Below are positions 1 through 34,056 of a DNA stretch of 34,056 nt, piece by piece. Positions within the stretch are counted from its first letter, which is position 1; every line of letters begins with the position of its first letter. Both the position numbers and the translations under genes were made by a program. The notes below the pieces were generated by a model. That model was not told where the DNA came from and ran no database searches. It was given only the letters and a program-made list of their open reading frames with translations. The DNA comes from Candidatus Abyssobacteria bacterium SURF_5 (GTDB taxonomy: Bacteria > Abyssobacteria > SURF-5), in NCBI GenBank assembly GCA_003598085.1, contig QZKU01000064.1, forward strand, positions 1-34,056, written 5' to 3'.

Positions 1-24
1 TTCAGCAAGCTTAGGTACTTCATG

Positions 25-98
25 AACCGCCGTGGTACGGAACCGTATGCCCGGTGGTGTGAGAGGTCGGCGGGGGCGACTCCGCCTCCTACTCGATT
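25..98 (+). ncRNA. 3' end of a group II intron (domains V and VI)
   Basis: Positions 25-58 are 34 nt, the usual length of group II domain V. They fold as a 7-bp lower helix (26-32 with 52-58, one G-U pair), two further G-C pairs, a 2-nt bulge (TG, 48-49) and an upper hairpin TACG/CGTA with a GAAC loop. The domain VI-like hairpin (about 62-90) follows, ending CCTACTCGAT with an unpaired A suited to branching. The sequence style (ACCGCCG...CGGTGGTGTGAGAGG) is familiar from bacterial group II introns. The intron body and reverse transcriptase lie outside the window to the left. The exact intron/exon junction, near 97-98, is inferred. It could be a dead fragment, since only the 3' end is visible. 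Confidence 0.7.
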
Positions 99-646
99 GG
101 CCCCGTATGCGAGATCGGCTTTCATCCATTGAAAAAGCGCCTGAAGGGCTTCATCGAATCTTTCCAATTTTGCCGAGACAGTATTAGCAGGCGCATTGAC
201 TTTATCATGACGTTGATGTACTCTGATCTCCACTGCGGAGCTCTCCCTCATCAGAGCATGAGGAAAACTTGGAATATCATCAGTATCCCGGCTGTAAACC
301 CAGCTTTGTTGCATGACGCGGATCTCCATCAATGGTTCCCGCCTGTCAATCATCGGGAGAAGTGGGCATGGACAACTCGCTTGTGAGAATGGGGCTTTGG
401 ATAAGCGAGCGACCTCGTGAGCGGCTGTTGGAATCTGTAGGGAATGTGTTCCAAGTGACGCTGGGAGAGGGCCTCGTAAGTCACTTGTGAAGAAATTGGG
501 CATTCTTCTCTATCTAAAAGCGATTCGGCCGGATTTCGATTGTCTTCTTGACGTTTGCAAGGTTGCAGGCTTTTTTACGCCCGCATCAGTACTCATAAAT
601 TTATATGTGGTTCTTTGCATAGGGTACGATACCATGCGGATAATGC
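99..646. other. Gap without a convincing gene
   Basis: This stretch is the 3' exon side of the intron plus the upstream region of the barrel gene. Two short plus-strand reading frames (129-386 with a TTG start, and 487-681) show no recognisable motif, signal peptide or ribosome binding site, and the second runs into the barrel gene. No -35/-10 pair with acceptable spacing and a useful distance to position 647 was found; TTGCAT at 615-620 with GATAAT at 639-644 lies too close to the start codon. The stretch around 385-490 (GAATGGGGCTTTGGATAAG onward) is G-rich and may be structured, but I could not assign it to an RNA family. Confidence 0.5.
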
Positions 647-3133
647 GTGGATCAAACAACGGATGTGCATCACCTGATTAAACTGTCTTTTACATGCGTT
701 GCCACCGGACTTGTATTTTTCTTGGCAGTATCGTTCTTGCTTCGGCCTACACCCCTTTTTGCGGGAGATATGGATGGCTGGGTCACCGTCAACTACGTCA
801 GAAGCGAAGATGACGGTGAAACATTCACGTCGATGGAACAGAGAGTGCGTCTGAACTGGAATACCGCGTTCAGCAATGTCGACTTGCTGAATCTGTACTT
901 TCAATTCGCCCGACAGGAACAGACAAATCCGGATTCGGAAGAACTGAGGCCGCTCGTCGGATTAAATCTTGTTGGACCGGAATACCGCTTAATGACGGAA
1001 TACAGACAGTTCACTGACCGGAATCTTGAAGACGACGGGTTCACGCTGGAGACCGACACATTCTTTACCGTACTGGACTTGGACTATGGTCCGGAATTTC
1101 CCGATCTGACATTGGATTTCATACGGGTTGAATCCAAGGACGACGCTGACGAACCGCGAACTGATTTCGTTGAAACCGATTTCGGCCTGCGGACCACGTA
1201 CCAGAACGGCCCGCTCTTGGTAAGATACTCGCACAGAGAAAACATTTTCGATAATAACCTCACGTTCCTGTCTCCCATCGAATTGGATGCTCCCATAGGA
1301 GTTGCCGTTGACATCGCAGGAACCATCTACGTGACGGACGCAGCGAGCGACCGGGTGCTAAGGTTCAGTCCTTCCGGCGCCTTCATTGGAGAGTTCGGGA
1401 GTTTCGGCACCGGCCAGGGCCTTTTCCGGGATCCCGCCGGCATCGCAGTCAGTCCGGATTCGATTTATGTCGTCGATTCCGGAAATGATCGAGTCCAACG
1501 ATTCGATCTGACAGGCACCTTCGTCTCTGAGTGGGGCATCCTCGGAAGCCAACCCGGTGAGTTCAATGATCCCTTCGGCATAGCAGTTGATCCCACCGGT
1601 GTTTATGTCACCGATCGGGTAAACGACCGAGTGCAAAAGTTTACTGCTGACGGCATATTCCTGTTCTCAATCATCGGATTTAATGAACCGCACGGAATCG
1701 CTTCAAGCGGGAGCCTTATTTTTGTGGCAGACACATCGAACCACCGCATCCAGGTGTTCACCGTCGATGGCACATTTGTCACCCAATGGGGTTCGTTCGG
1801 CTCTGGACCCGGCCAATTTCAGTTTCCCGCCGATGTCGCGGTCGATTCCTCGAACCGGGTCTATGTCACCGACAGAGGAAACAATAGAATCCAGGTTTTT
1901 ACAACCACCGGCGCATTCCTCGATTCCTTCGGAACCGCCGGCAGCGGTCCCGCAGAATTTCAGGCGCCCGAGGGTATTGCTATCACGCCGGCCGATGACC
2001 TTGTGGTGGCCGACACCGGAAACGGCCGGTTTCAGGTGTTGACAAACAACGGTATGTTTCGGTTCGCAATCGGATCGGTCAGCGCCGAGGAAAGAGGAAG
2101 AAGCACGGAATTGAGTCTGGATACTTTCAACATAGCTTATAGTAAAGAACTTTTTACCGGTGTATTCGCCTCCGTTGATTATGACCTGTTCCTATCCAAT
2201 GAGGAGGACAAGGATACGGGAGAAGACATCGTCGGCAGTGAAAATCACGATATCGATTTTCAGCTACGCCTGCTTCCCTACCGGTGGATGTCCTTTACCT
2301 CGCTTTATAACTTCCGCTTCCTGACTACGGAATCGGGCGATGTGGAAACGGATCGAGACGAATTTACGCAGTCGTACATCCTGGCCCTGCAACCCATTCA
2401 GCGCGCCATCTTCTCGGCCTCTTTCACCAAGGATGAGGTGGAAACCAATATCGGCCCCGATGAAGGAAGCACCTTCACCACGGTCAGCCTGAACATGTTC
2501 CCGACAAACCGGGTCAATCTCAACCTCAGTTATTCCGATCTCCAGAGCGAAGAAGACGGCGAGCAGGTCCTGGAAACGGATACCTTCAGCGCCATAGCCG
2601 ACATGAACCTGTACCGCGGGATCGATCTGAATCTGGCGGCTTCCACAAGCAAAACCCAGGATCTGGAAGCCGACGGGGAAATCGATACTCAGCGGGTGAG
2701 GGGACTGCTCAGGTTGGTGCCGAGACCGACTATGCTGATTAACCTCACCTCGGAATATACCACCAGCGACAGCACCTTTGCCGGGACGCCGGATATCAGC
2801 ACCGAGACGCTCCTCAGCAGCGCAGACATTACCTGGGCTCTCAGCAGGCGCCTCAGCCTGTTTTTGAACCTCGATTACCTCGAAAGCGAATCGGCCGACA
2901 TCAGCACCAGTGAGTTTAACTATCTATCCGACGTCATCTGGAGAATGAACAATTATCTGACGTTCTTCGTCGGCCACCGGGGAGGCACGGAAGAGGAGGA
3001 AGTTGCAAGTTTTAGAACGCAGGCAAGATTTCCCTTTATGTGGGATACCAGGATGACCGTTAATTATGAAATTGAAGCCGGACAGAAAACGGACAACCAG
3101 TTCTTCTTCTTTGAACTGAGCAAGCTTTTCTAA
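647..3133 (+). CDS. Outer-membrane beta-barrel protein with an inserted six-repeat NHL propeller
   Basis: The 828-residue protein starts with a signal peptide (about residues 1-40: hydrophobic GLVFFLAVSFLL, cleavage near LFAG/D). Residues about 45-205 and 478-828 are alternating amphipathic strands with acidic turns, and the last residue is Phe (ELSKLF), the classical outer-membrane barrel terminus. Between them, residues about 210-476 hold six NHL repeats (GIAV...VYVTD..N.R.Q.F...G.F), enough for a six-bladed propeller. By eye I count about 9 strands before and 19 after the insert, close to the 26-28 strands of MtrB-type porins, but this count is rough. GTG at 647 is chosen as the first start giving a full signal peptide; GTG 665 is an alternative and no strong ribosome binding site is visible. 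The genes downstream encode two lipoproteins and a 20-heme cytochrome, suggesting a porin-like sheath in electron transfer (inference). Confidence 0.8.
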   Translation: MDQTTDVHHLIKLSFTCVATGLVFFLAVSFLLRPTPLFAGDMDGWVTVNYVRSEDDGETFTSMEQRVRLNWNTAFSNVDLLNLYFQFARQEQTNPDSEELRPLVGLNLVGPEYRLMTEYRQFTDRNLEDDGFTLETDTFFTVLDLDYGPEFPDLTLDFIRVESKDDADEPRTDFVETDFGLRTTYQNGPLLVRYSHRENIFDNNLTFLSPIELDAPIGVAVDIAGTIYVTDAASDRVLRFSPSGAFIGEFGSFGTGQGLFRDPAGIAVSPDSIYVVDSGNDRVQRFDLTGTFVSEWGILGSQPGEFNDPFGIAVDPTGVYVTDRVNDRVQKFTADGIFLFSIIGFNEPHGIASSGSLIFVADTSNHRIQVFTVDGTFVTQWGSFGSGPGQFQFPADVAVDSSNRVYVTDRGNNRIQVFTTTGAFLDSFGTAGSGPAEFQAPEGIAITPADDLVVADTGNGRFQVLTNNGMFRFAIGSVSAEERGRSTELSLDTFNIAYSKELFTGVFASVDYDLFLSNEEDKDTGEDIVGSENHDIDFQLRLLPYRWMSFTSLYNFRFLTTESGDVETDRDEFTQSYILALQPIQRAIFSASFTKDEVETNIGPDEGSTFTTVSLNMFPTNRVNLNLSYSDLQSEEDGEQVLETDTFSAIADMNLYRGIDLNLAASTSKTQDLEADGEIDTQRVRGLLRLVPRPTMLINLTSEYTTSDSTFAGTPDISTETLLSSADITWALSRRLSLFLNLDYLESESADISTSEFNYLSDVIWRMNNYLTFFVGHRGGTEEEEVASFRTQARFPFMWDTRMTVNYEIEAGQKTDNQFFFFELSKLF

Positions 3134-3184
3134 TTCCCGTCCGTAATCTATAATAGGAACAAGATGACATCGAAGGAGAAAATC

Positions 3185-3784
3185 ATGCAACTGAAATATA
3201 ATTTTTCAAAAGGCTTCTCAATGAAATATGTCCCTCGCCTCATTCCTGTTGTGTTGTTCCTGGTTCTCAATGCAGCCTGCGCGCGCGACAGGAATTCTTT
3301 CAGACATCCCGAGGCCGATTTCAGCTCGATCACGCGGGTGGCGGTCATCCCCTTTGAGAACTACACGAATTCTCAATATGCCGGCGACATAGTGACCATG
3401 ATCTATATGTCCGAGTTGTTAATGAATGTGGATGTCGAAGTGGTCGAGCCGGGCGAGGTGGCTCGCGCTCTGGGGGCAGACGGCACTCGAGCCGGAAAAT
3501 TGAGCCAGAGCGAAATTAAATCGATCGGTTCCGCATTGAAAGCCGATACCTGTATCTTCGGCACCGTACAGGAGTATGGGACGGTGCGGGTGAGGAATGA
3601 AAATTATCCCGTCGTTTCCGTGAATGTGCGATGGGTTGACGCTCAGACCGGGACGATCATCTTCATGGCGTCGGTCTCTGAGGAAGGCAGCCCGCAAATC
3701 CCCGTGATCGACGTGGGCGAAGAGCAGCTTTACAGCGTTCTCGCCCGCAGGGCATGCAGGAAACTGGTAAACATGGTGAGATGA
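3185..3784 (+). CDS. CsgG/LpoB-like lipoprotein, first of a homologous pair
   Basis: This is a 199-residue lipoprotein whose hydrophobic stretch ends in a lipobox (LVLNAAC). The mature part opens with RVAVIPFENYTN, the first strand of the CsgG/LpoB/TolB-N-like fold, followed by VVEPGEVARAL and DTCIFGTVQEYG, which recur in the next gene. ATG 3185 is preferred over ATG 3164 because AAGGAG at 3173-3178 sits 6 nt upstream of it; ATG 3221 would give a shorter, more typical signal peptide and cannot be excluded. The gene lies 51 nt after the barrel gene and overlaps the next gene by four bases. Proteins of this fold act in the periplasm as assembly factors or secretion channels; a role in assembling the barrel or cytochrome is inference. 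Confidence 0.75.
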   Translation: MQLKYNFSKGFSMKYVPRLIPVVLFLVLNAACARDRNSFRHPEADFSSITRVAVIPFENYTNSQYAGDIVTMIYMSELLMNVDVEVVEPGEVARALGADGTRAGKLSQSEIKSIGSALKADTCIFGTVQEYGTVRVRNENYPVVSVNVRWVDAQTGTIIFMASVSEEGSPQIPVIDVGEEQLYSVLARRACRKLVNMVR

Positions 3785-4566
3785 CCGATATGCTGAAACA
3801 GACTCGGATTTCGATTATCGTTGCGCTTGGAATTCTCCTTTCTTTGCCTGCCTGCGGTTCGCGCACCTATGTGGTGCGCCCGGCCCCCGAGGTCGTCTCC
3901 TTTAATCGAATCGCCGTGTTCCCTTTCGAAAATCTGAGCGGCGTTCCCGAAGGCGGGGATAGAATGACGAGTATCTTGATCTCCGAGTTGCACAACGCAA
4001 ACCTGGTGAACGTTGTCGAGCCGGGCGAGGTGCAGCAATTCATCCTGCGGTCCCGAATCCGATTTCCATCGCAGCTCGACGTGAACTCGATCCGTGAAGC
4101 GTCGCGACAGTTGAATGCCGACGGCATAATCTTCGGTACCGTCAACGAATATGCGGTGATTACTACAGATCTCGGACCTCTGCCCGCCGTGTCCGCTTCG
4201 GTCAGGCTCGTCGATGCCGGCACCGGTGAAATCGTTTGGTCTTCAACGCATTCACTTCAGGGCGACTTTAAGGAAACCTTTTTCGGCATCGGAAGGGTAA
4301 ATTCGCTTGGCACCCTCTGCGAAATAGTGGTTGAAGATCTGATCGCAGAGTTGGGAGTGGCAATGTATCCCGAACTCGGACGCTCAAGAGAGGGCGTGGA
4401 GTGGACCTCCGCCGAGCCGAAAAAGCGGCGATCAGACAAAGGACCTGAGCCCGCGCTTCCTCTGTCGCCTACACGCACCGAACTGCAAACAATCGAGTCC
4501 GAACGCGAAAAGGCTCACAGCGACGTCTTACAGGAATGGCAAACAATAAAGGGCATTTCCGATTGA
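3781..4566 (+). CDS. CsgG/LpoB-like lipoprotein, second of a homologous pair
   Basis: The 261-residue product has a short signal peptide with a lipobox (LLSLPAC) and the same fold markers as its upstream neighbour: RIAVFPFENLSG, VNVVEPGEV, ADGIIFGTVNEYA and VRLVDAGTGEIVW. The two proteins are clearly homologous and probably arose by tandem duplication. This copy adds a charged C-terminal tail (from about residue 200, rich in Glu, Lys and Arg). The start ATG at 3781 overlaps the stop of the preceding gene (ATGA), pointing to translational coupling and roughly equal synthesis. An upstream in-frame start at 3754 is less likely because the overlap would be longer and the signal peptide poorer. 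Function is unknown; envelope assembly or scaffolding is inferred from the family. Confidence 0.75.
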   Translation: MTDMLKQTRISIIVALGILLSLPACGSRTYVVRPAPEVVSFNRIAVFPFENLSGVPEGGDRMTSILISELHNANLVNVVEPGEVQQFILRSRIRFPSQLDVNSIREASRQLNADGIIFGTVNEYAVITTDLGPLPAVSASVRLVDAGTGEIVWSSTHSLQGDFKETFFGIGRVNSLGTLCEIVVEDLIAELGVAMYPELGRSREGVEWTSAEPKKRRSDKGPEPALPLSPTRTELQTIESEREKAHSDVLQEWQTIKGISD

Positions 4567-4601
4567 TTAGCATCATCATTGACTGCAGGAGTTGTAGCAC
4601 C

Positions 4602-6134
4602 TTGAAAAAATATGGATTCTACAGATTCTCGGGATTTTTAACATTGCTTCTTCTTTTCTTCACCCTTTCAGCTTTCAACCGGGACGGCGGACCCGAAGAG
4701 ATTCCATGCCTTGAATGTCATGATGACCAGGCCGACGCCCTGAATGAGCGCTATGTGCATTATCCCTTCGAGATGAAACAGTGTGATGCCTGCCATGACT
4801 CCAAGACCTTCACTCTTACCGAGCAGATTCCTGATTTATGTCTCGTCTGCCATCGCGATTTTCGCAGTGAGCAGCAGGCCGTTGTGCATCCCGTGGCGGA
4901 GGACTGCACCTCCTGCCATAGTCCGCATGCGTCAAAAAATCCCCTGATGCTCCTGGAACAGGTTCCCGGTCTCTGTTTCTCATGCCACGAAGGGATCCCG
5001 CAGGAGGAGAAACCCAAGTCCGTCCATGCTCCCGTGGAAGGCGGGGAGTGCGTGACCTGCCATTCACCGCACACGTCCGAGAATGTTTCTCTGTTGAAGT
5101 TGAAACCTGCCGAATTATGCGGCGGCTGCCACGACTCGTCCGATCCCGATTTTTCAAAGGCCCACCTGAACCTGCTGAAGGCGGATGCCAAATGTCTTTT
5201 GTGCCACCGCGGCCATTTTTCATCTAATGATTCGCTCATTCTGGAAAACTCGCACTTTCCGTTTGCAGAAGGTATGTGCGATAGCTGCCATGAACTGCCG
5301 AGCGAGGCGAAAGAGATATCGTTGGTCGCCTCCGGATCCGAATTGTGTCTTACCTGCCATTCCGATATCGACGAGCTCCTCCAGGCGAAATTTCCTCACG
5401 TTGCCGCGACCGAAGACTGCCTGAGCTGCCACGGCCCACATGCGACCTCGAATGAGAAACTGCTGCTGGAGAAAGGACAGCAGATGTGCGGGCAATGCCA
5501 TGAAGAATTGATGGCTCAGCAAGAGGGGGCTCAGTTGCATGCCCCGTTCGAAGGAGGGGAGTGCGCCAAATGTCATGATCCGCATGGATCAAGTGAACCC
5601 GGCATTCTTTCCGGCGCTGAGACACAGCTGTGTCTTGGCTGCCATACGCGAATCAAGGAACAGATCGATAAAGCTCATCCGCATACCGCCGTCACGCAAG
5701 GATGCGTATCCTGTCATCAACCGCACCAGGCACAGTTGTCTTCGCTGCTCAAGCAGGAGGGGGAAGAGCTCTGTTTCCGTTGCCATGACTCGCGCCAGCG
5801 GGAAATATCCCGTTTCGTTCATTATCCTTACAAGGAAGGCGCTTGTCTATCGTGTCATTTACCCCACTCGGGGGTGGGAGTGGGGGATTTAACGAAGGAA
5901 GTCATCCAGCTCTGCACCACGTGCCACCGGAAAAAACATAAGGATTTTCCGCATCCCGTCGGCTTGAAGCCGTCGCCGGGCTTCATCGTGAAGCCTGAAA
6001 ACCGCCTGGATTTCGGACAAGACGAGGAAATCGTCTGCACTACCTGCCATCTTCCACATACTTCTGACGCGCCGTTTCTGCTTCGGATCGGCGTGACAGG
6101 AGGGGATCTCTGCTACGAATGCCATCAGCGATAG
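4602..6134 (+). CDS. Multiheme c-type cytochrome with 20 CXXCH motifs
   Basis: I count 20 CXXCH heme-attachment motifs in 510 residues, in the repeating doubled-CXXCH pattern (CTSCHSPHAS..., about one heme per 23 residues of the mature protein), with extra His residues such as HSPH and HGPH as likely distal ligands. The N-terminus KKYGFYRFSGFLTLLLLFF is a Sec signal peptide without a lipobox Cys, so the protein should be periplasmic or exported further. The TTG at 4602 is chosen because AGGAG lies 11 nt upstream and the signal peptide then begins normally. The in-frame ATG at 4536 would overlap the previous gene by 31 nt and add 22 residues before the signal peptide. It lies last in the set with the barrel and the two lipoproteins. 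A role in long-range electron transfer is inferred; no substrate can be read from the sequence. Confidence 0.88.
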   Translation: MKKYGFYRFSGFLTLLLLFFTLSAFNRDGGPEEIPCLECHDDQADALNERYVHYPFEMKQCDACHDSKTFTLTEQIPDLCLVCHRDFRSEQQAVVHPVAEDCTSCHSPHASKNPLMLLEQVPGLCFSCHEGIPQEEKPKSVHAPVEGGECVTCHSPHTSENVSLLKLKPAELCGGCHDSSDPDFSKAHLNLLKADAKCLLCHRGHFSSNDSLILENSHFPFAEGMCDSCHELPSEAKEISLVASGSELCLTCHSDIDELLQAKFPHVAATEDCLSCHGPHATSNEKLLLEKGQQMCGQCHEELMAQQEGAQLHAPFEGGECAKCHDPHGSSEPGILSGAETQLCLGCHTRIKEQIDKAHPHTAVTQGCVSCHQPHQAQLSSLLKQEGEELCFRCHDSRQREISRFVHYPYKEGACLSCHLPHSGVGVGDLTKEVIQLCTTCHRKKHKDFPHPVGLKPSPGFIVKPENRLDFGQDEEIVCTTCHLPHTSDAPFLLRIGVTGGDLCYECHQR

Positions 6135-6253
6135 GTTTTCCATTACTTCATAATCCTTTTGGCAAGTTTCGTGCTTCCTTTCCTCGATAATGAGGCCCAC
6201 GTATTTGCGGCCTCACCACCAATCAGCACCGTCAGGGCTTCAGGCGCTTTTTT

Positions 6254-6664
6254 ATGAATACACCCGTTGCAAACGACACGACAGCGCAGGAAAGGCGCCG
6301 CGCCTCTCGCATATCCTGCTCGCGTTTTGCCTGCTCCTGCTCTCTCAAACCGGAGTCCCCTTCTGAAGTGATCGGCGATCAGGAGAAGCTTGGAGCGCTT
6401 CTGCTCAACCTCTGTGCCGGTGGAGTATGTCTCGAAAGCAACTTCAAGCCTCGTCCCGGTTCGATGATGCAATTCCAAATCCGTCCAATTGAAGGGCCCG
6501 AAATGCGCGCCACCATTAAAATCCTCCATGCTCGCCCCTCCCGTGCAAAAGGATTTTATAAAATCGGTTCGGAATTCGAGGACCTCAGCGAAGAAGACCG
6601 GCAGAACCTGCTGACGCTCTTGCACATGGTGGAGCGTATCGAGAAGGACCTTGCTCAAAAGTAA
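6254..6664 (+). CDS. PilZ-domain protein (possible cyclic-di-GMP receptor)
   Basis: The 136-residue protein begins with an Arg cluster, ERRRASRI, that fits the RxxxR motif binding cyclic-di-GMP. About 35 residues later it has NLCAGGVCLES, matching the second PilZ motif (D/N-x-S-x-x-G) except that the Ser is Cys. The rest follows the PilZ beta-barrel pattern (MMQFQIRPIEG..., KIGSEFEDLSEEDRQNL) with the usual C-terminal helix. No good ribosome binding site precedes the ATG, which follows a run of T. The gene stands alone, 119 nt after the cytochrome gene and about 100 nt before the next promoter. A cytosolic signalling role is inferred; the Ser-to-Cys change may weaken ligand binding. Confidence 0.75.
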   Translation: MNTPVANDTTAQERRRASRISCSRFACSCSLKPESPSEVIGDQEKLGALLLNLCAGGVCLESNFKPRPGSMMQFQIRPIEGPEMRATIKILHARPSRAKGFYKIGSEFEDLSEEDRQNLLTLLHMVERIEKDLAQK

Positions 6665-6759
6665 AAAACCATCTTTTTTAGAAAAATTCCACGCTTGGAT
6701 TCAGTAATTTGACCCACTCGCCCGAAACACGGAATTCGGTGCCGCCTGCTGTTACGGCA

Positions 6760-6788
6760 TTGACATTTTTCGTCACCGGCGTTATATT
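6760..6788 (+). promoter_or_regulatory. Sigma-70-type promoter for the acyl-CoA synthetase operon
   Basis: TTGACA at 6760-6765 and TATATT at 6783-6788 are separated by 17 bp. Transcription should begin near 6795, leaving a leader of about 90 nt before the ATG at 6884. I saw no riboswitch fold or terminator in that leader. Confidence 0.6.
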
Positions 6789-6883
6789 GATGCAGAACAA
6801 GTCTTCGGCCGAGTTTGATGTACTTCCACCTCAAATGCAAGCCGGCAGTGCCTCTCGCCAAAGCGCTAGAATGAATCTTGCTC

Positions 6884-8989
6884 ATGCTGAAGAAGCTTTT
6901 TCAACCGAAATCGATAGCCGTTGTTGGCGCCTCACGAGAAAAGGGGAAAGTCGGCTTCAACATCCTGAATAACCTCATCAAGTATAAATTTCCAGGTAAA
7001 ATAATTCCCATAAATCCGCAAGCAAAAACCATTCTCGGGAAAAAGTGTTTCCCCTCACTTCGCGATGTGCCTGCCGAAATAGACCTTGCAGTCTTCGCGA
7101 TCCCGGCTCGAGCCGTTGTCGACGTCTTCGATCAGGTTGGAGAAAAAGGTATACCTGCGTGCATCGTCATCTCAGCCGGCTTCAAGGAAATCGGCAAAGA
7201 AGGTTCGCAGTTGGAAGCAAAACTGTCACAGAAGGTCTCGGCGATGGGCGTTCGAGTGCTGGGTCCAAACTGTCTCGGACTCATTGATACGGCAGCGCAA
7301 TTAAATGCTTCCTTCGCTGCGGGTATGCCGATAAAGGGCAACATCGGCTTCTTTTCACAATCAGGTGCGCTCTGTACCGCTATCTTGGACTGGGCTCTCG
7401 GCGAAGGAATCGGCTTTTCAAAGTTCGTTAGCCTCGGTAACAAGATGGACATCGACGAAACGGATATCTTGAACGAGATGGGTGAGGATGAGCAGACCGA
7501 GGTTATCCTCGGGTATATCGAGGGAGTGAAAGACGGAAGAAAATTCCTGGACGTCGCCCGCTCGGTGACAAAAAAGAAGCCGGTGATCATGATCAAATCC
7601 GGCGGGACGGAGGCGGGCGCCAGGGCTGCATCATCACATACCGGATCTCTTGCCGGCTCGGAGAAAGCGTTCTCCGCGGCTTTTGTTCAAAGCGGCATCA
7701 TTCGCGTCACATCCATGGCCGAATTGTTTGATTATGCCCGCGCCTTCTCGTCGCGCCGTTATCCAGCCGGCAAACGTATTGCAATTGTCACCAACGCGGG
7801 AGGACCGGCCATTATCGCCTCGGATGCCGTCGAACATTCTTCGCTTCGGATGGCAAGCTTTGAGCGCGAAACCATAGAATCTCTTCGGAAAGCCCTCCCC
7901 CCAAGCGCAGCATTATATAACCCTGTCGATTTGATCGGCGATGCGAGGGACGATCGTTATGCGGCTGCCTTGGCCGCCGTTTATAATGATCCGAACGTCG
8001 ATGGAGTTTTTGTCCTGTTTACTCCCCAGGCCATGAGTGGCCCCGAAAAGATCGCCCGCGTCGTCAGCAATTACAGCACCAATGGGAAGCCGGTTATCTC
8101 CATCTTCATGGGCGGACCGACCGTCAAGGAGAGTATCAACATTCTCTCAAAAGCGGCCATCCCGAATTACCAGTATCCCGAAAGCGCGGTGGCCGCGATG
8201 GAGGCGATGGCGAAATATATCGAGTGGCGCAGCCGGCCCGAACCGCATTACAAGGAATTCAAGGTTCGAAAAGACATAGTCGCAAGCCTGTTGGCGGAAG
8301 CCGAGGAGAAGGGACAGCCTGAAATAGGAGAGTATCAGGGACGAGAGATCATTTCAGCGTACGGCTTCAAAAGCCCGGGAAGCGTTATCGCCAGTAATGC
8401 AGCCGATGCCGAATTCATCGCTGAAAAGATAGGGTACCCCGTTGTGCTGAAAATCGCGTCTCCGGACATTCTCCACAAATCGGATTTTGGAGGAGTCCGC
8501 GTTGGCGTCCGAAGTCGAGAAGAGGTTCGTAATGCGTTCAATGAAATTCGGGAGCGCGCGCGGCGATTGCTGCCGCAAGCCGACATCTGGGGGATTTCCG
8601 TCCAGGAGATGATTCAGGGCGGCAAAGAAGTCATTCTGGGTATGGTGCGCGACGCACAGTTCGGGCCGGTTATCATGTTCGGGCTCGGCGGTATCTACGT
8701 CGAAGTCTTGGAGGATGTCTCCTTTCGCATTGCGCCACTCAGCGTGGAGGACGGACGCGAAATGATTCAAAGCATCCGCTCATTCCCGTTGCTCCAGGGA
8801 GTGCGCGGGGGACAACCCATCGACATCGAACCCATAGTCGATTCGCTGCTCCGACTGTCGCAACTGGTAATGGATTTCCCCGAAATCTTTGAAGTGGACA
8901 TCAATCCCCTGAAGGTCTTTCCCGAGGGGCGCGAGCCTGTGGCGCTTGATGCCAGGCTCATTCTGAGAAAGAAAGAGGTGACGAAATGA
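6884..8989 (+). CDS. ADP-forming acetyl/acyl-CoA synthetase, fused alpha and beta subunits
   Basis: This enzyme family interconverts an acyl-CoA, ADP and phosphate with the free acid, ATP and CoA, commonly to make ATP in fermenting anaerobes. The 701 residues run in family order: a CoA-binding Rossmann domain (IAVVGASREKGKVG, from about residue 10), ligase-CoA domains with the active-site SSHTGSLAGS segment containing the phosphorylated His (His252), and an ATP-grasp domain from about residue 485 (GYPVVLKIASPDILHKSD...GVRVGV). Length is normal for the fused form. ATG 6884 is taken as the start; a TTG two codons upstream is also open. Its stop overlaps the next start (ATGA at 8986-8989). The acyl substrate cannot be told from the sequence. 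Confidence 0.9.
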   Translation: MLKKLFQPKSIAVVGASREKGKVGFNILNNLIKYKFPGKIIPINPQAKTILGKKCFPSLRDVPAEIDLAVFAIPARAVVDVFDQVGEKGIPACIVISAGFKEIGKEGSQLEAKLSQKVSAMGVRVLGPNCLGLIDTAAQLNASFAAGMPIKGNIGFFSQSGALCTAILDWALGEGIGFSKFVSLGNKMDIDETDILNEMGEDEQTEVILGYIEGVKDGRKFLDVARSVTKKKPVIMIKSGGTEAGARAASSHTGSLAGSEKAFSAAFVQSGIIRVTSMAELFDYARAFSSRRYPAGKRIAIVTNAGGPAIIASDAVEHSSLRMASFERETIESLRKALPPSAALYNPVDLIGDARDDRYAAALAAVYNDPNVDGVFVLFTPQAMSGPEKIARVVSNYSTNGKPVISIFMGGPTVKESINILSKAAIPNYQYPESAVAAMEAMAKYIEWRSRPEPHYKEFKVRKDIVASLLAEAEEKGQPEIGEYQGREIISAYGFKSPGSVIASNAADAEFIAEKIGYPVVLKIASPDILHKSDFGGVRVGVRSREEVRNAFNEIRERARRLLPQADIWGISVQEMIQGGKEVILGMVRDAQFGPVIMFGLGGIYVEVLEDVSFRIAPLSVEDGREMIQSIRSFPLLQGVRGGQPIDIEPIVDSLLRLSQLVMDFPEIFEVDINPLKVFPEGREPVALDARLILRKKEVTK

Positions 8990-10050
8990 TTCCGCTGTTT
9001 GTCGATTCCCTCTCGGAATACTCGGGAAGAAACACGATCTGTTTCTCAACCGGCTTCAAACTGAAAGAGGCAAATAAGAAGGTGGGCTTCTTCAAACCGC
9101 TCGGCGTCTTCCCGACGAGGGTGGATGGTGTCCTCACCGACGAGGATATGGTCTTCTTCAAGAACCTTCTGGGCCTGCACGACGCATTAGACGATCTCTG
9201 CCCGGTCGTGCTGACACAGGACCTCCTGGACGACGTGCTCGAGGGCAGAAAAGTCGACTTGGTAGATAAGATCCGAGCCTCTTTCCAAAAAGTCGCCGCG
9301 GATAAGGAGGTGCTTATTGTAGTCGGCATCGGGTACCTGTGGAGCGGTTCCTTCATCGGTCTTTCGGAAGCCGATTTCCTGCGAGAAGTCGATGGGAGAC
9401 TGCTGCTGACTGACAGATTCGGCTGGATCAATCGGACAGCAGACCGCCTGCTCGCGGCCCGCCAGGAGGTGGGTGACCGGCTGGTCGGCGTTATCTTCAA
9501 TCGTGTCGAACCGAGGGAAGAGCACCTTGTCGGACATCTCCTTTCCGATTTTCTCAGATCCAAGAACATCGATGTTTTCGGCGTCATACCGGAGGACCCC
9601 AAATTGGGTGCCGTAACCGTTCGCGAGATCCTCGAGTTGACCAACGGAAAGCTCCTCTGCTGCGAGGACAAACTCGATGAGACGGTAGAGCGGTTTTCGG
9701 TGGGAGCAATGACCGCCGAAGCGGCTCTTCGCCATTTCATCAGGATCCGAGAAAAAGCAGTCATCACGGGCGGAGACCGTGCCGATATTATGCTGGCGGC
9801 CCTGGATACCTCGACAAAATGCCTCGTTTTGACGGGAAACCTCTACCCCAATGACGTCGTTATCTCACGCGCCCAGCAGGCCGGCGTGCCGGTGATCGTC
9901 GTTCCCGGTGATACGCTGCACACTATTGAGAAGTTTGAAGACATCATGGGGCGCCATAGCATTCGGGAGAAAAAGCAGGTGGATTACGCCGTCAGACTGA
10001 TGGACCGGCACATTGATTATGATGCGCTGTTCAAGAAGATAGGGTTATGA
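8986..10050 (+). CDS. Phosphotransacetylase-N-terminus-like protein (BioD-like plus DRTGG domains)
   Basis: The 354-residue protein has an N-terminal P-loop/BioD-like domain (GFKLKEANKKVGFFKPLG, then VLIVVGIGYLWSGS and LVGVIFNRVEPRE) and a C-terminal DRTGG-type domain (VITGGDRADIMLAALDT..., VIVVPGDTLHTIEKFEDIMG). This matches the regulatory N-terminal half of long Pta proteins, but the catalytic phosphotransacetylase domain is missing. It overlaps the acyl-CoA synthetase by ATGA, a pairing I recall from other anaerobes. A regulatory or accessory role for acyl-CoA/acyl-phosphate metabolism is inferred. The N-terminal Walker A pattern is degenerate (no GKT/GKS), so nucleotide binding is doubtful. 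Confidence 0.8.
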   Translation: MIPLFVDSLSEYSGRNTICFSTGFKLKEANKKVGFFKPLGVFPTRVDGVLTDEDMVFFKNLLGLHDALDDLCPVVLTQDLLDDVLEGRKVDLVDKIRASFQKVAADKEVLIVVGIGYLWSGSFIGLSEADFLREVDGRLLLTDRFGWINRTADRLLAARQEVGDRLVGVIFNRVEPREEHLVGHLLSDFLRSKNIDVFGVIPEDPKLGAVTVREILELTNGKLLCCEDKLDETVERFSVGAMTAEAALRHFIRIREKAVITGGDRADIMLAALDTSTKCLVLTGNLYPNDVVISRAQQAGVPVIVVPGDTLHTIEKFEDIMGRHSIREKKQVDYAVRLMDRHIDYDALFKKIGL

Positions 10051-10068
10051 GATCCGGGAGATGCACCA

Positions 10069-10443
10069 GTGGCGATGCGAATAAAAATAGAAGCGGGCGG
10101 TGTGACGGCTGAGGCTCTCCTGAATGAGAGCGGGGCGGCCAAATTGATCTGGGATGCGCTCCCATTTGTCTCAAAAGCGAACAGATGGGGAGAAGAAGTC
10201 TACTTCACCATTCCGGTGAGCGCGGAGTTGGAAAACGCCGCGGAATTGGTTGACGTCGGCGATCTGGGATACTGGCCGCGAGGCTCTGCTTTCTGCATCT
10301 TTTTCGGTCCCACTCCGATCAGCCGAGACAATGAAATCAGACCCGCAAGCGCCGTCAGCATTATTGGAAAGATAGACGGCGACGCCACGGTCTTTCGGGT
10401 GGTTGAGAATCAGGAGAAAATACGCCTTTCCCGTTCCGAATGA
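10069..10443 (+). CDS. Cyclophilin-like fold protein (TM1367/DUF369 type)
   Basis: This 124-residue cytosolic protein carries the signature of small cyclophilin-like proteins: ALLNESGAAKLIWDALPF, WGEEVYFTIP, VDVGDLGYWPRGSAFCIFFGPTP. GTG 10069 is preferred because GGAG at 10057-10060 lies 8 nt upstream; ATG 10075 would leave too long a gap. It follows the phosphotransacetylase-like gene by 18 nt and is probably co-transcribed with it. Members of this family share the cyclophilin barrel but usually lack the prolyl-isomerase active site; the biological role is not known to me. Confidence 0.7.
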   Translation: MAMRIKIEAGGVTAEALLNESGAAKLIWDALPFVSKANRWGEEVYFTIPVSAELENAAELVDVGDLGYWPRGSAFCIFFGPTPISRDNEIRPASAVSIIGKIDGDATVFRVVENQEKIRLSRSE

Positions 10444-10474
10444 TCGATCGCCCTCGGTGAAAATCCCGGCGTCC

Positions 10475-10504
10475 TTGCCTTTCAGAAATTATCTGATGTA
10501 TAAT
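10475..10504 (+). promoter_or_regulatory. Candidate sigma-70 promoter for the secreted protein at 10547
   Basis: TTGCCT (10475-10480) and a perfect TATAAT (10499-10504) are 18 bp apart, with the GCAGGA ribosome binding site and ATG 10547 about 30-40 nt downstream. The -35 is imperfect. Confidence 0.45.
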
Positions 10505-10546
10505 TTTCAACGAGTCAGAATGATTTTTCAATCTGCAGGAAGCAAT

Positions 10547-11278
10547 ATGAAAAAGACTTTTTGTCTGGCGTTATTGCTGCTGGTCTTTTTACCCGCACAT
10601 GCATTTCCGCAAGAGGACGGCAGAAATGAACCGGATTCCTTATACCTCGAACGGGAAGATTCTTTGAAAAATGAAAGTGGCGGTCTCCTTGATTTTCTTC
10701 CTTTTTTCGGCAATAAAAGGAATGAGATTCGCAATGAGAGACTGCTGCCGTCCCCTTCGCCGAAAGCAAGCAAGCCCGTCCTGGCCGCACGAGAATTGAA
10801 CGAGCTGAAAACCTTCGCCGGTAATTGGCTGTTGACATCTGAAATAACCGAACCCGCGGTTAGAAAAACTGAAGACGACAGCTATTACCGGGACTATATC
10901 GTCTTCGACGACGAATACACGATTGAGGTAATGAGGGGCGATTCACCCGAAAAGCCTTTTATAGGATATGTCTATGCGCGGGGTGATTATTTCCAAACGG
11001 CCCCGCATGAAACCGCCGAAGAGGCCCGATCTGATTTCAATTTCAAGTATCAGCCGCTCGATTTCCGCGTCATCTTCGAGCGAATCGAGAAGTGGGATTA
11101 TTCTACCGAGTCGCAGGAAGCGCCCATCGTGTTCCGGGAACAGTGGGTGTTTCAAAAGCTGCAATCGAAAGCAAAAGCCGAAACCTCCAAAGCTCCGGCT
11201 GCACCCGAGGCCGCCGCTCCACCACCCGAACTGGTTCTGGAACCCGCGATTCAGAAAAATGAGAATGCGCGGCAATAA
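10547..11278 (+). CDS. Secreted protein of unknown function
   Basis: I do not recognise a family. The 243-residue product has a clear Sec signal peptide (MKKTFCLALLLLVFLPAHA, cleavage near AHAF), then a low-complexity acidic/basic stretch. A globular middle with aromatic-rich strands (about residues 85-200, for example WLLTSEITEP, YRDYIVFDDEYTIEV, YVYARGDYF) comes next, and the Ala/Pro-rich tail ends the protein. ATG 10547 follows a GCAGGA ribosome binding site by 6 nt; the reading frame is open further upstream but without signal-peptide logic. A lipocalin-like or similar beta fold is possible from the alternating pattern, but this is a guess. Confidence 0.7.
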   Translation: MKKTFCLALLLLVFLPAHAFPQEDGRNEPDSLYLEREDSLKNESGGLLDFLPFFGNKRNEIRNERLLPSPSPKASKPVLAARELNELKTFAGNWLLTSEITEPAVRKTEDDSYYRDYIVFDDEYTIEVMRGDSPEKPFIGYVYARGDYFQTAPHETAEEARSDFNFKYQPLDFRVIFERIEKWDYSTESQEAPIVFREQWVFQKLQSKAKAETSKAPAAPEAAAPPPELVLEPAIQKNENARQ

Positions 11279-11341
11279 GAAGCGCTTCCTTTCCCAAATG
11301 ATTCCAATCAATTTATTTCAGGCGCTTCCTTAAGAGATTGA

Positions 11342-12274
11342 ATGAACATGCTTGCCGTTTCAACATCATGGAAATCAACCAAAGCGAAGAACGCCGATGA
11401 AATTATCCGGCCCGTTCTGAAGCTCGGCGTGAACACCATCGAATTGGAATACCGTGTAACCGAAGAGGTATTCCGGCAGATGTCGCCGGCGCTGAAGCGA
11501 AACGAGCCGGCAGTTTCAAGCGTCCATAACTTCTTCCCGGTTCCACCCATCCTTTCGGAAGACGAGGCCGGCGGGGACGCCTTCCTGCTTTCCTCGCCTG
11601 AAAAGGAAGAGCGCGAGCTTGCCGTAAAATATACGCTGAGGACACTCGAGTTCGCCCGAGAGGCCGGCGCCTCAGCCGTCGTCCTCCATCTGGGAATTAC
11701 CGAAATGGATGATGATTACCATTACTTGAAACAAGAGTATGCGAAGGAGAAGCCCGCGGTGGAGAAAGGCCGGATACGGGAACTGCTTAAACAGAGGCGG
11801 AGTATTAGCCGTAAGTACCTCGATTCGGCTTTATTCAGCCTTGATAAGCTGTGGCGCCCGGCGGAAAGACTCTCGCTCATCTTGGGCATCGAGAACCGAA
11901 ATACTTTGCGGGAAGTTCCCAATACCGAAGAACTGGAGGGTATCCTCGACCGATTTCGAGGAGGTCCGTTCGGCTACTGGCACGATACCGGCCATGCAGC
12001 GGTACAGGAACTGTTTTACGGAATTGAGCACGAGGCGCTTTTGGCCTATTTTGCCGACCGCCTGGTGGGGACGCATCTGCATGATGCGACCGGCGGCAGC
12101 GACCACAAGGCGCCGGGACAAGGAAAGATTGATTTCGACATGGTCAAGAAATATATCGGGCCATCTGTCCTTCGCGTAATCGAAGTGCATTCCGGCGTGA
12201 GCGAGCAGGAACTGAAGGAGGGCATCAAATTCCTTCAGGATCACAATTTGGTGTTCGAGGGCGAAATCGCATGA
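11342..12274 (+). CDS. Sugar-phosphate isomerase/epimerase-like TIM-barrel protein
   Basis: The 310-residue protein follows the AP-endonuclease-2/xylose-isomerase-like TIM-barrel family. Likely metal ligands fall in the expected barrel-strand ends: His in VVLHLG, Glu in LGIENRN, Asp and His in WHDTGHA, His in GTHLHD, and Glu/His in VIEVHSG. These enzymes isomerise or epimerise sugars, inositols or keto-acids, so the substrate remains open. No strong ribosome binding site is visible; ATG 11342 is the first start and ATG 11348 is an in-frame alternative. It lies 63 nt after the secreted protein and 133 nt before the next start, with a separate promoter in that gap. Confidence 0.8.
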   Translation: MNMLAVSTSWKSTKAKNADEIIRPVLKLGVNTIELEYRVTEEVFRQMSPALKRNEPAVSSVHNFFPVPPILSEDEAGGDAFLLSSPEKEERELAVKYTLRTLEFAREAGASAVVLHLGITEMDDDYHYLKQEYAKEKPAVEKGRIRELLKQRRSISRKYLDSALFSLDKLWRPAERLSLILGIENRNTLREVPNTEELEGILDRFRGGPFGYWHDTGHAAVQELFYGIEHEALLAYFADRLVGTHLHDATGGSDHKAPGQGKIDFDMVKKYIGPSVLRVIEVHSGVSEQELKEGIKFLQDHNLVFEGEIA

Positions 12275-12323
12275 TGCCCGCCTGCACTTTGTAAGTTACT
12301 GTGGAATAAAGAGGTTTCAAAAG

Positions 12324-12353
12324 TTGATTTTTTTATGCCAGTCCAGCTATAAT
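12324..12353 (+). promoter_or_regulatory. Sigma-70-type promoter for the 12408-15193 gene group
   Basis: TTGATT (12324-12329) and TATAAT (12348-12353) have an 18-bp spacer. Transcription would begin near 12360, about 48 nt ahead of ATG 12408. Confidence 0.55.
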
Positions 12354-12407
12354 ATTTTTTACCGCAACGGCATGAGATCGGCAGGCATACCACCGAAGCA
12401 GGATTGA

Positions 12408-12755
12408 ATGGAACAGAACCTGAAGAGATTTTTCCTGACCGTTTGCATTTCGCTGAGCTTCGTGGTGTTTGCCTTTTTGAGCGCCCTGGGGTATATGGCG
12501 CCGGCAGTGCGCTTGACATTTACTACATACCAATTCTTTTTGGTAGGAGTATGTGTGGGCGCTCTTCTGCTGTCGACGATCGGTCTGATCATCAAGCGAA
12601 GCGAGTGGAGCCACTATAATACGTATTTCATCACGGTCATGATCAGCGTCTTTTTGTTGACGATGATCAACTGTGTCATTTTTCGAGTCCTGGGGGGTGA
12701 GCAACTGATTCGGAGGCTCGTAGGAGATATTTGGGTTCTTCTTTCGATCGGGTGA
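12408..12755 (+). CDS. Small integral membrane protein, three predicted helices
   Basis: No family is recognised. The 115 residues contain three hydrophobic segments: about 8-30 (FFLTVCISLSFVVFAFL), 42-62 (FFLVGVCVGALLLSTIGLII) and 72-94 (YFITVMISVFLLTMINCVIF). A short basic connector (KRSEW) separates the last two, and a C-terminal tail follows. It sits just behind a promoter and 53 nt ahead of a TPR lipoprotein gene, so it may be co-expressed with it. The start codon lacks an obvious ribosome binding site. Confidence 0.6.
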   Translation: MEQNLKRFFLTVCISLSFVVFAFLSALGYMAPAVRLTFTTYQFFLVGVCVGALLLSTIGLIIKRSEWSHYNTYFITVMISVFLLTMINCVIFRVLGGEQLIRRLVGDIWVLLSIG

Positions 12756-12808
12756 TCCCGCTGTGGGTTGCACGCTGTTGTCTTGCTGTGAGAACAAGGA
12801 GGAAATTC

Positions 12809-13708
12809 ATGCGAAAGTTAGTGGGTCCAGTCCTGGTGGCAGTTGTCTTGCCGGCGCTGGTATTATTTCTTGGGTGCGGCGATTCCAATATCAAGAAAGC
12901 CAAGACATTTCATGCCGAAAAGCAGTATGCGCAGGCAATCCACCATTACAGACTTGCTCTGGAAAGCGATCCCGAAAACCAGATAGCCAGGTATGGATTG
13001 ATCGAGGCGTACGCCCAGGAAGTGCTCGATATGCATCCGGAAAAACTTACCCCGGAAGTTGTGGCGGGGGTAATGACCGAGTTGCGCCCAATCGCACAGC
13101 CGCTGATGTCCGACCCGAACATCAAGCGTTATCTCTCTCTGATTTATCAGATGATCGCCAAAAGGTACGCTGAGCAAGGACGTGATGACCTGGCCGCCGA
13201 GGCATGGGCAGAGGTCATCCAGATTGAACCCACATTCGCTGAAGCGCATTTTAATCGAGGTCTCGCCCTCTTGCTGGTGGGCCGCAATGAGGAAGCTTTG
13301 CCTAATTTTGAAAAATCCGTTGCCCTCAATCCGTACTTTGTGAAGGGGTATCACGCGATTGGCGACGTTTTTATCAAGTTGCAGCGGTTTGATGAAGCGA
13401 TTCAACAGTACGATAAGGCATTGGAATTGAACCCGGAAGACCCTGCGATTCACCACAATCTGGGGCAAGCGTATTTACAGAAAGGTGACGTGGATAAGGC
13501 CATCGCCGAATTTCAGAATGCGCTGGAGCTAGAGCCCGGTTATATTTTAGCCTATCGCAGCCTTCATGAGGCATACGAGAATAAGGGCGATAAGAAGAAG
13601 ATGCAGGAGATAGATGAAAAGTGGAAGAAGCAGACTGAAAACTACCTCCAGGCGCTGCAAGACAGCGGTGCTCTCCCCGGAGAAGCCGCTCCCGGCGAAG
13701 GATCATAA
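12809..13708 (+). CDS. TPR-repeat lipoprotein
   Basis: The 299-residue protein has a lipoprotein signal peptide (LVAVVLPALVLFLGC), so the mature N-terminal Cys should be lipidated. It contains about five tetratricopeptide repeats: one at residues about 25-60 (KTFHAEKQYAQAIHHYRLAL) and four between about 130 and 270 (AEAHFNRGLALLLVGRNEEA, and DPAIHHNLGQAYLQKGDVDK). The family offers protein-docking surfaces, often for envelope assembly or exopolysaccharide export. ATG 12809 follows AAGGAGG at 12797-12803, which overrules the longer open frame from 12731. The next two genes encode a small protein and a second TPR lipoprotein with only 30-nt gaps, so a joint envelope function is likely (inference). 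Confidence 0.82.
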   Translation: MRKLVGPVLVAVVLPALVLFLGCGDSNIKKAKTFHAEKQYAQAIHHYRLALESDPENQIARYGLIEAYAQEVLDMHPEKLTPEVVAGVMTELRPIAQPLMSDPNIKRYLSLIYQMIAKRYAEQGRDDLAAEAWAEVIQIEPTFAEAHFNRGLALLLVGRNEEALPNFEKSVALNPYFVKGYHAIGDVFIKLQRFDEAIQQYDKALELNPEDPAIHHNLGQAYLQKGDVDKAIAEFQNALELEPGYILAYRSLHEAYENKGDKKKMQEIDEKWKKQTENYLQALQDSGALPGEAAPGEGS

Positions 13709-13737
13709 GCTTTCCCCTCGGTGAGAAGAATACACAG

Positions 13738-14091
13738 ATGAAAATCAAGCTGAACATGAAGCAGATAGCCGTGGTTGCGCGGGAATTGAAAGAAACCGAC
13801 CGAAAGAATTTCGACGTGACCGATGTGGCCCAAGTCTTCAAGATGCTGCAGTACTGGGTCAAAACGGCAGGTTCGGGAAAAGAGAAGATTCAGTCGGTTA
13901 CAGAATTGCCCGATGGCTATCTGTGCAGAGTAAACAGCACCTTCCACGACGCCATAAAGGCATACATCAGAGAGATTGGGTCACGCAAGCTGTCACAGCA
14001 GATGCATGACATAAAAGCTCAGGAGGCCATGGAAAACTACGATCGCCTCATTAAGGAAGCTGAAGAAGGAAAGCGTCACCTCGGCAAATGA
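13738..14091 (+). CDS. Conserved-looking 117-aa protein of unknown function
   Basis: I do not recognise this protein. It has no signal peptide or membrane segment, is rich in charged residues, and looks mostly helical (KQIAVVARELKETDRKNFDV, MHDIKAQEAMENYDRLIKEA) with a short strand pair in the middle (EKIQSVTELPDGYLCRVNST). It is therefore expected in the cytosol, yet its gene sits between two TPR lipoprotein genes, 29 nt after one and 31 nt before the other. A regulatory or adaptor role in that set is possible. Confidence 0.6.
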   Translation: MKIKLNMKQIAVVARELKETDRKNFDVTDVAQVFKMLQYWVKTAGSGKEKIQSVTELPDGYLCRVNSTFHDAIKAYIREIGSRKLSQQMHDIKAQEAMENYDRLIKEAEEGKRHLGK

Positions 14092-14122
14092 CAGCTCTTA
14101 TTTTACCAAAGGGAGTCTAAGC

Positions 14123-15193
14123 ATGAAACTGAACAGGATTTGGCTTGCATTGGCCGCCGCCCTTGTCCTCTTTGCAGGATGCGCGGAGAAACAACCCCCC
14201 CTTTTCCAACTGATCAAGCTGTTCCAGGAGGAGAAATTCGACCAAACCATTGCGCTTGCTGAAAAACTGACCGCCGAAAATCCGGACAACTCGCAGGCGC
14301 ATCGGTTTCTCATTCGGGCCGCGCGCGAGCAAAATGCTTTGAACAGTTATAAGGAAAAATATGAGAAGCTGGTCCAGGAAAATCCGCAGATCGCCGGTTA
14401 TCATTTCGGACTCGGGTACATTTGCATCCAAGTGGACGAGTATGAGAAAGGATTGGCTGAGCTCGAGAAAGCGACGGAACTGAATCCGTCCATCGATTAC
14501 GCGCACTATGCCATCGGCTGGACTCATCTTCGCTCCAATTACAGTAATGCCGATCCCGAGAAAGGCCTGGCCGCATGGAAGAAGGAAGAACAACTGAATC
14601 CAAAATCTCTCGGTGCGCTCCAGGTATATAATGACAGAGCTGATTATTATCTGCGGAAAGGCGATGCCGCTGCCGCCGAAAAAGATTATGAGAAAATCAC
14701 CCTCTACGCCTTCGCCCCCGGCGACATTGCCGGCGCCAGGACCTATATCAGCCAAATCCGAACCTACCGAGATGAACTTGCCCGGCTTGAGGCCGACGTG
14801 AAGGATAAACCGGACGACGCCTCCCTCCGCATGCAACTGGGTGTCCTCCAGTACAAAAACAACAAGATCGATGAAGCCATCAATACCTGGTTGAAGGCTT
14901 CCGAATTGCAGCCGGATAACGTCGATGTGCGAAATTATCTCGGAAAGGCGCTCCTCGAAAGACAACGTTTTGCCGAGGCCGCCGACCAGTTCCTCAAAGT
15001 ACTCGAGATAGATCCCAACATGGCCACCGCCTACTACAATCTTGCCGTCGCGCAGGAATTGTTGGGGAAGCCGGAGAGCGCCGTACAAAACTACAAGAAG
15101 TACATCGAACTGAATCCCATGGCCCCCAAACTTGAGGACGTAAAACAGCGTATCACAAATCTGGAGGACTCTACCGGCGTGACGGAAGGATGA
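14123..15193 (+). CDS. TPR-repeat lipoprotein
   Basis: This is a 356-residue lipoprotein with signal peptide and lipobox (ALVLFAGC) and TPR units through most of its length. One group covers about residues 25-135 ([40 protein letters not shown]) and a second about residues 230-345 ([60 protein letters not shown]). A less regular linker lies between them. A weak GGGAG ribosome binding site precedes the ATG. It appears to form an operon with the upstream TPR lipoprotein and the 117-aa protein. A scaffold role in the envelope is inferred. A 454-aa open frame antisense to this gene is a coding shadow. Confidence 0.8.
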
Positions 15194-15245
15194 CCGCCGC
15201 CGCTGGCTCTTTTGTCCCCATGTTTTCCGCTTCCGCCAAAGGAGG

Positions 15246-16001
15246 ATGTTTATCGTAAGCCATCCTACAAGGCCCTGTGTGTTTACGGCAGGCGATACTG
15301 ATTCGGCGTCCTTCCCCGCCCCCAAAATATCTGTTGTCGTTCCCGTCTTTAACGAGAAGGAGACGCTTGAAACATTGTTGGATCGTGTCGAGCAAACCAA
15401 TTTTGATAAGGAAATTATCATTGTCGACGATGGATCGACGGACGGCACGCGCGAAATTCTCAAGAATAAATTCGAAGACAAATATACCGTTCTTTATCAT
15501 CAGCAAAACATGGGCAAGGGCGCAGCGCTCCAGTCAGGATTTGACCAGGTAACCGGTGACATTGTCATCATTCAGGATGCAGATCTGGAGTATGATCCTT
15601 CCGATTATGGAAAGCTCATCGAGCCGATCGTCCGTGGCAACGCAGATGTTGTTTTCGGCTCGAGATTCCTCGGCGGGCCTCACCGCGTCCTCTTCTTCTG
15701 GCACTACATGGGCAACAGGATCCTTACCCTGTTTTCCAACTTGCTCAACAATCTGAACCTTTCAGACATGGAAACCTGTTATAAGGCCTTTAGAAGCGAC
15801 ATCCTGAAAACGTTGCGTCTTCGCTCGAAGCGGTTCGGATTTGAGCCGGAATTCACCGCCAAAGTGGCTCGCCGGCGTCTGAAGATCTACGAGGTCCCCA
15901 TCTCCTACTACGGCCGTACTTATGAGGAAGGGAAGAAGATCACGTGGAAGGACGGGTTCTCCGCCATTTACTGTATCATCCGGTACAGGTTCTTTGAGTA
16001 A
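15246..16001 (+). CDS. Family-2 glycosyltransferase, polyprenyl-phosphate glycosyltransferase-like
   Basis: The 251-residue protein is a GT-A fold glycosyltransferase of the dolichol-phosphate-mannose-synthase-like group: [34 protein letters not shown], then the metal-binding [11 protein letters not shown] and [23 protein letters not shown] is typical of this group. It probably transfers a sugar from a nucleotide-sugar to a polyprenyl phosphate at the inner face of the cytoplasmic membrane; the two C-terminal membrane helices found in some relatives are absent. AAAGGAGG touches the ATG at 15246 with no spacer, so the real start may be slightly downstream (GTG 15279, though then the spacing is long), and the first 20 residues are not family-like. 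Confidence 0.82.
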
Positions 16002-16042
16002 AGGGACATACTGTCTCTGTCTCCTGCCCGGGATTCCCGGAA

Positions 16043-16777
16043 ATGTACGATCCGATAGCAGTCACAGCCGCAATGGAGCGCGAAGTCGGCTTTCTTCGCA
16101 GTGCCCTTGTTCCAGCGAACTCCGCCAGGAAAAAAATTGTTTCGGGTGCGTTTGGCGGAAAAAATGTCTATCTGCTCCGCACCGGTATCGGCCCGCTCAA
16201 GACCGTCCAGCGCCTGGGCGAACTGGAACAGTTATGCACGCCGCAATGCGTTATTTCCATTGGATGCGCCGGCGCGCTCGACAGCTCTCTGCGGATCGGG
16301 GACATCATCGTTTCCGAAGCTCTCCATGATGACGTCTCCAGCGGCAGCCTCTGGAAGACCGCTCCGGCGCTTGTTGACGTCGCGATCAAAAGCTGCGAAA
16401 AATTGAAGGTGCCGTACCGAGTCGGTAACACTGTCACCACAAACGCCGTCGCCGCAACCCCGCCGGAAAAACGGCGCCTCTGCCAAAAATATGGCGCCCT
16501 TGCAGTTGACATGGAAAGCGCGCAGGTGGCTTCATGGGCGGCTCGATTGCAGATACCGATGCTCTCTGTTCGCTCCATTTCGGATCTTGCAGACGATACA
16601 CTCCCTCCGGAACTGGCGGGCATGTATGACAAGGACGGAAAATTGCGAATTGCACAAGCGTTCTCGTTGGCCGGAAAACCTTCCTTATTTCTTACTGCTT
16701 TCCGGCTGAAAGCACAATTTGACCGCAGCGTTTCGGCTTTGGCAAGAATCATGCTACCTATATTGCAGGAGATCTGA
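16043..16777 (+). CDS. MTA/SAH-nucleosidase-like nucleoside phosphorylase-superfamily protein
   Basis: The 244-residue protein has the superfamily landmarks: AMEREVGFL near the N-terminus (Glu of the AMExE motif), VISIGCAGALDSSLRIGDII, AVDMESAQVASWA (substrate-ribose Glu) and SVRSISDLADD, whose Asp protonates the purine base. Members cleave methylthioadenosine, S-adenosylhomocysteine, futalosine or, in hopanoid clusters, adenosyl-hopane; the substrate cannot be chosen here. The C-terminal tail differs from classical MtnN. A 13-bp palindrome ends 2 nt before the ATG and no separate ribosome binding site is seen. The gene follows the glycosyltransferase by 41 nt. Confidence 0.78.
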   Translation: MYDPIAVTAAMEREVGFLRSALVPANSARKKIVSGAFGGKNVYLLRTGIGPLKTVQRLGELEQLCTPQCVISIGCAGALDSSLRIGDIIVSEALHDDVSSGSLWKTAPALVDVAIKSCEKLKVPYRVGNTVTTNAVAATPPEKRRLCQKYGALAVDMESAQVASWAARLQIPMLSVRSISDLADDTLPPELAGMYDKDGKLRIAQAFSLAGKPSLFLTAFRLKAQFDRSVSALARIMLPILQEI

Positions 16778-16877
16778 ATCTTGTCCTCCCGTGCCCGATT
16801 AGAGGTATCTGGATTCACCAAAGGACAAAAGAATCGATTGAACATTCTGCACAAAGCATTGAGACTCAATAATTTGT

Positions 16878-16906
16878 TTGACAATTCCGAGACGCTCGGA
16901 TATAAT
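16878..16906 (+). promoter_or_regulatory. Perfect consensus sigma-70 promoter
   Basis: TTGACA (16878-16883), a 17-bp spacer and TATAAT (16901-16906) form an exact consensus pair. Transcription should begin near 16913 and serve only the lipoprotein gene that ends at a terminator at 17488-17519. Confidence 0.75.
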
Positions 16907-16960
16907 TTCTCCAACAGAGGCAAATGAATGGGTTGTACATTTATGGAAAAGGGGGGTAAA

Positions 16961-17464
16961 ATGCGAAAGACGCTGTTTGCCCTGGGCGCTTTTGTTCTTC
17001 TATTTTCTGGCTGTCTGACAATTCCACCCTGGACCGCGGTCGGAGATGCGGCCTTGCCTGAACCTATTGGCCCCGAATCCACCTATACCGGTTTCGGTCA
17101 ACCCGGAGCGCACGATTGGACAGATTCCGATGCACGAACGCTCCTGTGGCTCCGCAGCAATCTGCCGAACCTGGTTTCGGACATTCCCTTTCCTATCATC
17201 GAGTTTTTCAGTTATAATCAGCACCATCTGACTCATCCGTATATGCCATTTGAGTACAGTTACTACTTCGCTGATCCCGATGATCCGGTGCTCTTGGTGC
17301 GCATGCTTTCAGTTACGGCCAGAGATCGCAATAGGACCCGTCGCGATGTGGTCCTCGAGGAGCAGCAAGAGGATCTTTCTGCGGCGGAACGGCCCGTTTC
17401 CACCACGGTTTCGGGGCTTTCCGACGGGGAGGTACGGGAAAGACTTCTGGTTGTATACCCGTAA
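16961..17464 (+). CDS. Lipoprotein of unknown function, single-gene transcript
   Basis: This 167-residue lipoprotein has a lipobox (FVLLFSGC) right after a 17-residue hydrophobic start. The mature part is aromatic and acidic (EFFSYNQHHLTHPYMPFEYS, YYFADPDDPVLLVRM) and matches no family I know. The ATG at 16961 is chosen because GGGGGG at 16951-16956 sits just upstream; in-frame ATGs at 16928 and 16943 have no such signal. A perfect consensus promoter stands 55 nt before the start and a strong terminator 24 nt after the stop. The gene therefore probably gives an abundant, constitutive single-gene message, as with major envelope lipoproteins (inference). Confidence 0.72.
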   Translation: MRKTLFALGAFVLLFSGCLTIPPWTAVGDAALPEPIGPESTYTGFGQPGAHDWTDSDARTLLWLRSNLPNLVSDIPFPIIEFFSYNQHHLTHPYMPFEYSYYFADPDDPVLLVRMLSVTARDRNRTRRDVVLEEQQEDLSAAERPVSTTVSGLSDGEVRERLLVVYP

Positions 17465-17487
17465 CTGCACATAAACTCTCAACAACA

Positions 17488-17519
17488 AACGGGAAGAGCA
17501 ATACTTCCCGTTTTTTTTT
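17488..17519 (+). terminator. Rho-independent terminator after the 16961 lipoprotein gene
   Basis: CGGGAAG (17490-17496) pairs with CTTCCCG (17504-17510) across a 7-nt loop, extended by two A-T pairs on the outside, and is followed by nine T residues (17511-17519). Confidence 0.9.
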
Positions 17520-17575
17520 AAGAAGACAGGCTCGGTTATCGTTTCAGCGCCGTTAAAATCCGCGGACGTGAATCG

Positions 17576-20338
17576 ATGCTCAACCTTTCAGAAGAAAAAC
17601 GACAGGAATACCTGCAGATCGCCATCGGAATAGGGATCGGGCTGATCTTCTTTCTGCTTTCCTTCACCGTGCCGTACGAGCGCGTTGAATTCCTCTCGCT
17701 CGACGCCAGATTTAACCTTCGCCCGCCCATACAGCAGAACCCGGATATCGCCACCATCGATATCGATGACAGGGCATTGAGGGACGAGGGCAGATGGCAG
17801 GATTGGACCCGCGACAAGCACGCTCGTGTCATCGACGTGATCCATTCAGCAGGCGGGGCCATGGTGGGCGTGGATATTTATTTCTCAGAAGACAGTCAGC
17901 AAGTTGTGCATCTCCAGGACGTCCTGCGCGCTAGCTCGCTTGATGAAGTTGTAGGTTCGCTTCGCGATTACGATGCCGAACTCGCTGCCGCTGCCAAAAA
18001 AGCAGGCAGCATCTACTGGGGCGCTACCTTCATCTTGAATGAGGGCGACGGAAGCGAGCGGCCATCAGAACTGGCCGAAACCAATTATTCAAGGTTATCG
18101 CACGACGTTCTCGAGTTCCTTTTCCGGAGAGGCTCATGTGTGGTTTTTGACGCCAAAATGACCTGCTCGGTCCCGGACGCTGTTGCGCCGCAAGCCTTTC
18201 CGATACCGTGCCTTGTCGAGGCTTCTCGCGGGATCGGATTTGCGCAGATCGTGCGAGAGGCAGACGGCCTGGTCCGCAAGTACCCCACCTTCATCCAGTA
18301 TCGCGCGCCGGAGGATGAGGAGCACGTTTACCTCTTCCCATCCATGGGACTGGCTATGGCGTGCGAGTATCTCCAGGTCCCGTTGAAAAATCTCCGCCTT
18401 CACTTCAATAAGCACATCGAGATCCCTGACGCCATCATGCCCGATGGTTCCCGGCGAACTCTGCGCATACCAATCAACCAGCGCGGGGAGATGATTATCA
18501 ATTGGATAGGCGATTTTAAAGACGCTTTCCGCCACTATCCATACTCCTCTCTTCTTCAGTTGCAGGACCGCGAAACCCTCAGCAGGATTAAACATTTTCT
18601 CTCGCTTCAAGACACTGCCATTTTCGATGACCCCGTCCTGCTAATGAATGCAACTGCGTCTGCTTTTCCGGGGGTTGATTCCGTTCCTGAATGTATCGCT
18701 GCCATTTACGGAGCAAGAAAATATGAGGAGGCTCTTGAATCCGGAACCAGCGAGTTCTCGCCCGCCTTGTTCCAGCAGGTTTTTGCAATCGCACCGGAGG
18801 ATGCCCCCGCTCTTTTCGAAGGGCAGGCCGAGGTATTTGAAAACGTGCGCGGACACTATCAAATGTTGCATTTCCTGAAATCCAATCCGGCGATATCACT
18901 TGAGGACGCCGCCAAAGCAACTCAAACGAACCCCGGGGCGGTTGATAGTCACTACCGCCGCATCCAGGCCCTATTGCGGGCAGGCGGACCTCAGCCCTCC
19001 GACAGGCCGCTCTACTTTCCCGAGCCGGTTATGTTGGAGGGGAAAGAGATTTCCCTGAACGAGCTGAAGGGGGGAGTCTTCTTTTACGGGCTGACAGCCA
19101 CAGGAACGCACGACCTCAACCCGATGCCTTTCAACCCACGCTATCCCATGGTCGGCGCCATCGCAAATGTTTTCAATACCATAGTGACCGCTCAGTTCAT
19201 CACGCCCTTCGCCTCTCGATGGAAACTCCCGATCTTCGTTTTCATCGGGTTCTTTACCGCTTATATACTTTCTTCGCGAACTACCATCCGCGGGTCTCTT
19301 TTCACGATGCTATTTCTTGTTGCGTACCTCCTTTTTGCCTACTGGCTTTTTGTAAACAGGCGAATTTGGGTTGATGTGGTCGGACCCGTGGGCACTATCC
19401 TGGTGTCCGATGCCGTGATCGTCTGGTACAAATTCAATACAGCCGAAAAAAAGAGACGATTCATTAAGAGCGCCTTCGAACATTATATGAATCCCGCGGT
19501 CGTTGAACAGATTGCCAAGAATCCCGATATGCTGGAGTTGGGCGGAAAGGAAATGGAATTGACCGCCTTCTTCTCGGATGTGGCGGGATTTACGACTATA
19601 TCCGAACAATTGAATCCCCCTCAGCTTGTCGAGTTGCTGAATGAATACCTGACGGCGATGACCGATATCGTACTGAAATATAACGGCCTTCTTGATAAGT
19701 ACGAAGGCGACGCGATCATCGCGGTCTTCGGCGCGCCTATCCACTATTCCGACCATGCCGCAAAAGCATGCTTCGTGGCTCTTGACATGCAGGAGAAGCT
19801 CAAGCAGATGCGTGAAGGATGGAAATCCGAGGGCAAGCCCCAACTGCACGCCAGAGTCGGCATTAACTCTGGGCAAATGGTGGTCGGAAACATGGGCTCA
19901 AAAACCCGCTTCGATTATACCGTCATCGGCGATTCCGTCAATCTTGCCTCCCGGCTGGAAGGCGTCAACAAGCAGTACTCGACCAGTATTATGATCAGCG
20001 AATTCACCTATGCCCTCTGCAAATCCGACGTCCATGTGCGCGAGATTGATCTCATTCAAGTGAAGGGGAAGGCCAAACCCGTAAGCATTTATGAAGTGTT
20101 GGGACGCGCAAGCGAATCGCTTCCACCCGGGCTGGAAGAAGTGGTGAACCATTACCTGATCGGTCTGCAGGCCTACCGAAAAAAGGCCTGGCAAGAAGCG
20201 ATCAAAGCCTTCGAGCAGGCCCTCGCAGCGGTTCCCGATGACGGCCCTTCGCTCACATACCTGAATCGATGCAGGGAATACCTATCCGCGCCGCCTCCCC
20301 CGGATTGGGACGGCGTCTATGTAATGACAACAAAATGA
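17576..20338 (+). CDS. CHASE2-domain membrane adenylate cyclase
   Basis: The 920-residue protein has an N-terminal membrane helix (about 14-32) and a CHASE2 sensor outside the cytoplasmic membrane (about 35-540; [32 protein letters not shown]). Three membrane helices (about 548-618) precede the class III cyclase domain (about 655-840). Both metal Asp residues (D668 in [10 protein letters not shown]712 in [10 protein letters not shown]), the purine-specifying Lys708 and Asp786, and the transition-state Asn789 and Arg793 are all present, so ATP cyclisation to cAMP is likely. A TPR-like tail follows (about 850-905). The CHASE2 region is unusually long: residues about 333-481 add a helical insertion. 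It starts a new unit after the terminator and is followed by dtd 16 nt downstream. Confidence 0.9.
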
Positions 20339-20354
20339 TAGACGACAAGAACCG

Positions 20355-20804
20355 ATGCGAGCTGTAATCCAGCGGGTAGAAAGGGCAGGAGTCACCGTCG
20401 CCGGGACGACTGCCGCTGAAATCGGGCAGGGGCTGCTCGTGCTCCTCGGAGTGGGCAAAGAGGACGGCGAGGAAGACGCGCGTTACATGGCCGACAAGAT
20501 ATCGGGTCTCAGGATATTTGAAGACCCCGAAGGCAAAATGAATCTGTCGGTTCATGATGTGGGCGGATCGGCGCTCGTCGTCTCTCAGTTCACCCTGTTC
20601 GCCGACTGCCGGAAGGGAAGGCGCCCTTCATTCACCGAGGCCGGCGACCCGGACCTCGCGCGGCGACTGTATGCAATGGTAATTGAATTCTTGCGAAAGC
20701 GGCATGTCCCTACCGCCGAAGGTGTGTTTCAGGCTGCTATGCAAGTTGAGCTCGTAAACGACGGGCCGGTTACAATCCTCCTCGACAGCAAGAAGAGTTT
20801 CTGA
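20355..20804 (+). CDS. dtd: D-aminoacyl-tRNA deacylase
   Basis: The 149-residue protein is full length for the Dtd family and carries its hallmark [17 protein letters not shown], with the Ser-Gln-x-Thr motif, and near the C-terminus [11 protein letters not shown], where the cross-subunit Gly-x-Pro motif is expected (here G-P-V-T). Dtd removes D-amino acids (and glycine from mischarged tRNA-Ala) from tRNA in the cytosol. It begins 16 nt after the cyclase stop, with no clear promoter in between, so co-transcription is likely. The start [13 protein letters not shown] is typical of the family. Confidence 0.95.
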
Positions 20805-20823
20805 CACAAAGGAATAATTGGAG

Positions 20824-23373
20824 ATGCCAAAGACAATCGATTCACCCTTCGAAACCGTTTATCTCGTCAACCACTCCCATATCGATCACACCTGGTGGAA
20901 TTCTCCTGAAATATGCTCGCAGCGCAATGAAGAGATAATAAATGAAATTTTGTCGCTTGCGTCGGCTGAGCCGGAATTCAAATTCTCGTACGAAACAACC
21001 GCCGGCCTGGTTCGCTATCTGGAAAAGTATCCGGATCGAAAAGAAGAAATAGCCGTTCTCCTGCAACAGCGCCGCCTTGATGTGGGCGGCATGTTCGTCT
21101 CCGCAAACGATGACGTCTGCTCCGAGGAGGCGATCGTTAGAAACTTCTATTACGGCGCCGGCTGGCTCATAAAAACCTTCAATTATTCCCCCAAAGTGGC
21201 AAAGGAATTCGATACGCCCGGCCACCCAATGCAGCTCCCGCAACTCGTTCTCGATGCCGGAATGAAAGCGCTCGTGATCACACGAGGACCGCAAGGGGGG
21301 TTCTCCTGGACCGGTCCCGACGGTTCGGAACTCCTTACTTACTGCGTGCCCTACAATTGGTCCTACTGGCGACGGCTGGGGGTAGATTATGAGGAAACGG
21401 CAAAGAATTTGCCGACTGAACTGGCGCGAGCCGCTCAAAAATTCGGCGGTCCTGAACTCGTCATTCCCGACGGCGATGACATGACGCTCCCTAATCCCGC
21501 CCTGGTGGAAATCTGCAGGCAATGGAACGCGAATTATTCTCGTCCGAAACTTCGGCTTGCCACTTTCGACGAAGTCGCCGATATTCTTGCAAAACGTAAA
21601 TTCCAGCCACGCTCTGGAGACATGCCCAATTTGTGGATTGTGATTCACACTTTGCAAGCCGAAACCACCCGTTACCTGAAGACGCTGCAGGGCATATTGC
21701 CCTCGGTCGAGGCTCTCTGCACGATCGAGTGCATTCTGAAGGGCGATTTTAAACGCTATCCTGCGGCCGGTATCGATGCGCTGTGGCAGCGCGCGCTACT
21801 TGCTGCCGATCACAATTGGGGCGGTAAAGACCAGGCCCGCGGCGGGGCTGAGGGCGATGAGCACAAGCGAAACCTCGTTCTAAAGAGCGTTCGGGAAGGT
21901 AAAGCGCTGACCGAAAACGCTTTCTTCGGCATTGCAAAGTCCGTGATGACAGCGGATCCGAAATTCGGGATGCCCGTCCTCGTCTTCAATCCTGGCTCGT
22001 GGAGACGCGACGATATCGTTTCCCTCGACCTGAATTGCGGCGTGACGGGCCTGCAGGCGATTGAGGTTGTGGACGCCGATGGCGCTCCCGTCCCCGCCGG
22101 CTACGAGGTTTCGGAACGGCACAAGGATGGTTCCATTCACCGCTTGACCGGCGAATTCCTCGGCCGGAACGTGCCTTCTTTCGGTTACTCGACTTTTTAC
22201 ATAAAGCCACTCCTGGAGAAAAAGGGCGACGAGCCGTGCCCGCAAGACGGACGTTCCATCGAGAATGAATTTTATCGGGTTACCTTCGCCGAAGACGGCA
22301 GGTGCATCGAGAGCCTTTATGATAAGGAATTCGATAGGGAGTTGGCCTGCCAGGCCGCGGCATCTTTCGGTCCGGTAGAGTTCGAGTTCGGCACGTTCGA
22401 GCTATTCGGGGTCGGCCTGAAGCTCTCCGTTCCCGACCAGAGCTATTTTGAGAATCCGGAAAATGAGGGTTCGGGCGAGTCCGTCGAGCCGACAGGGGAG
22501 CTTTTCCGCGCCGCCGATTCTCCCGCCAAAATCGGCTTCTCGTCCCGCGGAACTCTGTCGCGCTCGCTGACAGCCGAGGGCGAATTCGCCGGTTCAATCA
22601 GGCGCCAGAAGGTGGTTCTGTACGAGGGGCTGAAAAGAGTGGATCTCCATGTGGAACTCGATTGGAGCGGAAAGTCGAATGTCGCGCTGTTCCTGCAGAT
22701 GCCAAACGCGCTGATGAATGGACAGAAATATATGGGCGTCCCATTCGCCGTCCACAGGGACGGCGATGAGTTAGCTGACTTTTGGGTCGAGGAAAACCTG
22801 CCCGTCAAATTCAAAATCCGCGGCATGCAGGATTGGCTTGCCTTCGAAAGCGAAGACGTTGGACTTGCAATCGCATCCCGGTGGCCCGTGGTCGATTTGA
22901 CTGCCATCCCGGCATTCCCTCTGCTTTGGACCAACGACAACAGCGGATTCTTTTTCGGCGAGCGATACCGGCAAAAAGGAAATCACTGTTTTTCCTTTAG
23001 CCTGACCTCCTACAAAGGCTCATGGTCGGAGAACAACATCCACCTCTGGGGAAAACAATGGGCGAAGCCGCTGCTGAGTTACTCCGGAGACGCCTCACCC
23101 GAAACCGGCCGGCATTCCTATCTGTCGATCGATGCGCCCAACATCATTCTCTCCGCCTTCAAAAAGGCGCGGGACGAAGACGCAGTCATCGTCAGACTCT
23201 ATGAGACGATCGGCAGAAAAACGAGCACCGAATTATCGACCTCATTCCCATTTCAAGAGGCGCGGGGTGCAAATATAACCGAAACTGCGTCAAAGAAGAT
23301 TCCAGCGGCAAAAAAGTCAATCAAGTTGAAGTTCCGGCCCTTTGAAATAAAGACGATCAAGCTCGTTCTTTAG
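20824..23373 (+). CDS. GH38-type alpha-mannosidase-like glycoside hydrolase
   Basis: The 849-residue protein matches glycoside hydrolase family 38 in layout. The N-terminal HSHIDHTWW supplies His19 and Asp21, and EFDTPGHPMQLPQ contains Asp130 in the position of the catalytic nucleophile and zinc ligand. His275 (VIHTLQAETTR) fits the fourth ligand, and long C-terminal beta domains follow. The motifs are divergent (DTPGH for the usual D-x-FGH), so sugar specificity is uncertain. No signal peptide is seen, suggesting a cytosolic enzyme. AAAGGA lies 10 nt upstream of ATG 20824; TTG 20818 is an alternative start. It follows dtd by 19 nt, probably in the same transcript. The role may be turnover of mannose-containing glycans or glycosides (inference). 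Confidence 0.82.
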   Translation: MPKTIDSPFETVYLVNHSHIDHTWWNSPEICSQRNEEIINEILSLASAEPEFKFSYETTAGLVRYLEKYPDRKEEIAVLLQQRRLDVGGMFVSANDDVCSEEAIVRNFYYGAGWLIKTFNYSPKVAKEFDTPGHPMQLPQLVLDAGMKALVITRGPQGGFSWTGPDGSELLTYCVPYNWSYWRRLGVDYEETAKNLPTELARAAQKFGGPELVIPDGDDMTLPNPALVEICRQWNANYSRPKLRLATFDEVADILAKRKFQPRSGDMPNLWIVIHTLQAETTRYLKTLQGILPSVEALCTIECILKGDFKRYPAAGIDALWQRALLAADHNWGGKDQARGGAEGDEHKRNLVLKSVREGKALTENAFFGIAKSVMTADPKFGMPVLVFNPGSWRRDDIVSLDLNCGVTGLQAIEVVDADGAPVPAGYEVSERHKDGSIHRLTGEFLGRNVPSFGYSTFYIKPLLEKKGDEPCPQDGRSIENEFYRVTFAEDGRCIESLYDKEFDRELACQAAASFGPVEFEFGTFELFGVGLKLSVPDQSYFENPENEGSGESVEPTGELFRAADSPAKIGFSSRGTLSRSLTAEGEFAGSIRRQKVVLYEGLKRVDLHVELDWSGKSNVALFLQMPNALMNGQKYMGVPFAVHRDGDELADFWVEENLPVKFKIRGMQDWLAFESEDVGLAIASRWPVVDLTAIPAFPLLWTNDNSGFFFGERYRQKGNHCFSFSLTSYKGSWSENNIHLWGKQWAKPLLSYSGDASPETGRHSYLSIDAPNIILSAFKKARDEDAVIVRLYETIGRKTSTELSTSFPFQEARGANITETASKKIPAAKKSIKLKFRPFEIKTIKLVL

Positions 23374-23523
23374 AGCACCCTCTTTTCTGCCATTCCCGCG
23401 GAACCTTGCCAAAGCTTTCTTTAGGCCGCGTGAGTCGTTCTTCAATTGTGCCCCACCTGTGTCCTTTTCCAAGAAGCAATGTTAGACTGAATTTATACAT
23501 TCATTGCCACAGTCATACTTATC

Positions 23524-23775
23524 ATGATCGGCAGGTGCACTTTGCTGAAATTCTATCTCGTTTTCGTCTTGTCACTCGCTTCCCTCGTCTCTGTTGGCTG
23601 TGCCCATGCTCAAACCGCGCCGGACTCTCTGCCGCCGGAACCCATTGAAATTGAGACGCCCGTTGAGGGCGAGATACTCCTCGTCCTTTCTTCTGATATC
23701 AGTCTTCCTCTTCCGGCGGAGATGGAGGAATCGGCATCAAGCGGAAATAATCTTTCTTCTCCAGGATCGAGATAG
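23524..23775 (+). CDS. Small putative lipoprotein
   Basis: The 83-residue frame has a hydrophobic segment (LLKFYLVFVLSLASLVSVGC) ending in a lipobox-like VSVGC, followed by a short Pro/Glu-rich tail without globular features. ATG 23524 is the first start; TTG 23542 would also fit the signal peptide. There is no visible ribosome binding site, and a TATACA at 23494-23499 has no matching -35. It may be a real small lipoprotein or a chance frame; the well-formed signal peptide favours the first. Confidence 0.5.
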   Translation: MIGRCTLLKFYLVFVLSLASLVSVGCAHAQTAPDSLPPEPIEIETPVEGEILLVLSSDISLPLPAEMEESASSGNNLSSPGSR

Positions 23776-23866
23776 AGGGGCTGGCGAGAAAGCAGACCGC
23801 GGGGAGGTGACTGTCAAGTGTTCTGCCGCATTGAATGGCCCCGACGCCCACGAGCGTTTAGAGGCG

Positions 23867-24349
23867 TTACAGTGTTACGAGCTCCGTCCGCATCGTGAGA
23901 AGATCGAGAAAAGCAATCGTGCTCGTGCCTTCCAGCCACCCGCAGCACTCGCCGGGATTGATAAGAAGCGTTTTCCCTTCCACGATTTTCGCGCGGTGAT
24001 TGTGTCCGCATATTACAACGTCGTATGCGCCTCGCGACGCAAGCGTCTCCGCTATATCCGGATAATGCGTCAGCGCGATCATCTTTCCATCCACTTTAAG
24101 CTGATGGATGCCGTCGTAAAGCTGACCGATCCCCTCATATTTTTTGGTCAACAATAATTTGTCGCCGTCGTTGTTGCCGAACACGCCGATCAGACCGCAG
24201 TTCAGACGCCCCAGTTCTCGTGCGGTAAACGGAGCGACGTAGTCGCCGGCGTGCAGCACGAGGTCTACACCGCGCCCAAGGAAACAGTCCACGGCTTTCT
24301 TCAGCATGATCATGTTGTCATGAGTATCCGAAAGAATTCCCACAAGCAT
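23867..24349 (-). CDS. YfcE/MJ0936-type metallophosphodiesterase
   Basis: The 160-residue protein shows the calcineurin-like metallophosphatase motifs in order: SDTHDN (metal Asp and His), HAGDYVAP (bridging Asp), GVFGNNDGD (GNND), ALTHYP and CGHNHRA. This is the standard length and set for small YfcE-like phosphodiesterases, which hydrolyse phosphodiester bonds of unsettled physiological substrates. The gene starts 1 nt after the stop of the YkgJ-type gene, so the two form a two-gene operon read leftward from the promoter near 25168. Confidence 0.9.
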   Translation of the reverse strand: MLVGILSDTHDNMIMLKKAVDCFLGRGVDLVLHAGDYVAPFTARELGRLNCGLIGVFGNNDGDKLLLTKKYEGIGQLYDGIHQLKVDGKMIALTHYPDIAETLASRGAYDVVICGHNHRAKIVEGKTLLINPGECCGWLEGTSTIAFLDLLTMRTELVTL

Positions 24350-24350
24350 T

Positions 24351-25130
24351 TCAGTATCCCCGCTTTTGCCTGGCCAGCCTCAACTTTGCTTGCCACCGGC
24401 CAAACAGCTCCCCGATCTCCCGAAATGTCACCTGCTCTTCTCCCCTTGGGAGCGAATCGAAATCATATAGAATGCGCTCGACCGATTCGCGCTCACCTTG
24501 CGGCAATGAGGTGAAACGCACGGGCGAGTCCAGGAGTACCCGCATCCATGCAAGGAATTGCCTGTTCGCTGCCAGAAAGGCTGAGGCGCGAGAAGCTGAA
24601 AGCCAGTGTCCGACAGTTTGTACCCGATCTCCTTCGGTTCCACACAAGGGTCGCCTGAAGAACCACGTGCGCCTGCCGTTGACGGTGCTGCACCCCAGCG
24701 GGTGAAGACGGCACATTGTCGGTCGATGATCATAAATGCTGCACAACCGTTTTCCCTCGCGGGCTTCCTCGAGAAAATGGCATTCCACCGCGTCGCTTGA
24801 TCCTGAGCGGAATCGCAGAAAGGCCGCGGGCACGGTATCATCACGCGCCAGCCCAAAGATATCCAAAAAATCGGCTACGGGACCGAAGCCGAAGAGCCGC
24901 GCAAAGGACTCTTGCCTGATCTCAATTATCCCGCTCTTGAGCAAATCAGATGTCGTCCGTCCCGTCGCTTTCCGAAGCCTGAGAATATCATAGGGGCTCA
25001 GGACGATGGTGAAGGCGCCGCAGCACCGCCCGCATGCCTGACATTCGAACCGAAACGTGTCCTTCTTTCCGGAAAGCAGCCGAACAGTGTCCCCTGTGGC
25101 ATTCATTGCAGTTTTGAAATCGATCCCCAT
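24351..25130 (-). CDS. YkgJ-family cysteine-cluster protein
   Basis: The 259-residue protein has the YkgJ-type arrangement: CQACGRCCGAF near the N-terminus and, later, CHFLEE, RLCSIYDHRPTMCRLHPLGC, which supply enough Cys for an iron-sulfur or zinc cluster. The family is broadly spread and its role is not established. The annotated ATG at 25130 lies only 9 nt after a good -10 element on this strand, so the message may be leaderless or may start translation at ATG 25106 (residue 9). No ribosome binding site is seen for either. Confidence 0.82.
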   Translation of the reverse strand: MGIDFKTAMNATGDTVRLLSGKKDTFRFECQACGRCCGAFTIVLSPYDILRLRKATGRTTSDLLKSGIIEIRQESFARLFGFGPVADFLDIFGLARDDTVPAAFLRFRSGSSDAVECHFLEEAREGKRLCSIYDHRPTMCRLHPLGCSTVNGRRTWFFRRPLCGTEGDRVQTVGHWLSASRASAFLAANRQFLAWMRVLLDSPVRFTSLPQGERESVERILYDFDSLPRGEEQVTFREIGELFGRWQAKLRLARQKRGY

Positions 25131-25139
25131 CGAATTGTA

Positions 25140-25168
25140 ATTATATACGAGATGGAAATGAACGGCAA
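25140..25168 (-). promoter_or_regulatory. Minus-strand promoter for the YkgJ/YfcE pair
   Basis: On the minus strand TTGCCG (25168-25163), a 17-bp spacer and TATAAT (25145-25140) are present. The expected start of transcription is within about 3 nt of the annotated ATG at 25130. Confidence 0.5.
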
Positions 25169-25184
25169 AATGGTCCGCGGTTCA

Positions 25185-25213
25185 TTGACACTGAAATACG
25201 CCTGTGCTAAAAT
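25185..25213 (+). promoter_or_regulatory. Strong promoter for cinA with extended -10
   Basis: TTGACA (25185-25190), a 17-bp spacer and TAAAAT (25208-25213) preceded by TGC, an extended -10 element. Transcription near 25220 gives a leader of about 20 nt carrying AGGAGG (25227-25232) before ATG 25240. It lies back to back with the minus-strand promoter. Confidence 0.7.
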
Positions 25214-25239
25214 TCGCTGAATTTTCAGGAGGAATTCTC

Positions 25240-26514
25240 ATGAATGCAGAAATCATCATGATCGGGTCTGAACTCTTGTTAGGACAAATCATCGACACCA
25301 ATTCCGCTTTTCTCGCGCAGGAACTGGCCAAAATCGGGGTCAACCTTTATTTCAAAACAACTGTGGGCGATAACCCGGTCCGAATGGCCGACGTTTTTCG
25401 GGCGGCCCTCTCGCGGTCCGATATCATCATCGCCTCCGGCGGGCTGGGACCGACCGAAGACGACTTGACGCGAGAGGTTGTCGCCGAGGTGATCGGCGAA
25501 CCCCTGGAATTCAGGCAGGACCTGTTCGATCAAATCGAGTCCTTGTTCAAGCGGCACGGATTCACCATGAGCCCGAACAACCGCAAACAGGCTTTCATCC
25601 CCCGGAATTCACAGGCAATCGAAAATCCGGTCGGTACCGCGCCCGGGTTTATCGTCGAGAAACAGGGGCGACTCATCGTCACACTGCCGGGCGTCCCCCG
25701 CGAGTTGAAATTCCTGATGGAAACGGTTGTTATTCCCTTCCTTCGCGCACGGTTTTCGTTGGGTGAGACGACCATTGCTTCGCGCGTCCTCAAAATCTGC
25801 GGGATGGGCGAAAGCAGGGTTGACAGTGTGGTCGGAGACCTTATCAGGGAATCGTCCAATCCGACCGTCGGTATTCTCGCCGAACCGGCACAGATCTTGC
25901 TCCGAATCACGGCCAAGGGTGCAAGTCCTTCGGAGGCCAAAGCAAAAATCGCGGCCGTAGAGGCCGAAATCCGCAACAGGCTCGGCCGGCTCATTTTCGG
26001 GACCGACGCTGAAACACTGGAAGGTGTTGTAACGGCCCTACTTGTGAAGGATAAAAAGTCTGTGGCGCTCGTGGAGACCTTGACCGGCGGCGCGATTGCC
26101 CAAGGGTTTGTCTCCGCCGGAGGCAGCACGCTCACAGAATCATTTGTGGCTCTCGGTGACGAAGCTCGTCGCAGGATGGCCTCGATTGACGTGGCGGAAT
26201 GGAATGAAGCCAGACGCAATCCAGCGGCCGTTTCCAAGAGACTCGCGGAAGGGATGCGGGCAAAAAGCGGCGCTGATATAGCCGCCGCATCTCTCGGAAT
26301 TCTGCCGGGAAGCGATGAGCTTGAAGGAGATGACAAGGTGTCGGGTAAAACGTGTATCGCCGTCGCGTCCGAGAGCACAAGCACGGCATGGGAATTCCGT
26401 TTTGCAGGATCCGATCCGGTCAATCAGGTGCGTGCCACAGCCCTTACCATTGAAATGCTGCGGCGCTTCCTGATCGGATACGTTGACGACGAAATGCGAG
26501 CCCGGATGAAGTGA
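25240..26514 (+). CDS. cinA: CinA-family protein with a degenerate C-terminal domain
   Basis: The 424-residue protein has a well-conserved N-terminal MoaB/Mog-like (COG1058) domain: IIMIGSELLLGQIIDTNSAF, IASGGLGPTEDDLTREV, and LPGVPRELKFLM. In this family that domain acts as an ADP-ribose pyrophosphatase. The C-terminal domain, normally an NMN amidohydrolase, is eroded: the usual ESCTGG is ETLTGG, GSS is GST, and the GIAGP loop reads GILPG, so amidohydrolase activity is doubtful. ATG 25240 follows AGGAGG at 7 nt. The stop lies 14 nt before the ATG of the kinase gene, and co-transcription is likely. Confidence 0.87.
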   Translation: MNAEIIMIGSELLLGQIIDTNSAFLAQELAKIGVNLYFKTTVGDNPVRMADVFRAALSRSDIIIASGGLGPTEDDLTREVVAEVIGEPLEFRQDLFDQIESLFKRHGFTMSPNNRKQAFIPRNSQAIENPVGTAPGFIVEKQGRLIVTLPGVPRELKFLMETVVIPFLRARFSLGETTIASRVLKICGMGESRVDSVVGDLIRESSNPTVGILAEPAQILLRITAKGASPSEAKAKIAAVEAEIRNRLGRLIFGTDAETLEGVVTALLVKDKKSVALVETLTGGAIAQGFVSAGGSTLTESFVALGDEARRRMASIDVAEWNEARRNPAAVSKRLAEGMRAKSGADIAAASLGILPGSDELEGDDKVSGKTCIAVASESTSTAWEFRFAGSDPVNQVRATALTIEMLRRFLIGYVDDEMRARMK

Positions 26515-26528
26515 CAGGAACAGGTAGT

Positions 26529-28292
26529 ATGTATTGCGATCATTGCGGTGCGGAAAACAGGAATAACGCAAATTTCTGTCATAAATGCGGAACCGATCTG
26601 TCGGCCCTTCTAAAGAACGAGAAAAAAAGTGCAGTTGCCACACTCTCTGATGCCCCCGCTCCGCCTCCCGTGATCGATGAATCTACTGCGCGTGCGGGAT
26701 TCCAACAGATCCTGAGCGGCCGCTATGAGCTGAAAGAATTTCTGGGACGCGGTGGCATGGGCATGGTCTTTCGAGGTTATGATAAACAGCTTGGAATGGA
26801 CCTGGCCCTGAAGTTCCTCTTGAGCCGCTATGCCGACGACCTTGCTGCCATTGAAAGCCTGAAACGCGAGGCCAAGGCCGCAATGCGACTGGCGCATCCG
26901 AATATCGTGCGCCTCTATAATTTCGAAGACACCCCTCAGTTGAAGTACCTCTTGATGGAGTACGTCAGAGGAGAATCGCTGGCCGCGCTCGCCGCGAAAA
27001 GAACCAATCGCCGCTTGAGCGAACCGGAAGTGATTCGGTTCATGTGCGAAATCTGCGAGGCCCTCAGTTATTCCCATAAGGAGAACATCATCCACAGGGA
27101 CATCAAACCCGGCAATATCCTCGTCACGACCGAGGGCAAGGTGAAACTCGGTGACTTCGGTATCGCTCTGATCAACGAGAAGGCCGTTGATCTGGAGACG
27201 GACGAAGTGTCCGGCACTCCTTCATACATGAGCCCCGAACAGACTCTCGGCCAGCCGCTCGATGGACGGACCGATCTCTATTCTCTCTCCATCACCATGT
27301 ACGAGATGCTGGCCGGTAAACCGCCCTTTCGGGGGAAGCATTCGCGTTTCAATTACATCAGCATGGTCCCAGACCCCATCGAAGGCGTTTCCGACTGGCT
27401 CAACGCAATTCTCTTGAAATGTCTCCGGAAAGAACCGGAAGGCAGATGGAGCAGCGCGGAAGAACTGAGAGATGTTTTGCTCGGCAAGAAGGAGGGTGGC
27501 CTGGCGCTCAAGGCCAAATTTCGGCCGTGGTGGGTTGTGGCTGAAGACCTCAAGCGAAACGAACTCCCCCCAACCGCTCCCGACCCGGAGCCGAAGGAAG
27601 ATATTGCTCCACCGGTATTGCCCCGGGCTGAAGTGCAGCGGACACTGGCGCCTTCTTCCGCCAGCCGCACAAAACAGCGGGTCGAAAAAGTCGGGCGGTA
27701 CGCCGGCTTGCTGGAAAACGCATCCGAGCGCGATCAGGCCCGAATCGCTTACGGCACTACTGCCGGTATTATCGCCGGCATCCTTCTTTTCCTGATCTCC
27801 AAGGAAACGACCGGCATTCAGTCGCCACGGGTTTTCCTCCATTTCGGGTTTACGATATACGGAGGATTTCTGGGAGTCGCTGTGGGTTTCGCGCATAAGA
27901 AATTCATCCGGGGCGCTCTCTCGTTTTCTTTTGGCTTATTCGGGGGAATTCTCACGGGCCTGTTTATCCCAAACGGGTTGGAAGGCTCTCTGATTCAGGT
28001 CCAGCCGCCAGTGAGCGCGACCGCGTGCGCCGCCGTTATCGGAGCTTTGCTCGGAGTGGCTGACGGAATATACTGCCAATCGATCAACTATACCGTTCGG
28101 TGTGCCGTTTGGGGGGCGTTCGGGGGTGCCGCAGCAACCATTCTCTTCATGCTGATCCGGCACCTCTTCTCGGCCTTCTGGTCACCGCTCCCTCATTGGG
28201 TGATCCTCGGACTGCTGTTAGGGTTCTCCATTATGATGGGAATCGGATTGGCAAGAAAACCGGCAATAGAAAAGTATCCGAGCCAGCAGTAA
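26529..28292 (+). CDS. Zinc-ribbon Ser/Thr protein kinase with C-terminal membrane domain
   Basis: The 587-residue protein begins with a zinc ribbon (Cys3, Cys6, Cys17, Cys20). A Hanks-type kinase domain (about 65-320) follows with every key element: glycine loop GRGGMG, Lys95 in ALKFLL, catalytic HRDIKPGN with Asp191, DFG Asp209, and GTPSYMSPEQ in the activation segment. After a Pro-rich linker, about five Gly-rich membrane helices fill residues 410-580. It should autophosphorylate and phosphorylate cytosolic partners while anchored in the inner membrane; partners are unknown. ATG 26529 is chosen because it starts the zinc ribbon directly; GTG 26511 overlaps the cinA stop and would add six residues. 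Confidence 0.88.
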   Translation: MYCDHCGAENRNNANFCHKCGTDLSALLKNEKKSAVATLSDAPAPPPVIDESTARAGFQQILSGRYELKEFLGRGGMGMVFRGYDKQLGMDLALKFLLSRYADDLAAIESLKREAKAAMRLAHPNIVRLYNFEDTPQLKYLLMEYVRGESLAALAAKRTNRRLSEPEVIRFMCEICEALSYSHKENIIHRDIKPGNILVTTEGKVKLGDFGIALINEKAVDLETDEVSGTPSYMSPEQTLGQPLDGRTDLYSLSITMYEMLAGKPPFRGKHSRFNYISMVPDPIEGVSDWLNAILLKCLRKEPEGRWSSAEELRDVLLGKKEGGLALKAKFRPWWVVAEDLKRNELPPTAPDPEPKEDIAPPVLPRAEVQRTLAPSSASRTKQRVEKVGRYAGLLENASERDQARIAYGTTAGIIAGILLFLISKETTGIQSPRVFLHFGFTIYGGFLGVAVGFAHKKFIRGALSFSFGLFGGILTGLFIPNGLEGSLIQVQPPVSATACAAVIGALLGVADGIYCQSINYTVRCAVWGAFGGAAATILFMLIRHLFSAFWSPLPHWVILGLLLGFSIMMGIGLARKPAIEKYPSQQ

Positions 28293-28426
28293 CGCGGACA
28301 ATCAACCCGGGACACCAGCCATGATCCCTCTCCATTCGCTTCATCTTGTCGCTTCTGTTATATTATGAAAAGTCGAAAACACACGCGGAAGAAACTTAGG
28401 AAAATCGTGGTACAGTGGAGGGGTAT

Positions 28427-28702
28427 ATGAATCCTGAAATGAAAGTTGCCGCTTTTATGCGTTTTGAATATGTCGAGGGGGCGCTCGACGCGAAAACGCG
28501 GGAACTCGTCCTTCTCGCTACCGCGGCTATTACCGGCTGCACTCATTGAACGAAAGCTCACTTTGCAGGTGCAAAGAAAGCCGGCGCCTCCGAGGATGAA
28601 ATCCGCGAAACCATGGCAATGGCGATGATGGCGGCAACCGGAAAGGTGCGCAATTTTTTGACCGATACAATCGAGGGTCTGGAACTGAAACGGAAAGAAT
28701 AG
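28427..28702 (+). CDS. AhpD-like selenoprotein (in-frame UGA as Sec41)
   Basis: Reading through one TGA at 28547-28549 gives a 91-residue protein of the carboxymuconolactone-decarboxylase/AhpD family: ALDAKTRELVLLATAAITGC, then THU-TKAH, then FAGAKKAGASEDEIRETMAM. The family's redox motif is C-x-x-C-x-x-x-H; here it is Cys38-x-x-UGA41-x-x-x-His45, so the UGA stands exactly where the second Cys belongs. The frame stays family-like for 50 residues after the UGA, which argues against a real stop. GGAGGGG at 28417-28423 sits just before the ATG, and a SECIS-like hairpin follows the UGA. A peroxide- or thiol-linked redox role is inferred. The alternative is a nonsense mutation or a sequencing error in a Cys codon. 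The M24 peptidase gene begins 13 nt downstream. Confidence 0.82.
28556..28581 (+). promoter_or_regulatory. Candidate bacterial SECIS hairpin
   Basis: CTTTGC (28561-28566) pairs perfectly with GCAAAG (28571-28576) around the loop AGGT. GCT (28556-28558) and AGC (28579-28581) extend the stem beyond a 2x2 internal loop. The loop begins 18 nt after the last base of the UGA and has G as its second base, consistent with the known bacterial SECIS form (4-16 bp upper stem, G among the first two loop bases, about 16-37 nt from the UGA). Confidence 0.75.
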
Positions 28703-28715
28703 ATCGCCTCGTTCG

Positions 28716-29879
28716 ATGTCCATCGAGAGAATTGACGTTCTGCGCAGTCGGCTGGCCGAAATGAATATAGATGCCGCCGTGCTGCTCTACTCGCGTGATC
28801 TGCTGTATTATGCCGGCGTCTCAATCCCAAGCATCCTTTTGATAACACCGCAGACGGCGCGTCTCTATGTTCGCCGCGCCATGGAATTCGCTCTGCATGA
28901 TGCCACCGTCCCCGATGTGGTGCCCGACGGTAACTTCCGACAGGTGGCCGAACAACTGGCCTCCGAGAAACTGCAAGATGCCCGCATCGGCCTCGAACTG
29001 GACGTCATTCCCGCCGAATTGTTTCTGAAAATCCAATCGGAATTGACTGGCGCCGAATTGGTCAATATCAGCCCGCACATCCTCAATCAGCGGATGATAA
29101 AGGACGAGGATGAAGTGAAACTGGTGAAGGCCTCTGCCGCAATGATCGATAAAGCACAATCTCGCGCTCGCGAAGTCATTCGCGCGGGAATGCCGGAAAT
29201 AGATATGGCTGCCGAAATCGAGGCGGAACTCCGCCGGAATAAGCACGAGGTCGTTCTGATCAACCGCAGATTCGACGCGCATACCTTCTACGGCATGATC
29301 GGGTCGGGCGAGACCCTCTCGCGCTTTGCAGGATTCGCCAATGTCGCCTCCGGCATCGGCCTCAGCCGCGCCATGAGGATCAGCGCGTGCGACCGGATCA
29401 TGAAACGCGGCGACCTCGTGATGATCGATATCACCGGCTGCTTCCACGGATACATCACCGACGTCACCCGGATGTACGTGATTGGCCGGGCGACCGATAT
29501 CCAGAAAGACGTCTTCAATGAACTGTGCGTCGTTCAGGACGAGATATTCTCCAGCATCCGGCCGGCAACACCGGTTGCCGACGTTTATGAATGCGGACGC
29601 GCGGCCGCGGAGAAAACGAAATTCGGCCCCTATTTCATGGGATATCACGAGAAAGGCAGATTTGTCGGACACGGAATCGGCCTCGAACTCGACGAGCCGC
29701 CCGTCATCGGGCCGGACGATCCCACCATAATACGGGAAAACATGACGCTCGTGGTCGAAATCAACACCATCATTCCCGGCTTCGGCGCCATCAAGCTGGA
29801 AGACTCGTTCATTGTTCGCTCGAACGGCATCGAGCTGCTATCGAATACCGAACGGAAACTGTATGAAGTGGATGTGTGA
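28716..29879 (+). CDS. M24-family peptidase, Xaa-Pro aminopeptidase-like
   Basis: The 387-residue protein has the creatinase N-terminal domain (about 1-130) and the pita-bread catalytic domain. Five metal ligands are present in order: Asp238 and Asp249 (DITGCFHGYITDVTR), His319 (FVGHGIGLELDEPP), Glu348 (VVEINT) and Glu362 (KLEDSFIV). This is a full dinuclear metal site, so it should be an active cytosolic prolidase or Xaa-Pro aminopeptidase. It begins 13 nt after the selenoprotein stop; its stop lies 23 nt before the ATG of the next gene. No clear ribosome binding site is seen for the ATG, which would fit coupling to the upstream gene. Confidence 0.9.
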   Translation: MSIERIDVLRSRLAEMNIDAAVLLYSRDLLYYAGVSIPSILLITPQTARLYVRRAMEFALHDATVPDVVPDGNFRQVAEQLASEKLQDARIGLELDVIPAELFLKIQSELTGAELVNISPHILNQRMIKDEDEVKLVKASAAMIDKAQSRAREVIRAGMPEIDMAAEIEAELRRNKHEVVLINRRFDAHTFYGMIGSGETLSRFAGFANVASGIGLSRAMRISACDRIMKRGDLVMIDITGCFHGYITDVTRMYVIGRATDIQKDVFNELCVVQDEIFSSIRPATPVADVYECGRAAAEKTKFGPYFMGYHEKGRFVGHGIGLELDEPPVIGPDDPTIIRENMTLVVEINTIIPGFGAIKLEDSFIVRSNGIELLSNTERKLYEVDV

Positions 29880-29902
29880 CCGGAAAAGAAGAAAGGATCT
29901 CC

Positions 29903-30436
29903 ATGAAACTTGATGCTTCAATTTTTGTCCACCCCTCGGCCGTCCTGCACGGAAACGTGACCGTCGGCAAGTACAGCAGCATCTGGGCGAATGCTGTTAT
30001 TCGGGCCGATTTCAATACCATCGCCATCGGGCGATACACAAACATCCAGGACCACGCCACAATCCATTGCTCTCCGACCAACCCTACCGTCATCGGCGAC
30101 TTTGTCACCGCCGCACACTCCTCTATCATGCACGCGTGCACGGTCGGAAACCGCGTGATGATCGGCATGGGAGCCACCATCCTGGATGGCGCACGGATCG
30201 GCGACGGCACCATGATCGCCGCCAATGCGCTCGTTCGCGAGAATATGAACGTCCCTCCAAACTCGCTTGTCGTCGGGGTCCCCGGCAGGATCCTCGAGGG
30301 AAAAGGGCGGCCGGAATTCATCGAGCAGAACGCGATCTCGTATTACGTCCTCTCCCGAAAATATATGGAAGGCGTAGATTCGATCTCGCCCGCCGAATTG
30401 CTCAGCCTGATGCAGAAATTCGAGGCGCAGGATTAA
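29903..30436 (+). CDS. Gamma-carbonic-anhydrase-like left-handed beta-helix protein
   Basis: The 177-residue protein consists of hexapeptide repeats of the left-handed beta-helix (VGKYSSIWANAVIRAD, IGDFVTAAHSSIMHACTVGN). His51, His72 and His77 fit the zinc-binding trio of gamma-class carbonic anhydrases; the last two keep the five-residue spacing. It resembles the short YrdA/PaaY group. These are often inactive or weakly active as carbonic anhydrases, so the reaction remains open. ATG 29903 follows AAAGGA at 29892-29897 and overrules the upstream GTG 29876. Its 3' end overlaps the convergent rtcA gene by 4 nt. Confidence 0.88.
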   Translation: MKLDASIFVHPSAVLHGNVTVGKYSSIWANAVIRADFNTIAIGRYTNIQDHATIHCSPTNPTVIGDFVTAAHSSIMHACTVGNRVMIGMGATILDGARIGDGTMIAANALVRENMNVPPNSLVVGVPGRILEGKGRPEFIEQNAISYYVLSRKYMEGVDSISPAELLSLMQKFEAQD

Positions 30437-31473
30437 TTCACGCTTCCAGAGCACTCGATCCGGACAAGAGCGTCTTCCTTTACCTCGAATTCCACCGGCA
30501 GGAACTGCTTTATCACATGCATGTTCGTCTTTGCGTGGCCGGTCAATCTCGGCGTGGTGATGACCGACCTCCCCTTCGCGAGAGCCATAAAGAGCAGAAG
30601 TTGATCCGAGAGATGCTCATCGACCGCAGCGCCGGATCGCACTGTCTCAATGAGGGCATTGGCGGCTTCTTCTCCAACCTGCTCCGACGGTTTTCCCCTC
30701 TCGCCGATTGAGTCGCCCCCGATTATCGCTCTCGCTCCTGTCTCCGCCCACAGAACGATTCCCGATCCCGGACAGACCGCATCAACATATTCTCTTTCAA
30801 CCTGCGCCTTCAGGCCGGCCTGTCCGAGCGTCTGCCCGGCCGCCCGCGCCTGCCTGTCGGCCACTTGCGCCTTCTGGAGGTGAGTACTTGCAACCGATAT
30901 CCCTCTGACGATGCTTGCCTCTCCCGGCTCAGTCAGAACAAGCGGGCGACGGTAACGGCTGGGATGCCCGGTTATCTTTACACGCGCTCCGCCCTTGGGG
31001 AAAAAACCGTGCCGCGCTATTTCCAATTCGGCCGGGTATCCCATGCTCTCCAGAAGCGGCAGCAGCACGCGCTGAATTGCCGGCAGGGGAGGAGCCCACC
31101 GCGCAAAAGTGGCGCCGCCAAGAATGCTCACCCTCACGTCGGTGTCCGCCAGGCAAATCGGCGCGCTGACCGATTGGAATAATAGACCGATCGCGCCGGC
31201 CGTCGCTATAGTCACAGAGATATCTCTCGGTTGTATTCTTCCCGGATGCATTTCGATTTCAGTCGAGCCCGTAAAGGCATTATCCAATCGGCCCGAGCAG
31301 AGCAAAGCAACCGCCTTCAAACTCTCCAGATGCTGAGTCATCAGGCCGGGCTTCGATCTGCCGGCCCTGACATTAAACACCCGCACCGGCTTTCCCGTTA
31401 TCGCAGAAAGCGCCGTAGCTACGCGCAGGATTGCGCCGCCGCCCTCAAGATATGAGCCGTCAACCTCGATCAT
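30433..31473 (-). CDS. rtcA: RNA 3'-terminal phosphate cyclase
   Basis: The 346-residue protein is full length for RtcA, beginning DGSYLEGGGAILRVATALSA and containing RAGRSKPGLMTQHLESL, GHGFFPKGG-like RHGFFPKGGARV, and the catalytic His287 in VDEHLSDQLLLFMALAKG. The enzyme converts an RNA 3'-phosphate end into a 2',3'-cyclic phosphate, using ATP through an adenylated His. The usual partner rtcB is not nearby in the window. The gene is convergent with the gamma-carbonic-anhydrase-like gene and overlaps it by 4 nt, so no terminator separates them. Its upstream gap (31474-31664) is shared with the LUD-domain gene. Confidence 0.93.
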   Translation of the reverse strand: MIEVDGSYLEGGGAILRVATALSAITGKPVRVFNVRAGRSKPGLMTQHLESLKAVALLCSGRLDNAFTGSTEIEMHPGRIQPRDISVTIATAGAIGLLFQSVSAPICLADTDVRVSILGGATFARWAPPLPAIQRVLLPLLESMGYPAELEIARHGFFPKGGARVKITGHPSRYRRPLVLTEPGEASIVRGISVASTHLQKAQVADRQARAAGQTLGQAGLKAQVEREYVDAVCPGSGIVLWAETGARAIIGGDSIGERGKPSEQVGEEAANALIETVRSGAAVDEHLSDQLLLFMALAKGRSVITTPRLTGHAKTNMHVIKQFLPVEFEVKEDALVRIECSGSVN

Positions 31474-31542
31474 TTATGCCCGCCTCAATTTCCTTAATCC
31501 TAAAATACAATCCCTTACTATACTATCATCTCGAAATCCCGA

Positions 31543-31555
31543 ATGCCGACGGCAT
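31543..31555. repeat. 13-bp palindrome in the rtcA/LUD gene intergenic region
   Basis: ATGCCG and its complement CGGCAT are separated by one base. It lies between the divergent rtcA and LUD genes and about 40 bp upstream of the LUD -35, so it is a possible operator; nothing ties it to a regulator. Confidence 0.3.
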
Positions 31556-31596
31556 AAAAATCCTGCAACTGCGACCACCTGCAGCAGCGGAAGCAC

Positions 31597-31625
31597 TTGA
31601 CGCGCTGTGATCTGTATTATATAGT
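31597..31625 (+). promoter_or_regulatory. Promoter for the LUD-domain gene
   Basis: TTGACG (31597-31602), a 17-bp spacer and TATAGT (31620-31625). Transcription would start near 31632, 33 nt before the ATG, with GGAGG as ribosome binding site. The sequence AAGCACTTGAC at the -35 recurs in the promoter at 34024. Confidence 0.6.
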
Positions 31626-31664
31626 TGTCGGGTATTTCTGAATTATGAAAGATGGAGGATTCGC

Positions 31665-32279
31665 ATGGACACCATTCAAAAAACCGTCGATGCGCTTACG
31701 GCAAACAACATCGAGTGCATTCTCGTGCAGACAAAACAGGAAGCTCTGGCGAAGACGCTCGAGATGATTCCGGAAGGCTCGACCGTCGGCCTTGGCGGAT
31801 CGGTTACGGTCGAACAAGTAGGATTGCTCGAACGGCTCCGTTCCGGCAAGTATACCCTGTATGATCAGTATGAGGCAGGCATCGATATGCCTGAGAACAT
31901 GAAGCGCAGGAAACAGGGCCTTACAGCTCAATTCTTTGTCGCCGGCACAAACGCGATAACCTCAGACGGACAACTTGTGAATGTGGACGGGCTTGGCAAT
32001 CGGGTCGCCGCGCAAGCCTTCGGGCCGGAAAAGGTTATCCTGATTGCCGGAACAAATAAGATCGTCAAGGATGTCCATGACGCATTTGATCGGCTGCAGA
32101 ATGTTGCGGCTCCCACAAATGCGAAGCGGGTGAATTACATGACTCCCTGCCAGGAGACCGGCGTCTGCATCGATTGCGACTCGCCCATGCGCATCTGCAA
32201 TATCTATACGATCATCCGTAGAATGATGTTCCCCGGCCGGCTCACGGTGATCCTGGTGAACGAATCGCTCGGTTATTGA
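31665..32279 (+). CDS. LUD-domain protein (LutC/YkgG-like, DUF162)
   Basis: The 204-residue protein has the LUD fold markers: STVGLGGSVTVEQVGLLERL, FFVAGTNAITSDGQLVNVDG, GNRVAAQAFGPEKVILIAGTN. It ends with a cysteine set C-x5-C-x2-C-x7-C (TPCQETGVCIDCDSPMRIC), typical of the stand-alone members. Classical LutC works with LutA and LutB in lactate oxidation, but neither is present here and the stand-alone branch has no agreed role. The Cys set could bind a metal or an iron-sulfur cluster (inference). A GGAGG ribosome binding site precedes the ATG, and a PaaI-type thioesterase gene follows 39 nt later, probably in the same transcript. Confidence 0.85.
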   Translation: MDTIQKTVDALTANNIECILVQTKQEALAKTLEMIPEGSTVGLGGSVTVEQVGLLERLRSGKYTLYDQYEAGIDMPENMKRRKQGLTAQFFVAGTNAITSDGQLVNVDGLGNRVAAQAFGPEKVILIAGTNKIVKDVHDAFDRLQNVAAPTNAKRVNYMTPCQETGVCIDCDSPMRICNIYTIIRRMMFPGRLTVILVNESLGY

Positions 32280-32318
32280 AAGCGCGGCCGAAAGAGTTCG
32301 CACAGAGGAGCAACAAGA

Positions 32319-32783
32319 GTGAATGAAAAGGCGCCGCAGGTGGATTATACCGCACTGCGCAATTTTGCAAACCAGGTCCCGATGTACAAACTCATCGGGA
32401 TGGAAGTGATCGATGTCGGTCCCGGTTATTCTCGATTCCGCCTTCCATTTCGCAAAGAGCTTACTCAGCCGTTCGGAGTAATGCATGGTGGCGCATTGGC
32501 CAGCGTCGCCGATTCCGCCGTGGCCATCGCCTTGTGGGGGCTCCTCGGTGCAGACAAAATATTTACAACAATCGAGATGAAGATCAACTACATTGCCCCA
32601 GTCGGCTCGGGAGAAGTAATAGCGGAAGGGAAAATAATCCACTGCGGCCGGCGGACCGCAATCGGGGATGTTACCGTGAAGGATCAGAACGACCGGCTGG
32701 TCGCCAAGTGCCTCGCTACTTATATCATCTTGCCCGCCGAAAACAGCTCGGCAGCGCCTCCCATATGGAAGGGGAATTCCTGA
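32319..32783 (+). CDS. PaaI-type hotdog-fold thioesterase
   Basis: The 154-residue protein has the hotdog-fold signature: PFGVMHGGALASVADSAVA, with the active-site helix, then TTIEMKINYIAPVGSGEVIA and DQNDRLVAKCLATYII. Members hydrolyse acyl-CoA thioesters in the cytosol; the acyl group cannot be deduced. GTG 32319 is used, with AGAGGAG 8 nt upstream. It is convergent with the amidohydrolase gene, with only 3 nt between them and no visible terminator. Confidence 0.9.
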   Translation: MNEKAPQVDYTALRNFANQVPMYKLIGMEVIDVGPGYSRFRLPFRKELTQPFGVMHGGALASVADSAVAIALWGLLGADKIFTTIEMKINYIAPVGSGEVIAEGKIIHCGRRTAIGDVTVKDQNDRLVAKCLATYIILPAENSSAAPPIWKGNS

Positions 32784-32786
32784 TCG

Positions 32787-33686
32787 TCACAGGGTCGGAA
32801 TCGGACCGATCAGTTCCTCCGCATTCTTCCATAGTAAGCGATCCCGCAGCCATTGATCGCCTTCGGTCAGCCTCAGCGCCACCGCGAGCGAGTACCGTTG
32901 CCTGCCGAATGGCCAGTCAGTCCCGAAAACTACCCTGTCGCCGCCCACTTTTTCGACGGCGCGCCGGACGGTTCGCACCGGTTGAAAACTCGTCTCCAGA
33001 TATACATTCTCGAAAACCTGCGCTATCTCTATCGCTGTCCGGGCTTCAAACATCCCCATGTGCCCGAGGATGAATTTCACCTTCGGAAAAGAAGCAATTA
33101 TTTTTGTATAATTCGGCAGGCGCCCGAATGCTTCGGCCTGTGATTCGGGAACGTAATATGTGGTTCGTCCTGAATGAAACAGTATTGGTAGATTATACTG
33201 ACTGAATTCCTCGATGACCTCAAAGCATTCCTTGCTCTCCGGATGGAAATCCTGGATGATCGGGTGCAGCTTCAATCCTCGGCATCCCGCTTCAACATAG
33301 GTTCTCAACCGCTCGACTCGTTTCGGATCCCGCGGGTCGACCGAAGCAAACGGAATCAGGCAACTGCTTTTGCCGGTGTGCGACAGAAGCTCCTGCGTGC
33401 TCCCATACGGTTCAATCGGATGACACACACTGAAGGATACGTTATTCTCTTTCATCTCCTTCTGCAGGTCGTCGGCGTTCGCCATCGCGTTCCGCCATTG
33501 CGTTTCACGCGCTATCCTTTTTCTGAGAAGACGGTAAACCGGGTCCTCTGATTTGCCATGAGGAGCCGGCCAATTGAATTTCTGCCATTCGAAGAGACGA
33601 ATCAGCACCCCATACGAGGGCTCTATATCAGAGCCGCCGGAGAAAAGAATGTCCTGCGCGTGCGTGTGCATGTCTATTATCTTCAC
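32787..33686 (-). CDS. Amidohydrolase-2-family TIM-barrel hydrolase or decarboxylase
   Basis: The 299-residue protein has the metal-dependent amidohydrolase pattern: DMHTHAQD at the N-terminus (metal HxH), GLKLHPIIQDF, LPILFHSG, FILGHMGMF, and FGTDWPFGR containing the catalytic Asp. This is the family of aromatic-acid decarboxylases and lactone hydrolases (Pfam Amidohydro_2), and the exact reaction is unknown. No promoter or ribosome binding site upstream of 33686 is convincing. Confidence 0.82.
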   Translation of the reverse strand: MKIIDMHTHAQDILFSGGSDIEPSYGVLIRLFEWQKFNWPAPHGKSEDPVYRLLRKRIARETQWRNAMANADDLQKEMKENNVSFSVCHPIEPYGSTQELLSHTGKSSCLIPFASVDPRDPKRVERLRTYVEAGCRGLKLHPIIQDFHPESKECFEVIEEFSQYNLPILFHSGRTTYYVPESQAEAFGRLPNYTKIIASFPKVKFILGHMGMFEARTAIEIAQVFENVYLETSFQPVRTVRRAVEKVGGDRVVFGTDWPFGRQRYSLAVALRLTEGDQWLRDRLLWKNAEELIGPIPTL

Positions 33687-34023
33687 TGCCGTCTCCTCAC
33701 TGTGCTGCTCAAGCTCCGCCTCTTTATTCCCGCTTTGTTCATTCCCGCGAACGAGCGGAAATCCATCTTCAACCGGTGATCCCGCCTGCGATCATCCGTA
33801 GTTTAGCTGATTGCCTGTCCTATTGCAATAAGGGAGGATAAACCCAAATAGGCTCAGACGGTAAAAGCGGAAGAAGGCACACAAGCGGCGGCAGACCCCA
33901 GCGAAAACGCGCAGCCCCAGCGATTCCGCAAACCGGGTGGGGAATTCCCACATAAGGTCTTGAGTTGCCTTAAGTAATCCCACCAGCAGATTTCTTGAGC
34001 AAAGTCGCGATCAAAAAAAGCAC
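33687..34023. other. Gap without a convincing gene
   Basis: A 63-codon minus-strand frame (33792-33983) has no motif or ribosome binding site and I do not count it. The stretch contains a weak imperfect hairpin (ATTCCCGCGAACGAGCGGAAAT is too long to be one clean stem) and otherwise the upstream region of the gene beginning beyond the window. Confidence 0.5.
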
Positions 34024-34052
34024 TTGACATTTCTCCGAATCTGTTATATAAT
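34024..34052 (+). promoter_or_regulatory. Perfect consensus sigma-70 promoter facing out of the window
   Basis: TTGACA (34024-34029), a 17-bp spacer and TATAAT (34047-34052) match consensus exactly. The gene it serves lies to the right of the window. Confidence 0.75.
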
Positions 34053-34056
34053 AATA

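Follow-up and report, generated by a model that had tools for sequence, protein, structure and literature searches.

A predicted CxxU selenoprotein of the AhpD/CMD fold in Candidatus Abyssobacteria bacterium SURF_5

Selenoproteins of the AhpD/CMD fold with a CxxU motif are already known, having been predicted since 2005. CMD domain-containing and AhpD-like selenoproteins were reported from the Sargasso Sea (PMC1088965), and AhpD-like 1 and 2 selenoproteins were described in Global Ocean Sampling (PMC2398784), in line with the statement in the original prediction that AhpD-like selenoproteins had appeared in metagenome surveys. A distant AhpD homolog of Geobacter was reported to be a CxxU selenoprotein (PMC1794560), and a 2026 selenoprotein inventory holds several AhpD/CMD entries (PMC13188914). 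In M. tuberculosis AhpD, protons are relayed by Glu118, Cys130, His132, Cys133, and His137 (PMC3141380).

Here we analyzed a window of 34,056 nucleotides from Candidatus Abyssobacteria bacterium SURF_5 (the whole of the stretch, contig QZKU01000064.1), which carries a putative AhpD/CMD-fold selenoprotein gene at positions 28427–28702 of the plus strand, assigned by its frame, PF02627, and its orthologues. This gene, ahpD(Sec), starts at the ATG at 28427 and stops at the TAG at 28700–28702, spanning 91 codons; its product would be a small protein of the antioxidant type. A single internal TGA at 28547–28549 (+), predicted to be read as selenocysteine (Sec), forms codon 41 and is followed by 50 codons up to the stop. 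With the TGA written as U, the motif is C38-T-H-U41-T-K-A-H45 and the read-through product is MNPEMKVAAFMRFEYVEGALDAKTRELVLLATAAITGCTHUTKAHFAGAKKAGASEDEIRETMAMAMMAATGKVRNFLTDTIEGLELKRKE. Re-reading the ORF showed the originally predicted coordinates and C-x-x-U motif to be exact, and the TGA does take the place of the second Cys of C-x-x-C-x3-H. A strong ribosome-binding site had also been claimed; a region with GGAGG lies 5′ of the ATG (approximately 28413–28420, +), and the GGAGG is kept in both orthologues. On the minus strand, an antisense ORF (28358–28723) is open for 121 aa, but it was rejected as a candidate, since a shadow of the CMD frame would show the same apparent conservation.

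The phylum is represented in the genome collection that we searched by three genomes, from three genera of one family. PF02627 (CMD) matches residues 12–72 of the window protein, across the TGA, with 67.2 bits against a cut-off of 23. Purifying selection persists past the TGA, where the original prediction saw family-like sequence for 50 codons. TIGR00778, the AhpD core domain, is passed (51.2 vs 27.8 bits), and TIGR00777, the AhpD subfamily proper, scores below its cut-off (25.5 vs 191.95 bits). The best NCBIfam match is NF041047, the GSU3128 family (seleno)protein, in which residues 9–86 align to positions 7–83 of the 84 in the model; its 77.6 bits fall under the curated cut-off of 110. The orthologues give a similar picture, and all three phylum members stay below this cut-off. 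The resemblance to the GSU3128 family (Geobacter, PMC1794560; PMC13188914 Table 1) lies in the stand-alone small AhpD-type domain, the CxxU motif, and the known Sec form, whereas the window protein differs in its sub-threshold NF041047 score, its phylum, and its conserved kinase/M24/gamma-CA context. GSU3128 was not found by name in the literature searched. The AhpD-like 2/CMD selenoproteins of Global Ocean Sampling and the Sargasso Sea share pfam02627 and CxxU, and are likened here by domain and motif. Since this kind of protein is known and the score lies under the NF041047 cut-off, we regard ahpD(Sec) as a new addition from a phylum with few sampled genomes; it may belong to a group that is sister to GSU3128. 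The AhpD-type Sec domain is also shared (52–54 bits) with the ArsM-AhpD two-Sec fusion NF041537 and with MduS NF045649, but the window protein consists of this domain by itself and lacks the methyltransferase part. In another genome, an AhpD-like match (G086:C35:198183-198377, minus strand) lies within an open frame of 372 aa that contains one TGA; guessing from length alone, this may be an ArsM-AhpD Sec fusion of the NF041537 kind.

The proton relay E-x11-C-x-H-C-x3-H is present with Sec for the second Cys (E26, C38, H40, U41, and H45). All five positions have the same spacing as in M. tuberculosis AhpD (PDB 1gu9) and PA0269 (PDB 2o4d), with which the window protein also shares the TIGR00778 core domain. 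It differs from M. tuberculosis AhpD in having Sec at the position of Cys133 and in its length (91 vs 177 residues), and sequence similarity to 1gu9 is weak (E 0.009). The best solved relative by both sequence (E 3e-12) and fold is RclX (PDB 7y4r), which has Cys-x-x-Cys where the window protein has Sec instead. An AlphaFold model, for which the alignment was shallow, is helical throughout. Its confidence is moderate, with a pLDDT of 77 (near 90 for residues 21–60) and a pTM of 0.61, and its nearest PDB folds are CMD/AhpD proteins. Cys-type AhpD paralogues are also encoded in the genome.

Across homologues, residue 41 is Cys or Sec, with Cys in nearly all of the non-Sec ones. This check had been proposed with the original prediction, and the pattern holds but for one short outlier, L110 (G215:C16:2272-2472). 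This AhpD-like frame of 74 aa has Leu (TTA) in place of Sec/Cys and may be a homologue without catalytic activity or a match that is misaligned. A search of 386 genomes recovered three further AhpD homologues with an internal TGA, from other and distant families, and in each the TGA aligns to codon 41. A small tree places all six Sec forms on one side of a branch (99/98), though the residues encoded by the shared hairpin may help this grouping and one branch is long. No relatives of ahpD(Sec) were found among the viral contigs.

We are confident that the gene encodes a CxxU redox selenoenzyme of the AhpD/CMD fold, with its UGA at codon 41 decoded by SelB under the direction of a hairpin and with a predicted redox activity. 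We infer Sec insertion at residue 41 from the sequence, and likewise the redox activity, the reaction, the attacking residue, the substrate, and the reductant. The UGA would be read by SelB and Sec-tRNA(Sec), as directed by the downstream hairpin. Sec41, replacing Cys133 of M. tuberculosis AhpD, would then act as the attacking residue; Cys38 would serve as the resolving thiol, and protons would be relayed by E26, H40, and H45. In the catalytic cycle, the Cys-SH/Sec-selenolate pair of the reduced form would most likely alternate with an S-Se bridge as either a peroxide or the disulfide of a partner is reduced. Most likely, the enzyme is a selenol peroxidase or a disulfide reductase.

It is possible, if somewhat tentative, that the protein is a true selenoprotein whose main role is not direct peroxide reduction but that of a thiol-selenol reductase or of an adaptor like AhpD for AhpC, and that it perhaps serves its conserved neighbors. 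AhpD is an adaptor for AhpC, and the peroxidase activity of PA0269 is weak (PMC3141380). The neighborhood is conserved, which would also suit an adaptor. Upstream on the plus strand are genes for a CinA-like protein (25204–26514) and a Ser/Thr protein kinase (26511–28292), and downstream on the same strand are an M24 family metallopeptidase (28716–29879), 13 nt past the ahpD stop, and a gamma-carbonic-anhydrase-like hexapeptide protein (29876–30436). The order cinA, kinase, ahpD(Sec), M24, and gamma-CA is collinear in all three genera, although a further 292-aa ORF may sit between the kinase and ahpD in the relative G002. The M24 and carbonic-anhydrase-like neighbors named in the original prediction are present, and their gene order is conserved. 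Because of the 13-nt gap and the 4-nt overlap between the M24 and gamma-CA genes, co-transcription of ahpD, M24, and gamma-CA is likely. However, neighborhood conservation by itself shows no functional link, and no AhpC gene was identified beside ahpD(Sec) at the locus. Positions 17576–33686 of the window are largely collinear with contig C10 of G002, which belongs to a different genus; this stretch includes genes for a LUD-domain protein and an RNA 3′-terminal phosphate cyclase on the opposite strand.

For the selenoenzyme reading, the decoding machinery is complete. The genome encodes a tRNA-Sec with anticodon UCA (67.5 bits, cut-off 47), SelA (588 bits) and SelB (381 bits) adjoining on one contig, and SelD (388 bits), all scoring above curated cut-offs. 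A look for selA, selB, selC, and selD in the source genome had been suggested at the outset, and selA, selB, selD, and tRNA-Sec are all there. SelB was found in both relatives within the phylum and is also encoded by the three distant genomes with Sec homologues. The selD gene itself (L025, G000:C42:20143-21069, minus strand) has an in-frame TGA within TSGGUACK, so that SelD is also a predicted selenoprotein.

Downstream of the TGA is a SECIS-type hairpin, CTTTGC-AGGT-GCAAAG, at 28561–28576 (+), with its apical loop at 28567–28570; the original prediction made no mention of it. The hairpin (CUUUGC-AGGU-GCAAAG in the RNA) starts 11 nt past the UGA, and it agrees with every constraint of the bacterial SECIS model of PMC13188914: a 6-bp stem, a 4-nt loop, G second in the loop, 17 nt from the TGA to the start of the apical loop, and a folding energy of −11.4 kcal/mol for the 42 nt following the UGA. 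An Rfam search of the window gave no match. We rejected the hairpin as proof by itself, as the SECIS model is also satisfied by 19–32% of sequences that recode this peptide synonymously, and a 57-nt stretch folds differently and no better than shuffles. Its conservation is more telling. In the three genera no change is seen at any of the four third codon positions that lie in the stem pairing, whereas the remaining codons for conserved residues divide into 6 same and 37 different (p = 0.001); for two-fold codons alone, invariance is 3/3 at paired positions vs 5/15 at others (p = 0.07). The 6-bp stem is perfect and equally distant from the TGA in all six Sec homologues, including the three of distant families, and one U-A pair is changed to C-G in those three. 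As this covariation concerns one pair, and perhaps one event, it backs the hairpin but falls short of proof. Right after the Sec, the sequence (H/R)FAxAK is found in all six Sec forms (including L089, L090, and L092) and in none of the listed Cys forms, which is what one would expect if these codons were fixed by the hairpin. It seems that the SECIS hairpin dictates these protein residues.

The machinery and hairpin bear directly on whether the UGA could be decoded as some other amino acid, or be read through by a near-cognate tRNA that yields little extended protein. The frame would be conserved regardless of the residue inserted, but we consider such decoding highly improbable. TGA serves as the normal stop of 16 of the 27 genes taken in the window, more than any other codon, so the genetic code as a whole is unchanged and a genetic-code change can be ruled out. 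The genome also has the full Sec machinery, the hairpin is at the SECIS position, and nearly all non-Sec homologues have Cys at the aligned site.

Decoding as Sec is also supported by conservation of the TGA itself, which occurs at the identical codon of ahpD in all three phylum genomes. The AhpD proteins of the two relatives are 69–76% identical to the window protein. Across the three genera dN is 0.10–0.17 both before and after the TGA, while synonymous sites are near or at saturation, a pattern indicating that purifying selection acts on the frame past the TGA. Between ~17.6 and 33.7 kb, the portion of the window that the relatives cover and to which the scan for conserved in-frame TGA was limited, codon 41 is the sole in-frame TGA kept as TGA in both relatives with the frame otherwise open; in the remaining rows of the scan, the frames resemble shadows of known genes. 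To turn an ordinary Cys-type AhpD gene into this one by nonsense mutation or sequencing error would take just one change from TGC or TGT, and the assembly is a draft of 145 contigs, but such a pseudogene or artefact is hardly conceivable and is ruled out by the conserved TGA, since it would not explain the same codon in three genera under ongoing selection with synonymous sites near saturation, nor the TGA in the same column of three distant Sec homologues. A read error at the TGA is very unlikely, because the two genomes from other genera, which were assembled separately, have it too. Together, the machinery, the conserved TGA, and the SECIS-like hairpin support the selenoprotein reading of the ORF.

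One extension of this reading, which we consider doubtful, is that the three phylum genomes share a separate, Sec-only AhpD-fold subfamily that is sister to GSU3128, in which the hairpin, not the protein, would dictate (H/R)FAxAK and whose members would work with the kinase, M24, and gamma-CA proteins. General knowledge of selenoproteins is unchanged by ahpD(Sec). The curated GSU3128 model does not take in the new Sec sequences and could be broadened by adding them. The gene is a clean case of a selenoprotein gene that gene callers likely truncate or miss, and it documents the use of selenocysteine in a phylum represented by three genomes.
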